From positions 1 to 64,000 of the forward strand of contig CAIYYI010000684.1 of assembly GCA_903930345.1 (NCBI GenBank): a DNA stretch of 64,000 nucleotides, given 5' to 3'. Origin of the DNA: an uncultured Verrucomicrobiota bacterium. GTDB lineage: Bacteria; Verrucomicrobiota; Verrucomicrobiia; Limisphaerales; CAIYYI01. The position numbers and the translations under genes were made by a program. Shown here in pieces: positions 1-64,000 of the stretch (the stretch's first letter is position 1; each line of letters begins with the position of its first letter). Below the pieces are notes generated by a model that was not told the origin of the DNA, did not search any database, and saw nothing but the letters and a program-made list of their open reading frames with translations.

Positions 1-981
1 CCCGATCCCCTCAAACTCATGGACTGGGGTATTTACCCCGACCGCGATGAGGACCAGCCTGACTGGCACATCGCCACCGCCGCCATTCAACGCCTCCGCC
101 AGGCAACCCCGGGCCAGCCCTTCTTCATCGCCGCCGGTTTCCGGCTCCCCCATGTGCCGTGTTACGCCACCAAACCCTGGTTTGACCAATTCCCGGAAAA
201 CGAAGTGCAACTCCCCCCGGTGCCGGACCGGGACCGTGCGGACGTGCCGCCCTTTGCCTGGTACCTGCATTGGAAGCTGCCCGAGCCCCGGTTAAGCTGG
301 CTCCAGGCCCAAAACCAGTGGCGCCCCCTGGTGCGCGCCTACCTGGCCAGCACCGCCTTCATGGACAGCCAGCTCGGCCGCCTGCTCACCACCCTGGACG
401 AGCTGAAACTGGCCGACCACACCGTGGTGGTCCTCTGGTCGGATAACGGCTGGCACCTGGGTGAAAAGCAGATCACGGGCAAGAACACCCTCTGGGAGCC
501 CTCCACCCGCGTGCCCCTGGTCTTTGCCGGGCCGGGCGTCAGCCAGGGGGGCCGCTGCCGGCAACCCGCAGAGCTGCTGGACCTCTACCCGACCCTGGTG
601 GAGCTGTGCGGGCTGCCCCCGCGCACGGGCCTGGAAGGGCACAGCCTGCTGCCCCAGTTGCGCCAGGACCAAACCCCGCGCCCCTGGCCCGCCCTCACCA
701 CCCACAACCCCAACAACCACTCCGTCCGCAGCACGGACTGGCGCTACACGCGGTACGCCAACGGCGCGGAGGAGCTTTACGATCTGCGGAACGACCCGCG
801 CGAGTGGACCAACCTCGTCGCCCGCCCGCAACATCAGGGCACCCTCAGCGAACTGCGCCGCTGGCTGCCGGCGACCAACGCCCCCCTGGCCCCCGGCAGC
901 GCCCAGCGCACGCTCACCTATGAAAACGGGGTCGCCACCTGGGAGGGCCGGGTGATCCCGCCCGACGCCACGCCGGACTGA
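1..981 (+). CDS. Sulfatase (arylsulfatase/iduronate-sulfatase-like), C-terminal part; 5' end outside window
   Basis: Frame open to the left edge; motifs DHTVVVLWSDNGWHLGEKQITGKNTLWEPSTRVPLVFAGPG and LYDLRNDPREWTNL typical of sulfatases. Confidence 0.93.
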   Translation, partial: PDPLKLMDWGIYPDRDEDQPDWHIATAAIQRLRQATPGQPFFIAAGFRLPHVPCYATKPWFDQFPENEVQLPPVPDRDRADVPPFAWYLHWKLPEPRLSWLQAQNQWRPLVRAYLASTAFMDSQLGRLLTTLDELKLADHTVVVLWSDNGWHLGEKQITGKNTLWEPSTRVPLVFAGPGVSQGGRCRQPAELLDLYPTLVELCGLPPRTGLEGHSLLPQLRQDQTPRPWPALTTHNPNNHSVRSTDWRYTRYANGAEELYDLRNDPREWTNLVARPQHQGTLSELRRWLPATNAPLAPGSAQRTLTYENGVATWEGRVIPPDATPD

Positions 982-1046
982 TCCGCGCCGCGCAAAATTC
1001 CAACCGTCGGCTTGACCGCGCCGCTTCGCGTGGCACACTGTTCCCC

Positions 1047-2378
1047 ATGACCAAGACTGCTCTCCTGCTCGGGGCCGCCCTGTCCGTGGCGGCGGTGGCA
1101 TCGGCTGCCGATTTCAAAATCCACACCTTCAAGAAAATCCAGATCACCGACCAGTTCTGGTGCGAGGGTGCCTTTTACGGCGATTTCAACAAGGATGGCA
1201 AAATGGACCTCTGCGGCGGCCCCTTCTGGTGGGAAGGCCCGGACTTCAAAACCCGCCATGAGTTCCGCCCCGCCGACAAAACCTCCAAGGTCAAACAGCC
1301 CGATGGCTCCGAGGTGACCATCCCCGGCTACAAAGGCGGGCTCACCAAGGAAAACGATTACTCGGACAGCTTCCTTACCTACACCGACGACTTTGACCGC
1401 GACGGCTGGACCGACATCATGGTTTACGGCTTCCCCGGTAAGGAGGCCTTCTGGTACCGCAACCCCCAGAACAAGAAAAACGCCGAGGGCAAGGAGCACT
1501 GGCAGCGCGTCAAGGCCATTGATGTGCTCGACAATGAATCCCCCATGTTCGCGGATGTGAACGGCGACGGCAAAAACGACATCCTCTGCAACTCCTCCGG
1601 TTTCCTCACCTTCGCCACCGCCAATTCCGCCGACCCGCTCGCCCCCTGGGCGCTGTACAACATCTCCCCCAAGGGCAACTGGCAGCGGTTCAGCCACGGG
1701 ATCGGCATCGGGGATGTGAATGGCGATGGGCGCATGGATTTCCTGGAAGCCAACGGCTGGTGGGAACAGCCCGCCTCCCTCAAGGACAACCCGGTGTGGG
1801 CCAACCATCCCTTCCCCTTTGCCCCCAAGACCGGCTCCGCCCAGATGTACGCCTATGACTTCAACGGCGACGGCCTGAATGACATCCTCACCACCCTGGC
1901 CCCCCACAACTACGGCCTGGCCTGGTACCGCCAGACCCGCACCGATGGCCAGATCTCCTTCCAACAGAACCTCATCGTCAACCGCACCCCGGCGGAAAGC
2001 CCGTACGGCGTGAAGTTCTCCCAGATCCACGCCATTGACCTCGTGGACATGGATGGGGACGGCATCAAGGACATCGTCACCGGCAAACGCTTCTGGGCCC
2101 ACGGCCCCACCGGCGATGACGAGCCGGGCGCCCCGGCCGTGCTCTACTGGTTCCAAACCAGGCGCGGGGCCAACGGGACGGTTGATTTCGTACCGCACCT
2201 GGTGGATGACAACAGTGGCGTCGGCACCCAGGTGGCCGCCGCAGACATCAATGGCGACCGGCTGCCCGACATCATCGTGGGCAACAAGAAAGGCATCTTT
2301 GTATTCCTGCACGAGGCGAAATCCGTGAGCCAGCCGGAGTATGACCAGGCCCAGCCCAAGCGGGTGGCCGGCCAATAG
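1047..2378 (+). CDS. Secreted FG-GAP/VCBS-repeat protein
   Basis: Signal peptide; repeated DFNKDGKMD, DVNGDGKNDI, DFNGDGLNDI, DMDGDGIKDI motifs. Confidence 0.9.
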   Translation: MTKTALLLGAALSVAAVASAADFKIHTFKKIQITDQFWCEGAFYGDFNKDGKMDLCGGPFWWEGPDFKTRHEFRPADKTSKVKQPDGSEVTIPGYKGGLTKENDYSDSFLTYTDDFDRDGWTDIMVYGFPGKEAFWYRNPQNKKNAEGKEHWQRVKAIDVLDNESPMFADVNGDGKNDILCNSSGFLTFATANSADPLAPWALYNISPKGNWQRFSHGIGIGDVNGDGRMDFLEANGWWEQPASLKDNPVWANHPFPFAPKTGSAQMYAYDFNGDGLNDILTTLAPHNYGLAWYRQTRTDGQISFQQNLIVNRTPAESPYGVKFSQIHAIDLVDMDGDGIKDIVTGKRFWAHGPTGDDEPGAPAVLYWFQTRRGANGTVDFVPHLVDDNSGVGTQVAAADINGDRLPDIIVGNKKGIFVFLHEAKSVSQPEYDQAQPKRVAGQ

Positions 2379-2395
2379 CAGCCGCGCGCGGCCGC

Positions 2396-3457
2396 ATGCA
2401 ACTTCAGCACCGCCGTTTCCAGTTAAAACTGGCGCAGCCGTGGCGCATTGCGCGCTCCGCCTCGCCTCTGGGCATTGGCGAGTTCTCCCTTGTGCTGCTG
2501 GAGCTGCGCGACGCCGGCGGCCGCCTCGGCCGGGGCGAAACCGCCCCCTCGCGCCATTACGGTGAAACCCCGGACTCCGTCGGCCAATTCCTGCAGCGGG
2601 TGAATCCCACGCGGCTCTCCTTCCATGATGTGCCGGGCAGCCGCGCCTATCTGGACACGCTGAGCCCGGGTGATCACGCCGCCAAGGCCGCCGTGGAGGT
2701 GGCCCTGGTGGACGGGGCCGCGCGCCTCGCCCGCCAGCCCGCCCACGCCTGGCTCGGCGTCCCCTTCACCGAGGGCCGCCACGTCACCTCCTTCAGCATC
2801 GGCATCGCCGAGCCCGACCTCATCCGCCAGAAAGTCGCGGACGCCGCCGAGCACCCCATCCTGAAGCTCAAGCTCGGCGCGGGGGAGGAGGCGGACCGCC
2901 GGATGCTCGCCGCCCTGCGCGCGGTGGCCCCGGAAAAAACCGTGCGGGTGGATGCCAACGAGGCCTGGGCGGACTGCGAGCTGGCCGCGCGGCAACTGGA
3001 CTGGCTCGCCGCCGATGGCCGCGTGGAATTCGTGGAGCAGCCCCTGCCGGCCGGCGCCCGCCCGGAGGATCAGGCGTGGCTGAAAGCCCGCTCACCCCTG
3101 CCGCTCATCGCGGATGAATCCTGCCGGCTGGCGGGGGATGTGGCGGCCTGCTCCCCGTTCTTTCACGGCATCAACGTCAAGCTGGTGAAAATCGGCGGGC
3201 TGCTGGCCGCCCGGGCCGCCCTGCGGGAGGCGCGCGCCCTGGGGCTGCGGACCATGTTCGGCTGCATGCTGGAATCCAGCCTGCTCATCAGCGCCGCCGC
3301 CCATCTGGCGGGCCTCTGTGATTACCTGGATCTGGATGGCCACCTGCTGGCCGCCAACGATCCCTTTGTGGGCGTGGGCGTCCGCGAGGGAGTGCTCTCC
3401 TTCGCCACCGCCCCGGACCCCTGGGGCCTGCAAGTCATCCCCCGGCCTGGGATCTGA
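2396..3457 (+). CDS. Dipeptide epimerase / mandelate racemase-enolase superfamily protein
   Basis: LKLKLGAGEEADRRML, VRVDANEAW, EQPLP, IADESC, NVKLVKIGG, GCMLESS. Confidence 0.85.
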   Translation: MQLQHRRFQLKLAQPWRIARSASPLGIGEFSLVLLELRDAGGRLGRGETAPSRHYGETPDSVGQFLQRVNPTRLSFHDVPGSRAYLDTLSPGDHAAKAAVEVALVDGAARLARQPAHAWLGVPFTEGRHVTSFSIGIAEPDLIRQKVADAAEHPILKLKLGAGEEADRRMLAALRAVAPEKTVRVDANEAWADCELAARQLDWLAADGRVEFVEQPLPAGARPEDQAWLKARSPLPLIADESCRLAGDVAACSPFFHGINVKLVKIGGLLAARAALREARALGLRTMFGCMLESSLLISAAAHLAGLCDYLDLDGHLLAANDPFVGVGVREGVLSFATAPDPWGLQVIPRPGI

Positions 3458-3699
3458 GTGGGCAAACCAGCACCACCCGGCTGGCCCCAATCCCTTTGGA
3501 TGCAACGGGGAATCTGATTGATCGCGCACTGATGGGGCAGCGGGCCAGCAGACTTCGGTTATCGCGGTTGTCTTTTTGCCCCTGACATCCTAAGGTGATC
3601 GCATGAACGACCATCTTGGCACCAATTCCGTGTTTGTCGCCTGACATCTGCTGAAGTGGAAAAAATTCACCGATAATGTAGTTCGACGGTCACAAGCAA

Positions 3700-3945
3700 A
3701 TGCGCAAAGTAGCTCCTATCGTCTTTATTCTGTTTGCAACCGGAATCGCTGTCCTCTTGACGACTCCCAGAAGACGTCTTCCGTTGCCCACGCCAAACCC
3801 CACCCTAACTCTTCTCGGCTATACCAGCAACGTGGTGGCTGGCTTCTCCACCTGCTTTGCAGTCACAAACGCCAGCCCCGGCCCAGTGATCCGACATGTT
3901 TGTGTTTCGAAACTCAGCGGCGTGGAGCCGCTGCCGCAGGTCTAG
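3700..3945 (+). CDS. Short secreted hypothetical protein, possibly truncated
   Basis: N-terminal hydrophobic segment; short ORF ending soon after a FAVTNASPGPV segment. Confidence 0.35.
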   Translation: MRKVAPIVFILFATGIAVLLTTPRRRLPLPTPNPTLTLLGYTSNVVAGFSTCFAVTNASPGPVIRHVCVSKLSGVEPLPQV

Positions 3946-3960
3946 AAGGGGAGAGAGACC

Positions 3961-6150
3961 ATGAAAATCCGCACATCCCTCAAAACGCCCTGCCACAGGC
4001 TGTTGTGGCTAGTCTGCCTCCTGTTCCTGCTGGCCCTGGGCGGATCCGCCGCCGAACCTGAGGCGCTGCTCGTCAGCCGCTTCCTGCCCGTCAAACCCCT
4101 CAGTCGAGCCCGCCGCCCAGCCCCCATCGCGGTCATGCTGGAGAACACCGGCGCGGCCAGCCTGTCGGCTCGGGCCAGCCTGGTGCTGCCAGCAGGGGTG
4201 CGGCTCGTGGGCTCGAAGATCGCCCCGGCCGCCCGCTTGGAGCCGGGCGAATCCCGAACCTTCTCCTGGATGATTGAGGCCGACGCACCCGGCCCCTGCA
4301 CGCTCCAGTTGCAGGTGACCGCCGGGGACCTGCCGGTCACCAATGCCACCCTGGCCCTGGATTTCCTCCCCGCCCTGGAGGCGCGCTCCCTCGCCTACCT
4401 CCCGGACCCGGTCCCGGCCCCCACCCGGGTGCTCGTGGGGGCGCACCACTGCCCCCTCTGGGAGGCCGACAAGCCCTACATGTGGGCCAACGTCCTCAAG
4501 CACCCCGAGCGCACCCCCGCCCTCGGCTTCTACGCGCAGGAGAGCCCAGAGGTCTCCGACTGGGAAACGAAGTGGGCCGTGGAACACGGCATCTCCTTCT
4601 TTGTCTATTGCTGGTACCGCACCAGCCAGGGCGGTGCGGTGAAGATCCAGTACGGCAGCGCGATCCACGATGCCCTCTTCAAGTCGCGCTTCGCCGGCCG
4701 GATGAAGTTCACCATCATGTGGGAAAACCAGTCGCGCGGCCACGCCGGCGTGGCGGATGAACGCGACCTCTTCACCCACCTGCTCCCCTACTGGATGACC
4801 AACTACTTCCAGCACCCGGGCTACCTGAAGGTGGACAATCAGCCGCTCCTCTTCATCTACCGGCCGGAGTACCTGGTGCAGGACCTGGGCAGCGTGGCCA
4901 ACGTCCGACAGGCCTTCGACCGCATGCGCCAGGTCTGCCGCGGCGCGGGCTTCGCCGGGCTCCACCTCCTCGGCGAATACCGCGGGCTTGATCCCAAGCA
5001 TCTCCAGCTGATGCGCGAGCTCGGCCTCGATTACACCTTCGCCTATTGCTGGGGGATCCCCAACAGCCCAGCCCCGGCGCAGGCCATCGCCGCCCAGCTG
5101 AAATCCATCCGCAAAACGCAGGAGCTGGACATCCTCCCTCAGGTGGTGACCGTCTCCCAGGCCTGGAGCGGCTGGCGCGACGAAGGCAGCATCTGGAAGC
5201 TCCCCCCGGCGGACTTCGAGTCGCTGCTCCGCCAGGCCCGCGATTTCATCACCACCCTCCCCGCCAACCAGCTTGGCAGCCGCCTGCTCCTCCTCGACAA
5301 CTGGAACGAGTGGGGCGAAGGCCACTACCTCGCCCCGTATCGCGAGTATGGGTTCGGCTACCTTGACGCCGTCCGCCGCGTTTTCTCCACCGCGCCCGCA
5401 GACCATGTGGACCTGCTCCCCGAGGACATCGGCTGCGGCCCGTATGACACCCCTTACCGGGAGCAGGCCCGCGTGGCCGAGGAGTCGCGCCGGCTACTCG
5501 CCCGCCCGGCCACCAAGCCCGGGAAACACCCCACCGGCCTCGTCGCCTGGTGGGCCTTTGATGAGGCCTCGACCAACCAGGTGACGCTGGATTATGCGGG
5601 CCACCGCCTCGGCGGCCGGCTGCACGGCGCCGCCCGCACCAACGGCCTGAACGGGGCTGCCCTCGTCTGCGATGGCGGCACGGTACGCGTGGAAAACCAT
5701 CGCCTGCTCTCCCCCGCAGACGCGCTCACGCTCTCCTGCTGGGTGAAAACCGCCGTGGCCAACCAGGACAACCGCTGGTTCATCAACCGCGTCGTGGCGG
5801 GCCACACCGCCGCCGGCTATCGCCTGGGCGTGCTGGGAGGCCGCCCTTGCTTTGAAGTGCCGCAGACCGACTGGAGCCACCACCTCAAGGCCTCCGCTCC
5901 GCTGCCTGTCGGCCGGTGGGTCCACCTGGCCGGCACCTTCGATGGCCGCACTATGCGCCTCTACGTGGATGGCGGTGAGCAGGGCACCCTGGAGCGGCCC
6001 GGCCCGGTCAACCCGAGCGAGGCCCCCCTCTGCCTGGGCGGCTACGAGCCGGGCCACCCCGCTCACTTCACCGGCCTGCTGGACGAAGTGCAGCTCTACG
6101 ACCGCGCCCTCACCCCCGCCGAAATCCGCACCCTGGCAACCGATCGCTAA
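3961..6150 (+). CDS. Glycoside hydrolase family 99-like protein with C-terminal LamG/concanavalin-like domain
   Basis: GAHHCPLWE...WETKWAVEHGISFFVYCWYR and LLLDNWNEWGEGHYLAP (GH99/WbsX-like); C-terminal GLVAWWAFDEAS...LLDEVQLYDRALTPAEI (LamG). Confidence 0.85.
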   Translation: MKIRTSLKTPCHRLLWLVCLLFLLALGGSAAEPEALLVSRFLPVKPLSRARRPAPIAVMLENTGAASLSARASLVLPAGVRLVGSKIAPAARLEPGESRTFSWMIEADAPGPCTLQLQVTAGDLPVTNATLALDFLPALEARSLAYLPDPVPAPTRVLVGAHHCPLWEADKPYMWANVLKHPERTPALGFYAQESPEVSDWETKWAVEHGISFFVYCWYRTSQGGAVKIQYGSAIHDALFKSRFAGRMKFTIMWENQSRGHAGVADERDLFTHLLPYWMTNYFQHPGYLKVDNQPLLFIYRPEYLVQDLGSVANVRQAFDRMRQVCRGAGFAGLHLLGEYRGLDPKHLQLMRELGLDYTFAYCWGIPNSPAPAQAIAAQLKSIRKTQELDILPQVVTVSQAWSGWRDEGSIWKLPPADFESLLRQARDFITTLPANQLGSRLLLLDNWNEWGEGHYLAPYREYGFGYLDAVRRVFSTAPADHVDLLPEDIGCGPYDTPYREQARVAEESRRLLARPATKPGKHPTGLVAWWAFDEASTNQVTLDYAGHRLGGRLHGAARTNGLNGAALVCDGGTVRVENHRLLSPADALTLSCWVKTAVANQDNRWFINRVVAGHTAAGYRLGVLGGRPCFEVPQTDWSHHLKASAPLPVGRWVHLAGTFDGRTMRLYVDGGEQGTLERPGPVNPSEAPLCLGGYEPGHPAHFTGLLDEVQLYDRALTPAEIRTLATDR

Positions 6151-6153
6151 CCC

Positions 6154-9114
6154 TCACTTGCACGACCGGTTCACGCCCAAGTCTGGCCGGGCACCCGCCA
6201 TGTCCATGCGCGGGCGCTCCGCCATTTCCTTCAGGGCGGGAGTAAAGGTCTTCAGCACCGCCTGGTAATCCGGATCGCTCGTGGAGGCGAACACCGCGCG
6301 GCCGCACGCCTCGGTGCCGCCCGCCGCCCGGGCCAGCGGGGCCAACAGGAAACGGTTCAATTGCGGGTTCGTGATCCGGGTCCAGAACGGGCGCGGTATC
6401 CGGCCCCCCTCGTGGCAGCCCGCGCAGCGGCGCGCGGCCACCTCCGCCAGGGTCTGGTCCAGCGCGGGCGGGTATACTCTCCGGCTCCCCTGGCTTTCCG
6501 GGTTGCTGGTCTCGGAGCTGCCATAATACGGGATGTTCAGGTCGATCCACGCCAGCACCCGCCGGCGCGCGGCCTCGGGCAATTGGATCCGGGGCTGCCC
6601 GACGGCATCCGGGTGATTTTTCAGGAGCAGATCCGCCAGCTTGCTCTTCGGCGATCCCCAGGCGAGCGGGCGAATCTCCAGGATGTTGGTCTCAAACCCG
6701 TTGTAGGTCGGGATCCAGCTCACATAAGGGCTGTCCCACTGGGCCTCGCCGGCCTTGCGCCGCCCCCGCGCCAGCGTTTCGTAGGAGACGTTGAAGTAAT
6801 CGGTTGTGTCCCCGCTCAGGTCCACCTGCTGCGGCGCGTTCGCCCCGCTGTGGCAGCTTGCGCAGTGCTGGTCCAGCACCGGCTGCACCACCCGCGCATA
6901 CTCGAACCCGCCCGGGCCCCACTCCGGCGGCACGATCTTCTGGGGCGCCTGGCGCAGCGCCAGGGTTTGCGCCGTCGCCCGCACCACGCTCCCCCGGTGC
7001 TCATGGCAGCCCACGCAGCCCTGCACCTCCCCGGCGGCCAGGTGGGTGAAGCTGCGCATCCGCTGCAGCGCACGGCCCTGGGCATCCAGCGCGATGAAAT
7101 AGATTGGCAGCCCCGCCGGCACTTCGAAATTGGCTGAGCCATCCTCCTCCACCGCCACCTCTCCCAGCACGTCCTTGGCGGCGTAGGTCGCCCCGGCCGA
7201 GATCACCGGAAACTGGAACCCGAACGCCCGCTTGTCCGGGTGGATGCGCACGCTCTTGGCCATCTCATGCACGATCCGCAGGCGCTTGATCTCCCCCCGC
7301 TTCACCAGCGGCTCCAGCCCGTTGTAAACGTCCTGCAAATAAAGCACCGCCCGGTTCCGCTGCGCCAGGTCCGGATCAATGCGGGAGGCCGTCACCGGCG
7401 GCGTGGCGCGTGGGCGCAGCGGCTGCATCCCGAAGTACTGCCGTCCGTCCCCCGGCGCGGCCAGGGCCACGGAGACGCATTTGCCCGTGAAGTCCCGCAC
7501 CAGCACCGGACCGCGCGCGGAGACCAGGAAGCGCGCGCTGTCCAGCGGATACGGGCTGCTGTACGGCTTGGCCCCCTCAAAATTCCCGTTCCCGTCCTGC
7601 GCGGCGGGAATTCTCACCTCCGGCGTCACATTCCAGATCGCCTCCTGCGCGTTCACCCCGCGCGTGCGGTCAATCACCCCGATGGCGCCCCGGGCCGGGC
7701 CGTTGTGGCCGGTCATGGTGCAGATGATCCGGGTGGTCCCGGGGATGGGCCGGGCCTCCATGAAGGTGCCGGGGGAGATCACGCGGTTGCCAAAATATCC
7801 CGCCAGGCCGGTGCCATCCGGGTTGATCGTCCAGAGGCTCTGGATGGGGATGGCCGGTTTGTCCACATATTCCCAGCGGCTGTAGAGGATGCGCCCGTCC
7901 GCCAGCGGATACGGCGTGAAGTCATTCAAATAATTGGCCGAGAGCGGCCGGACCTGCGTCCCATCCGCGTTCATCCGGTGAACGATGCCCACGGGGGAGT
8001 TCCAGCAGTAGGCGAACTGCGCCTGCCGGGTGCTGACGAACACGATCCCGCCATCCGGCAGCCAGCACCCGTTGTAGTCGTGCCATTCCCCGGCGGTCAG
8101 CGCCTTCCGCCCGCCGCCATCGCTCCCCACCTGCCACAGGTGGTAGCCCTCCGTGCCGCTTTGGCGCAGGCTGAACAGGACCGTCCGGCCATTGTGGCTC
8201 ACGTCGCAGTCCAGCATCTGGCCCGCTCCGGCCGCCGCCAGCTCCACCGGCGGCACCTCGGGCCGGTGCAGCGAGACCCGGTAAAGCCCGCCCCCCGCGT
8301 TGAAATCCTCGTTGTGGTACGTATAGACATGGGTGGCGTTGATCTCCCGCCGGGCGATCACCACCGCCTCGTCGGTGTCGAACAGCAGCACCTCCCGCTG
8401 CAGCCGCGCCAGCGCCTCCGCCACCTCCGCCCCGGCCGCCTGCGGTTGCCGCAGCGCGGCCAGCTCCGTGCGGTGCCGCGCGGCGGCGGCATATTTCACG
8501 CCATGGATCTGCTCCAGCTCGGCGATCAATTCGGCCAGCCGCCCGGCATCCACCCGCTCCAGGGATGCCTCCCCCGTGGGTGCCAGTTGGCGTCCCTCCT
8601 CCTCCGTCAGAGCGCGGGGGAATATCCGGATTTCCGACGCCCCGGGATTCAGCCCGCCATGCGAGCTGAGGAAGCGGAGGGACAGGCGGTCCGTCAACAC
8701 CGGCTGGGGCAGGCTGATCCGTTGCGGCCCGGCGGTCATCTGGAGCCGGCCGGTCTTGAGGGGTGCCGCCTGGTCCGGCAGACGGACCTCATAATCCTTC
8801 CAGCACTCCGTCAGCATCCAGGCCGTGCGCCCGTGATAGACCAGCTCCCCCACCGTGACCGGCTGCGGCCACTGGAAGGTGATCTCCGCACCTTGCCGGT
8901 GCGTTTCCCCCTGGACGCACCAGGCCTGGTCCACATCCTGGCGGCCCAGCGCCTCCGGAATCCGGCCATCCGCAACGAATGCCGCCCGGTACTGGCGGTT
9001 GTATTCGGAGGAGGCCGTGATCCGCGCCTGCGGCGCAAGGTTGACCGGCAACGACGCCCCGAAGACGGGGACCGCGACCAGACATCCGGCAATCATCCAA
9101 CGGAGCGGCTTCAT
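6154..9114 (-). CDS. Secreted PD40/HzsA-like domain protein with c-type cytochrome motifs
   Basis: Start set at MKPLRWMIAGCLVAVPVFGA; three CxxCH motifs (CVGCH, CASCH, CAGCH); TolB-like segment WHDYNGCWLPDGGIVFVSTRQAQFAYC. Confidence 0.82.
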   Translation of the reverse strand: MKPLRWMIAGCLVAVPVFGASLPVNLAPQARITASSEYNRQYRAAFVADGRIPEALGRQDVDQAWCVQGETHRQGAEITFQWPQPVTVGELVYHGRTAWMLTECWKDYEVRLPDQAAPLKTGRLQMTAGPQRISLPQPVLTDRLSLRFLSSHGGLNPGASEIRIFPRALTEEEGRQLAPTGEASLERVDAGRLAELIAELEQIHGVKYAAAARHRTELAALRQPQAAGAEVAEALARLQREVLLFDTDEAVVIARREINATHVYTYHNEDFNAGGGLYRVSLHRPEVPPVELAAAGAGQMLDCDVSHNGRTVLFSLRQSGTEGYHLWQVGSDGGGRKALTAGEWHDYNGCWLPDGGIVFVSTRQAQFAYCWNSPVGIVHRMNADGTQVRPLSANYLNDFTPYPLADGRILYSRWEYVDKPAIPIQSLWTINPDGTGLAGYFGNRVISPGTFMEARPIPGTTRIICTMTGHNGPARGAIGVIDRTRGVNAQEAIWNVTPEVRIPAAQDGNGNFEGAKPYSSPYPLDSARFLVSARGPVLVRDFTGKCVSVALAAPGDGRQYFGMQPLRPRATPPVTASRIDPDLAQRNRAVLYLQDVYNGLEPLVKRGEIKRLRIVHEMAKSVRIHPDKRAFGFQFPVISAGATYAAKDVLGEVAVEEDGSANFEVPAGLPIYFIALDAQGRALQRMRSFTHLAAGEVQGCVGCHEHRGSVVRATAQTLALRQAPQKIVPPEWGPGGFEYARVVQPVLDQHCASCHSGANAPQQVDLSGDTTDYFNVSYETLARGRRKAGEAQWDSPYVSWIPTYNGFETNILEIRPLAWGSPKSKLADLLLKNHPDAVGQPRIQLPEAARRRVLAWIDLNIPYYGSSETSNPESQGSRRVYPPALDQTLAEVAARRCAGCHEGGRIPRPFWTRITNPQLNRFLLAPLARAAGGTEACGRAVFASTSDPDYQAVLKTFTPALKEMAERPRMDMAGARPDLGVNRSCK

Positions 9115-12100
9115 GGCGGCGATCCTGTCATGCTTTGGCCAGGAGGGCAATCCTCTCCTGAGAGCTGCAGCGGCCACAGTTTTTCCGGCGGCCCATCCAG
9201 CACCAGGCCGACGCGCAAGGGCGGGTATCCGGTGCAATAGGCCCGCACCAGGACCTGGTTCCATCCGGGGCGCAGGACGAGTGTTTTCACCGCGATGGGG
9301 TGATGCTGATCATCTGCCCGGGCGTAATCAGCGGGCCGCACCGGCACCAGTTCACCGTTGAGATGCCAGCGCAGGTGGGTCTGGTCGTGGCCCTGGAACC
9401 GGAATGTCAGCTCGGTCGCGGCGGGCGCATGGACCCAGGTCGCCGCGTACCAGACCTGTCCGCCCCCGCCGAGCCGCACACGGGTGTCCAGCTCGGCCGT
9501 GCGGGCCGGCTTCCAGCCAACCCGGCCCGGAGCCGCCCAGTAGCCCCTGACCATTTCCCCGGCAAAGACGGCTTTCGGGTCCACCTTACCGTCGTCGGGC
9601 GGATACTTGGCCGCCTCGCAAAACTCGCGCACGGCCTGTTTCATGTCCTTTTTCGTGCTGGAAATGATCCCGTTCGGATCGGTCTTGAACTGTTCGGCCC
9701 CGGGGCCGCCGAAGGGGCCGCAGATGAGCCAGTGACGCACCAGCACACCGCCCTCCAAACCTTGGAATTCCGCCGGCGCCCAGGAGCCGGGATAAAGCCG
9801 GGCCTCGGTCGGTTCATCATAGGTCTCCCGGCTGGCGGACCCGTCGCGGTTGGCCCACCAGAACTTGTTGTGCCCGCCCAGGGTGGCCTCGAAATTCACC
9901 AGCGTGCGGAAGCCCCCTGCGAATGGCTGGTTGAGCCGGGGGATGGCCGCACGCGGGATCTCGGCCACCACGACAAAGCCCTTGCCATCGGCCTCCACGG
10001 CATGGCCCATCTGCGCGCCCGGGATCGGCCCAACGTGCGCAAACCGGGCCTGCCCCACCGGGGTCCGATAGACCTGCGGGCTGGCCTGGCCCGCGCCTGT
10101 CCACTCAGGATAAAAGCCCACCCCCACCGTCTGCACCTGCCCGCGCGGATCCCGGAAGATGCCGAAGACCAGCCGCGCATCACCGGAGCGGCCCGCTGGC
10201 GGACCATTTGGCTTGGCCTGGAGATCCCCTTGCACATAAAAGCTGACTGTGTCCGCGAGCTGGTCATGGGTGAAGATCCGCTCCGGCGGCGGCAGGGCCT
10301 TCGGCTCGAACCTCGTCGCGAGCCGCACGCGCCAGCGCAGGAGCAACTGGTCGGGCCGGTAGAGGCAGCGTACCTCCACGGTGTGGTCCCCGTCCGCCTG
10401 GAAAAGCACGGGCTCACCTGCTTCCCAACCCCGCACCGAACCATCCATGGCCACCTCGCCCAGCGCCGGGGCAAAGCGCGCGAGCTTGGCCACCCCCGCG
10501 CCGCCGCGCAGGCTCAGTGCCAGCTCGGGTGGGGAGGCCGTCTGGGCCGCGGTGATGCTCACCTCCTTCGGCAGCGTGGTCAGCGGCCGCACCGGGTTTT
10601 CCGTGAGCGACCAGCCCTCCGCCTCGAAGAGGAGCGGGGAGTATTTTCCCATCGCCAGATAGATCCGGCCGTTCGACCGGTTCGGGAAAATGGCGCCGCC
10701 GAAGAACTCGCCCGGCTGGGCATAAACGCCGACGGTGTCCGGCTTGAATCGGCGGCCATCCGGAAAGAGCGTATCCACATAGAGTCCCTCCTCGGTGTAA
10801 AGCAGCACCCCGCAGCGGGACTGGTCCACGATGCTGAGCAGCCCGTTGATGGGGCGGCGCACCCTCATGGCGCCGTACATCTCACCCGGCTGGGCCAGCC
10901 CCTGCAGCGCGCTTCGGCCGGTGCGCCACTTCAGCCGCCAGCCACCCGCGCCGTCGGGTGTGTAGCGGGTGATCTTGTGCTGCGCCCCCTCGTTCGCGCT
11001 GAAGTTCCGGCCCCCGCGCGCCTGGACGTAAAAGCCCTCCGCCAGGGAGCCATCCGCGCTGAACCAGTCGCTGCTGAAGCTCTCCGCGAGTTCGTTGCCG
11101 CCGTGGATCGCATCAGCGGTTCCGGCGCTCCGGGCGGCGAAGACCGGATCGGTGAGCAATTTTTTCCATTCCTTGAAGATGGGGTTGCCGTGCGGGTCAA
11201 ACCCGGCGGGTGCCAGCCGCCACACATCCCGGCTGCCCTGGGCGGGCGCGAGCAGGGAGAGGTCTTCGAGCCAGTTTTGGCCGTGATAGGAGATCACCCC
11301 GGCCGGGGTGGCGGTGGGCGTGATCTCCGCCTCCTCCACGTGGCCGTTGCCATTCGCATCATGCCAGAGCCCGGCGGGCCAGCCCTTGGTTTTATTCTCC
11401 TTCAACACAGCGGCGGAGAGCAGCAGCCGGTCCCCATCAAAGCGGAAGAGGTTGAACGAGCGGCGGCACGCGAGATAGGCGCGGCCGTTCACGCGGATGA
11501 ATTGCACGCGATCCATGCCCGGCGTGCGCGGCTCCTTCTCCTCATACGGCCAGACCGCGTCCACTGTCCATTTGCCGGTGGCGTGATCCACCCGGTAACG
11601 GGTGAGCCAGCCCTGGTGGCCGGGCAGATAGATGTGCTCAGGGTGCTCCGGATCATTGCCGTAGCCGTCGTTCGCCCTGGTCTGCAGGCTGGGGAACTCC
11701 CGCAGCAGCCCGCCCTCGGCGCTCCATTCCGTGACCCGGTTGGGCCCCGCCTGCTCCACCACCAGCAACCGGTCCTGCCCTTGCGCATCCCTCCACGTGG
11801 CCAGCTTGGCCGGGGACATGAATGTCTCCGCATCATACCTGCCCGGCTGCTGGGCCGGGAGCCGGCCAAACGTGCGCAGCACCTTCCCCGCCCGATCAAG
11901 CTGGTACACCCGGTTGGCCACCGGATCGCTGAGATAAAGCCGCCCGTGGCTGTCCGCCTCCAAATCGGCGGGCTGGATGCCGGGCGGAACGGTGAACAAC
12001 CTCGCCCAGGCCCCGGACGGCAGCCCGTTCACAAGAGTCATCGCGCTCACCGCCAGGCTGGTCCCCTCCCCGTGGAGCGCCAGGAGCGAGCCGCCCTGCA

Positions 12101-13079
12101 CCGCCAGTCCGAGCGGCCGGGCCAGTGGCAACTCCGCCAGCACGGCGCCGTTGCCACCCTCATGGACGGTGATCCGGTCATCCGGCTCAACCTTCCCCCG
12201 CTGGGCGACAAACACGGTCATCCGGCCCGCCGTCCCCGTGGGCGCGCAGGCCATCGCCGTGACCGGGCCAGCGGGCCGGTAGGAGTTCGCCCGGTTCGCC
12301 CCGTGGCTGGTGCCAAAGGACTTCCCATCCGCGCGATAGACAAACTTCGGCCCCCCATCCGTCGAGTACGCCCAGACCGCTTCCCCATCCGTGGTCACGC
12401 TCGTGCCCCCCGCCGCCCCGCCGGAGGCAAACGCGCGCCGGAACTGCCCATAACCCACCGGCTGGTTCAGATCCAACAGGGGATTGTTCTGCCCATTCTC
12501 CAGGTACTCATAATAAAAGACCGCGATGCCGTTGGTCCCCACCGCCACATCCCGGAGCGGTGCGCCGACCGGATCGCCCCCGAAGGGCTCGGGCTTCTGC
12601 CACTGCTCCGGCGAGGGCAGCCACGGGGAAGCGCCGCCCGCAAACTTCGGGGTGATGCTGTGCCACTCCTGGTCCACCCGCCATTGGCGCGCGGGCATGA
12701 GGATGCCCTTTACGGCAAAATCCCCCGGGGGAACCGGCATGAGGTTGTCATCCAACCCGTCCCACACCTCGGAAAACCTCCCGCCGTTTTCGGCGGTCAC
12801 CGTCCGCACCACCCCGGCGGCAAACTGGCTGATGATCCAATCGGGGTTTTTGGGGTCAACGATGGCCAGGGTGACCCGGTACGTCTGCGGCAACGGCCCC
12901 GTCATCGGAAGCGCATAGCTGACCGGCACCCCGGTCTGCTTGGTCGGCGTCTGTGCCAGGGCGCAAATGACCATCAGAATCAAAGGCAAGAGCCAGACAA
13001 AGGGGGGCCAGACAAAGGGGAGGCCATGACGCTGCAAGGCCAGGCCGGGGGGGAGGTGTTGCTTTTCCATCGTGGTCAT
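9111..13079 (-). CDS. Large secreted protein with NHL/propeller-like repeats
   Basis: 1334-aa ORF in track (start trimmed to MTTMEKQ); FSEVWDGLDDNLMPVPPGDFAVKG FlgD-like segment; stop overlaps downstream start (TCAT at 9111-9114). Confidence 0.7.
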   Translation of the reverse strand: MTTMEKQHLPPGLALQRHGLPFVWPPFVWLLPLILMVICALAQTPTKQTGVPVSYALPMTGPLPQTYRVTLAIVDPKNPDWIISQFAAGVVRTVTAENGGRFSEVWDGLDDNLMPVPPGDFAVKGILMPARQWRVDQEWHSITPKFAGGASPWLPSPEQWQKPEPFGGDPVGAPLRDVAVGTNGIAVFYYEYLENGQNNPLLDLNQPVGYGQFRRAFASGGAAGGTSVTTDGEAVWAYSTDGGPKFVYRADGKSFGTSHGANRANSYRPAGPVTAMACAPTGTAGRMTVFVAQRGKVEPDDRITVHEGGNGAVLAELPLARPLGLAVQGGSLLALHGEGTSLAVSAMTLVNGLPSGAWARLFTVPPGIQPADLEADSHGRLYLSDPVANRVYQLDRAGKVLRTFGRLPAQQPGRYDAETFMSPAKLATWRDAQGQDRLLVVEQAGPNRVTEWSAEGGLLREFPSLQTRANDGYGNDPEHPEHIYLPGHQGWLTRYRVDHATGKWTVDAVWPYEEKEPRTPGMDRVQFIRVNGRAYLACRRSFNLFRFDGDRLLLSAAVLKENKTKGWPAGLWHDANGNGHVEEAEITPTATPAGVISYHGQNWLEDLSLLAPAQGSRDVWRLAPAGFDPHGNPIFKEWKKLLTDPVFAARSAGTADAIHGGNELAESFSSDWFSADGSLAEGFYVQARGGRNFSANEGAQHKITRYTPDGAGGWRLKWRTGRSALQGLAQPGEMYGAMRVRRPINGLLSIVDQSRCGVLLYTEEGLYVDTLFPDGRRFKPDTVGVYAQPGEFFGGAIFPNRSNGRIYLAMGKYSPLLFEAEGWSLTENPVRPLTTLPKEVSITAAQTASPPELALSLRGGAGVAKLARFAPALGEVAMDGSVRGWEAGEPVLFQADGDHTVEVRCLYRPDQLLLRWRVRLATRFEPKALPPPERIFTHDQLADTVSFYVQGDLQAKPNGPPAGRSGDARLVFGIFRDPRGQVQTVGVGFYPEWTGAGQASPQVYRTPVGQARFAHVGPIPGAQMGHAVEADGKGFVVVAEIPRAAIPRLNQPFAGGFRTLVNFEATLGGHNKFWWANRDGSASRETYDEPTEARLYPGSWAPAEFQGLEGGVLVRHWLICGPFGGPGAEQFKTDPNGIISSTKKDMKQAVREFCEAAKYPPDDGKVDPKAVFAGEMVRGYWAAPGRVGWKPARTAELDTRVRLGGGGQVWYAATWVHAPAATELTFRFQGHDQTHLRWHLNGELVPVRPADYARADDQHHPIAVKTLVLRPGWNQVLVRAYCTGYPPLRVGLVLDGPPEKLWPLQLSGEDCPPGQSMTGSPP

Positions 13080-13272
13080 GTCCCGCCACGTTAGGCCTGT
13101 GCCGCCCGCAGGCAAGGATGTTTTCTTTTGTTTTTCCTTCGTCAGTCCCTACTCGCCTGTCCTGATTCCAATGAGCTTTCCCCCTTCGGTGTCTGTTATT
13201 TTGAGTCAACTCGCCCAGCCCCGCGCGCCGTTGATTTTATCCGCTGGACAACCCTCCCTTGCCTGCGCTAGT

Positions 13273-13289
13273 TTCTAACGCCGTTAGAA
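13273..13289. promoter_or_regulatory. Probable TetR operator
   Basis: Perfect 7-3-7 palindrome TTCTAAC-GCC-GTTAGAA, 13 bp upstream of the TetR start codon. Confidence 0.75.
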
Positions 13290-13302
13290 TCGGAACGGAG
13301 CT

Positions 13303-13932
13303 ATGGATTCCACAGACCGCCGGGCGAAAGCCAAAACCAGATTGCACGCGCAAATCCTTGACGCGGCCCGGGGGCTTTTCACCCGGCACGGCTACGAGGC
13401 GGTCACCATGCGCGCCATCGGCCGCGAGATCGGCTACACCGCCACCGCCCTTTATTACCATTTTCCCAACAAGGAATCCCTGCTGCTGGAGCTGTGCGAG
13501 AATGACTTTCGGAAACTGTCCGACTCCATCCAGCGGCTTGCCAAAATCGCGGATCCGGTCGAGCGGACGCGCCAGACGGGCATTGCCTACGTCGATTTCG
13601 GCCTGAGGCACCCCCAGCATTACCGGTTGATGTTCATGACCCCGCGGCCGGAGCCCGAACCGCACCAGGTGCGCATTGAACGGGGCAACCCAAACGAGGA
13701 CGGCTTCGCCTTCCTGATGCTGGCCCTGCAGGAATCCATTGACGCCCACCGCCTGCGCCCGGAGTTCAAGGATGCCAACCTGGTGGCCCAGGTGTTCTGG
13801 GCGTGCGTGCACGGGGTGGTCTCGCTGCACCTGACCAAACGGGAAAGCAAATGGATCCAATGGCATTCCGCGCCCCAAACCGCCGAACTGATGATCAACG
13901 CCCTGCTCCGGGGCCTGGAACGTCAACCCTGA
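13303..13932 (+). CDS. TetR/AcrR family transcriptional regulator
   Basis: N-terminal HTH: ILDAARGLFTRHGYEAVTMRAIGREIGYTATALYYHFPNKESLLLEL. Confidence 0.95.
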   Translation: MDSTDRRAKAKTRLHAQILDAARGLFTRHGYEAVTMRAIGREIGYTATALYYHFPNKESLLLELCENDFRKLSDSIQRLAKIADPVERTRQTGIAYVDFGLRHPQHYRLMFMTPRPEPEPHQVRIERGNPNEDGFAFLMLALQESIDAHRLRPEFKDANLVAQVFWACVHGVVSLHLTKRESKWIQWHSAPQTAELMINALLRGLERQP

Positions 13933-13957
13933 ATCCCCTCCCATTTTACAACCCATT

Positions 13958-15088
13958 ATGAAACTCAAAATCCTCTCCGCCCTTTTCCTGGTGGCGCTGA
14001 TCCTCGGCACCCTGGGCGGGGTGAAATACCTCCAAATCCAAAAGATGATCGCCGGGGCCAAAACCATGCTGCCACCGCCAGAGACGGTCTCCAGCGTGGA
14101 GGTCCGCGCGGACACCTGGAAGGAATCCCTCACCGCCATCGGCACCATCAATGCCGTGCAGGGGGTCACCATGACGCCCGATGTGCCCGGCACCGTGAGG
14201 GAGATCGCCTTTGAATCCGGCGCGGTCGTGGCCAAAGATGCCCTGCTGGTGCGCCTGGACACCTCCTCGGAGGACGCCCAACTGCGCGCCGTGGAGGCGC
14301 AGGCCGAATTGGCCCGCCTGAACCTGGCCCGCATGCGCACCCTGAAAAATGACAACACCGTGTCGCAATCCGACCTCGACACGGCCGAGGCCACCCTAAA
14401 GCAGGCCCAGGCCAACGGGGACAACATCCGCGCGACCATTGCCAAGAAAACCATCCGGGCCCCGTTTGCGGGTCAATTGGGCATCCGGCTGATCAACCTG
14501 GGGCAGTACCTGGAAACCGGCAAACCGATCGTCTCGCTCCAGGCACTCTCGCCGGTGTATGCGGATTTCTCCCTGCCGCAGCAGGAACTGGCGAAGCTGA
14601 AGACCGGGATGCGCGTGGAATTGGTCACGGATGCCTACCCGGAAAAGCGTTTTGTGGGGGCACTGACCGCGATCAATCCCGACCTGGACCAGGCGACCCG
14701 CAGCGTGGGCCTGCAGGCCACGCTGGAAAATCCGGGGCATCTGCTGCGCCCCGGAATGTTTGCCCGGGTGGAGGTGCTTCTCCCCGGCGAGCACCAGGTC
14801 CTGGTCATTCCGGCCACCTCGGTGCTGAGCGCGCCGTATGGGGATTCCGTGTACGTCATCGAACCCCACGCGGCCACCACCAATCAACCGGCGGGCTTGG
14901 CGGTGCGGCAGCAGTTCGTCCGCACCGGCCGCACACGGGGGGATTACATCAGCGTCCAATCCGGGCTCAAGGCCGGGGAGAGGATTGTGGGGGCGGGATT
15001 GTTCAAGCTGCGCAACGGGATGCCGGTGGTGGAGAACAACACGCTGGCCCCGAAATCCGCCACCGAACCCCGTCCGTCGGACAGCTAA
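13958..15088 (+). CDS. RND efflux periplasmic adaptor subunit
   Basis: Lipoyl/barrel-sandwich region GTINAVQGVTMTPDVPGTVREIAFESGAVVAKDALLVRLD; KKTIRAPFAGQLGIR. Confidence 0.93.
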   Translation: MKLKILSALFLVALILGTLGGVKYLQIQKMIAGAKTMLPPPETVSSVEVRADTWKESLTAIGTINAVQGVTMTPDVPGTVREIAFESGAVVAKDALLVRLDTSSEDAQLRAVEAQAELARLNLARMRTLKNDNTVSQSDLDTAEATLKQAQANGDNIRATIAKKTIRAPFAGQLGIRLINLGQYLETGKPIVSLQALSPVYADFSLPQQELAKLKTGMRVELVTDAYPEKRFVGALTAINPDLDQATRSVGLQATLENPGHLLRPGMFARVEVLLPGEHQVLVIPATSVLSAPYGDSVYVIEPHAATTNQPAGLAVRQQFVRTGRTRGDYISVQSGLKAGERIVGAGLFKLRNGMPVVENNTLAPKSATEPRPSDS

Positions 15089-15103
15089 CCAGCGCGCCTC
15101 GTC

Positions 15104-18100
15104 ATGAAGTCATTTACCGACATCTTCATCCGCCGACCGGTGCTGGCGCTGGTGGTCAACCTGGTGATCCTCATCGCCGGGTTTCAGGCGATCCGTTCGC
15201 TGAACGTGCGGCAGTATCCGCGCAGCGACAACGCGATGGTGACCCTCACCACGGTGTATGTGGGGGCCAGCCCGGAGCTGGTGCGCGGGTTCATCACCAC
15301 CCCGCTGGAGCGGGCGGTCGCGGCGGCGGACGGCATCGAATACATTGAGTCCAACAGCCGGCTGGGGCTCTCCACCATCAAGATCCGGCTCAAGCTCAAC
15401 TACGATCCCACCAAGGCGCTGGCCGAGATCAGCTCGAAGGTGGATCAGGTGCGCAACAACCTTCCGCCCGAGGCGGAGGTGCCCACCCTGAACATTGAGA
15501 CCGCCGACTCCCAGATTGCCTCGGCCTACCTGAGCTTCACCTCGGACATCCTGGAGGCCAACCAGGTCACCGATTATCTGGTGCGCGTGGTGCAACCCCG
15601 CCTCTCGGCGCTGGAGGGGGTGCAGCGGGCGGACATTCTGGGCGGGCGCAGCTTTGCCATGCGCATCTGGTTGAAGGCGGACCGCCTGGCGGCGCTGAAC
15701 ATGAACCCCGCCCAGGTGCGGGAGGCGCTGGCGGCCAACAACTTTCTTTCCGCCGTGGGCCGCACCAAGGGGGCCCTGGTGCAGGTGAACCTCACCGCCA
15801 ACACCGACCTGCGCAGCGTGGAGGAGTTCCGCAACCTGGTCGTCAAGCGCACCGGCGACAACCTGGTGCGGCTGAGCGATGTGGCGGACGTGGCGCTGGG
15901 GGCGGAGGATTACGACACCGAGGTGCGGTTCACCGGCGAGCGGGCCGTGTTCATGGGCGTCTGGGTGCTCCCCAACGCCAACTCCCTCGATGTCATCAAG
16001 CGCGTGCGCAAGGAGATGGCCTCAATCCAAAAGGAGCTGCCCTCCGGCATGGGCGGCCGCATCGCGTACGATGCCACCAAGTACATTGATGACGCCATCA
16101 ATGAGGTCATCAAAACCCTCACCGAGACGCTCTTCATTGTGGCCGTGGTGATTTTCCTGTTCCTGGGCTCGCTGCGCTCCGTGCTGGTGCCGCTGGTCGC
16201 CATTCCCATCTCGCTCATCGGGGCGGTTTTCCTGATGCAGGTGTTCGGATTCACCCTGAACCTGCTGACCCTGCTGGCCGTGGTGCTCTCCGTCGGACTG
16301 GTGGTGGATGATGCCATCGTCATCGTCGAGAATGTGGAGCGCCACATCCGGGAGGGGCAGACTCCGCTGAATGCGGCCCTGCTGGGCGCGCGCGAGCTGG
16401 TGAGCCCGGTCATCGCCATGACCATCACCCTGGCGGCGGTGTATGCGCCCATCGGCTTCCAGGGCGGCCTCACCGGCTCGCTGTTCCGGGAGTTTGCTTT
16501 CACCCTGGCGGGCGCCGTGTTCATCTCCGGCGTGGTCGCCTTGACGCTCTCTCCCGTGATGTCCGCCAAGCTGCTGAGCGCCGACCGGGAAGAACACGGG
16601 CTGACCGGCCGCATCAACCACGGCTTTGACTGGCTGCGCCGGGTGTATGACCGGGTGCTGGCGGCCACCCTCTCGGCGCGGCCGGCCGTCTATATCGTCT
16701 GGATCAGCCTGAGCCTTCTTTCCATTCCGCTCTTCATGATGTCCAGCGTGGAGCTGGCCCCCATGGAGGATCAAAGCATCATCTTCGGTGTCGTGGAGGC
16801 GGCGGCGGATGCCACCATTGATCAGACGGCGCATTACACGGACGCCATGGGCCGCGCCCTGCTGAGCACACCCGAGGCCAGCCGGACCTTCCAGCTCACC
16901 TTTCCGGACAACGGCATTGGCGGCCTGGTGCTCAAGCCGTGGGGCGAGCGCAAACGCACCGTCTTTGCCATCATCCCCGAGGTGCAGAAGAAGGTCAGTG
17001 CCATTCCCGGCATCCGCAGCTTTGTGGTCACGCCCCCCGCGCTGCCCGGCGGCGGCCAGTTCCCGGTGGAGTTTGTCATCGGCGCCACCGCCGAACCGGA
17101 ACTCATCCTGAAGTTTGCCGAGCAGCTCCAGCAGAAGGCGACCGCCAGCGGCATGTTCGCCTTTCCCCCGCTCATTGACACCAAGCTGGATCAGCCGGAG
17201 GTGGAGCTGGTGATGGACCGCGACAAGGTCGCATCCCTTGGGCTGAACATGGCCACGGTCGGGAGCGACCTGGCGGCTCTGGTGGGTGGCAATTTTGTCA
17301 ACCGCTTCAACCTGGATGGGCGCAGCTACAAGGTCATCCCCCAGATCAAACGCATCGACCGGCTGAATCCGCAGCAGTTGGAATCCACCTACGTCAAAGG
17401 CCCCAACGGCCACCTGGTGCCGCTGAGCACATTTGCCACCCTGAAGAAGAAAACCGGCCCCCGCACGCTCAACCGTTTCCAGCAATTCAACGCGGTGAAG
17501 ATCAGCGGCGTCACCATCCGCCCGCTGGATGAGGCCCTGCGGTTCCTGGAAACCGAGGCGCAGCAGATCCTCCCCGAGGGCTACAAGCTGGACTACACCG
17601 GCGAATCCCGCCAACTGCGGGTGGAGGGGAGCAAGTTTCTGCCCGCCTTCCTGCTGGCCCTCACCCTGATTTTCCTGGTGCTGGCCGCGCAGTTCAACAG
17701 CTTCCGCGACCCGTTGATCATTCTGCTGGGCTCGGTGCCGCTGGCGATGTTTGGCGCGCTGCTGTTCTGCTTCCTGAAAATGCCCAATCCCAACACCCCG
17801 TTTTGGACGGACGGCTGGACCACCACCCTGAACATCTATTCCCAGGTCGGCCTGGTCACCCTGGTGGGCCTGGTCTCCAAAAACGGCATCCTGATCGTGG
17901 AATTCGCCAACGCCCTCCAACGGCGGGGCCGCACCAAGGTGCAGGCCGCCCGCGAGGCCGCCGCCGTGCGCCTGCGCCCGGTGCTGATGACCAGCGCCGC
18001 CACCATCTGCGGCCACTTCCCGTTGACCCTCGTCTCCGGGGCCGGAGCGGCCGCGCGCAATTCCATCGGCATTGTGATCGTCGCCGGCATGGCCCTGGGC

Positions 18101-18214
18101 ACGATCTTCACCCTGCTGGTGATCCCCTCCATTTACGTGCTGCTGGCCAAGGACCACAAAGGCGAAGGGGCAACCGCGGAGGAAACCCCCGCCGCGCCCG
18201 TGGTCAAGGGGTGA
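15104..18214 (+). CDS. RND multidrug efflux permease (AcrB/MexB-like)
   Basis: 1036 aa; FIRRPVLALVVNLVILIAG, GLVVDDAIVIVENVERH, LVGLVSKNGILIVEFAN. Confidence 0.96.
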   Translation: MKSFTDIFIRRPVLALVVNLVILIAGFQAIRSLNVRQYPRSDNAMVTLTTVYVGASPELVRGFITTPLERAVAAADGIEYIESNSRLGLSTIKIRLKLNYDPTKALAEISSKVDQVRNNLPPEAEVPTLNIETADSQIASAYLSFTSDILEANQVTDYLVRVVQPRLSALEGVQRADILGGRSFAMRIWLKADRLAALNMNPAQVREALAANNFLSAVGRTKGALVQVNLTANTDLRSVEEFRNLVVKRTGDNLVRLSDVADVALGAEDYDTEVRFTGERAVFMGVWVLPNANSLDVIKRVRKEMASIQKELPSGMGGRIAYDATKYIDDAINEVIKTLTETLFIVAVVIFLFLGSLRSVLVPLVAIPISLIGAVFLMQVFGFTLNLLTLLAVVLSVGLVVDDAIVIVENVERHIREGQTPLNAALLGARELVSPVIAMTITLAAVYAPIGFQGGLTGSLFREFAFTLAGAVFISGVVALTLSPVMSAKLLSADREEHGLTGRINHGFDWLRRVYDRVLAATLSARPAVYIVWISLSLLSIPLFMMSSVELAPMEDQSIIFGVVEAAADATIDQTAHYTDAMGRALLSTPEASRTFQLTFPDNGIGGLVLKPWGERKRTVFAIIPEVQKKVSAIPGIRSFVVTPPALPGGGQFPVEFVIGATAEPELILKFAEQLQQKATASGMFAFPPLIDTKLDQPEVELVMDRDKVASLGLNMATVGSDLAALVGGNFVNRFNLDGRSYKVIPQIKRIDRLNPQQLESTYVKGPNGHLVPLSTFATLKKKTGPRTLNRFQQFNAVKISGVTIRPLDEALRFLETEAQQILPEGYKLDYTGESRQLRVEGSKFLPAFLLALTLIFLVLAAQFNSFRDPLIILLGSVPLAMFGALLFCFLKMPNPNTPFWTDGWTTTLNIYSQVGLVTLVGLVSKNGILIVEFANALQRRGRTKVQAAREAAAVRLRPVLMTSAATICGHFPLTLVSGAGAAARNSIGIVIVAGMALGTIFTLLVIPSIYVLLAKDHKGEGATAEETPAAPVVKG

Positions 18215-18303
18215 TTACAACCACAACGGATTTTTGGTTGGCATTTCGGTGTTGCGTTCCGCCCGCAAATCCGTAAAGGCTATGGCTGCAACACAAACTG
18301 ATT

Positions 18304-19083
18304 ATGAATCGACGCCACTTCCTTACCCTGTCCGGCGCCGCCGGATTGGCCACCCTGGGCACCGCCACCACCCAGGCGCAGGCAGCATCCGGCCGCCAAT
18401 ACCTGGAGCTGCAGAAATACACCTTTGAAAACGAAGGCCAGCGCGCCGCCTTTGAAACCTACCTGCAAGAGGCCGCCATCCCGGCGCTGAACCGCCTGGG
18501 TAGCCAGCCGGTGGGCGTCTTTTTTGATCTCAAGGAATTCTCGCCCGCGTATGTCCTCATCCCGCATGCCAGCGTCGAGGCGGCTGCCGGAGCCACCCAG
18601 AAGCTGCTGGCCGATGCCGCCTACACCGCCAAGGCCGGAGATTTCATCAAGGGGCCGAAATCCGCTCCGCCTTACAAGGAGGTGGAAAGCTGGCTGATGC
18701 GCGCCTTTTCCGGCATGCCCAAGGTGGAGACTCCGGTGAAGGGTCCCAACCGGGTGTTTCAACTGCGCATTTACGAGAGCCCCAGCGTCCAGACCGGCCA
18801 GAAAAAGATCGAGATGTTCAACGACGGCGGCGAACTGAAAATCTTCCGGGAGGTGGGGCTGGCCCCGGTCTTCTTCGGTGAGGTGCTGTTCGGGGCCAAA
18901 CTCCCCAACCTCACCTACATGCTCGGCTTTGAAAGCCCGGAGGATATGAAGGCCGGCTGGGGCCGGTTCGGCAAACACCCTGAATGGCAGCGGCTGCGCA
19001 CCATGCCGGAGTATGCGGATAGCAAGGTCATCCGCGGCATCACGAACACCGTGCTCAAGCCCGCCGCCTATTCACAGATTTAG
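18304..19083 (+). CDS. NIPSNAP family protein with TAT-type signal
   Basis: MNRRHFLTLSGAAGLATLG; RQYLELQKYTFENEGQRAAFETYLQEAAIPALNRLG and VFQLRIYESPS. Confidence 0.88.
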   Translation: MNRRHFLTLSGAAGLATLGTATTQAQAASGRQYLELQKYTFENEGQRAAFETYLQEAAIPALNRLGSQPVGVFFDLKEFSPAYVLIPHASVEAAAGATQKLLADAAYTAKAGDFIKGPKSAPPYKEVESWLMRAFSGMPKVETPVKGPNRVFQLRIYESPSVQTGQKKIEMFNDGGELKIFREVGLAPVFFGEVLFGAKLPNLTYMLGFESPEDMKAGWGRFGKHPEWQRLRTMPEYADSKVIRGITNTVLKPAAYSQI

Positions 19084-19143
19084 CCCGCCAGCCAACCGCG
19101 GTTTGAATGCCCGGCGTGCCTGGAATCCAAAACCCGGTTGGGC

Positions 19144-19161
19144 GGGGCTCCTGCCGGGCCG
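19144..19161. repeat. Half copy of the inverted-repeat arm seen at 30118-30225
   Basis: GGGGCTCCTGCCGGGCCG differs by one base from the reverse complement of CGGCTCGGCAGGAGCCCC. Confidence 0.45.
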
Positions 19162-19188
19162 TGTGGCGGGTGCCGATTGATCGCGACC

Positions 19189-19851
19189 ATGAACCTGCAA
19201 TATTACCTGGAGCATTTCGCGGTCTCGGTCTCGGCCATCTCCGGGGTTCTGGCGGCGCGGGGCAAGCAGGTGGATTTGTTCGGCGTGCTGGTGCTGGCGG
19301 TGGTGACCGCCTTCGGCGGCGGCACCTTGCGCGATCTCCTGCTGGGGGCGCTGCCGGTGATGTGGATGCAGGATACCACCTTCCTGTACAACGCCCTGAT
19401 CTCCGCCCTGGCCACCTTTGCCGTGGTACGCTTCCGCGAATTGCCGGAGACGGAACTGCTCGTGGCAGATGCGTTTGCGCTGGCCCTCTTCACCATCGTC
19501 GGCGCGCGCAAGGCCATGAGCTTTCACAGCGATCCGGTGGTGGTGGTGACCATGGGGGTGATCACCGGCGTGGCGGGCGGCCTGCTGCGCGACACCCTGC
19601 TGCAGGAGATCCCGGTGGTGTTTCGTCGGGAAACGTACTATTATGCCACAGCCTCCCTGTGTGGTTCCGGGGTGTACGTAGCTATGCAGCATTGGCTGCC
19701 CGACCTCAACGCCACGATGGTGGCCGCCGTGTTGGTGACGCTCCTGCTGCGGCTCATCTCGCTGCGCTGGAAATTCACCCTGCCGGCCTTTGAATCTGGG
19801 AGGGCCAACGAGGGGCCAGATGCCCGCACCGATTTCAAGCGAAAGAAATAG
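19189..19851 (+). CDS. Trimeric intracellular cation channel (TRIC/UPF0126) family membrane protein
   Basis: AISGVLAARGKQVDLFGVLVLAVVTAFGGGTLRDLLLG and GVITGVAGGLLRDTLLQEIPVVFRRE. Confidence 0.93.
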   Translation: MNLQYYLEHFAVSVSAISGVLAARGKQVDLFGVLVLAVVTAFGGGTLRDLLLGALPVMWMQDTTFLYNALISALATFAVVRFRELPETELLVADAFALALFTIVGARKAMSFHSDPVVVVTMGVITGVAGGLLRDTLLQEIPVVFRRETYYYATASLCGSGVYVAMQHWLPDLNATMVAAVLVTLLLRLISLRWKFTLPAFESGRANEGPDARTDFKRKK

Positions 19852-19876
19852 ACGACAACCTTCATCCCCAAAATCC

Positions 19877-21295
19877 ATGAGCAACCCCGCTGATGTTTTT
19901 GAACCGGTGGCGCTGAGACTCGCGCCGCCGCTGGACCCCGGCTTTCAACCGGCCTCCTTGGTCAACCGCGCCTTTCGCGCCGATGCCCGCGCCACGGGCG
20001 CGGCGGTGCCGGTGCGCTTCGCCCTGGAGCAGGCGGATGGCTCCGTGTTCCAGCACGCCACGGTGATCTACCCCGACAGCCATCCCCGGGCGGCGGCCAA
20101 CACCCGGCATGTCGAGCGCCTGGTGAAGTTCTTCCTCTGGTCGCGCGGGGGTTACCGGGTCTTGGTGGATGGCCCGGCCTCCCTGGTGGACCACCTCGAG
20201 TGGCACTTTGCCAGCACGGCCACCGGGCATTTTGACGCCCGGCTGATGGGCGAACAGGTGTATGAGCGCCCGTTCGTAGTGGTGGCGGCCAAGGAACTGC
20301 CACCCGAACGCTCCGTCACCCAGCCGCTGGGCCGACATCTGGAGGGCTGCCGCATCGGCTTTGACCTCGGGGGCAGTGACCGCAAGGTGGCGGCGGTGGT
20401 GGATGGCCAGGTGGTGTTCAGCGAGGAAACCGTCTGGGACCCCTACCCCCAAACAGACCCGCAATTTCACTTTGACGGCATCATGGACTCCCTGCGCCAG
20501 GCGGCGGCCCATCTGCCCCGCGTGGATGCCATTGGGGGCAGTGCGGCCGGGGTGTATGTGAACAACCAGGTCAAGGTGGCCTCGCTGTTCCGCGGGGTGC
20601 CCGCCCCCCTGTTCCAGAGCCGGGTGAAGGGGATGTTTGGGGAGATCCAGCGGGCCTGGAAAGGGGTGCCGCTGGAGGTGGTGAATGATGGGGAGGTGAC
20701 CGCGCTGGCCGGAGCCATGGCCTTGCGGCGCAACAGCGTGCTGGGGATCGCCCTGGGCACCAGCCAGGCGGCCGGTTATGTCAACGCCGAGGGCAACATC
20801 ACCACCTGGCTCAACGAGTTGGCCTTCACGCCCGTGGATTACCGCCGTGAGGCCCCCCGGGACGAGTGGTCCGGCGATATCGGCTGTGGCGTCCAGTATT
20901 TTTCCCAGCAGGCGGTGGGGCGGCTGCTGGCCCCCGCAGGCATCACCGTGTCGGAAGGCCTGCCTCTCCCGGAAAAGCTGAAAGTGGTGCAGAAGCTCAT
21001 GGCCGACGGCGATGCCCGGGCCCGCCGCATTTATGAAACCGTTGGAATCTACCTGGGCTACTCCGTGGCGCACTACGCGGAGTTTTACGATTTGCGCAAC
21101 GTGCTGGTGCTGGGCCGGGTGACCAGCGGGCCGGGCGGGGAGATCATCCTGGCCTGGGCGCGGGCGGTGTTGCGGGTGGAGTTTCCCGAGTTGGCGGAGC
21201 AGGTGGACTTTCACACGCCGAGCGAGCAGGAGAAACGGCATGGTCAAGCCATCGCAGCCGCCAGCCTCCCCCGGTTGCGCCCAGCGAACCAATGA
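19877..21295 (+). CDS. ROK-like sugar kinase / BadF-type ATPase fold protein with extra N-terminal domain
   Basis: IGFDLGGSDRKVAAVVDGQVVFSEE; VEVVNDGEVTALAGAM-like; VLGIALGTSQAAGYV. Confidence 0.75.
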   Translation: MSNPADVFEPVALRLAPPLDPGFQPASLVNRAFRADARATGAAVPVRFALEQADGSVFQHATVIYPDSHPRAAANTRHVERLVKFFLWSRGGYRVLVDGPASLVDHLEWHFASTATGHFDARLMGEQVYERPFVVVAAKELPPERSVTQPLGRHLEGCRIGFDLGGSDRKVAAVVDGQVVFSEETVWDPYPQTDPQFHFDGIMDSLRQAAAHLPRVDAIGGSAAGVYVNNQVKVASLFRGVPAPLFQSRVKGMFGEIQRAWKGVPLEVVNDGEVTALAGAMALRRNSVLGIALGTSQAAGYVNAEGNITTWLNELAFTPVDYRREAPRDEWSGDIGCGVQYFSQQAVGRLLAPAGITVSEGLPLPEKLKVVQKLMADGDARARRIYETVGIYLGYSVAHYAEFYDLRNVLVLGRVTSGPGGEIILAWARAVLRVEFPELAEQVDFHTPSEQEKRHGQAIAAASLPRLRPANQ

Positions 21296-21495
21296 TGGGG
21301 CATATGGCCGGTGGCGGGCGACGCCCACCGGGGGCGAGTGGAAAAAATGGTTTGATCAGCGCCTGGGAGAATCAGGTGGATAAATCAGAGGCTTACCTTC
21401 CCCTTGACGGCCTCCGGCGCGGGGCCTACGGTTTAATGAAGTATGAATCTGTGGGTGGCGTGGCCTTCTTGGTCGTGCTCCCGCTTGAGGTGGCT

Positions 21496-24400
21496 ATGAA
21501 AATATTTCGTTGGCAGAATGGATGGGGTCGCTGGCCGGTCCTGGGGCTGGCGTCCGCAATGCTGGGGTTGGGGTTTCTGGCGGCGGCGGGCCAGTTGCCT
21601 TCGGGCAACCAGCGTTCGGAGCAACAACCGGTGATCTCCGGCCTGCGGGTGGCCGGCACCAACCTGGTGGTCACCGTGCGAGTGCCAACCGGTTTGCGCA
21701 AGCTGACGCTGGAAACTCGCCCCCAACTCCGGGCGGGAGCGTGGGCCCCCCGGCAGGTGGTTCGCCTGGAGGGCTTGGGCGGTGAGACCGATATTCCGCT
21801 GCCGCTTTCCCCGCAGATGCAGGCCGTGCGCATCAAGGCGGCGGACCGCGAGCCGCTGCCGGCGTTTTTCTATCAGGGCAGCAACGTCTTCGCCGCCACC
21901 CTCACCACCAACCTGGCGACGCGCCTGGATGGACCGGTGGTGCTCTACGGCAACGGCACCATGGATGGCCCGGTGGCCACCCCGAGCACCAGCGGCGGTG
22001 ACGGCACCACCGCACGCGACGTGGTGGAGTCGGACATCTGGCGGCTCCGGGATGGGCTTCTCTATTTCTACAACCAGCAGCGGGGTCTGCAATTGCTGGA
22101 CGTGCGGCAGCCGGATCAGCCGGTGCTGGTCGGCGCCTGGGAGCACCCCGCGCAGGGCGAGCAGATGTACGTGCTGGACAGCGGCCACGCGGTGCTGCTC
22201 AGCCAAGCCTACTGCGGCGGCAGCGAGGTGACGGTGGTGGATGCCGCCGCCCGCCCGCTGCGGGCCGTGGCTTCGCTCGATGTGCCCGGCACCCTGCTGG
22301 AGAGCCGCCTCGTGGGCTCGGTGCTCTACACCGCCTCCAGCGTCTCCCGCAGCGTGGTGAGCGGCAACGGGGTTTCCACCTGGCATTCCACCACCGTGGT
22401 GTCGGCCTTTGACCTCGCCGAACCGTCGCTGCCGGTCGTGCGACCCACGCTGGAGGTGCCCGGGTATGCCGGCGCAGTCACGGCCACCGAACGGTTTTTC
22501 CTCGTCGTCACCCCCAACGCCGTCAACTCCTGGCAATCGGATGTGGCGGCGGTTGACATCACCGACCCGGCGGGCACGCTCGGCGGCGTGCAAACCGTGA
22601 CGGCCTCCGGCACGGTGAAGGACAAATTCAAGCTGCGGGTGGCGGGCACGGTGCTGAGCCTGGTGGCGGAGGAGAACCGCTGGACGAACGGGGTGCGCGT
22701 GCTGGTGACGCGCCTGGAGAATTTCAACCTGCCGGATCTGCGGATGGCGGGGCCGATGGGCGTGGCCAAGCTGGGCGAGGTGGAGCTGGTGCGCGATGAA
22801 CAGGTGTTCGGCACGCGCTTCGATGGCTCCCTGGCCTATGTGGTGACCTATCGTGTGGTGGATCCGCTCTGGGTGGTGGATCTCTCCGATGCGCGCAAGC
22901 CGCGCGTGGTGGGCGAACTGCATGTGCCCGGCTGGTCCACCTACCTGCAACCGCTGGGCGATGGCCGCCTGGTGACCGTGGGGTTTGATGACAACCGCAC
23001 CAACTTTGTGCGGCGCGTGGCCGTGCAGCTCTTCTCCGTGGCCGATCCGGCCCGTCCCGAGCTGCTCGCCAAGGTGCCGCTGGGCGACGGCTACTCCTGG
23101 AGCGAGGCGACGGCGGACGAAAAAGCCTTCACGGTGCTGCCCGGGGCGGGCCTGATCCTGCTGCCTTACCAGGGGTACACCACCAACGGCTACGCCAGCC
23201 AGGTGCAAATCATTGACCTGGGGACGAACTCGCTCGCCGCCCGGGGCGTCATTGCGCAGGCCTTCCAACCCCGGCGCGCCACGCTGTTCCAGGATCGCAT
23301 CCTCACCCTGTCCGGCCAGCAGTTGCTGAGCGTGGATGCCACGGATCGGGACCGGCCGCAGGTGCGGGCGCGGCTGGACCTGGCCTGGACGGTGGACCAG
23401 GTGTTCCCGGTGGGGGAATATCTGGTGCAGATGGAGGCGGGCAGCAGTTATTGGTGGGGCACCCCGGTGCCGCCTTCCTTGCGGGTCACCCCGGCCACGA
23501 ACACCAGCCTGACCCTGGCCCGGCTGGAACTGAAGTCCGGCCTGCCCGTGGTGGGAGCCACCTGCCGGGATGGCCGCCTTTACCTGTTGCAACAGCCCAA
23601 CAGCTACGGTTACCCGTACCGGGGCGGACCTGTGTTGTTGGCGGACACCGGAACAGCGACGGGGGCAGGTGATGGGGCGCGGATGACCGTGGTGGATTTG
23701 GCCGCGTTACCGGAGTTGCGGGTGGCAAGCACCTGCCTGCTCACCAACCTGTCCGACACCCTCGGTGGCCGCATCAGCGCCCTCTGGCCGCGCCCGGACT
23801 TGCTGGTCTGGTACGGTCAGGGCAACAATTACTACAGTGGATGGCCTTACTTGGGCGATTCCATTTTCGTCACGACGGCCCTTTGGTGGCCGTACTATTA
23901 CCAGACCCCGGCCCGCATGGTGGCGCTGGCGGTGGGCGGGGCGGAACCGGTCCTGCAATCCGAACTCGTGCTGGGCGATCTCACCCGCAACAATTACAGT
24001 CCGGCCTGGGTGGCGGATGGGTTGGTCTTCCTGAGCCATGACCTCTCCGAGTCGGTCTTTTTGGAGGAGACCAAGGTGTCGGATGAGACCGGCCCCATCA
24101 CCCGCCCCGCCTGCTGGCAGACGCGCCGCCAGAACATCCTGGAGGTGATTGATTACACGGATGCCATGCAACCCACCCTGCGTTCCCCGGTGGAGCTGCC
24201 GGGGCCGTTGGCCGGGGTGGCGCGCGAGGGGGCGCTGCTGTTCACCGCCGGGAACTGGATCACCACCAACGGCCAGTACCGCCAGGTGGTTTCCGCATGC
24301 AGCTATGATGACGTAAAGGTCGCGCTCGTGGACGAATTGCGCCTGCCGGAGGGTTCCCTCTCACCGTGTTTTCCGGACGGAGCGGTGGTTTTCGCAGTGC

Positions 24401-24711
24401 CCGGCCTCTCCAATCAGCCACCGCGCCTGGAGCGTTGGGAAGTGGCCTGGGAGACCGGGCGGTTCACGCGTGCGGCAGCGGTGAATTTGCCCGCGCCGTT
24501 GACAACCCTCAACGATGGCCCGGGGTTCCTTTTGGACCGTTCCCCCTCCGGGTTCACCCTGCGGGACAGCTCCACGTTGGGCGAGCGGGGTTTACTCTCC
24601 TTCCCCGCCTGCCTGGGCGTGACCACTGACCGCGTCACGTTCGACCCGGATCGGGGTGCCTGGGTGCCGTTCGGATCCTTCGGCGTGCGCCTGGTGCCGC
24701 TGGGCAGGTAG
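21496..24711 (+). CDS. Large secreted beta-propeller protein
   Basis: Signal peptide MKIFRWQNGWGRWPVLGLASAML; repeats such as PLWVVDLSDARKPRVVGELHVPGWSTYLQPLGDGRLVTVGFD. Confidence 0.75.
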   Translation: MKIFRWQNGWGRWPVLGLASAMLGLGFLAAAGQLPSGNQRSEQQPVISGLRVAGTNLVVTVRVPTGLRKLTLETRPQLRAGAWAPRQVVRLEGLGGETDIPLPLSPQMQAVRIKAADREPLPAFFYQGSNVFAATLTTNLATRLDGPVVLYGNGTMDGPVATPSTSGGDGTTARDVVESDIWRLRDGLLYFYNQQRGLQLLDVRQPDQPVLVGAWEHPAQGEQMYVLDSGHAVLLSQAYCGGSEVTVVDAAARPLRAVASLDVPGTLLESRLVGSVLYTASSVSRSVVSGNGVSTWHSTTVVSAFDLAEPSLPVVRPTLEVPGYAGAVTATERFFLVVTPNAVNSWQSDVAAVDITDPAGTLGGVQTVTASGTVKDKFKLRVAGTVLSLVAEENRWTNGVRVLVTRLENFNLPDLRMAGPMGVAKLGEVELVRDEQVFGTRFDGSLAYVVTYRVVDPLWVVDLSDARKPRVVGELHVPGWSTYLQPLGDGRLVTVGFDDNRTNFVRRVAVQLFSVADPARPELLAKVPLGDGYSWSEATADEKAFTVLPGAGLILLPYQGYTTNGYASQVQIIDLGTNSLAARGVIAQAFQPRRATLFQDRILTLSGQQLLSVDATDRDRPQVRARLDLAWTVDQVFPVGEYLVQMEAGSSYWWGTPVPPSLRVTPATNTSLTLARLELKSGLPVVGATCRDGRLYLLQQPNSYGYPYRGGPVLLADTGTATGAGDGARMTVVDLAALPELRVASTCLLTNLSDTLGGRISALWPRPDLLVWYGQGNNYYSGWPYLGDSIFVTTALWWPYYYQTPARMVALAVGGAEPVLQSELVLGDLTRNNYSPAWVADGLVFLSHDLSESVFLEETKVSDETGPITRPACWQTRRQNILEVIDYTDAMQPTLRSPVELPGPLAGVAREGALLFTAGNWITTNGQYRQVVSACSYDDVKVALVDELRLPEGSLSPCFPDGAVVFAVPGLSNQPPRLERWEVAWETGRFTRAAAVNLPAPLTTLNDGPGFLLDRSPSGFTLRDSSTLGERGLLSFPACLGVTTDRVTFDPDRGAWVPFGSFGVRLVPLGR

Positions 24712-24805
24712 GGCTGGCAAAGCCACCGGGGCAGACTCGTCAGATTGGTCAAACCCGTTCGACCCGTCCGACTCATTAGTCCTGATTCTGCTGAAACCCC
24801 CGGGA

Positions 24806-25003
24806 TCACTTTTTGAGGCCCTTTTCCGGGCTGGGAGCCTCCAGGCGGACCAGGCGCAGCTCGTCGCGGCCCAGGAGTTGCCAGCGGATGCGTTCCCCGG
24901 GCTGGATGTCCAGCGCGGACGCCAGAGGCATCGGGATATTCACGAATAACCGGCTCGCCCGCCCTTGAGAGGCAGATGCGGACGCTTTGACAGTCCGAAG
25001 CCT
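24806..25003 (-). pseudogene. AbrB/MazE-like DNA-binding protein remnant without a start codon
   Basis: Minus-strand translation RLRTVKASASASQGRASRLFVNIPMPLASALDIQPGERIRWQLLGRDELRLVRLEAPSPEKGLKK*; frame bounded upstream by the exosortase stop. Confidence 0.6.
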
Positions 25004-26434
25004 TCAATTGTCGCCAGCCAGACGCGGCTCCCCCAGTGAGCGCAATTCCTCCGCAAGCACCGCACACTGCTGTGCGAAAGCTTTTGCGCCCATACTTTCC
25101 ATGGGGACGCTGGCGATCACATGCACGCCGGCGGACGACCATGGCCAGAGGGTGCGACGCAAGTAGGTGGGATAGTCGTTGAGGAGTTCTCCGCGGTGGA
25201 TAAAAAACTCGCGCATCCAAACAAGCCCATCGGTCATCGTGGAAGGATCCAATCCAGAGGGCTTCAATTCGATGCCGCGATAGCGCAAGCAAACGGGGAG
25301 CGTGTGATGGCGACCATCCCCGGACGGGCCATACCAAATCAATTGGATGTCGTACGGTTGGCCGACAAGCCTGATTTCAAAAGTATTTGCGGCCACCTCC
25401 CTGGACATGGCGCCTGACGGGGGACGCAGACTGGGCCGAAACACGCCGGTTAAAGAGGACGCCATGAAGGGGAGCAGGAGGAGGAAGACCAACGCGGAGC
25501 GAGTTAACAGCCTCACCCAAAAGGAAGAGGCAGCAACAGCTCCAAAGGGGGCACCGTCCCCAAGGCCGGTTTTCAACAACCTCCAAAGCTCAAAAATGGC
25601 CGCGATCGCCAGGACCCAGCGGCCAAGCGGGTGCATTGCCACAAGGGGAATGGTCCCGATGGCGAGCATCAACCCTGAAGGGCAACGGTACAAAGCCAGC
25701 CCGGCGAACCATGGGCAAAGCAGAAGCCAGGGAAGCCACAGCGATTCCATGCTGGAAAGCGCGATAAAGCCGGCGGCGATGATCCAAAGCGTGGCAGCCC
25801 ATCTTCGTTCAGCCCCCACGGGCGAGTAATGGCTCTGAGCCACGAGCAGCAAGGTGGCGAGGGTGACGAGATTGCCCCCCGGAGCGGGCACAAAAGGTGA
25901 AACGAGGGAGAGCGCGACGACAAGAAAAAGGGTTTCCATGAGGTAGCGTCCTGGTGCCCTTCCGGAGCGCGGCACAAACAAGGGAAGCAGAGGCATGATC
26001 CAGAGAAAGCCAATGAAATAATGCAACTGGGGACTCTCCACCGATGGGAAAAACAGATGGCGGAAGGCAAGGAGGGTGAAGATCCGGGCGATGTTTGCGA
26101 GGAGGGCGGCCGGAACAGCCAGCGCCAGTCGCAGCCAGTAACGGAAGGAGAATGGTTCGGCGCGGTTGGCCCAGAGAGTTACCGCCCAGAGCATGGTCAG
26201 GATATTGACACCGGCGCAATCGCGGGTCCAAGGCACGCGCATTTGTCCGAGGATCAGTTCTCCGGCGGTGTGTTGGGCCGCCACGCCAAGGAGCTTGAGC
26301 AGGGCAACGACAAATGGCCGCGTGAAGTTGGATAGGAGATCGTTGGTGGCGGCCAGGTGCAACAACCCGAAAACAGCGACCAAGGCGACGACAGTGCGCG
26401 TCACTTGGCTGATCTGCGGATTTGGTTGAGCCAT
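25004..26434 (-). CDS. Exosortase/archaeosortase family transpeptidase with fused C-terminal extension
   Basis: Polytopic; Cys motif RDCAGVNILTMLWAV, Arg motif ANIARIFTLLAFRHLFFP, His motif HYFIGFLWIMPLLPLF; C-terminal soluble region compatible with EpsI-like domain. Confidence 0.87.
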   Translation of the reverse strand: MAQPNPQISQVTRTVVALVAVFGLLHLAATNDLLSNFTRPFVVALLKLLGVAAQHTAGELILGQMRVPWTRDCAGVNILTMLWAVTLWANRAEPFSFRYWLRLALAVPAALLANIARIFTLLAFRHLFFPSVESPQLHYFIGFLWIMPLLPLFVPRSGRAPGRYLMETLFLVVALSLVSPFVPAPGGNLVTLATLLLVAQSHYSPVGAERRWAATLWIIAAGFIALSSMESLWLPWLLLCPWFAGLALYRCPSGLMLAIGTIPLVAMHPLGRWVLAIAAIFELWRLLKTGLGDGAPFGAVAASSFWVRLLTRSALVFLLLLPFMASSLTGVFRPSLRPPSGAMSREVAANTFEIRLVGQPYDIQLIWYGPSGDGRHHTLPVCLRYRGIELKPSGLDPSTMTDGLVWMREFFIHRGELLNDYPTYLRRTLWPWSSAGVHVIASVPMESMGAKAFAQQCAVLAEELRSLGEPRLAGDN

Positions 26435-27462
26435 GTGACGGTCTCTGGGGTTGGGTTGCGGCGCTTGAGTTCCTGCGACCATAGATCCAACGATGAAACA
26501 TCCCGCACCTGGGCGGAAGAAAGCACGAGCATCAAAACGGTTTCTTCCGGCAACAGCACCGGGTTTGCGGAGGCATGCGGGTCCAACACCTCACGGTATT
26601 TCCTGCTCACAAACTTCTGCCGCAAGTCGAGCTGGTGGCCAGCGCCACTGATTGCAGCCTCGCGAACGCCAGGGTTGGTTTTGATTTGCCGGAGTAATTG
26701 GGTCCTCAGATCCTCCCCCGCCATCTGATCCTGCGGGGCCTTGAGAATCCCGACCACCTCGGCGCGCAATGGGGTTGGAACCCGTCCCGCTTTTAACGCC
26801 GCCATGAGCATTGCCGAGGTGTGGCCACCCAACCCGGCATGCATCCTCAATGTCCGTAGCGCACGCATGTCCAAGTCCAACCACCCCGCCGGATCAGTCG
26901 CCAAGTAGGCCTTGATGGCCTCCTCAAACCGGCCTTCGGAGGCAAGCACCCGACCCTGGATCAAGGGCGGCACCCGGTTTTCAGAGATGGCCCGGTTCAT
27001 GGCGGCGAGGAAGGGATTTGGCTGGGCTGGGCGCAAGGCATTCTGAAGCCGATAAGGCGCATATACGTGAGTGAGGGGAAGCTCCGCCGCCGGGATCAGC
27101 AGAAAGGAGGCGAGTGCTGCGGGCAGATCATCCGTGGCCATGAGGAGCAAACCACGGAGATAGAGCGCCGGTGGATGCCGGGTCTTGCCAGCCAGGGCAG
27201 CCACTTCTTTACGCAGCTCTTTGTTTGCCCACACACCCTCGGCGGTTGCGATGACGTCCTCCCACAAAAGAGTCTTCAGCAACAGCTCATCCACTTTCCT
27301 GTCGGCGACCCCACTGAGGATAATGTTTCGCCCGGTGGGCAGTCCGATCACAGACTTTTGAGTGCGAGCGGGTGTAAGAAACCAGAAAACGATAATAGGG
27401 ATAAAAAGGACCGCCAACAGGATTGCCCAGGCGACCTTCCAAGCCGGTTCAGTTTTGCGCAT
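26401..27462 (-). CDS. Membrane-anchored TPR-like protein of the exosortase cassette
   Basis: Start trimmed to MRKTEPAWKVAWAILLAVLFIPIIVFWFL; helical-repeat-like body (GRVLASEGRFEEAIKAYLATDP); overlaps both neighbours. Confidence 0.7.
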   Translation of the reverse strand: MRKTEPAWKVAWAILLAVLFIPIIVFWFLTPARTQKSVIGLPTGRNIILSGVADRKVDELLLKTLLWEDVIATAEGVWANKELRKEVAALAGKTRHPPALYLRGLLLMATDDLPAALASFLLIPAAELPLTHVYAPYRLQNALRPAQPNPFLAAMNRAISENRVPPLIQGRVLASEGRFEEAIKAYLATDPAGWLDLDMRALRTLRMHAGLGGHTSAMLMAALKAGRVPTPLRAEVVGILKAPQDQMAGEDLRTQLLRQIKTNPGVREAAISGAGHQLDLRQKFVSRKYREVLDPHASANPVLLPEETVLMLVLSSAQVRDVSSLDLWSQELKRRNPTPETVTWLNQIRRSAK

Positions 27463-28285
27463 GTTTTTTGAATTTCCAAGACACAACGGCTCCCATTGCC
27501 AACAGGAGAACCAGCGGAGGAACCGGTGCTCCCGGAGCAGCGGGCGCAGTAGGTGTAGTTGTCGTGGCTGCCACGGTCGTGGTTGGCACGGTTGTGGCGG
27601 CCAAGGTGACGGTTGGAGCCGCCGCTGCGTAAGTGACTCCAGAGGGTGCTGCAGCAACCCCCAGGTTTGCCGCCTCCAGCAAAGCCGCATCCCGTTGCGA
27701 CAGCAGGGCGAAGTCCTCAAAACCGCCTGAAAAGTCAAAGAATGTTTCGTTTCCTTGGGTCTTTGCGTCTGCTGTCGTCACGAATGTGACATTGAGGCTT
27801 GCGCTCAGCAGTGTTCCCTGGAAGGCAACATTGCGGAGCCTTATCACATCGTCGAATTGTCCGAGGTTAAAACCATCCGTACCTCCCGTGATCTGGCTGC
27901 TGCCAGATCTGCCAAAGGCCGTGTAAAACTCCGTTGGACCGGCCGCGCCCGCCTCCCGTATCATGGCGGTGGTGCTGGTGAAAAAATCGTTGAAGCTGAA
28001 GGTTCCGGCGGTCGTGCGGATGACCAGTTCGAGTTGTTTGATCGCGAGGCCAAGCGAATCGCGGGTTTCGTTTCCAGCCTCATTCTCGTTGACATCAATA
28101 CCCAGCAAGAGCCCGCCACTGCTCGTCAAATATTGCTGAAGACTGGCTGCGTTCACATCAGTCAATAGGTTGATCGAACCGTTGCCCTTGTATATTTTGT
28201 CTGTCAGGGTGGTCGGTATCTGGGCTTTCAGTGAGGGGGCCGCCAGCAGTCCCACCAACAGCACTCCAGCCGATATAACGCGCAT
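27449..28285 (-). CDS. Exosortase-target surface protein with C-terminal sorting tail
   Basis: Signal peptide MRVISAGVLLVGLLAAPSLKAQ; Thr/Ala/Pro-rich linker; tail GAPVPPLVLLLAMGAVVSWKFKKHAQN (motif, short TM, basic end). Confidence 0.75.
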   Translation of the reverse strand: MRVISAGVLLVGLLAAPSLKAQIPTTLTDKIYKGNGSINLLTDVNAASLQQYLTSSGGLLLGIDVNENEAGNETRDSLGLAIKQLELVIRTTAGTFSFNDFFTSTTAMIREAGAAGPTEFYTAFGRSGSSQITGGTDGFNLGQFDDVIRLRNVAFQGTLLSASLNVTFVTTADAKTQGNETFFDFSGGFEDFALLSQRDAALLEAANLGVAAAPSGVTYAAAAPTVTLAATTVPTTTVAATTTTPTAPAAPGAPVPPLVLLLAMGAVVSWKFKKHAQN

Positions 28286-28420
28286 CGCGATCCCGCACAT
28301 AACGTGACTGTGTTTGCTAATAGGGAGAGAGTCAAGGACTGACAATGAATCCCAGGAAGAGCGCAGCTCACTAAACCTCGGGGTGAAACGTTTTGCAGTT
28401 AATATCATGTCACCCTCTAA

Positions 28421-28436
28421 GCTCGAGGCGTGCCAA
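28421..28436 (-). promoter_or_regulatory. Sigma-54 type -24/-12 promoter of the exosortase cassette
   Basis: Minus strand TTGGCACG-CCTC-GAGC; invariant GG and GC separated by exactly 10 nt; lies upstream of the 28285 start. Confidence 0.7.
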
Positions 28437-28515
28437 CCTGCTGGAACCATTACTTCATGCTGATGCTAAACAAGTTGCAGTTATTACGAAATAGAGGGAA
28501 TGGAATGCAAATCTG

Positions 28516-28530
28516 AAATGCATTGCATTT
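28516..28530. promoter_or_regulatory. Candidate activator binding site
   Basis: Perfect palindrome AAATGCA-T-TGCATTT in the divergent intergenic region, about 80 bp upstream of the -24 element. Confidence 0.5.
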
Positions 28531-28557
28531 GCGATGCATATACACGATTGTTGGCCT

Positions 28558-29883
28558 ATGCGGATCGGTTTTCTTGAAAGTCCAGGTGCTCATGATCTTC
28601 GGGCACGCACCGAATCTTTGGGCGTGCCGGTTTTTGCGTTGAACCCGCAACAGGTGCAGGAACTGACGAGCGATTCGGTTGATCTGGTCTATTTGATTCC
28701 ATTTGAAGAGCTATCCCGGCGGGATTGGTTATTGCTCAGGGTCAAACTTGCCCAAGCCAATCGTCAGTTTATCGTCGCCGGTGTGGCACTTGCCTCCGCC
28801 CAGCTCATGGAGGCTGTGCGGGATGGGGCGGCGGATGTGCTTGATGAGCGGGATGACGACGAACGCTGGAGGAAGGCGCTCAACCGAGCGGCGGAGTCGC
28901 AAAAGGTCTGGCTCCAACTCTACGGCGGCGCCACGGCGTCTGCCGGTGAGGTGCTGAGTGGACAATCGGCCGCCATGCGTGCGCTGCGGCAGGCTGTGGA
29001 AAAGCTTGGAGCGACGGATGTCAATGTGTTGATTCTGGGCGAATCAGGCTCCGGGAAGGAGCGGGTCGCCCAGGCTCTGCATGAAGCGAGCCACCGCAAA
29101 AACTTTGTGGCATTGAACTGTGCAGCGATCCCGAAGGACCTGCTCGAAGCCGAACTGTTTGGCGTGGAGAAGGGCGCCTTCACCGGAGCGCTCAAGTCAC
29201 GCTCGGGATTGGTCGAGCAGGCAGCGGATGGGACGCTGTTTCTGGACGAAATTGGAGAAATGGACATCGCCCTGCAACCGAAGCTACTACGCTTTCTGGA
29301 AACACGGACCGCCCGGCGTGTCGGCAATGAACGAGAATACCGGTCAAGGGCGCGCATCATCGCGGCGACCAACCGCAACCTGCGAGAGGAGGCAAATGAC
29401 AAGCGGTTCCGCGCCGATCTGTATTTCCGCCTCGCGGAAATAGTGCTCAACACGCCTTCTTTGAGGGAGCGTCCCGAGGATATTCCCGGACTCGTCCAAA
29501 TCTTCCTGCGGTTGGCGAATGAACGATTTGGTAAGAATGTGGAGTTTGTTGAACCCCCATTACTGCAGCGCATGCAGGCCTATCGCTGGCCCGGAAACGC
29601 GCGGGAACTAAAGTCCGTGATTGACCGGCTGGTCTTGCTTTTTGATGGACCGGTACTGCGCGAGGGCTGTTGGGAGGCTCCCGGCCAGATGCCGGTGGTG
29701 CCGGAAGCGACCATACCAGCGGTAGCCGGGGGAAGGGGGACCCCGGTCCCCAATCGCAGGCAAAAGCAGGAACTGGCGAACGGCTTGCTGGCCGATAGTA
29801 ACAACAACTACACTTGGGTGGCCAGCCAGCTTGGTATCACTCCCTCCACACTCTGGCGCTGGCGCAAGGCGGGGAAACTCTGA
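28558..29883 (+). CDS. Sigma-54 dependent transcriptional activator (enhancer-binding protein) with receiver-like N-domain
   Basis: Walker [15 protein letters not shown] loop ([10 protein letters not shown]), [28 protein letters not shown]-terminal [24 protein letters not shown]; start placed at MRIGFLE. Confidence 0.93.
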
Positions 29884-29913
29884 AAGGAGGGCAGGTTGCA
29901 TGTCCAGGACCGA

Positions 29914-30054
29914 ATGATGGGGGGGCGTGTGGCTGCGGGCACCTTTGGCCTTATGATTTGCTGGTGGCTGTTCCTGCTCGTGGTGACCCTTCTGCTGGTT
30001 AACAACCTCCTCAACCTCTGGGAAAACCGACCGTTTCACGGGCATGGGTCATAA
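29914..30054 (+). CDS. Small single-TM membrane protein (46 aa)
   Basis: Read directly: MMGGRVAAGTFGLMICWWLFLLVVTLLLVNNLLNLWENRPFHGHGS*; alternative TTG start at 29896 preceded by AAGGAGG. Confidence 0.45.
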   Translation: MMGGRVAAGTFGLMICWWLFLLVVTLLLVNNLLNLWENRPFHGHGS

Positions 30055-30117
30055 TCACAGGATCATGATCCGCCGCTATAAAAAAGGGAATCGGGGACGA
30101 TGACCGAACGTCCCACG

Positions 30118-30225
30118 CGGCTCGGCAGGAGCCCCACCAGGTTTTGGTATTCCACCCTGCTGGAGCACCCAGTGCGGAACAATGTCCGCCAATCCGTTGC
30201 CGGTGGGGCGACACCTGCCGAGCCG
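30118..30225. repeat. MITE-like element with imperfect terminal inverted repeats
   Basis: CGGCTCGGCAGGAGCCCCACC (30118-30138) versus GGTGGGGCGACACCTGCCGAGCCG (30202-30225). Confidence 0.5.
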
Positions 30226-30293
30226 TCCCCCCATCGCTGCCCCCGCGCAAAACTGCCCCTTGCTTTTTGTGGTGATTCCACAAGACTTGGGGC

Positions 30294-31784
30294 ATGCCTG
30301 ATCCGGGACAGCATGCCGCCACGAGCACGGGGCCACGGCCCCGGGCCTCGTTGTCGGCGGAACTGTTCCGGGAGGTCCGGCCGGACTTCTTCCGCGTGCT
30401 CAGCGGCCCCAACGCCCCGGTCTATGTGGATGTGCTGGACATCCTGGAGGCCGAGGCCTCCCAGCGCAACGAGGGGATGGCCCGCCAGGAGGCGCTGAAC
30501 ATCATCGCCGACACCCTCGCCCGCCACCCGGAGTTCCAGCTTGAGCCCGACATCGCCCCCGGCGAAAGCCTGCCCGAATCGCTCACCGTCCGCGACAAGG
30601 CGCGGGCGGTGCTGGAGTATTTTGTCCGCACCGGCTGGATCGAGGCGGAGACCGGCTCCGACTGGCGGCGCGTGGTCTTCTTTGATGCGCACGGGGCCAC
30701 ACTGTTGTCCGGCCTGCGCAAGATGGCCTACCCGGACGCGGCGGTGTTCACCGACAAGCTGCTCGGGGTCTGCGCCGCCCTGGCCAACCACGCGGAGCTG
30801 GCCCGCCAGCCGTATGAGCATTTGCAGTACTGCCGCGACAACACCCAGCAGGGCATCGTGGAGCTGCGCGCCATGCAGAAAAGCGTGGAGCGGCTCATCC
30901 GCCGCCAGGTGGAGGCGCAGACGCTGGGGGACAACCTGAGCGTCGTGTTTGATCAGTACGCCGAGCAGGTGGGGCACACCTGCTACTCCGAGCTGGTGCG
31001 CTCGCACCTGGCCTCCCGGCTGGGCGAGGCGCGCGAGCGGCTTTACGCCCTCCTGACCGATGCCGACCTGCTCCAGAAAATGCAGCGCGAGGTGATGAAC
31101 CGCCACCCGGGCCTCGACCACTCCATCGCCATGGCCCGCGTGCGCCTGCAGATTGATGACCTGATCGCCGCCCTGGAAAGGGTGCTGCCTTTGGCGGATG
31201 TGATTGACGCCCGCACGGCCGAGTTCACCCGCCGTTCGCTGGCCCGGTTCCGGTATCTTCAGGAGGTGGTGGGCGAGCGGCGCAACCAGGTGCGGGCTTT
31301 GTTCGAAACGTTGAATCGCCAGTTCACCGGCCGGCGCTTTGGCGATCTGGAGGAGGCCCGCGAATTGCCCTCGCCGCTGCTGCCGGACGCGCGCCTGCTG
31401 GCCGGCCGCGATTCCCTCTACGAACCGGCCCGCCGCCGCACCCTGGAGGAAAACTCGCCGCTGGAGGAGGAGGTCACCGAGGAGCAGCGCAGCCGCACGC
31501 GGCGGCAGATGGAGAACGCGCTGCGGGAATCGCTCTCGGTGGCGCGGGCCAACCTGTATGTGCAGCATCTGCCGGGCGGCAAGGGCCAGCGCCTGGCCAG
31601 CGTGGAGCTGCCCCTGCACAACCCGCAGGACCTGGGCGATTTGGTGGCCGTGCTGCTGCACGCGGAGTCCTCCGAGGCCCGCTACCTCATCGAGGTGCCG
31701 GGCGCCCGGGAGGAGGCCGGTCCGGTGGGGTTTGACGCCCAGCCCGGCTGCCGCGTGGAACGTTTTTACCTGGTGAAGAAATAG
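30294..31784 (+). CDS. jetA: Wadjet anti-plasmid system protein JetA (DUF3375-like)
   Basis: First gene of a four-gene A-B-C-D cluster; size and helical content as for JetA; FREVRPDFFRVLSGPNAPVYVDVLDILEAEA. Confidence 0.85.
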   Translation: MPDPGQHAATSTGPRPRASLSAELFREVRPDFFRVLSGPNAPVYVDVLDILEAEASQRNEGMARQEALNIIADTLARHPEFQLEPDIAPGESLPESLTVRDKARAVLEYFVRTGWIEAETGSDWRRVVFFDAHGATLLSGLRKMAYPDAAVFTDKLLGVCAALANHAELARQPYEHLQYCRDNTQQGIVELRAMQKSVERLIRRQVEAQTLGDNLSVVFDQYAEQVGHTCYSELVRSHLASRLGEARERLYALLTDADLLQKMQREVMNRHPGLDHSIAMARVRLQIDDLIAALERVLPLADVIDARTAEFTRRSLARFRYLQEVVGERRNQVRALFETLNRQFTGRRFGDLEEARELPSPLLPDARLLAGRDSLYEPARRRTLEENSPLEEEVTEEQRSRTRRQMENALRESLSVARANLYVQHLPGGKGQRLASVELPLHNPQDLGDLVAVLLHAESSEARYLIEVPGAREEAGPVGFDAQPGCRVERFYLVKK

Positions 31785-31785
31785 C

Positions 31786-32436
31786 ATGAGCACCGTCCTG
31801 AACCAACCGCCGCCCGCCCCGCTGCTGGGGCGCCTGACCGAAGTGGACCGCCTCCGCCTGGGGGAGGCGCTGCAACTGCTGCTGGCGCACGGCTCGCTCT
31901 CCGGCCTGGAGCCCGCGCGTGCCGAGCTTTACACCTGGTGCCGCCAGAACCTCGACTGGCTGCGGGAGGTCGCGGCACTCTCCGGCCTGCAGGTGATCAA
32001 CGAGCACGAGAGCCGTCTCGTCCAGGCGCTGCCCACCCGGCCAGCCCTCACCCTGCGCCTGCGCCAGGATGCCACCATCGTGCTGCTGGCGCTCTGGTAT
32101 GAGTACGACACGCAGATCCGCGAACAGGGGGCCACCGAGGTGATCGTCACCGTCGAGCAGCTCAACCGCCTGCTGCAGGAGAAACTGCTGCCGGACCTCA
32201 AGGAGCCGCCCAGCCGGGGCCGGCTGCTGGAGATCCTCCGCCAGGCGCAGCGCTTCAACCTGGTGCGCCTGGAGGTGGCCGACGAGGTGGAGGCCTCCCA
32301 GGTGGAGATTCTGCCCACCCTCAAACGGGTCATCCCGTTCCAGGACCTGGCGGATTGGACGCGCACCGCCGCCCTGCACCACCACCCGGGGGCGGTGGAG
32401 GAAACCGCTGCCGCCGAAGCGGGAGGTGAGGCATGA
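31786..32436 (+). CDS. jetB: Wadjet protein JetB (DUF4194-like)
   Basis: LRLRQDATIVLLALWYEYDTQIREQG; follows jetA by 1 bp and overlaps jetC by 4 bp. Confidence 0.88.
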   Translation: MSTVLNQPPPAPLLGRLTEVDRLRLGEALQLLLAHGSLSGLEPARAELYTWCRQNLDWLREVAALSGLQVINEHESRLVQALPTRPALTLRLRQDATIVLLALWYEYDTQIREQGATEVIVTVEQLNRLLQEKLLPDLKEPPSRGRLLEILRQAQRFNLVRLEVADEVEASQVEILPTLKRVIPFQDLADWTRTAALHHHPGAVEETAAAEAGGEA

Positions 32437-35400
32437 GCCGCGCCATCCGCCTCTCCCGCCTGCATGCCATCAACTGGTATGGGTACAACGACACCCTGCC
32501 CGTGGCGGGCCACCTGCTGCTGGCCGGATTGACCGGCTCCGGCAAGAGCGTCCTCATGGATCTGGTGCAACTGGTCCTGGTGGGGAGCGACCGCGCCCTC
32601 TTCAACCGGTCCGCGACCGGCACCACCAGCGACCGCAGCCTCAAGAGCTACGTGTTGTGCGACACCAAGCGCGAGGAGAACGGGCAGGCCCAGTACGTCC
32701 GGGACAAGGGGGCCATCACCTATGTGGCCATGGAGTTCACCTGGCCCAAGGACGGCCGCAGCGAGACCTGGGGCCTGCGCATCGAGTTCCGCAACGCCGC
32801 CGAGCAGCAGGGGCGCGTGACCCCCTTCTTCTGCCCCGGCAGCCTGGAGAAGCATCATTTCCTCGACGCGCAGCGCCGTCCACTGGAGCAGGCGGATTTC
32901 CGCCGCCTGGTGGAGAAGGAGCGCGGCGGACGCCTCTTTGAGACGCAGGAGCAGTACCTGCGGGACATGGCCAATGAGCAGCACCTCAACTTCAACCGCT
33001 CGGTGCTGGCCAGCCTGCTGCCCACCGCCATGTCCTTCACCAACCTGAAGAGCTTTGATGAGTTCTGCCGCCGCTTCATCCTGCCCGGCGACCGCCTGCA
33101 GGTGGCGGATGTGGTCTCCAGCTACAAAAACTTCCAGGCGTACGAGCGGGACCTGCGCGAGCTGCACGACCAACTGCGGCGGCTGGAGGAGATCCACCAG
33201 CATCACACCGCCCAGCAGCAGGCCTCGCGCGACCGCGTGGTGGCCCGCTGGCTCGCGGCCGAGCTTTCCCGCGACCTGGCCCGGACGCTGCTCCAGGAGC
33301 TGGAGGGCCGGCTCGCCGGGCTGCGCCAGACCCATGCCCGCGAGGCGGCCCGCATCGCCGAGTTGGATGAGCTGTTGCAGCGCGGGCGCGAGGAGCTGGC
33401 CCGGCTGCGCGCCCTGATCGGCGAATCGCGCGACGGCCAGTTGTATCTGTTCCTCAAATCGCGCAATGCCGAGCTGGTCCGCGACATTGAGAAGTTCAAA
33501 CAGGTGGGGCAGCGGCTCGATGGCGCGCTGCGCCTGCGGGTGAGGAACGCGCGCGCCTGGCTGGCCGAGGTGAAAACCGCGCCGGCGGCGGAGACGGTGA
33601 ACTTCACCGGCCTGGAGGCCGCGGTCAAAGCGCTGGAAGGTTGCGCCGCGGACCGCAGCGAGAGCTGCCTGGTGGCCCTGGCCGCCGAGGCGGAGCTGGT
33701 CAAGGCCGCGCTCAGCCGGGCCATCCGGCCCGCCCGCGAGGAGCTGGACATCGCCCGCCAGAACCTGGGCCGCCTGCGCGAGGAGATCGGCGCGCTGCAG
33801 CTCGGCCACCTGCCCATGCCCACGCGCCTGCTGAACGCGTTGAATGACGCGCTGCCCTTCGTGAACCGGGAGCCCGCCGCCCAGACCCTGTGCCAGCTTT
33901 GCGAGGTGACGGATGAGAAGTGGCGTCCGGCCATCGAGGTGGTGTTCACGCGCAAGTTCGCTGTGGTGGTGGGTGAGCCGCACTATGCCCGCGCCGTGCA
34001 GCTCTACCATGAGCTGCGCGAGGATTCGCCCCAGGAATCCCTCATCAACCCGCACAAGGCCCGGCCCCGGCCGGTCCTGCCCGGCTCGCTCGCGGAAAAG
34101 ATCGCCACCACCCATCCGGTGGCCCAGGCCGTGGTCAGCCAGTTGTTCGGGGATCTGATCTGCGTGGAGAAACGTGAGGACCTGGCCCGCCACGAGAAGG
34201 CCATCATGCCGGACGGCTTCATGTCGGCGGGGGCCTTTGTCCAGCGGCGGCGGCACTATGACAACCTGCCGTTCGTGGGCGAGAGCGGCCTGCGCAAGCA
34301 GCTTGAGGTGAAACGCGGCCAGCTCCGCCAGTGGGAAACCATGGAGCGCCAGTTGCGCCCGAAGCTGGAGGAGGTGGACCGCGTCAACCGGCGCGGCAGC
34401 GAGCTGATTCCCGAGCACGCCACCCTGGCGGATGACCTGCGCGAGGCGCACGCCCTGCCGCGCCTGGAGGCGGAGCTGGCGCGCAATATCACCCAGCTCA
34501 ACTCCATCGACCGCGCCAGCTTTGAGGAGCGCGAGCGCGATCTGGTCCGGCGCGAGCAGGAGATTGGCCGGCATGAGGCGGAGCAGCGCCCGCTGCTGAC
34601 CAGCCAGCTCAGGGGTGAGATCACGCACCTGGAAAACCAGAGCGCCAGCCTCTCCGACCAGTTGGCCGGGGCCGCGCGTCAGTTTGAGCGCGTGCAAACC
34701 GAGGCGGGCGATCTGTCCATCCACGCCGCCCGCCTGAACCAGTGGCGGCGCGAGGTGCTCACCGAGTATCCCGCCCTGGATGCCGCCGCGCGACGGTTTG
34801 AGAAACACGAGTCCGACGCCCGCGAGCAGGCGGCCGTGCGGCGCGAGAAGTTGGTCGCCGCCCGCCGGGAGCTGGCCCTGGCCTACCGCAAGTTTGAGGA
34901 TCTGCCGCCGGAGAGCGAGGACAACGCCCCCTGGGAAAAACTGCGGCTCCAGATCAACGAGGCCAACATTCCCGATTACCAGACCAAGTCCGCCTCCGCC
35001 CGGAAGCACTGGGAGGGGTTGTTCCGCACCCAGGTGCTCGCCAAGCTGGACCGCGCCCTGCGCGAGGTGCGCGATCTGGTGGTGCTGCTCAACACCCACC
35101 TGCGCGCCCCCATCGGCAATGACCGCTACCAGATCGAGGCCCGGCCCAGCCCGGACTTCAAGGTCTATCGCGACCTGGTCTCCCTCAACGCCCAGCACGT
35201 CCAGGATGAACTCTTTTTTGCCTCCGTCAGCGGCGAGCTGCGTGACGCCCTGGAGTATTTCCTCAAAACGCTGGTTGATCAGCCGGACAGCGCGGAGGCC
35301 GTCCGGCTGCTGGATTACCGCCATTACTTTGACTACGATCTCTTGGTCGGGGACGCCCGCGACGCCCAGGCCCGGCCGGTCAGCGTGGACCGCCAGAGCG

Positions 35401-35774
35401 GCAAGTTCAGCGGCGGCGAAAACCAGGCCCCGTATTTCGTCGCCATCCTGGCCAGCTACCTGCGCGCCTATAACCGCCATGAAACCCGCTGGCAGGAGCC
35501 CGCCCTGGCGCTGGTCCCCATTGACGAGGCCTTCTCCAAGCTCTCCCCTGAGCGCATTGAGGACTGCGTGCGCGCCCTGAAGCAACTCAATTTGCAGGGC
35601 GTGCTCTCCATGAGCGCGGGCAACATTCCCTTCGCCTTCAGCCAGTGCGACCAGCTCATCATCGTCTCCAAGCACGAGGAGCGGCGGGGCACGCGCACCC
35701 TGATCCGCAATGTGCCGGTGAGCATCGTGCGGGAATCGGCCGAGGGCCAGACCTGGATGAAAGATCATGCCTGA
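32433..35774 (+). CDS. jetC: Wadjet SMC/MukB-like ATPase JetC
   Basis: Walker A GLTGSGKSVLMDLVQL; ABC signature FSGGENQAPYFVAILASYLRAY; Walker B LALVPIDEAFSKLS; long coiled-coil. Confidence 0.95.
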   Translation: MSRAIRLSRLHAINWYGYNDTLPVAGHLLLAGLTGSGKSVLMDLVQLVLVGSDRALFNRSATGTTSDRSLKSYVLCDTKREENGQAQYVRDKGAITYVAMEFTWPKDGRSETWGLRIEFRNAAEQQGRVTPFFCPGSLEKHHFLDAQRRPLEQADFRRLVEKERGGRLFETQEQYLRDMANEQHLNFNRSVLASLLPTAMSFTNLKSFDEFCRRFILPGDRLQVADVVSSYKNFQAYERDLRELHDQLRRLEEIHQHHTAQQQASRDRVVARWLAAELSRDLARTLLQELEGRLAGLRQTHAREAARIAELDELLQRGREELARLRALIGESRDGQLYLFLKSRNAELVRDIEKFKQVGQRLDGALRLRVRNARAWLAEVKTAPAAETVNFTGLEAAVKALEGCAADRSESCLVALAAEAELVKAALSRAIRPAREELDIARQNLGRLREEIGALQLGHLPMPTRLLNALNDALPFVNREPAAQTLCQLCEVTDEKWRPAIEVVFTRKFAVVVGEPHYARAVQLYHELREDSPQESLINPHKARPRPVLPGSLAEKIATTHPVAQAVVSQLFGDLICVEKREDLARHEKAIMPDGFMSAGAFVQRRRHYDNLPFVGESGLRKQLEVKRGQLRQWETMERQLRPKLEEVDRVNRRGSELIPEHATLADDLREAHALPRLEAELARNITQLNSIDRASFEERERDLVRREQEIGRHEAEQRPLLTSQLRGEITHLENQSASLSDQLAGAARQFERVQTEAGDLSIHAARLNQWRREVLTEYPALDAAARRFEKHESDAREQAAVRREKLVAARRELALAYRKFEDLPPESEDNAPWEKLRLQINEANIPDYQTKSASARKHWEGLFRTQVLAKLDRALREVRDLVVLLNTHLRAPIGNDRYQIEARPSPDFKVYRDLVSLNAQHVQDELFFASVSGELRDALEYFLKTLVDQPDSAEAVRLLDYRHYFDYDLLVGDARDAQARPVSVDRQSGKFSGGENQAPYFVAILASYLRAYNRHETRWQEPALALVPIDEAFSKLSPERIEDCVRALKQLNLQGVLSMSAGNIPFAFSQCDQLIIVSKHEERRGTRTLIRNVPVSIVRESAEGQTWMKDHA

Positions 35775-37011
35775 CACCCCACATGCCACACCCCCCGGCA
35801 ACCGCTGGTCGGCCGTGCTCCTGACCTTCGCGGCGCTGTACGAACGCTCCCAGGCCGGTCGTACCGGCCAGGGCGAACGCGATTTCACCGCCGACTTCCG
35901 CGACCTGCTCCGCCAATCCGGCTGCGCCGATGGCGAGCCCCGCGCCCAGGCCTTGCGGGACTTGGAGTCCGCCGCCCAGACCGGGCTTCTCCGCCTGGAG
36001 CATCACCGGCATGACCGCCACCTGATTGAGAAGGTCCGGCTCTCCCTGGCGGGCGAAGAGACCTTTTTTCAACACCTCGGGGTGCCGTCCCCGGCGGCCC
36101 GCCGCACCTCCTTGGCGGCCCAATTTGCGGCGGCGGCGGACCTGCCTGTGCCAGCCGAGTGGGCGCAAGCCTGGCGCCTGGGGTGTGAACTTCTCGCGCA
36201 GGCGGCCCGCGAGGGCGGCTCCGTGGCCCCCTTTTCCCGCGAGCACCCGGAGGAGAACCAGGAGCTGCTGGAATTGCTGCCGCGCCTGCTGGCCTGGCGG
36301 GGGGAGTCCTTGCGGCGCTTTGCCAGTTGCGTCCTGTGCGGGCAATCCAAACGCCTGGATGAATTGGCCGGGCGGCTTGGCCAGGCCTTGCGCCTCCTCT
36401 CCGGCGACCGGGTGACGTCACTGGACGACCTGGGCATTCTCGACAAACCCCGCTCCGTGCTCGTCTCCGGCCCGCTGGTCTTGGAACTGCCTGCGGGCGC
36501 CATCAATTTGGGTCTGTTGACCGGCCCTTACCGTGTTTCGGAGTTGGACCTCGCTGCGGCGCTGCGCATCAACACCACGGCCACCCGCGTTCTCACGGTG
36601 GAGAACGAGACCACTTTCCTGGAACTGTCGCGCCTCGCGGCCGGGGATCTGCTGGTGCAGACCAGTTATCCCGGATCAGCGACCCGGCGGCTGCTCTCCC
36701 GCTTGCCGACCGGGTTGGAGTTCTGGCACTTCGGGGACAGTGATCCGGAGGGGTTTGACATCCTGCGTGATTTGCGGGAGCGCACCGGGCTACCCTTTCG
36801 CAGCCTGCACATGACCTGGCGCGGGCAGGTTGCCGGACCATCCCTCACCGCCGAAAGCCGCCGCCTGCTGGACCGTCTGCTGGCGGACCCTCCCCTGGCC
36901 GCCGAGCATGAAGTTCTGCGGCAGCTCCAGGCTTCGCCGCATCTGGGGGCCTATGAGCAGGAGAGCCTGGGTCGGCCGACCCTGGGGCAATGGCCTTATT
37001 ACCCCCGGTGA
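35767..37011 (+). CDS. jetD: Wadjet Toprim-type nuclease JetD (DUF3322/DUF2220-like)
   Basis: Toprim-like VENETTFLEL and WHFGDSDPEGFDILRDL; overlaps jetC by 8 bp. Confidence 0.92.
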   Translation: MPDTPHATPPGNRWSAVLLTFAALYERSQAGRTGQGERDFTADFRDLLRQSGCADGEPRAQALRDLESAAQTGLLRLEHHRHDRHLIEKVRLSLAGEETFFQHLGVPSPAARRTSLAAQFAAAADLPVPAEWAQAWRLGCELLAQAAREGGSVAPFSREHPEENQELLELLPRLLAWRGESLRRFASCVLCGQSKRLDELAGRLGQALRLLSGDRVTSLDDLGILDKPRSVLVSGPLVLELPAGAINLGLLTGPYRVSELDLAAALRINTTATRVLTVENETTFLELSRLAAGDLLVQTSYPGSATRRLLSRLPTGLEFWHFGDSDPEGFDILRDLRERTGLPFRSLHMTWRGQVAGPSLTAESRRLLDRLLADPPLAAEHEVLRQLQASPHLGAYEQESLGRPTLGQWPYYPR

Positions 37012-37016
37012 CCGCC

Positions 37017-37415
37017 TTAAAGCCCCTTGGAGGAATTAAGCTGGGCGGCCACCAGGTAGCCCGCCCAGACGCCGACCAGGCAGAGCGCCACGGAGCCAAG
37101 GATGTTCGCGCCCGCCCGGAGCCATTCCCCATCGCGCGCCAGGTTCAGCGTTTGCAGGCTGAAGGAGGAGAACGTGGTGAAACCGCCGCAGATGCCCACC
37201 ATGATGAACAGGCGGCTCGTGGGCGACACCCACATCCGGCTTTCCACCGCCGCCAACCCCGCCACCAGACCGATGATGAAGGAGCCGATCACATTCACCG
37301 CCAGGGTGCCCCACGGAAAGGCCCCGCCCCAATGGCGGGCGGCCAACCCGGAAAACCAGAACCGGGCCACGCTGCCGATCGCCCCGCCCAGGGCCACGAT
37401 TAAATAGCTTTTCAT
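37017..37415 (-). CDS. crcB: CrcB/Fluc fluoride ion channel
   Basis: GGAIGSVARFW, WGTLAVNVIGSFIIGL, GICGGFTTFSSFSLQTLNL. Confidence 0.95.
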   Translation of the reverse strand: MKSYLIVALGGAIGSVARFWFSGLAARHWGGAFPWGTLAVNVIGSFIIGLVAGLAAVESRMWVSPTSRLFIMVGICGGFTTFSSFSLQTLNLARDGEWLRAGANILGSVALCLVGVWAGYLVAAQLNSSKGL

Positions 37416-39019
37416 GTCTGCTCGTTGTTACGCCGCTCGCGCGCCGTCAAAAACACCTTCAGATCGGCCGCGCTCCTGCCCCCGAAGCCCGGCACCTCGG
37501 CGATCTCTTCCACCGTCGCCAGCCGCAGGCGCGACACGGATCCAAACCGCCGCAGCAGGGCCGCCTTGCGCTGTTCCCCGATCCCCGGGAATTCGTCCAG
37601 AATGCTCTCAGAGATTTTTTTCAGGCGCAATTGCGCATTGTAGGAATTGGCCAGCCGGTGGGATTCATCGCGCACGCGCTGCAGCAGCTTGAGCGCGCCC
37701 GTGCGGTGATCCAGCCGCAGCGGCTCCGCCTGGCCGGGCCGGTGGATCTCCTCGAATTCCTTCGCCAGCCCGATGACGGGAATGTGCTCCAGCCCCAGCT
37801 TGCGCAGCTCCTCCACCGCCCTGCCCAACTGGCCTTTGCCGCCATCTATCAGGATCAGGTCTGGCAGGGTGGGCGGGCTCGGATTCGCATCGCGCGGGCC
37901 CTCGCGGGGCTTGGCGAGCAGCGCGCGCAACTCGTCCACAATGGGTCGGCCCGCCTCGGGATCATCGGTCGTGGGTTCGCCCTGCTGCTCCTTCAGCAGC
38001 CGGGTGTAGCGCCGCCGGATGGTTTCCGCCATGCAGGCGAAGTCGTCCTGTCCCACCACGGTCTTCATCTTGAACCGCCGGTAATTGGCGCGGTCCGGCC
38101 GGCCATGGCGGAAGACCACCAGCGAGGCCACCGCAAAGGTGCCGCTGATGTTGGAGATGTCAAAGCCCTCGATGCGCTCCGGCGGCTTCGGGAGGCCCAG
38201 CGCGCGGCCCAGCTCCGCCAGGTCCGTCACGGGGTCGATGGCCAGCGGCAGCGTGTACGGGACCCGCGTGAATTTCTCCGTCTTGCGCGTGGTCGCGCGC
38301 AGGTTGGCCACGGTGTCGCGCAGCTCGGCCGCCTTCTCAAAATCGAGCTTGGCGGCGGCCTTTCTCATCTCGTCCTCCAGTTGCGCGCACAGCTCCTGGC
38401 ACTGCCCGCCCAGGAAGTCGCACGCGGCGCGCACCTGGTCCAGATACTGGTCGTGGGTGACATTGTTGATGCACGGGGCGGTGCACCATTTGAGGTTGCC
38501 GTAGAGGCAGTGCTTGTGATCCGCCTCCGTGGGCGTGAGCGGTCGGCAGCCCCGCAGGTTGAACTGCCGGCGCATCGTCGCCAGCGTGCCCCTCAGGGCT
38601 CCCGCGTTGGGGAACGGGCCGAAATACCGCGCCCCATCCTCCTGCCGCAGGCGCGTGAGGGTGAACCGGGGGATGGGATCATTCAGGTTCACTTTGAGGA
38701 GCAGGAACCGTTTGTCGTCCTTGAAGCTGACGTTGTACCGGGGCTGGAACTCCTTGATCAGCTTCCCCTCCAGCAGCAGGGCCTCGGGCTCGCTGCGCAC
38801 CACGTGGACGTCCAGGTCGTGGATGGCCTCCACCAGGGCGTTGAGCTTCAGGTCCCAGCCGTGGCGGCGCGAGGGGTGGAAGTACTGGTTCACGCGCTTG
38901 CGCAGATCCAGGGCCTTGCCGACATAGATCACCGTCCCGAAGCGGTCCTTCATCAGGTACACGCCCGGTTTGTGGGGCAAGGCGCTCAGCTTGGCGCGGA
39001 TCTGCTCGTTCGCCGGCAT
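37412..39019 (-). CDS. uvrC: Excinuclease ABC subunit C
   Basis: GIY-YIG: LPHKPGVYLMKDRFGTVIYVGKALDLRKRVNQYF; C-terminal DLILIDGGKGQLGRA and HhH FPGIGEQRKAALLRRFGS. Confidence 0.96.
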   Translation of the reverse strand: MPANEQIRAKLSALPHKPGVYLMKDRFGTVIYVGKALDLRKRVNQYFHPSRRHGWDLKLNALVEAIHDLDVHVVRSEPEALLLEGKLIKEFQPRYNVSFKDDKRFLLLKVNLNDPIPRFTLTRLRQEDGARYFGPFPNAGALRGTLATMRRQFNLRGCRPLTPTEADHKHCLYGNLKWCTAPCINNVTHDQYLDQVRAACDFLGGQCQELCAQLEDEMRKAAAKLDFEKAAELRDTVANLRATTRKTEKFTRVPYTLPLAIDPVTDLAELGRALGLPKPPERIEGFDISNISGTFAVASLVVFRHGRPDRANYRRFKMKTVVGQDDFACMAETIRRRYTRLLKEQQGEPTTDDPEAGRPIVDELRALLAKPREGPRDANPSPPTLPDLILIDGGKGQLGRAVEELRKLGLEHIPVIGLAKEFEEIHRPGQAEPLRLDHRTGALKLLQRVRDESHRLANSYNAQLRLKKISESILDEFPGIGEQRKAALLRRFGSVSRLRLATVEEIAEVPGFGGRSAADLKVFLTARERRNNEQT

Positions 39020-39066
39020 GGGCAGAACCTAGCCGGGACCGGGCGGAGAGGCAACTCCCGGACCAG

Positions 39067-39119
39067 CCTTTCTCAAGGGTTCTTCACGGATTATAATCCG
39101 TGAATACCTTTCTCAAGGG
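39067..39119. repeat. 22-bp perfect palindrome bracketed by 13-bp direct repeats
   Basis: CCTTTCTCAAGGG at 39067-39079 and 39107-39119; TTCACGGATTATAATCCGTGAA at 39083-39104. Confidence 0.85.
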
Positions 39120-39131
39120 GGAGTGGCTGCC

Positions 39132-40304
39132 CTACCCGGTGCGCGGGTGGTTGGGACGGGCGCTTTTCCGCCTGGTTCCGATGCAATCCGCCAGCGGGCG
39201 GACGGTGATTTTGTCATCCAGGGCATAAACCCGCTGCCCGGGGTAGATGACCCAAAGTTCGTCCAGACCGAGGTCGGAGATGGCCAGGTGCATGGAGCGC
39301 GACGCGGCCGGGGCGTCCGCCCGTTTGAATTCCACGCCGATGCGTCTGCCCTTCAATTCCATCAGCAGGTCAAGTTCCGAACCGCTGTGCACCGCGTAAA
39401 ACCAGGTTTGGTCCGGTTGCTGGGCCTGGATGATTTCTTCCAAGGCAAAGCCTTCCCACGATGCCCCCAGCTTGGGATGGGTCAGCAATTCCGCCGCCGA
39501 CCGGATGCCGCACAGGGAGTGGAACAGGCCGGAGTCCCGGAAGTAGAGCTTCGGGGACTTGACGAGCCGCTTGCCCAGGTTGGCCTGCCACGGCAGCAGC
39601 CGCCGGATCATGAAGGTTTGCTCCAGCGCGTCCAGATAGGCGCGGGCCGTGTTGGGGGCGATCCCCAGTGAGGCGGCGATTTCGCTGCCGTTCCAAAGCT
39701 GCGCATGGTAATGCGCCAGCATGGTCCAAAACCGGCCCATCAAGGCTGGCGACAGGGCAAAGCCCAAAGCCGCGAGGTCGCGCTCCAGAAACGTGAGGAT
39801 GAAATTCTTCCGCCAGGCCGCGCTGGATTCATCATCCGCAGCCAGGAAAGAGCGCGGGAAGCCGCCGCGTTGCCAGAGCGTTTCCTGCGCCCTGTCCGGC
39901 AATTCGGCCAGGTCAAATCCGCGCAACTCGACAAGTTCAACCCGCCCGGCCAGCGATTCGGAGGCTTGGCGGGAAAGCTCCGGCGAGGCGCTGCCCAGAA
40001 TCAGGAAGGTGGCCGGCTGTTTGGCGCGGTCGGCCAGCACGCGCAGGACGGGAAAGAGCTTGGGCTGGCGCTGGGCTTCATCAATCACCACCAATCCCCG
40101 CAAGTCCTGCAGGGCCGTCATGGGATTTTCCATCAACTGCGCCACGACGGGGTCTTCGAGATCAAAATAGTGGGGATGGCCGGCGGGAACCAACTGGCGG
40201 GCCAGCGTGGTTTTGCCGCATTGGCGCGGGCCCAGCAGGGTGACGACGGGGTTGCGGGCCAAAGCTTTTTTTAGCCGGTTCAGATAATATGGGCGCGCAA
40301 TCAT
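39132..40304 (-). CDS. AAA ATPase with DUF4143 domain
   Basis: VVTLLGPRQCGKTTLARQL; HYFDLEDP; LVVIDEAQRQPKLFPVLRVLAD; GSASPELSRQASESLAGRVELVEL. Confidence 0.92.
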   Translation of the reverse strand: MIARPYYLNRLKKALARNPVVTLLGPRQCGKTTLARQLVPAGHPHYFDLEDPVVAQLMENPMTALQDLRGLVVIDEAQRQPKLFPVLRVLADRAKQPATFLILGSASPELSRQASESLAGRVELVELRGFDLAELPDRAQETLWQRGGFPRSFLAADDESSAAWRKNFILTFLERDLAALGFALSPALMGRFWTMLAHYHAQLWNGSEIAASLGIAPNTARAYLDALEQTFMIRRLLPWQANLGKRLVKSPKLYFRDSGLFHSLCGIRSAAELLTHPKLGASWEGFALEEIIQAQQPDQTWFYAVHSGSELDLLMELKGRRIGVEFKRADAPAASRSMHLAISDLGLDELWVIYPGQRVYALDDKITVRPLADCIGTRRKSARPNHPRTG

Positions 40305-40545
40305 GGTTGAAATATTGCAATGTGAATGCCAAATTTCAAGTATTGTTTTGGATCAATCCGGGCAGGCCGGTCCGGATGGGCGGGGGGCGTTGGGGATATT
40401 GCGCTTACCGTGAGGTGTAATAAAGGGAATTGGATTAATGAACCAAGGCCAGACGATGAACTGAGATGGAAAGGGCAACAGTTCATACCACGGTGCCGGG
40501 GATATTTGGCTGTGCGGGGGGCGTGGGGACCCGTACATTGCCGGG

Positions 40546-41472
40546 GTGTCGGGCAAGCGTTCAGGCGGGATGCTGGCCGCCGGGTTGGTGGGCGCCGTTT
40601 TCCTCTGGGGCGGCAACAACGCCGGGGTCAAGTATCTGGTGACGTTCTGGCCGCCCATCTGGGTGGGCGGCACGCGCTTTCTATGCGCGGGTCTCCTGCT
40701 CCTGGCGGTGGTGTCATGGACGCGCTGGCTGGGACCGGCCCCGCGCCTGGACCGGTCGGTGCGCCGCCGCCTCTGGTGGCAGGGCGGCCTGCCGCTGGCG
40801 GCGTACATCATGGCCTTCAATTACGCCCTGCACTTCACCGCCGCCTCCCATGTGGCCCTGTACCTGGGGGCCTCCCCCGTCTGGGCGCTGCTGTGGGAGG
40901 GGCGCGGGACGGGCAGCCGGGTCGCGCTGCTCAAGCGGTATGCGGCGGCGTTGCTGGCGTTCTCGGGTGTGATGGTGCTGTTCTGGCCGGTGCTGCTGGA
41001 TTCCCAAGGCCGACTGCCCGGGGAGTTGCTGGGCCTGCTCGGCAGCGGGCTGTGGACCTGGTACGGACGCCAATGCCGCGCGCTGAGCGGCGACGTGGCG
41101 GGGGCCAGCCTGACGGCGCACACCATGTGGCGGGCCGGGGTGTTGCTGCTGCCGTTCGGGCTGCTGGAGATCAGCCGGGACGGGCTGCCGTGGAGCGCGA
41201 TGATTGGCGGCGTGCAGCTCTACTGCACGGTGGCGGGCGGGGTGGTGGCGTTTGCCCTGTGGAACAGGGCGCTGCGCCACTGGCAAACCAGCGAGGTTTA
41301 CCTGTTCACCAACCTCATCCCGCTTTCGACCATGCTCTGGGCGCACCTGACGCTGGGCGAACCCATCACCCGCGACTTCTGGACCGCCATGGTGTTGATC
41401 GTCGCCGGGGTGCTCCTGGGCCAGGCCGATTGGCAGCGCCTCCTGGGCAAGCGCTGGTGGCCCGCAGATTGA
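40546..41472 (+). CDS. EamA/DMT superfamily transporter
   Basis: GTG start; about 10 TM segments; FLWGGNNAGVKYLVTFWPPIWVGGTRFL; LIPLSTMLWAHLTLGEPIT. Confidence 0.9.
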   Translation: MSGKRSGGMLAAGLVGAVFLWGGNNAGVKYLVTFWPPIWVGGTRFLCAGLLLLAVVSWTRWLGPAPRLDRSVRRRLWWQGGLPLAAYIMAFNYALHFTAASHVALYLGASPVWALLWEGRGTGSRVALLKRYAAALLAFSGVMVLFWPVLLDSQGRLPGELLGLLGSGLWTWYGRQCRALSGDVAGASLTAHTMWRAGVLLLPFGLLEISRDGLPWSAMIGGVQLYCTVAGGVVAFALWNRALRHWQTSEVYLFTNLIPLSTMLWAHLTLGEPITRDFWTAMVLIVAGVLLGQADWQRLLGKRWWPAD

Positions 41473-41496
41473 CCCCGGTCTGTCACACGACCCCCT

Positions 41497-41556
41497 GTAG
41501 CGGCAGGCATCCTTGCCTGCCGTACCTCCCGGCTTCCAGCCGGGCGGCAATCTCAC
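41497..41556. repeat. Dispersed two-hairpin palindromic repeat
   Basis: GCGGCAGGCATCCTTGCCTGCCG followed by CCCGGCTTCCAGCCGGG; related copies at 61.2-61.43 kb. Confidence 0.7.
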
Positions 41557-41679
41557 ACCAACCAAATATACGGCTCCCGCCGAACCACCCCCATCTCCCC
41601 CCAGTGAGGCGATTGAATATTCGACCCTTCTTGGAACCGTTCCAAACCCGGTTGCGATGGTTTCCGGCACACTGGGGCC

Positions 41680-42852
41680 ATGAAAAACAACCCTATCCTG
41701 AACAGTTTCAAAACCTCCACCCTCACCCTGGCGTTCGCATTGGCGGGTTTGGCCGCAACGCCCCCCGCCGAGGCGTCCACCGTGGTCGGCGGGGTGATTG
41801 ACACCCGTGGCCAACCGGCGGCGTTGAACGTGACTTTCGCGCCCCTCTCCACGCCCCGGGCGGATGCGCCCAACGTCATCTTCTCCAGCGATCAGACCGT
41901 CACGACCGATGCCGCCGGTCAGTTCAGCCTGGCGCTCAAGGCGGGCCAGTACAAGGTGTCGGTGGGCAGCCAGACGCGCGATGCCTTTGTGGTGACGGTT
42001 CCCGAGGGTGCCGCCACCCATGATTGGACCACGCTCATCACCACTCCCCTGACCACGCTTTCCGTGGCGCCGCCCGCGCTGGAGGAGCGGCGGTTTCGCG
42101 GCGTGCCTGGCGGATACGCCGCCCTAGATGCCTCCGGCCATGTGCCTGTGGCGCAACTGGGCCTGGGGGTTCCGGAGGCGGCGCTCTTCCTGCGCGGGGA
42201 TGGCACCTGGGCCAGCCCGGTGAGTGATCCTTTGAGCGTGGGACGGCTGCGGTTGGCGCCGGGGGTGGAACCGGCCGGGCTGGCCGAGGGGGATCTGTGG
42301 CTGGAGGCTCCGGGCAATCGCCGCCTGGTTTATCAGGCCGGGGCGCGGCAGGCGCTGGAGACGGTGCTCTTCACCGGCTCCGCCCGCGTGGTGGTGACCA
42401 ACACCACGGCGGAAACCTCCCTGCTGGCCGCCGGCGTGGGCACCCTGACCCTGCCCGCGAATTTCCTGACGCCGGGCAAATCCCTGCTGCTGCGCCTGCG
42501 CGGGATTACGTCGGCACCGGCGTCCGCCTCCACGGGCACGTTTCGAGTGCGTCTGGGGAGCGCGTCGTTTGTCAGTTCCGCCCTCAGTTACACGCCGAAC
42601 ATGGCCAACCGGTTCACGGATTTTGAACTCCAGTTCACCTGCCTGGAGGCGGGCGCGGCGGGCGGCGTGGTGGCCGGCGGCAGTTTCCGCAGCACCTCCA
42701 TGACCCTGATGCTCGGCTCCGCCCCCAACCCGTACCAGGCGGGGTTGGCGGTGGATACGACCCAGCCGCTGGCCCTGGACGTGTTGGTCACCCACTCCGC
42801 CACCGGTTGCTCCCTGGCCACGCTGCAAGTCTCCCTGCAGGTGCTGAACTGA
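41680..42852 (+). CDS. Secreted protein with phage tail-fibre-like segment
   Basis: Signal peptide; YAALDASGHVPVAQLGLGVPEAALFLRGDGTWASP resembles tail-fibre/collar segments. Confidence 0.55.
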   Translation: MKNNPILNSFKTSTLTLAFALAGLAATPPAEASTVVGGVIDTRGQPAALNVTFAPLSTPRADAPNVIFSSDQTVTTDAAGQFSLALKAGQYKVSVGSQTRDAFVVTVPEGAATHDWTTLITTPLTTLSVAPPALEERRFRGVPGGYAALDASGHVPVAQLGLGVPEAALFLRGDGTWASPVSDPLSVGRLRLAPGVEPAGLAEGDLWLEAPGNRRLVYQAGARQALETVLFTGSARVVVTNTTAETSLLAAGVGTLTLPANFLTPGKSLLLRLRGITSAPASASTGTFRVRLGSASFVSSALSYTPNMANRFTDFELQFTCLEAGAAGGVVAGGSFRSTSMTLMLGSAPNPYQAGLAVDTTQPLALDVLVTHSATGCSLATLQVSLQVLN

Positions 42853-42887
42853 AACCGTGCCTCCGATTGTCGCTCAGGAAATGACTT

Positions 42888-43535
42888 ATGCTCGCCACCT
42901 TGACCACGTTGAAAACCCGCCTGGGAATCGCCCTGTCCGAAACCGGCGCGGACCCCTTGCTGACCGGCTTCCTGGAGCAGGTCAGCGCGCGGATGGAGCT
43001 GTATTGCAACCGCCGGTTCGCCCGGGTGGAACATGGCTGGGAGGAGTTTCCCGGGGAGCAGTCGGAGTTGCGGCTGGAGCGTTATCCGCTGGAAACAATC
43101 CACAGCCTGGAGCTGAAGCTCAGCGAGGCAACGGGCTGGCAGGCGGTGCCGCTGCCGGACTGCATCGTGCGGGGCGGCTGCCTGATCTCGTTGGGGGTGG
43201 CGGCGGGCCCGCGCGGATCGGTCGTGCGGCTGGAGCACACGGGCGGCCATGTGTTGCCCGGGCAACTGGTGGAGCCCGGGCAGGTGGCGTTGCCGGTGGA
43301 GCTGGAATTGGCCTGCGTGGAACAGGCGGCCTATCTCCATCAAAACCGCGAGCGGGTCGGTTTGACGAGCTTTGCCGGGCTGCGGTCTGATTATGAGCGG
43401 TACTTTGGCGTTTCGGCGGGTGGGGAAACCCCGGCGCAGGCCCAGGACGTGCGGATGTTCTGGCAATTCAACCACCAGGATCTGCTGCCCGGCGTCCTGG
43501 CCATCCTCAACCGCCACCGCCGCCTGGCGGGCTGA
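42888..43535 (+). CDS. Phage gp6-like head-tail connector protein
   Basis: LTTLKTRLGIALSETGADPLLTGFLEQVSARMELYCNRRFAR...ERYPLETIHSLEL. Confidence 0.72.
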   Translation: MLATLTTLKTRLGIALSETGADPLLTGFLEQVSARMELYCNRRFARVEHGWEEFPGEQSELRLERYPLETIHSLELKLSEATGWQAVPLPDCIVRGGCLISLGVAAGPRGSVVRLEHTGGHVLPGQLVEPGQVALPVELELACVEQAAYLHQNRERVGLTSFAGLRSDYERYFGVSAGGETPAQAQDVRMFWQFNHQDLLPGVLAILNRHRRLAG

Positions 43536-43625
43536 TCCTCTCCGCGAAAAAGATTGCGGGATTTCTCTTTATCCGGTGTATAAACGGGTGGATAACAAAT
43601 GCAAGTCCGCCACCCTGATTGAGTT

Positions 43626-43952
43626 ATGACTGACCAACCAACGCCCAGCCCGGATCCGGCGCTGGCGGCGCTCCTGCGCCGCGCGCGACCGGCTCCCGGG
43701 CTGCCGCCCCGCTTCCAGGAGCGTGTCTGGCGGCGTCTTGAGACCGCCCGTGCCACACCGGAGAATGCCGCCCCCCATTGGCTGGAGCTGCTGGTCTCCC
43801 GGATGCTGCGGCCCCGCTGGCTAATGGCTGCCTCCCTGGCCATGGTGCTGGTGGCCGCCACCGCCGGGGCCTGGCAGGGGGTGAACCACGCCCGGCTGGA
43901 CGCCCAGCACCGCTATCTGGCCTCCGTCAATCCGGATTTCTCCCAACCCTGA
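43626..43952 (+). CDS. Short single-TM protein, probable anti-sigma factor (CnrY-like position)
   Basis: Cytosolic N-terminus, one TM (WLMAASLAMVLVAATAGAW), directly upstream of a periplasmic sensor and ECF sigma gene. Confidence 0.55.
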   Translation: MTDQPTPSPDPALAALLRRARPAPGLPPRFQERVWRRLETARATPENAAPHWLELLVSRMLRPRWLMAASLAMVLVAATAGAWQGVNHARLDAQHRYLASVNPDFSQP

Positions 43953-43964
43953 CCCTCCCGCCGC

Positions 43965-44459
43965 ATGCGCCGCGCCCTGATCCTTCTACCGCTGGTGGCT
44001 TTGGCCGCCGCCGCCTTGTTCCTGGCCGTCTTCCACCTGGCGGAATACTGCTGCGTCAAACATCTGGCCGCCCGCCAGGATGACCTTTCCTGGCTGCAAC
44101 AGGAGTTCCGGCTGAGTGACGCGGAACTGGCCCGCGTGCGGGAGTTGCACGCCGGGTACCAACCGCAGTGCCAGGAGGTCTGCACCCGCATCGCCGCCGC
44201 CCAGGCCCGCCTCAACCAGGCCCTGGACCAGGATCGGGGGGTCACGCCCGAGGTGGAGAAACTCCTGCTGGAAGTGGCCACCCTGCGGACGGAGTGCCAG
44301 ACGCGGATGCTCCGGCACTTTGAGGAGGTCAGCCGCGCCATGCCCCCCCGGGAGGGGGAGCGGTACCGCGCCGAAATGCGCCGCCTGACCCTGGGCCACC
44401 ACGAGCAGATGGAGCGCAGCATGGCCAATCCCCCCTCCTCCGGGCATGCACACCATTGA
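43965..44459 (+). CDS. Periplasmic heavy-metal-sensor-like protein (CnrX/Metal_resist-like)
   Basis: N-terminal TM; CCVKHLAARQDDLSWLQQEFRLSDAELARVRELHAGYQPQCQEVC; His-rich C-terminus. Confidence 0.75.
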   Translation: MRRALILLPLVALAAAALFLAVFHLAEYCCVKHLAARQDDLSWLQQEFRLSDAELARVRELHAGYQPQCQEVCTRIAAAQARLNQALDQDRGVTPEVEKLLLEVATLRTECQTRMLRHFEEVSRAMPPREGERYRAEMRRLTLGHHEQMERSMANPPSSGHAHH

Positions 44460-45045
44460 AGATGCCCAGGCCGACCAGGCCGCCATGCGGCGACTGGCCG
44501 CCGGCCAGGAGGCCGCCTTGGATGAGCTGATGGCCCGCCATGCGGAACCCCTCTTTCATTACCTCCACCGCCTGCTGGCCAACGAGGAGGACGCTGAGGA
44601 TCTGGCCCAGGAAACCTTTGTCCGCGTGCATCAAAACCGCGCCCGCTTTCGGCCTGCGGAAAAGTTTACCACCTGGCTGTACACCATCGCCACCAACCTG
44701 GCCCGCAACCGCCACCGCTGGCGCACGCGCCATCCCAATGTCTCGCTGGATACCACCGCGGATGACAGCGGCGCCTCGCTGGGCGATCTGCTCCCCTCCC
44801 CGGACCGGGAACCGGCGGAGGCGCTGGCCGGGCAGGAAACGCAGGCCGCCGTGCGCAATGCGGTCGGTCAACTCCCCGAGGATCTGCGGATGGCGATCAT
44901 CCTGTGCGAATGGCAGGAGCTGAGCCTGGCGGAGGCTGCGGACATCCTGAACACCACCATCAAAGCCGTGGAATCCCGGCTCTATCGCGCCCGGAAGCAA
45001 CTCCGGGCCGCCCTGGTCCGGTATCTGCCCGCGTCGGCATGCTGA
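44446..45045 (+). CDS. ECF RNA polymerase sigma factor
   Basis: Region 2 ANEEDAEDLAQETFVRVHQNRARFRPAEKFTTWLYTIATNLARN; region 4 LSLAEAADILNTTIKAVESRLYRARKQLR. Confidence 0.95.
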   Translation: MHTIEDAQADQAAMRRLAAGQEAALDELMARHAEPLFHYLHRLLANEEDAEDLAQETFVRVHQNRARFRPAEKFTTWLYTIATNLARNRHRWRTRHPNVSLDTTADDSGASLGDLLPSPDREPAEALAGQETQAAVRNAVGQLPEDLRMAIILCEWQELSLAEAADILNTTIKAVESRLYRARKQLRAALVRYLPASAC

Positions 45046-45145
45046 CCTTTGGGCGGTTTCGCCTTTGACCAAAAGACCTTGAGCCAGGGAACATTCATGA
45101 AATGCAATTAATGGCGAACCAGGCTGCTTCAGCCACCACGCCCCT
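44842..45145 (+). repeat. Direct repeat copy 1 (ECF 3' end plus downstream)
   Basis: Near-identical to 46088-46391. Confidence 0.9.
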
Positions 45146-45496
45146 GATTGAACAAGCCCGTCGGCCCCGGATCTGCGGAGAACGGACCATCCTGAGAGCT
45201 TGGGCACTTATGTTTGGGGCGCAGCCATCGGGCCGTGGTTTTGGCACCCGGTAGTGGGTAGGCGAGCCGTCCCGCCCCCCGTCCCAGTCTTTCATTCGTT
45301 TGTCCCTTATTCGCCTGTCCAAAAATCCCCGCGTTCCGCCTTCCCCATTGTCTTGGTCCCGTGGTCAGTGGTCCCGCAGTCGTTTTTCACCCTTCCATTT
45401 GCCATTGCCAACGTGGGTTTGCCTGTCCAATATCGCATCCTAATGAAAACCCTGCCACCACTAACAGCGAACGAAAGGTTCGTTTAATTTTACTGT

Positions 45497-46021
45497 ATGC
45501 AGTGCACTAAGCGCTGGGGAATCGCCATCCTCTCCGTCGCCGTGATTCTGGCAGTGGGCTACGCCGCCGCCTACTGGTATGGCAACCGTCCTGGCAGTGC
45601 AGTGGTGGTTGTAATGAGTCCGGAGTTGAAGGACGGTTTCCTCGTGATTTCTGTCGTGGCTACCAATACTGGACGCGTGCCACTAGTTTATCACGGCTGG
45701 CCTACCTTCGCTGATTTACAAGTCAAGACAGATCGAGAGTGGTCAAACGTTCCACAGCAGTACGTGTCTATGCGTTCTACTTTTGATGTTTTGCTTCCAG
45801 GCGGTTCACTGCGCTACGGTTTCAAGGTTCCGCAGCATGTCACCCACGTGCGGGTGGGATGTCCTTTCGAGACGGCTGGAATAAGGACTTGGATTTTTGC
45901 GCAGCTTAGAAAGGCTGGATGGAAGCGCTGTTATCAACTCTGGATGCCCATGTCAGGCGTGTTCCCGGATGGAACCGGGGAGGACGTTGAGTTCTGGAGT
46001 CCCGAGACTAAAGTAAACTAG
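45497..46021 (+). CDS. Hypothetical membrane-anchored protein
   Basis: N-terminal TM (WGIAILSVAVILAVGYAAAYWY); lower GC than surroundings by eye. Confidence 0.55.
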   Translation: MQCTKRWGIAILSVAVILAVGYAAAYWYGNRPGSAVVVVMSPELKDGFLVISVVATNTGRVPLVYHGWPTFADLQVKTDREWSNVPQQYVSMRSTFDVLLPGGSLRYGFKVPQHVTHVRVGCPFETAGIRTWIFAQLRKAGWKRCYQLWMPMSGVFPDGTGEDVEFWSPETKVN

Positions 46022-46044
46022 ATTAGCCCTTGGATTCAGTGCCT

Positions 46045-46391
46045 GTTGGCAATCGAACTGCCGGCGGCGCAGTGGTCCCGGAATCTCCAGGCCGCCGTGC
46101 GCAATGCGGTCGGTCAACTCCCCGAAGATCTGCGGATGGCGGTCATCCTGTGTGTATGGCAGGAGCTGAGCCTGGCGGTGGCTGCGGACATCCTGAACAT
46201 CTCCATCAAAGCCGTGGAATCCCGGCTCTAACACGCCCGGAAGCAACTCCGGGTCGCCCTGGTCCGGTATCTGCCCGCGTCGGAATGCTGACCTTTGGGC
46301 TGTTTCGCCTTTGACCAAAAGACCTTGAGCAAGGGAACATTAATGACATGCAATTAATGGCGAACCAGGCGTGCTTCAGCCAGCACGCCTC
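46045..46391 (+). pseudogene. Chimeric pseudogene: fragment of the 47102-48688 gene joined to the ECF sigma 3' region
   Basis: Translates MAIELPAAQWSRNLQAA|VRNAVGQLPEDLRMAVILCVWQELSLAVAADILNISIKAVESRL*; TAT to TAA stop relative to intact ECF gene. Confidence 0.88.
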
Positions 46392-46485
46392 TGGCCAACA
46401 GCGATTGGGCCATCGCACGAAGGTTTCCTTTGAGTCGCTGTCTGCGGTTCCTGGACTCCAGGAGCAAAGTGCGGGGTCGGGTTTT

Positions 46486-46659
46486 TTAGGGGATCAGCTC
46501 GACTGCGGAATGGGGACATTTTTTGTCCAGGGTTGCCCATTTCATCCCATGCTTGTGCGCCAGATTGCAGAAGTGAAAATCCGTCGAAATTCGGCTATTA
46601 TACTGGTGATTGGCCAGCAGCCAGGCGATGAGGGTTGAATTGTCCAGGAGATAGGTCAT
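46486..46659 (-). pseudogene. VapC/PIN-domain toxin with apparent internal deletion (57 aa)
   Basis: MTYLLDNSTLIAWLLANHQYNSRISTDFHFCNLAHKHGMKWATLDKKCPHSAVELIP*: PIN N-terminus joined to PIN C-terminus; ATGA overlap with antitoxin gene. Confidence 0.7.
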
Positions 46660-47003
46660 GGAAAGTCGGCCAGTGCCTTATTGACCTCTTCCGCCGTGAT
46701 TTCACGGTCGGTCTCAATCATGAGATAGCCATTCTTTCTGGACAACCGGTAATTGCCTTCCGGTTTAAGCTTAACCAGACGTGTTAGCATAAAACCGGAT
46801 GGAATAGGTTCAACCTGATACTCTTCGCCGGGCTTGGCCTGGCGGATTCGCACCCGCTTGCTACTGTCAACAGTTGCACTCACGATGGGAATTTCCCACC
46901 ATTTCCCCTCGCTCGCAATCCCATTCAGACGGACAGTTTTGCCCCGCCCCACCTTTTCCGGGCGGCGGACTTCCCATGAACGGCACAACGCCCCCCGGAG
47001 CAC
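46656..47003 (-). CDS. VapB/AbrB-like antitoxin (start uncertain)
   Basis: SATVDSSKRVRIRQAKPGEEYQVEPIPSGFMLTRLVKL; overlaps toxin start. Confidence 0.65.
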   Translation of the reverse strand: MLRGALCRSWEVRRPEKVGRGKTVRLNGIASEGKWWEIPIVSATVDSSKRVRIRQAKPGEEYQVEPIPSGFMLTRLVKLKPEGNYRLSRKNGYLMIETDREITAEEVNKALADFP

Positions 47004-47101
47004 GCCAGAACTTTTCTGTAAAAACCCCTACCAAAACCCGCCGCGCGCAAATTTATCGGTTTGCCAAAACCCGGGTCTTCTGGCATTCAATGCGCTCAAA
47101 T

Positions 47102-48688
47102 ATGAAGAGCTTGCGGATTATTGCTTGGGTGGGCGTTCTGGTCACGCTGGGTTGGGGCACCTCCGGTCGTGCCGCCACCGCCGGCGCCACCCTGTTGGGC
47201 TGGCACTATGGCGGCACCGCCCTGGTCCAAAAAAACCCCGACAACGCGGTGCTGGTCAAAACCTGGACCGCCCCGGAAGGCCAGGCGGTGCGGCAGATGT
47301 TGCTGGACAAGCTGGCCAAAACACCGGCCGAGTTGGTGCGCCTGCACCAGGGCGCTCCCACCGCCACCACCGCCGCCCTGATCCGCCCCCTGCTCGCGGA
47401 TTTGCTCACCCAGGAATCCGCCGCCCAGTTCGTCGGCACGCCGCGCCAGGTCACCGAGGCCGTGTTGGCGATCGAACTGCCTGCGGCGCAGGCGGCGCTG
47501 TGGTCACGGAATCTCCAGGCCGCCATCGAGCAGCTCGTCGGGGCCAAGGCCACCGCCTATAAGGCGGAGGGCGGGGAAGGGTGGCAGGCGGGCAAAAGCG
47601 AGGCGCAGGCCTGCCGTTTTCTCTCCGTGGGCCGCTGGGTGGTGCTGGGCTACGGCAAAGGGGATCTGCAAAGGCAATGGGTGCAACAAATCCAGAAAAA
47701 CGGTCGCCCGGCGGCCTTGCCGTTGGAAACCTGGCTGAAGCTGGAGGCTGACCTGCGGTGGCTGGCCACCTGGCTGCCGCTGCCAAAAAACCTGGTGTCC
47801 GAATGGCCGCATGCGCGCCTGGAATACGGCAGCCGCAGCGGCAGTGTGCGCACCACCGGCACGTTTTCCTTCCAGGAGGCGTTGAGCTGCAAACCCGAGG
47901 CCTGGGTGGTCCCCACCAGCATCATCCGCGATCCCCTGATCAGTTTCACGGCCTTCAACGGGGCCGCGCCATTCCTGGCCGCCCTGCCCTACGCGAAGAC
48001 ACTGGGGCTGCCCAAAATACCCAACCAGCTCTTCCTCTGGAGCCAGTCCGGCATCCCCTTCCTCTCCTACGGTGCCGCCCCGATGGCCGGGGCCTCCAAC
48101 CAGATGCAAAACCTGGCCCAAACCGTGCCCCCGCTGCTCCTCGACAAGCTTTGCCAGGACCGCGTGGGCGACTTCCTCTGGGCCAGCAACCGGGCGGAGC
48201 TGACCTGGCGCGGCCTGCCGATCATGGCCCCCAATTTGCGCGCCATGACGGACCCCGCCGGCCAGTACCTCGTCGGCGGCCTCTTCCCGCTGACCCCCAG
48301 CCAGAAGACCCCGGCGCCCACGGAGCTGATCACCCAGATCACCCAGCGCAAAAACCTGGTTTATTACGATTGGGAGATCACCCAGGAACGGGCCGCGCAG
48401 TGGGGCCAGGTGGTGCAGTTGCTGCCGCTCTTCACCCGCGTCACCCAGGCGCCCCTGAACCTGCCCGGACAAAAGTGGTTTTCCGCCTGCACCACCAACA
48501 TGGGCAACACCGTCACCGAGGTGACCATGACCGGCCCGCGCGAGCTGGCCCTGCAGCGCAAATCCCCCGCCGGTTTTTCCTCCTTTGAGCTGCTGCTCCT
48601 CGCCCGGTGGCTTGATGCGCCCGGCTTCCCCCTGGCGGGCTGGCCCGAAACCCCCGTGCGGAAACCGGCCCGCAAAGCCACCCCGTGA
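47102..48688 (+). CDS. Secreted hypothetical protein
   Basis: Start trimmed to MKSLRIIAWVGVLVTLGWGTSGRAA (signal peptide); no recognised domain. Confidence 0.65.
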   Translation: MKSLRIIAWVGVLVTLGWGTSGRAATAGATLLGWHYGGTALVQKNPDNAVLVKTWTAPEGQAVRQMLLDKLAKTPAELVRLHQGAPTATTAALIRPLLADLLTQESAAQFVGTPRQVTEAVLAIELPAAQAALWSRNLQAAIEQLVGAKATAYKAEGGEGWQAGKSEAQACRFLSVGRWVVLGYGKGDLQRQWVQQIQKNGRPAALPLETWLKLEADLRWLATWLPLPKNLVSEWPHARLEYGSRSGSVRTTGTFSFQEALSCKPEAWVVPTSIIRDPLISFTAFNGAAPFLAALPYAKTLGLPKIPNQLFLWSQSGIPFLSYGAAPMAGASNQMQNLAQTVPPLLLDKLCQDRVGDFLWASNRAELTWRGLPIMAPNLRAMTDPAGQYLVGGLFPLTPSQKTPAPTELITQITQRKNLVYYDWEITQERAAQWGQVVQLLPLFTRVTQAPLNLPGQKWFSACTTNMGNTVTEVTMTGPRELALQRKSPAGFSSFELLLLARWLDAPGFPLAGWPETPVRKPARKATP

Positions 48689-48742
48689 ACGGTTCGGGTC
48701 CCCGGTGGCAGTTTGTCCCGGATGATGGTATCGTGGTCCCCC

Positions 48743-49483
48743 ATGTTAAAACTTGGCGTCAATATTGATCATGTGGCCACCCTGCGCGAGGCCCGTTACC
48801 GTGGCTGCGGCCAGGGGGAGCCTGATCCCGTGGCGGCCGCGCTCATTGCCGAAGCCGCCGGAGCCCATGGCATCACGGCCCATTTGCGCGAAGACCGCCG
48901 CCACATCCAGGACCGCGATGTCTGGCAACTGCGGCAGGTCATTAAAACCCGCCTGAACCTGGAGATGGCCAACGCGCCGGAGATTGTCGGGATCGCCCTG
49001 CGCCTCCACCCTGAAATCATCTGCCTGGTACCGGAGCGCCGGCAGGAGGTCACCACCGAGGGCGGCCTGGATGTGGTGGGCCAGGAGCAGGCCCTCCAGG
49101 CCACCTGTGCCAGAATGCGGGCCGCCGGCATCGAGGTGAGCCTCTTCATTGTGCCCGATCCTGAGCAGGTGGCCGCCTCCGCCCGCGTGGGCGCGGAGTT
49201 CATCGAGCTGCACACGGGCGCCTATGCTGAACACTTCAAGGATGCCACCGGCCGCCGCCGCGAGCTGGACCGGCTGCGCCACGCGGCCCGGCAGGCGCAT
49301 GATCTGGGCCTGCGGGTGAACGCGGGCCACGGCCTGAACTATGAGAACTTGCGGGCGATCCACGAGGTGCCCCACCTGGTGGAATTGAACATCGGCCACA
49401 GCATCATCAGCCGGTCGGTCACGACCGGGCTGGCCGCCGCCGTCGGGGACATGCTGGCCCTGATGGAGGGCTACTGCGGTTAA
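48743..49483 (+). CDS. pdxJ: Pyridoxine 5'-phosphate synthase
   Basis: [73 protein letters not shown]. Confidence 0.98.
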
Positions 49484-49495
49484 CCCGCTCCTCCC

Positions 49496-49873
49496 ATGAT
49501 CCTGGGCACTGGCATTGACATCATCGAGGTGGAGCGCATCCAATCTTCGTGGGACCGGTTTGGCGACCGGTTTGCCGGGCGCATCCTGTGTCCGGCGGAG
49601 CTGGAGTATTGCCGTCAGTACAAGCACCCGGCGCAGCACCTGGCGGCGCGGTTTGCGGCCAAGGAGGCCATCTCCAAGGCGTTTGGCACCGGCATCGGCG
49701 TCCAGCTCGGCTGGCAGGATATGGAAGTGTCCCGCCGGGCCTCGGGCGAGCCCTTCGTCCTGCTGCATGGCGCGGGCCAGCGGTTGCTGGCGGAGCGCGG
49801 GGGGCGGATTGTTCACCTGAGCCTCAGCCACACCGCCACCCACGCCGTCGCCGTCGCGATCCTTGAAAGCTGA
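49496..49873 (+). CDS. acpS: Holo-[acyl-carrier-protein] synthase
   Basis: ILGTGIDIIEVERI; RFAAKEAISKAFGTGIG; HLSLSHTATHAVAVAI. Confidence 0.97.
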   Translation: MILGTGIDIIEVERIQSSWDRFGDRFAGRILCPAELEYCRQYKHPAQHLAARFAAKEAISKAFGTGIGVQLGWQDMEVSRRASGEPFVLLHGAGQRLLAERGGRIVHLSLSHTATHAVAVAILES

Positions 49874-49923
49874 ACCCGTGCCGACAGCATTGCCAGCGCC
49901 CCGATTCGGCGTACACTGCCCCC

Positions 49924-51009
49924 GTGATCCGCAACATCATTTTTGACTGGTCCGGCACCTTGGTGGATGATTTGCCCGCCGTCTGGCAGGCCACCAACCA
50001 TGTCCTCACCCAGGCCGGGCTCACCGCCCTTTCCCTGGAGCAGTTTCGGGCCGAGTTCAGCCTGCCCTTCATCCATTTCTATGAGCGGTTCACCCCCGGC
50101 GTGCCGCTGGCCCAACTGGAGGTCTGGTTCCACGCCTCGTTTGCCGGAGCCCAGGATTCCGTGGTGGAGCTGCCCCACGCGCGCGAGTTTCTTAAATTCT
50201 GCCGCGCCTGCCAGGTGCGCACCTTTGTGCTGAGCACGGTGCGGGCGGATTATTTTGAGCTGCAATCCCAGGCCACCGGTTTCCGGGAGTACATTGACCT
50301 CCCCTATGTGCAGATCTGGGACAAACGCGATAAAATCCGGGAGCTGCTGGCCGAAAACCACCTCGACGCCGATGAAACCCTGTTCATTGGCGACATGCAG
50401 CACGATATCGACACCGCCCGGCACGGGGGCGTGCGCTCCTGCGCCGTGCTCACCGGCTACAACCGTCTGGACCAGCTCCGGGCCTCGCAGCCTGACATCA
50501 TCGTGGAGCACCTGGGCGAGCTGCGGCACATCCTCGAAACCCACGACGGCTGCCTGGAAAGTTATCTGCGGCCCGAAACCCAGGCGGCCCGCCAGCCCGT
50601 GGTGACCGTCGGCGGCCTGATCTTTGACCGCGCCGGCCAGGTGCTGATGGTCCGCACCCACAAATGGTCCAACCTTTGGGGCATTCCCGGCGGCAAAACC
50701 AAGTACGGTGAAACCTCCGGCGACGCCTTGCGCCGCGAGATCAAAGAGGAGACCGCGCTCGACATCGAGGACATCGAATTTGTGATGGTGCAGGATTGCA
50801 TCCACTCCCGGGAATTCTACCGGGACGCCCATTTCGTGCTCTTGAACTACACCTGCCTGGCCCGCCCGGGCGGGGTGCGGCTGAACGGGGAGGCCGAGAC
50901 CTATCGCTGGACCAGCCTCCCGGAAGCCCTGGCCCTGCCTCTGAACGAACCCACCCGCCGCCTGCTGGAAACCGTCGTGCGCCAGCGCGGCGAGGTCCCG
51001 AAACCCTGA
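49924..51009 (+). CDS. HAD hydrolase-Nudix hydrolase fusion
   Basis: HAD motif I IIFDWSGTLVDD and TLFIGDMQHDIDTA; Nudix box GKTKYGETSGDALRREIKEETAL. Confidence 0.93.
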   Translation: MIRNIIFDWSGTLVDDLPAVWQATNHVLTQAGLTALSLEQFRAEFSLPFIHFYERFTPGVPLAQLEVWFHASFAGAQDSVVELPHAREFLKFCRACQVRTFVLSTVRADYFELQSQATGFREYIDLPYVQIWDKRDKIRELLAENHLDADETLFIGDMQHDIDTARHGGVRSCAVLTGYNRLDQLRASQPDIIVEHLGELRHILETHDGCLESYLRPETQAARQPVVTVGGLIFDRAGQVLMVRTHKWSNLWGIPGGKTKYGETSGDALRREIKEETALDIEDIEFVMVQDCIHSREFYRDAHFVLLNYTCLARPGGVRLNGEAETYRWTSLPEALALPLNEPTRRLLETVVRQRGEVPKP

Positions 51010-51022
51010 ATCCCCCACCCGC

Positions 51023-51376
51023 ATGGACCGCATTGAACTGGTCGACTTGGAGGTGTGCTACCGCGTGGGCGTGCCCGCCGGGGAGCGCGCCCGGCCGCAG
51101 AAACTGCTCCTCACCATTCTGATGGAAAGCGACTTTTCTGCGGCGGCCGCCACCGATGACCTCACCCAAACCATTGATTACTACGCCGTCTCCCGCCGTC
51201 TGCTCGCCTTCGGTGAGGGTCGTGAATGGCGGTTGATCGAAACACTGGCGGTGGATCTCGCCGAAATGATTCTGCGCGAGTTTCGCCCGGTCGCCGTCAC
51301 GGTGGAGGTGAAAAAGTTCATCCTGCCGGAGACGCGGCACGTGGCCGTGCAGGTGCGCCGTGAGCGGACTGCCTAG
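51023..51376 (+). CDS. folB: Dihydroneopterin aldolase
   Basis: MDRIELVDLEVCYRVGVPAGERARPQKLLLTILM; TIDYYAVS; LIETLAVDLAEMIL; VEVKKF. Confidence 0.93.
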   Translation: MDRIELVDLEVCYRVGVPAGERARPQKLLLTILMESDFSAAAATDDLTQTIDYYAVSRRLLAFGEGREWRLIETLAVDLAEMILREFRPVAVTVEVKKFILPETRHVAVQVRRERTA

Positions 51377-51444
51377 GCCCCTTCACCAGCGCGCCGTCCA
51401 AAACGTCTGCTTGTCCAGCGGCTCTTTTCGCGTATGCTGGGGAC

Positions 51445-53511
51445 ATGCCAATCCAACCGCGTTGCCGATGCCTCTCCGCCGCCCTGCTGGGACTGCTGTT
51501 GACCCTCCAAGTGGACGCCGCCTGGACTCCCCCCGCCGAAGACCGGCGGTATGTGGAACCGCGCACCCTCAACACCCCCCGCACGTTCCCTGAAATCACC
51601 TCCGCCCGGCAATGGCGCACCCGCGCGGCGGAGATCCGCACGCAGATCCTGGTGAGCGCCGGACTTTGGCCCCGCCCGCAGCAGCCGCCCGTCAAAGCCA
51701 TCTTCACCGGTCGCGCGGAATTCGGGGATTTCAGCGTGGAGCACGTGCGCTTTGAAACCTGGCCGGGGTTTTGGGTGGGGGCCAATCTCTACCGGCCGCT
51801 GGGTCAGGGCCCCGGCCCGTTCCCCGCCATCCTGAATCCGCACGGGCATTGGAAGTCCGGCCGCCTGGAGGACACGGCGGATTGCAGCATCCCGGGCCGC
51901 TGCATCAATTTTGCGCGTCAGGGCATGATTGCGCTGGCCTTTGACATGGCCGGCTACAACGACAGCCAGTTTGCCCAGCCTGCGGGTGCGGGCGGCTACA
52001 ATACCCACCGCGTGTTTGGCACGAACCAGACGGATTTGCTCTACCCCATCAGCCTCATGGGCCTGCAAACCTGGAACAGCCTGTGCGCCCTGGATCTGCT
52101 CGCCTCCCTGCCCGGGGTGGATCCCAAACGCCTCGGCTGCACCGGCGCCTCCGGCGGCGGCACGCAGACCTTCATCCTGGCGGCCCTGGATGACCGCCTC
52201 GCCGCGCTGGCCCCCATGGTGATGCTCTCCCACACCATGCAGGGCGGCTGCTCCTGCGAGAACATGCCGGGCTTGCGCATTGATTATTCCAACCTGGAAA
52301 TCGGCGCCTGCGCCGCCCCGCGCCCGCTCCAATTCACCGCCGCCACCGGGGATTGGACCCGGATGACCCTCACCATGGAAGGCCCGGCCATTGCGGGTGT
52401 TTATGCCCGCCTGGGCGCAACGGACCGGGTGAACTACGATCTCCTGCCCTTCAACCACAACTACAATCACGCCACCCGGCAAACCGCCTACCGGTGGTTT
52501 GGCCGCTGGCTCACCCGCCGTCCGGGCTGGGAATCCCTCCAGGACCAACCGTGGCCGCCGGCGGACACCCTTCCCTTGCGCGCCACCAACACCCCGGCGG
52601 CGGACGGCAAAACCGTGGCGGAAATGACCGAGTGGCTGCGCAGTCGCACGCGCACCCTGGCGGCGGACCAATTCCCCGGCGATCGCGCTTCATTGCGGCA
52701 ATGGCAAACCACCATGACGCCCGCCTACCGTCACGTGCTGCAAGTGGATCTTGAACCGGCCCACACCTGGCAGGAGGAACTGGGGACGGATGGCCAGGGC
52801 CGGCGCCAGGCCGTCACCGGCCACCGGGAACGCGGCAGCCGGGTGCCCGTGCTGGTCTTCCCGCCCACGGCCGGTCGCCCGCTCGGCTGGCTGGTGCTGG
52901 CCCATGGTCGCAGTCGCACCCAACTGCTGGAGGCCGGCGGACAACCGGGGGAACTCGCCCGGCAACTGCGCGCCCGGGGCTTCGGCCTGGTGCTGCCCGA
53001 ACTGTTCCTGTGCGGGGAACTCGCCCGCCCCGACCTGGCCCGCAAACGCAACCCGCAGTACAATTTTTTCACCACCTACAACCGCACGGACGCGCAGGAG
53101 CGGACCCAGGATCTGATCAATGCCTGCCACTATGCCCGCACCCTGGCCGAGGGTCGTCCCGTGGTGTTGTGCGGCCTGGCGCAGGCCGGCTGGTGGGCGC
53201 AAATGGCGGCCCCCGCTGCGGATGCCGTGGTGGCGGATTGCGGGCGCTTGGATCCGGCGGATGACACCCGCCTGTTGGACCCCGACCTGGTGGTTCCCGG
53301 AATCCGCAGCCTCAACGATTTTGCGGGCATCCTCGCCCTGAACGCCCCGCGCCCGGTCACCCTGTTCAACGCGCAACGGTTCCAGGCGGAGCGCCTCACC
53401 CCGCTCTACACGGCGCTGAAAGCCACACCCCGCCTGCAAATCGTCGCCGGGGAACTCGCGGGGGAGGAGCTGGCCGCCCGCGTGGAACAGGCCGCCCAGG
53501 CGGCCCGATGA
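51445..53511 (+). CDS. Secreted tandem alpha/beta-hydrolase protein (acetyl xylan esterase-like)
   Basis: Domain 1 LGCTGASGGGTQTF nucleophile elbow; domain 2 second hydrolase-like fold with VVLCGLAQAGWWAQMAAP. Confidence 0.78.
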   Translation: MPIQPRCRCLSAALLGLLLTLQVDAAWTPPAEDRRYVEPRTLNTPRTFPEITSARQWRTRAAEIRTQILVSAGLWPRPQQPPVKAIFTGRAEFGDFSVEHVRFETWPGFWVGANLYRPLGQGPGPFPAILNPHGHWKSGRLEDTADCSIPGRCINFARQGMIALAFDMAGYNDSQFAQPAGAGGYNTHRVFGTNQTDLLYPISLMGLQTWNSLCALDLLASLPGVDPKRLGCTGASGGGTQTFILAALDDRLAALAPMVMLSHTMQGGCSCENMPGLRIDYSNLEIGACAAPRPLQFTAATGDWTRMTLTMEGPAIAGVYARLGATDRVNYDLLPFNHNYNHATRQTAYRWFGRWLTRRPGWESLQDQPWPPADTLPLRATNTPAADGKTVAEMTEWLRSRTRTLAADQFPGDRASLRQWQTTMTPAYRHVLQVDLEPAHTWQEELGTDGQGRRQAVTGHRERGSRVPVLVFPPTAGRPLGWLVLAHGRSRTQLLEAGGQPGELARQLRARGFGLVLPELFLCGELARPDLARKRNPQYNFFTTYNRTDAQERTQDLINACHYARTLAEGRPVVLCGLAQAGWWAQMAAPAADAVVADCGRLDPADDTRLLDPDLVVPGIRSLNDFAGILALNAPRPVTLFNAQRFQAERLTPLYTALKATPRLQIVAGELAGEELAARVEQAAQAAR

Positions 53512-53525
53512 GGGGCACCAAAATC

Positions 53526-54461
53526 TCACCGCGTGTTGCGGAGGAAAAGGCTGCGCAGTTGTTCCGTGGCGGGTTCCAGATCCGTCAGCAGCCGGTCCCA
53601 ATCCACGGATAATCCCCGCTCCGCCCCGGGGGCGGCCCCTTCCAGCGCCCCGGCTTTGACCAGTTGCTGGAGCACCGCCTCCCCCTGCAAATAGGCCAGC
53701 AACTGCCGGGCGGCCTCCGGGTGCGGCGCCCCTTGCACCAGCCCCACCGCGTTGGGAATGATCAGCGTCTCCGGATGCGGCGGCACGGTGGCCACCGGCT
53801 GCCCCTCGGCTTGGGCGGCCAGAATGTCATCGGAGTCGGTCATGCCCACCGCCGCCTGGCCGCGCGCCACCATTCTGACCACCGAGGAATTCCCCTCCAC
53901 CTGCAGCGGCTGGTTGGCGGTCAGCGCCCGGCACCAGGCCAGCCAGCCTGCCTCCCCCCACCGCTGGCGCAGCGCCTGGAAGTGGGTGGCGGTGGTGCCG
54001 AACAGCGGATAGGCCAGCGCCACCCGGCCCCGCCACTGCGCGTTGGTCAGTTCCGAGAATGAGTGCGGCGCCGCCGCCTGGGTCAGCAGGTTGGTGTTGT
54101 AAACCAGCCGGCGGGTGCGCACCCCGAAGGTGAACAGGCCATTGGTGGCTGGGAACACCCCCCGCGCGCGCAGTTGCCGCGCGCGCAGCTCCTCATTGCC
54201 CCAGAACAGATCGCCTTGCGGATGATTCTTCTCCGCCAGCAACCGGTTGGCCAATCCCACGGTTTTCACCGCCTCGCTATCAAAGACCGGCTTCACGGCG
54301 ATGCCCGTCAGGCGCGTGAACTCGCGAAATATCGGCTCGGCATAGACCTGATCCTGCGCGGCGTAAACCACCACCTCGCGTCCCGGCGACCGGGAACATC
54401 CGCCCCCGAAAAAGAGGAGGACGGACAGCAGCGCCACCCCGATGATAAGCTTCCGTTGCAT
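53526..54461 (-). CDS. ABC transporter substrate-binding lipoprotein (iron(III)-type)
   Basis: Lipobox-like LLFFGGGCSRSP; EVVVYAAQDQVYAEPIFREFTRLTGIAVKPVFDSEA; GDLFWGNEELRARQL. Confidence 0.9.
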   Translation of the reverse strand: MQRKLIIGVALLSVLLFFGGGCSRSPGREVVVYAAQDQVYAEPIFREFTRLTGIAVKPVFDSEAVKTVGLANRLLAEKNHPQGDLFWGNEELRARQLRARGVFPATNGLFTFGVRTRRLVYNTNLLTQAAAPHSFSELTNAQWRGRVALAYPLFGTTATHFQALRQRWGEAGWLAWCRALTANQPLQVEGNSSVVRMVARGQAAVGMTDSDDILAAQAEGQPVATVPPHPETLIIPNAVGLVQGAPHPEAARQLLAYLQGEAVLQQLVKAGALEGAAPGAERGLSVDWDRLLTDLEPATEQLRSLFLRNTR

Positions 54462-54663
54462 GGGCGGGTGATAACAGGGGACCGGGTCTCCGTCAAGCCC
54501 ACCCCGGCGCCGGGCCGCTCTGGCATCTGGTCAGGCTTGCTTTGGAAGAAGAATCCGGTTATTGTCCCGGCATGCCCCGTCGCCAACATGGCCGCGTGCG
54601 CCGCTTCTCGTTTGCGGCGTGCGGTCCGGCTCCCGGTGTCGGCGGCTGCCAATTGAACTGCCT

Positions 54664-55734
54664 ATGAAACGCCGCAATTTTCTCAGGGTGATGGGTGGCG
54701 CCGCCGGTGCGGTGGCCCTGCAAACCCCCGCCATGTTCTCCGCCGACTTCGTCGAGCAATCCAAGCCCGAGGCCATGCCCCAGCGTGAATTGGGCCGCAC
54801 GGGGATGAAGCTCTCGGTGATCGGCTTTCCCGGTCTCGCACTGAACCAGAAGCAGTACACCCAGGAGCAGTGCAATGAGGGGGTGAAACAGGCCTTTGCG
54901 GCGGGGGTGAACTACTTTGACACCGCCCCGGCCTACGGCACCTGCGAGGAGCGCATGGGCATCGCCCTCCAGGGGTTGGACCGCAAAAAACTCTTTGTGG
55001 GATGCAAGACCAAGATGCGCGATGCGGCGGGCGCCAAGACCGAGCTGGAGCGCTCCTTGCAGCGGCTCAAAACGGACTATTTTGACCTGTACCAGATTCA
55101 CCACCTGCGGCGGCCGGAAGAAGTGCAGCAGGTGCTGGGGCCGGGCGGGGCGATGGAGACGATTGTGAAGGCCCGGGAAGAGGGCCGGGTGAAGGCCATC
55201 GGCTTTTCCGCCCACACCACCAAGGCGGCCCTAGCGGCCCTGCGCGGGTTCAAGTTTGATTCCGTGATGTTCCCCATCACCTACGTGGAATTCTTCCTGC
55301 GTGATTTCGGCCGGGAGGTCATGGAGTTGGCGAACGAAAAAGGCGCCTCCATCATCGCCATGAAGTACATGTGCAAGGGGGCGTGGCTGGATCCCAAGGA
55401 GAAATCCCGCCAGTGGTGGTATCGCACCATGGAGGAAGCGCGGGAGGTGAACCTGGCCGTGCGGTGGTCGCTCTCCCAGAAAGGGGTGGTGACCGGCATA
55501 GCCCCCTCCTTCCTCGACCTGTTCACCAAATCCGTGCGGGCGGGCTACCAATACCAGCCGATCACGGCGGAGGAGACGGCGGAGCTGCGCACTTCGGCCA
55601 AGGCGTGCAAATCCCTGTTTGAGGCCCAGGAGCGGGAGGTGGCCCTGCACGGAGTCCATGGCGAGGAGGAATTCATGCACGCCTATTACAACTACCCAGG
55701 CCACGAGTGCTCAACCCAGGAAGTGCGCACGTAG
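54664..55734 (+). CDS. TAT-exported aldo/keto reductase
   Basis: MKRRNFLRVMGGAAGAVAL; RELGRTGMKLSVIGFPG; FDTAPAYGTCEERMG; KTDYFDLYQIHHLR. Confidence 0.92.
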   Translation: MKRRNFLRVMGGAAGAVALQTPAMFSADFVEQSKPEAMPQRELGRTGMKLSVIGFPGLALNQKQYTQEQCNEGVKQAFAAGVNYFDTAPAYGTCEERMGIALQGLDRKKLFVGCKTKMRDAAGAKTELERSLQRLKTDYFDLYQIHHLRRPEEVQQVLGPGGAMETIVKAREEGRVKAIGFSAHTTKAALAALRGFKFDSVMFPITYVEFFLRDFGREVMELANEKGASIIAMKYMCKGAWLDPKEKSRQWWYRTMEEAREVNLAVRWSLSQKGVVTGIAPSFLDLFTKSVRAGYQYQPITAEETAELRTSAKACKSLFEAQEREVALHGVHGEEEFMHAYYNYPGHECSTQEVRT

Positions 55735-55792
55735 CGGCCCCCGCACTCCACCGGGACGCATACAACCGTGGCGGTGGACAGTGCAACGGAGC

Positions 55793-55809
55793 GCGGATTT
55801 GTAATCCGC
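55793..55809. repeat. Short intergenic palindrome GCGGATT-TGT-AATCCGC
   Basis: Perfect 7-3-7 inverted repeat. Confidence 0.6.
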
Positions 55810-55975
55810 TTTGCGTCACCCCCCTTGCCAACAACTTTTCTGCCGCAAGTGTTCACTGGCTTCTCCTGGTGCCCGGTTGAACCCCTGCTCCTTTTGGTAC
55901 GGTCAAAACGGCCGATTAACTTCACCTGCTTCGTTCGCTTGGCTGCCGTCTGATGAATTCAACTGCTTTTCAGGA

Positions 55976-56833
55976 TCAACCAAGTTGCCGCTCAATAAAC
56001 CGGCGGTTGTCCCGCGCCGAGTCAAACGGGTTGCGGTCCTCCGGTTCATCCTCCCAGGAGTACCACCCGGCATAGCCGATCTCCCGCAACGCGCGGCAGC
56101 ACTCCGTCACCTGCACCACCCCGGTGCCCAGCAGGCAGGTTTCATGGGCGCCGGCCGCGCGCACATCTTTGATGTGCGTATGCCGCACCAGCGGTCCCAG
56201 CGTCCGGATCTCCGCCGGCACCACCGCCCCCTGCGTGCCGAACCAGCCGGTATCCACGCACACTCCCAGCCATTCGTTGCCACCCCCGATCTTGGCGCGG
56301 GCTTCCCCCGCATTTTTCTCCGGATGATTCTCCAGGTTGAATTGGATGCCATGCTCACGGCACAACCGGGTCGCCTCCTCCGGACCCTGCCCGCGCAAGC
56401 CGCCATCAATGTGCGGAATGCCCAGCCATTGGCAGATCTCGAGCGTCTCACGCCGCAGCCCGCCCGCATAGGCCACCGGGCGCAATCCGTGATCGGCCAT
56501 GATTTGCTTCCACGTGGCGGCCCGGGCCCGGTCGAGGGCCTCCGGCGCGGCATGCGCCTCCCACACCTCCACCGCCCGATAACCGGCGGCGGCGATTTCC
56601 TGGCAGATGGACTTCCACGCGGCCGCATCGGTCTGTTTGACGGTCAATTGGTGCTGCTCGCCCCAGCGTTTAAGCTCGAACCGGTACCCGGTGAACCGCG
56701 CCACCAGATTGGCCGTGTTAAAGGCGATTTTGTGGCTGCCGCCCGCCTTCGGGGAAAGGGAACGGCAGCCGGTGATAGCCGGGCCAGCCAGCGCGGCCAG
56801 CGTGGCACGATGAAGAAAAGCGCGGCGATTCAT
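55976..56833 (-). CDS. TAT-exported sugar phosphate isomerase/epimerase (TIM barrel)
   Basis: MNRRAFLHRATLAALAGPAITGC; HCCVDTGWFG-type segment GVCVDTGWFGTQG; HTHIKDVRAAG. Confidence 0.88.
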   Translation of the reverse strand: MNRRAFLHRATLAALAGPAITGCRSLSPKAGGSHKIAFNTANLVARFTGYRFELKRWGEQHQLTVKQTDAAAWKSICQEIAAAGYRAVEVWEAHAAPEALDRARAATWKQIMADHGLRPVAYAGGLRRETLEICQWLGIPHIDGGLRGQGPEEATRLCREHGIQFNLENHPEKNAGEARAKIGGGNEWLGVCVDTGWFGTQGAVVPAEIRTLGPLVRHTHIKDVRAAGAHETCLLGTGVVQVTECCRALREIGYAGWYSWEDEPEDRNPFDSARDNRRFIERQLG

Positions 56834-56920
56834 GGGTAAGGTGGCACCACTGTAAACACCCGCCCACCTGGCCGTCACGGCCAAAATGGCGTCCTAAAAA
56901 CCACGGCTCCACCCGCCCTG

Positions 56921-57106
56921 CTATTCCTCATCCGCTTTGGGCGGCGGGACGGGCGGGATGGCGCGCCCTTTCCGCTTGTTGACCGCCTGTTTGAGCAGGT
57001 ATTCGATCTGCCCGTTCACGCTCCGCATCTCCTCCTGGGCCCAGCCCTCCAGCTCCGCCCAGAGCGCGGGATCCATCCGCAGCAGGAATGATTTTCGTTC
57101 GGCCAT
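56921..57106 (-). CDS. Arc-like ribbon-helix-helix protein
   Basis: [42 protein letters not shown]. Confidence 0.85.
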
Positions 57107-57128
57107 GCCGGTTTCCAATGGGCGGCGG

Positions 57129-58139
57129 TTAACTGTACAGGGTGCCGGTGTTCACCACCGGGTGCACCTCTGCCTCGCCGCACAACACCACCATCAGGTT
57201 GCTCACCATGGCCGCCTTCCGGTCGTCATCCAGCGTGAGCACATTCTTCTCCGCCAGCTCACGCAGCGCCATCTCCACCATGCTGACAGCCCCATGCACA
57301 ATCTTCTGCCGCGCGGCGATGACGGCCTCCGCCTGCTGGCGGCGCAGCATGGCCTGCGCGATCTCCGGGGCATAGGCCAGGTGGGTCAGACGGGCCTCCT
57401 CCACCACCACCCCGGCCTTGGCCAGGCGCACTTCCAATTCCACCTTCAGCGCCTGTGAGACATCCTCCACGTTGCTCCGCAGCGTGCTTTCGTTTTCCTC
57501 CCCGTTGTCATAGGCGTAGGCGCTGGCCAGATGGCGCAGGGAGGATTCGCTCTGGGTTTCCACATATCCCTCGTAATTGTCCACGTCGAACATCGCCTGG
57601 GCGGTGTCCGCCACCCGCCAGATGACCACGGCCGCGATTTCCACCGGATTGCCCCGTTTGTCATTCACCTTCAGCCGCTGCCCGTTCAACGTGCGGGCTC
57701 GCAGGGAGACCTTGTAGCGGTTGCCCGGTTTGCGGGTGACGGTGGGACCGTTGCCGGCGTTATGCGCGTTGTGTGCGGCCGGTGTCACCTGCAGCAGATT
57801 GCCATTGGCATAAAACGGGTTGCCCCAGTGGAACCCGCTCTCCCGCACCGTCCCCCGGTACGCGCCAAAGAGGATCAGCACCCGCGCCTCATTGGGTTGC
57901 AGGGTGAAAAACCCTCCCAGACAGGTCAGACCGGCAATTTCGGTCAGCACCCCCGCCACCAGCATCCACCAGTGGGGGTGCCCCATGGTTTCGACCCCCA
58001 GCGCGATGCTCAGGATCAACGTGGCGATGCCCCCCAGGATCATGAGGATGACGACCGGCAACATGATCCAACCGCAAACGACGCGGACAGGGCGTTCCTT
58101 GTTCAGACCGGCAGAAGAGGTTGCATGCATATTTTTCAT
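57129..58139 (-). CDS. SPFH/stomatin-prohibitin domain membrane protein
   Basis: [78 protein letters not shown]. Confidence 0.93.
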
Positions 58140-58231
58140 GAGTTGACTGTTATCAATGTGATATCATAATGCAATCTCTTTTCCTGTCAAGGGTTCAGTG
58201 TTGAAAATCGCCCGGCGCGCAGGGGAGCACG

Positions 58232-59635
58232 TCAAAGTGTCCGCATTTGCACGGAGTCAACCATGGTCAAATGAGCCATCACGGAGGTGATGACCACGCC
58301 GGTCTGGCCCGGCTTCACCAAACCGCGCTGGTGCAGCTCCGCTATCGCGGCCCCCACGGTCTTGTCCGGATCCTCGTGGTTGAAGGCCATCACGATGGGC
58401 GTGATGCCGTAGTTCAGGGTCAGGGCCGCCGCCACCTGCGGGGATTCGCAGAAGGCGAAGATGGGCGTGTGCCGGGGGCGCATCCAGGCCGTGTGGCGGG
58501 CCATGTGGCCGCGGATGGTGAAAACGATCAGGGCATCGGCCTTCAACTCGTTGGCCATGACGACGGCGCTCTTCACCAGCTTCTGGCGCGGGCTGGTGAG
58601 CTGCGCATCCAACTGGAAGTTGGCCCCGCCGCTGGATTCGATGCGCCGGGAGATTTTGTCGAACACCTCCAGGCATTGCAGCGGGTACTTGCCCACGGTG
58701 GTCTCGCCGCTGAGCATGATGGCGTCCGCCTGCTCAAAGACGGCGTTGGCCACATCCGTGACCTCGGCGCGGGTGGGCATGGGGCTCTGGATCATGCTCT
58801 CCAGCATGTGGGTGGCGACAATGACCGGACGGCCCACGCGCAGGCAGGCCTGCACCACCTGGCGCTGGATGATGGGCAGCTCCTCGTAGGGCACCTCGAT
58901 GCCCAGGTCGCCGCGCGCCACCATGATGGCGTCCGCCTCCTGGATGATGCTCTCCAGGTTCTTCACCGCCTGCTGGTCCTCGATTTTGGCGATGATCAGC
59001 GGGGCATGCCGGGCGGATTGGATGAAGGCGCGCAGTTGCTGCACGTCTTTCGACTCGCGCACGAAGGAGAGGGCGATGTAATCCACCTGCAACTCCAGGC
59101 CGAGCTGGACATCGGCGATGTCCTTGGCCGTCAGCGCGGGCAGGCTGACCTTGACCCCCGGCAGGTTGATGTGCCGGCGGCTTGCCAGCTTGCCCTCGGT
59201 GAGCACCTGGCACTCGATCTTGTTGGCGTACTTGGCCAGCACCTTCATGCGGATGGCGCCGTTGTCCACCAACACCACGTCCCCCACGTTGATGTCATTG
59301 ACAAAATTCTCGTAGTTCACATCCACCGAATGGGTCTCCTCGCTTTTCTCCCCGCGGACGGTGAGCGTGAACTTCTGGCCCGGCTTGAGATCCAGGGCCG
59401 CCTTGAGGTCGCCCGTGCGGATGGCCGGTCCCTGGGTGTCCATGATGATGCCCACCGCCCGGTTGCGGGCCCGGGAGGCCTCGCGCAGATCTTTGACCAA
59501 CTGCCGCACCCAGTCATGGGGGGCGTGGGACATGTTGATCCGCGCCAGATTCATCCCGGCATCAATCATTTTACCGATCATTTCCGGGCTGCTGGTGGCC
59601 GGACCCAGTGTGGCTACTATCTTTGTTTTGCGCAT
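58232..59635 (-). CDS. pyk: Pyruvate kinase
   Basis: MRKTKIVATLGPATSSPEMIGKMIDAGMNLARINMSH; IIAKIEDQQAVKNLESI; MVARGDLGIEVPYEELP; DAIMLSGETTVGKYP. Confidence 0.97.
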   Translation of the reverse strand: MRKTKIVATLGPATSSPEMIGKMIDAGMNLARINMSHAPHDWVRQLVKDLREASRARNRAVGIIMDTQGPAIRTGDLKAALDLKPGQKFTLTVRGEKSEETHSVDVNYENFVNDINVGDVVLVDNGAIRMKVLAKYANKIECQVLTEGKLASRRHINLPGVKVSLPALTAKDIADVQLGLELQVDYIALSFVRESKDVQQLRAFIQSARHAPLIIAKIEDQQAVKNLESIIQEADAIMVARGDLGIEVPYEELPIIQRQVVQACLRVGRPVIVATHMLESMIQSPMPTRAEVTDVANAVFEQADAIMLSGETTVGKYPLQCLEVFDKISRRIESSGGANFQLDAQLTSPRQKLVKSAVVMANELKADALIVFTIRGHMARHTAWMRPRHTPIFAFCESPQVAAALTLNYGITPIVMAFNHEDPDKTVGAAIAELHQRGLVKPGQTGVVITSVMAHLTMVDSVQMRTL

Positions 59636-59776
59636 ATGGCACCCAATAAAGCTGGGCACTGTAAACGGTCCCGCCCGCTTGAAAAGAATTTAATTAATGA
59701 CATTTATGAATGCCGCCGAGGATGCGGGCTTGACGGGCCGTGGTTTCGGGGGAGAATCCCCGCGAAAGGCCACCTT

Positions 59777-61144
59777 ATGATTAATCGCATGCGTTTCTTT
59801 CTGTGTCTCCCCCTGATCGGCTTCCTTTTTGCCGCCCCGCTGCCCGCCACCGCCGGCACCATAACCTTTGGGGGCTCCACCCTGGCCACCCAGCTTTATC
59901 TGCCGCCGGATGGCCGCGCGCTTTTCTGGTACTATTCCCCCCAATTCAACGCCAACATGTACGCCTACCAGAGCCTGGCGGGCGGCTCCATGACCGGCAG
60001 CAACATTCTGGGCTTTGCCTCCCTGGCGGGCGTGGATCCCTCCACCGTGAATTTCACTTTCGGCGCCCTGCCGCTGCAATCGCTGACCAGTGCGGCCAAT
60101 AACACGGTCACGGAGTATTATGCGGGCGGCCACTGGACCTTGAACGCGGGGGGGGTGGTCGTCACCGGCATCAATCTCACCATGAGCGTGGTCACAGACA
60201 CCACCACCGACCGCGCCACCGGGTTCGGCCGGGCCAGTGTGGTGGGCCCCACCAACTCCCCCCTGTACCAGGAGATCATGGAACAGACCCGGGGCAGCGG
60301 CCTGCTTTCCTTCACCATCAAACGGTTCAACCCCGTGGGGTCCACGGATCCCCAGGTCTTCCTCACGGAGGGCACCCTGGCCACCATCCCCTCCACCGCC
60401 GGCACCCTCGGTTTCAACGCCATTTGCAAGGCTTCCAACATGGGGCGGCCTTGGTACATGAGCACCCGTTATGGGCAGCTTTATTGCTACGAGCGGTTGT
60501 CCGAGGGCCGGGGCACCATCTCCTCGGCGGAAGGCTTCTCCAGCCTTGCCGCGCTGCCGCCGGGCACGGCCACCTTCACCTTTGACAGCATGCCTTTGAT
60601 CTCCAACACCCACACCCCGAACAACACCGTGACTGAATTTTACCGGGGCGCCAACTTCACCCTGACCGGGCCGGGCCTCAACGTCGCCGGAACGAACTTC
60701 ATGATGAGTGCCGTCACCGACAAGGCCACTGACCGCGCCATCGCCTACGGCCAGGTGACTCTCAGCGGCCCCACCAACGACCTGTTTTACCAGGAGGTCA
60801 AGACCCTGACGCGGGGCTCCTGCATTGTCACCTTCACGGTGTATGACTTCTCGCCCGTGGGCTTTTCCGATCCTAACTGGTTCCTCACCATCGGGGCGTA
60901 CAATGTCCCGCTCTGCAATCCCCGGCTGACCCTCCTGCCGCGCCTCGGAGCCGGTACGCCTTTGCGCATTCAAACCGAGGGCGGCAACGTGCCCTTCCCG
61001 AACCTTTCCGTGGAAGTCTCCACCAACCTCACGGTTTGGACCACGCTGATCACCAATCTGAACGCGTCGTTTGACCCGGTGATCTCCGACCCCTCCTTCA
61101 CCAACTCACTCGTGCGGTTCTACCGCACCGTGGCCAGACCGTAG
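59777..61144 (+). CDS. Secreted protein with two internal repeat domains
   Basis: Signal peptide MINRMRFFLCLPLIGFLFAAPLPATAG; paired segments NNTVTEYYAGGHWTL/NNTVTEFYRGANFTL and VVTDTTTDRATGFGRASVVGPTNSPLYQE/AVTDKATDRAIAYGQVTLSGPTNDLFYQE. Confidence 0.75.
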   Translation: MINRMRFFLCLPLIGFLFAAPLPATAGTITFGGSTLATQLYLPPDGRALFWYYSPQFNANMYAYQSLAGGSMTGSNILGFASLAGVDPSTVNFTFGALPLQSLTSAANNTVTEYYAGGHWTLNAGGVVVTGINLTMSVVTDTTTDRATGFGRASVVGPTNSPLYQEIMEQTRGSGLLSFTIKRFNPVGSTDPQVFLTEGTLATIPSTAGTLGFNAICKASNMGRPWYMSTRYGQLYCYERLSEGRGTISSAEGFSSLAALPPGTATFTFDSMPLISNTHTPNNTVTEFYRGANFTLTGPGLNVAGTNFMMSAVTDKATDRAIAYGQVTLSGPTNDLFYQEVKTLTRGSCIVTFTVYDFSPVGFSDPNWFLTIGAYNVPLCNPRLTLLPRLGAGTPLRIQTEGGNVPFPNLSVEVSTNLTVWTTLITNLNASFDPVISDPSFTNSLVRFYRTVARP

Positions 61145-61194
61145 CCAGCCGGGGAATCCCGCCCGGTTTGCATGTCTGCGGCCCCTTCCCTTGG

Positions 61195-61430
61195 GCCGTC
61201 CCGCGCCTGCCGTATCTGGCGGCTTCCAGCCGCCCCGCCCGGCCCGACACTGGAACCGGACGAACGCTCATGAGCGCAGGCATTGCCACGAACGACCCGG
61301 CTGGAAGCCGGGTGATACGGCAGGCTGGGAAGCCTGCCGCTACGAACCTTGGTGCGGATGACGGTAGCGGTAGGCATCCTGCCTGCTGCTATCGCCGACT
61401 TCCAAGTCGGCAGGGCGTCCGGTTATTCGC
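61195..61430. repeat. Cluster of dispersed palindromic repeats (three related units)
   Basis: CTGCCGTATCTGGCGGCTTCCAGCCG; CCCGGCTGGAAGCCGGGTGATACGGCAGGCTGGGAAGCCTGCCGCTACG; GTAGCGGTAGGCATCCTGCCTGC...GCCGACTTCCAAGTCGGC. Confidence 0.75.
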
Positions 61431-61471
61431 ACGCCCCGCAGGTTTTACACTGTGGCCGCCATCCTTCCCTC

Positions 61472-63064
61472 TCACTTCTCCGGCGGCACCAGCAGCAGGC
61501 TGCCGGTCCAGTTCCCCTGCGCGATTCCCACGGTCTCCCCGGCCTTGAGCGCCCGCTGGTAAATCACCATCCGGGTTCTGGCCCCATCCGTGTATTGGAA
61601 AGTCCCCTCCGGCACCGGCGTCCAGCCGGCTGGCGCGGTCTCCGCCTTCGGCTGGGTGGCGGCCAGGTACACCGTGGTGTCCGCCAGCGCTTTCACCGTC
61701 AACTCCGCCCGCACCCCCCCGCCGGTCTGCGTGTGGCGCCAGCCCTGGAAGGCCTTCGGCACCTCCTGCCACACATAGTTGCGGTTGGAGAACGCCTTGG
61801 CCCCGTTGGCCAGCGGCGTCAGTGTCCAGCCGCGCCCCGTGATCTCCAGTTGCGCGGTTTTCACCACCGTGGCCGGGGCCTGGGCGGGCAGTGGAACCGA
61901 ATCCGCCAGCGTCAGCTTCCGGAAATTGGCCCAGCGGTGGAAGGTGAGGTAATTCGCATCGTGATAGTTGTGCGCCCCGCCTTGTTCATCATCATGGGCG
62001 GTGCGACAGGCGGCGATGAGGTCGTCCCCCTCGAACAGCCAGTCCACGTACTGGAATCCGTGGCGGGCGGTGTCCGGGTGGTGCAGCAGGAGGGTGCGCA
62101 CCGTCCAGTTGGTCAGGTCGGGCGAACAGGTCAGCGCCAGCGTGTTGCGGATGCCCCCGGGGTTTTCCGCCCGGTGGCGCTCCGGCACCACGGTGGCCAA
62201 TGACCAGTACTGCCCGCTTTGGGCATCGTGCCGGATGGTGAATTTCTTCCCTCCGCCCGGGAAATCCACAAACCCGGTGAGGGGATCAAACGTGGTGGTT
62301 TTGCCATCGGGGCCCACTCCCACAATGGCGGCCTTCTCGGCCGGTGAGCGGGTTTGCACGCGCAGCATATCGACCATCTGCCCGGCTGGCGTGACCACGG
62401 CGTTGCCCTCCAGCCATGCCCCCATGTCGCCGCCATTCCAGGTGCGCTGGCTGGGCAGGAACTCGCTGAACGTCCAGTTGGCCGCCCGCAGCAGATCCGC
62501 GTCCACCGGCACCGAAAGCATCCCGGCGCGGTAATTGATCCCCCAGGCCACGGGCGGGTTGCGCCACTCCATGGCCCGCCACAGGCGGCCGTTGTGCTCG
62601 ATCACCGGCATCGGGGCGCAATGGTGCTCGCCGGTGTCCCGCAGCAGGCCGGTGGCGGCATTCGTGGGCTGCGTCCAGGTGGCCCCCTCATCCACTGAAC
62701 GCCGGATGACCACATTGCCGTGGTGGCGGTCCGTCCCCAGCAGGTGGAGCGCGCCACGATGCACAAACAGCGTGGACCAGAAAGCCCCCTCAATGACGGC
62801 CTGGGGCTGCCATGTCTGGCCGCGATCCACGGAGCGGAAAACCGCCGTCCGCGCCGCCTTGAACTCGGCGGACTTCGGACCGAAAAAGTCATGCGACGCC
62901 ACGTAATGGCCATTGGTGAGAATGGCGAGGCTGGGCGAGCCGATGTAGAGGCCGGAGGCGGCCGGGCTGTGATCGATCACCACCCCGGGCACCTGCGGCG
63001 CGGCCCCGGCCAGGGCCAGCCCAAGATTGAGGGCCAGACACACGAAAAATGGATTGCGCTTCAT
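61472..63064 (-). CDS. Sialidase-like (BNR repeat) secreted protein
   Basis: Start trimmed to MKRNPFFVCLALNLGLALAGA; SVDRGQTWQPQAVIEG and RSVDEGATWTQPTNA Asp-box motifs. Confidence 0.82.
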   Translation of the reverse strand: MKRNPFFVCLALNLGLALAGAAPQVPGVVIDHSPAASGLYIGSPSLAILTNGHYVASHDFFGPKSAEFKAARTAVFRSVDRGQTWQPQAVIEGAFWSTLFVHRGALHLLGTDRHHGNVVIRRSVDEGATWTQPTNAATGLLRDTGEHHCAPMPVIEHNGRLWRAMEWRNPPVAWGINYRAGMLSVPVDADLLRAANWTFSEFLPSQRTWNGGDMGAWLEGNAVVTPAGQMVDMLRVQTRSPAEKAAIVGVGPDGKTTTFDPLTGFVDFPGGGKKFTIRHDAQSGQYWSLATVVPERHRAENPGGIRNTLALTCSPDLTNWTVRTLLLHHPDTARHGFQYVDWLFEGDDLIAACRTAHDDEQGGAHNYHDANYLTFHRWANFRKLTLADSVPLPAQAPATVVKTAQLEITGRGWTLTPLANGAKAFSNRNYVWQEVPKAFQGWRHTQTGGGVRAELTVKALADTTVYLAATQPKAETAPAGWTPVPEGTFQYTDGARTRMVIYQRALKAGETVGIAQGNWTGSLLLVPPEK

Positions 63065-63190
63065 AAGTGTTGGACCGTCCACCGCCACGCCGGAATCATT
63101 CGGAGTTGGTTGATTCTGTCGCCGGTGGGACAATCAATCTTCCATCATCAGACATTCAGGAGCGACCCCCGATAAACGGCCCATAAATAC

Positions 63191-63231
63191 AAGCAGCTCC
63201 GGGAAACCGGAACGGTTTCCCGGAGCTGCTT
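63191..63231 (-). terminator. Probable transcription terminator of the Gfo/Idh gene
   Basis: 18-bp perfect inverted repeat AAGCAGCTCCGGGAAACC-GGAAC-GGTTTCCCGGAGCTGCTT just downstream of the stop at 63242. Confidence 0.8.
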
Positions 63232-63241
63232 CGTGGCAGGT

Positions 63242-64000
63242 TCAAACCGCCGGCACTTCGAAACCCTTGCGGCGCTCGCGGTCCAGATGCTGGTTCGCGG
63301 CGGCGTCGCCGGTCACCTCTTCCTTCACCGGATCCCACACCAGCTTGCGGCCGGTCCAGCGGGTGATGTTCACCAGGTGGCAGATGCTGGCCGCCCGGTG
63401 CCCGATCTCCACGTCCGCCGCCGGATTCTTGCGGCTCCGGACCGCCGCCAGCCAGTTGGCGATGTGGTTGCCGCTGGTCTTGGGGCGCTCCTTGATGATG
63501 GCGTCAAAGATGGCCGGATCATCGGCATCCACATGGCCGCGGTTGATGGTCACCACGCCCTTCTCGCCGTGGAACACCGCCCCGAAATTGGGCGCCTTGC
63601 CCGGCTCCACCACCACGCCATTGGCATACTTGAAATGGACCAGCGGATCGGAGGTCATGGAGTCGCCCCGCTTCTTGGACTCCGGCGCGGCATAGACCGG
63701 CGGCTCATACTTCTTGCCCTCCGGCCAGAATTCCACCGGGCCGCTGTTGTCCATGCCCAGCGCGTACTGGATCATGTCGTACCCATGCGCGCCCCAGCCT
63801 GTCACCTCGCCGCCGGAATAGGGGCGCAGGGAGAGCCAGCCGGGGGCGACCGGTCCGATTTCGCGCGGCACGTATAGGCACTGGTTGTAGGGCACCAGCT
63901 CGGAGGGGCCGCACCACATGTTCCAATCCAGCCCGGCGGGCACCTCCTGCCCGGGCATCTTGTGATCCCAGCAGGTCGCGTAGTTGGCCGCGATCACCTT
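63242..64000 (-). CDS. Gfo/Idh/MocA family oxidoreductase, C-terminal part; 5' end outside window
   Basis: WLSLRPYSGGEVTGWGAHGYDMIQYALGMDNSGPVEF; HIANWLAAVRSRKNPAADVEIGHRAASICHLVNI. Confidence 0.93.
   Translation of the reverse strand, partial: KVIAANYATCWDHKMPGQEVPAGLDWNMWCGPSELVPYNQCLYVPREIGPVAPGWLSLRPYSGGEVTGWGAHGYDMIQYALGMDNSGPVEFWPEGKKYEPPVYAAPESKKRGDSMTSDPLVHFKYANGVVVEPGKAPNFGAVFHGEKGVVTINRGHVDADDPAIFDAIIKERPKTSGNHIANWLAAVRSRKNPAADVEIGHRAASICHLVNITRWTGRKLVWDPVKEEVTGDAAANQHLDRERRKGFEVPAV

Follow-up and report, generated by a model that had tools for sequence, protein, structure and literature searches.

In previous descriptions, control of exosortase substrates by sigma-54 is a trait of Proteobacteria that is linked to PrsK/PrsR. 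In Proteobacteria, a cis-regulatory box of PEP-CTERM genes occurs together with PrsK, PrsR and RpoN, and the motif has been reported only there (Haft et al. 2006, PMC1569441); dependence on RpoN has been demonstrated at one gene of this system, pepA of Aquincola (PMC9850573). The main text of a broad survey of sigma-54 regulons is silent on exosortases and PEP-CTERM (PMC12316311), and we found no paper on XrtZ or PGAP-CTERM in a literature search. The locus analyzed here, from an uncultured member of the Verrucomicrobiota, has in common with the proteobacterial system a candidate -24/-12 promoter upstream of the gene for an exosortase substrate, a putative upstream activator site, an NtrC-type activator and a TPR partner protein. 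It differs from that system in the activator, which belongs to another family (it fails the PrsR model TIGR02915) and whose receiver-like domain shows no obvious Asp, as well as in the operator, the lack of a PrsK above the family cut-off, the placement of the activator gene divergent from the cassette, the phylum, and the exosortase, which is either XrtZ or an enzyme without a letter designation ("unlettered" below).

The window, that is, the whole stretch of 64,000 nucleotides that was analyzed, carries an exosortase cassette on the minus strand and, facing away from it, the gene for the sigma-54 activator (EBP). The first cassette gene (27449-28285, minus strand) encodes a PGAP-CTERM sorting target (NF050189, 33.4 bits, cut-off 25), and the other two encode a TPR-like protein (26401-27471, minus strand, start approximate), assigned from weak TPR matches and a homolog in the related locus L206, and exosortase Z (XrtZ; 25004-26482, minus strand; NF050190, 512.4 bits, cut-off 475), so that exosortase and target each exceed the NCBIfam cut-offs for the XrtZ/PGAP-CTERM system. 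The EBP gene (28558-29883, plus strand) encodes a receiver-like N-terminal domain, an AAA+ domain with the GAFTGA loop (PF00158, 211.6 bits), which identifies the product as an NtrC-type bacterial enhancer-binding protein, and a C-terminal HTH that is apparent from the sequence and the structural model, with PF02954 under its cut-off. The genome also encodes sigma-54 (the RpoN gene). Directly downstream of the EBP gene lies a Wadjet-like jetABCD operon (30294-37011, plus strand; JetA, DUF4194, an SbcC-like ATPase and JetD_C), and genes for an RND efflux adaptor and permease are located at 13958-18214 (plus strand).

The first 120 residues of EBP match no Pfam family, receiver families included, and are predicted to adopt a five-strand receiver-like fold, in a model of moderate overall confidence (pTM 0.52). 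The best matches among solved structures are NtrC1, NtrX, LuxO, FleQ and VpsR; EBP shares the receiver-AAA+ architecture with these proteins and with NtrC4, about 25-46% of residues being identical in the aligned parts, but the phospho-acceptor Asp that marks the response-regulator subset is not evident in it. Strand 3 of the predicted fold ends in DLVYLIP (consensus VYLxP) with no Asp after it, which, as far as the model goes, makes phosphorylation control of EBP unlikely. The signal of FleQ and VpsR is c-di-GMP.

The sequence-only reading had proposed that the divergent activator binds a perfect palindrome, AAATGCATTGCATTT, at 28516-28530 and switches the cassette on. An inverted repeat does occupy this place (0.07 such sites expected per window when up to 2 mismatches are allowed), and its 7-bp arms are perfect, but the central T is unpaired (AAATGCA-T-TGCATTT), so that it is no strict palindrome. 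The stretch that is conserved among relatives is, rather than the symmetric part, ATGCATTGCATTTGC at 28518-28532 (plus strand; 20.9 bits; family consensus TYGCATTGCAWTYGC), which overlaps the repeat with an offset of 2 bp and which we regard as an operator (UAS) and putative site of EBP binding. The stretch 28525-28543 holds two weaker operator-like copies of about 12 bits each that overlap one another (28525-28539 on the minus strand, 28529-28543 on the plus strand), and a half-site-like copy, AATGCAAAT, lies upstream of the operator at 28504-28512; several orthologs likewise have a copy of the ATTGCAA type upstream of their main operator. The window further contains exactly two copies of the direct repeat TTGCAGTTA (28393-28401 and 28475-28483, both on the plus strand) against 0.12 expected, in agreement with what had been read from the sequence. 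A start of EBP at 28534 was considered, given that many orthologs have the operator directly before the ATG, and 28558 is preferred because in the close relatives L201, L203, L204 and L206, which have an MRIG-like N-terminus, operator copies are located at about -34 to -41 of the ATG that matches 28558. The window operator lies 26-40 bp before this preferred start.

Profile search detected EBP orthologs in 54 of the 320 genomes of the order, widely separated in score from other activators (orthologs at 1e-135 or better, the next matches at 1e-71); the named records of the family are from Verrucomicrobiota, several of them in subdivision 3. The octamer GCATTGCA is present in 24 of 44 upstream regions of non-redundant EBP orthologs compared with 0 of 39 control regions, and the commonest 8-mer over 50 shuffled leader sets reached at most 9. 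Expectation maximization on the EBP leaders converged on the 15-bp motif TYGCATTGCAWTYGC (17 bits; log-likelihood 245 vs 64-78 for shuffled sets), which was identified in 34 of 40 non-redundant EBP loci against 0.004 expected per locus, with a matrix trained on the same loci. In 20 loci, the operator occupies precisely the 15 positions before the EBP start codon (-15 to -1), right after a TAnnnT box, a placement that suggests autorepression; the EBP gene is probably autoregulated, more specifically autorepressed, through the operator. The distance from the operator center to the GG of the -24 element is mostly 70-136 bp across EBP loci and 91 bp in the window.

On the other side of the intergenic region, the minus strand reads TTGGCACG-CCTC-GAGC at 28436-28421 with the GG-N10-GC spacing, just as the sequence-only reading had it. 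We annotate TTGGCACG-CCTC-GAGC-T (28420-28436, minus strand) as a candidate sigma-54 (-24/-12) promoter directed at the exosortase cassette, with a predicted start near 28409-28410, from its sequence and from a motif that de novo search places at the corresponding position of orthologous loci. Compared with TGGCAYG-N4-YTGC, which the family consensus matches in full, the window promoter has the spacing and the -24 half, and the -12 half agrees in part (GAGC, with GA in place of the consensus TT). Judged from the window alone, the statistics are weak and fall short of significance: 23 matches to TGGCACG-N4-TTGC with up to 2 mismatches were found against 36.8 expected in the 64-kb window, 6 sites per 64 kb score at least as high as the promoter (its own site counted) with an approximate sigma-54 PWM, and when the intergenic region was shuffled 2000 times, 25 of the shuffles (~1%) contained an equal or better site. 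A -24/-12 match scoring slightly above the window promoter, TTGGCACGGTTGTGGCG (27583-27599, plus strand), is located inside the PGAP-CTERM coding region and is probably a chance occurrence. A search of Rfam produced no match. Because the window statistics are unconvincing, judgment on the promoter depends on the comparison with orthologous loci.

In 40 EBP loci, 14 sites of at least 12.5 bits directed outward from the EBP gene lie 150-50 bp upstream of it, clustered at about 100-150 bp, against 0.10 expected and with no such site on the opposite strand of the same interval, as counted with an approximate matrix. Independently of this matrix, a de novo search of fixed segments from the 13 EBP loci that face an exosortase cassette yielded tTGGCAcG-N4-ccTGCt (log-likelihood 99 vs 43-53 for shuffles), with the window promoter among the members of the motif. 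A GG-N10-GC element that is not conserved between orthologous intergenic regions had been named as the finding that would speak against the promoter, and both the clustering of sites and the de novo motif reveal the element as conserved. Scored with the approximate matrix, the promoter is present in 12 of the 13 cassette-facing loci vs 4 of the 27 that face other genes (p = 4e-6), the latter being loci with no recognized cassette, some of them on short contigs. Four EBP orthologs without a recognized cassette (L174, L175, L063 and L209) have a divergent sigma-54-like site and possibly other targets; the site in L174 is directed at a long ORF with a C-terminus that appears fibronectin-like by eye.

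Against this background, there is a small chance, although not a negligible one, that the GG-N10-GC element of the window is an accidental or decayed match, non-functional in this genome within a family architecture that is real. Its chance-level frequency across the window and its poor -12 half fit such a reading, as does the fact that this genome is the only one of its family in the searched set, which leaves no closer comparison, but strand and distance are conserved in L203, L204 and L206, the adjoining operator is strong, and in L206, which has the same XrtZ cassette, the site is a good one. We retain the element as a candidate promoter of the cassette, with the proviso that this copy may be weak or decaying, given the poor fit of its -12 half to the family consensus.

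The 13 cassette-facing loci, in which the divergent gene is a member of an exosortase cassette, encompass two cassette types. The window and L206 have the XrtZ/PGAP-CTERM type, and the remaining loci have an unlettered exosortase that exceeds the general signature TIGR04178 where scanned and belongs to no lettered subtype; these cassettes usually include a TPR protein and a DUF4114-containing target that ends in a PEP-CTERM-like tail, and in L061 and L218 only the target is visible. EBP was detected in 26 of 33 genomes with the unlettered exosortase vs 28 of 287 without it (odds ratio 34). Among XrtZ cassettes of EBP-less genomes, the operator was found in 0 of 8 and the promoter in 0 of 8; where the target gene was not recognized, the scan covered the region upstream of the first cassette gene. 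Truncation of some unlinked cassettes in EBP-less genomes makes that control a weak one. The other XrtZ cassettes examined, L206 aside, are without EBP, operator and promoter, whereas the window has all three.

The same elements also accompany cassettes located far from the EBP gene. In L256, an operator and a promoter precede the target gene, and in three more unlinked cassettes, a single operator lies between two divergent promoters that point toward the TPR gene and the exosortase (L260, 6742-7086; L266, 3441-3754; L271, 772-1077). This arrangement is not universal, given that many other unlinked cassettes have one element or neither above threshold. A genome-wide operator search in the genome of the window (G000) revealed, apart from the window site, no exact match with a promoter-like site in adjacent non-coding DNA. 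Another cassette of this genome, with an unlettered exosortase and a DUF4114 target (L255, G000:C549), is cut by the contig start, so that its promoter is unreadable.

These unlinked cassettes bear on another explanation, namely, that the operator serves purely for autoregulation of the EBP gene, or is the site at which another regulator acts on that gene, with the divergent promoter driven otherwise or unused. This possibility arose when no cassette had been recognized beside the first orthologs, and it would account for the operator directly before the EBP start codon, after the TAnnnT box, in the 20 loci mentioned above and for the operator in 22 of the 27 EBP loci that face no recognized cassette. 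It was dropped once cassettes were recognized by sequence and operator-promoter pairs were found far from the EBP gene, three of them with one operator for two promoters; moreover, the divergent promoter is found at much the same position with respect to the operator from locus to locus, and we now consider autoregulation as the sole role of the operator quite unlikely. Membership of the system in the proteobacterial PrsK/PrsR control can be dismissed as highly improbable because, despite the same logic of a sigma-54 promoter, an upstream activator site and an exosortase substrate gene (PMC1569441; PMC9850573), EBP scores 263.9 bits against a cut-off of 502.6 for TIGR02915, for which it was rejected as a PrsR, none of the 80 kinase-domain matches in the genome, which is 90% complete, exceeds the PrsK cut-off, the receiver-like domain of EBP has no obvious phospho-acceptor, and the DNA motif of Haft et al. 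has been found only in Proteobacteria (PMC1569441).

The operator accompanies the EBP family and is also present upstream of the sigma-54 promoters of unlinked cassettes, as would be expected if EBP binds it. From the conservation, position, strand and co-occurrence of the elements, and their absence from XrtZ cassettes of EBP-less genomes, we infer that EBP is the binding protein and that the promoter depends on sigma-54. EBP would bind the operator at 28518-28532, beside its own start, and, from a position some 90 bp upstream of the -24 element, would remodel the RNA polymerase-sigma54 complex at 28420-28436, leading to transcription of the genes for the PGAP-CTERM target, the TPR protein and exosortase Z; at the same operator, EBP probably limits expression of its own gene. 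The proposal that the divergent activator switches the cassette on is thus supported at the sequence level, with the conserved operator as the likely binding element, and is extended by the operator itself, the EBP family, the second cassette type and the probable autoregulation. We are fairly confident in this reading of the region as a compact divergent control unit, in which the EBP-bound operator activates the cassette's sigma-54 promoter and probably holds back expression of the EBP gene.

In relatives, the unit of regulator, operator and promoter would serve the second type of dedicated exosortase cassette, also in trans, so that an uncharacterized activator family of Verrucomicrobiota probably switches on several kinds of exosortase cassette. 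Somewhat more tentatively, although on balance we favor it, this undescribed and probably phosphorylation-independent family runs a dedicated-exosortase regulon in which the activator-operator-promoter unit is conserved while exosortase and target are exchanged (XrtZ with PGAP-CTERM, or the unlettered enzyme with DUF4114 and a PEP-CTERM-like tail), and which includes single operators firing two divergent sigma-54 promoters. An activator and an operator different from those of PrsK/PrsR appear to play the same role in another phylum, and the regulator stays constant while the sorting enzyme changes. The analysis yields a concrete operator, a regulon definition and candidate promoters for dedicated exosortase systems, and the signal to which EBP responds could indicate when surface remodeling takes place in such cells.
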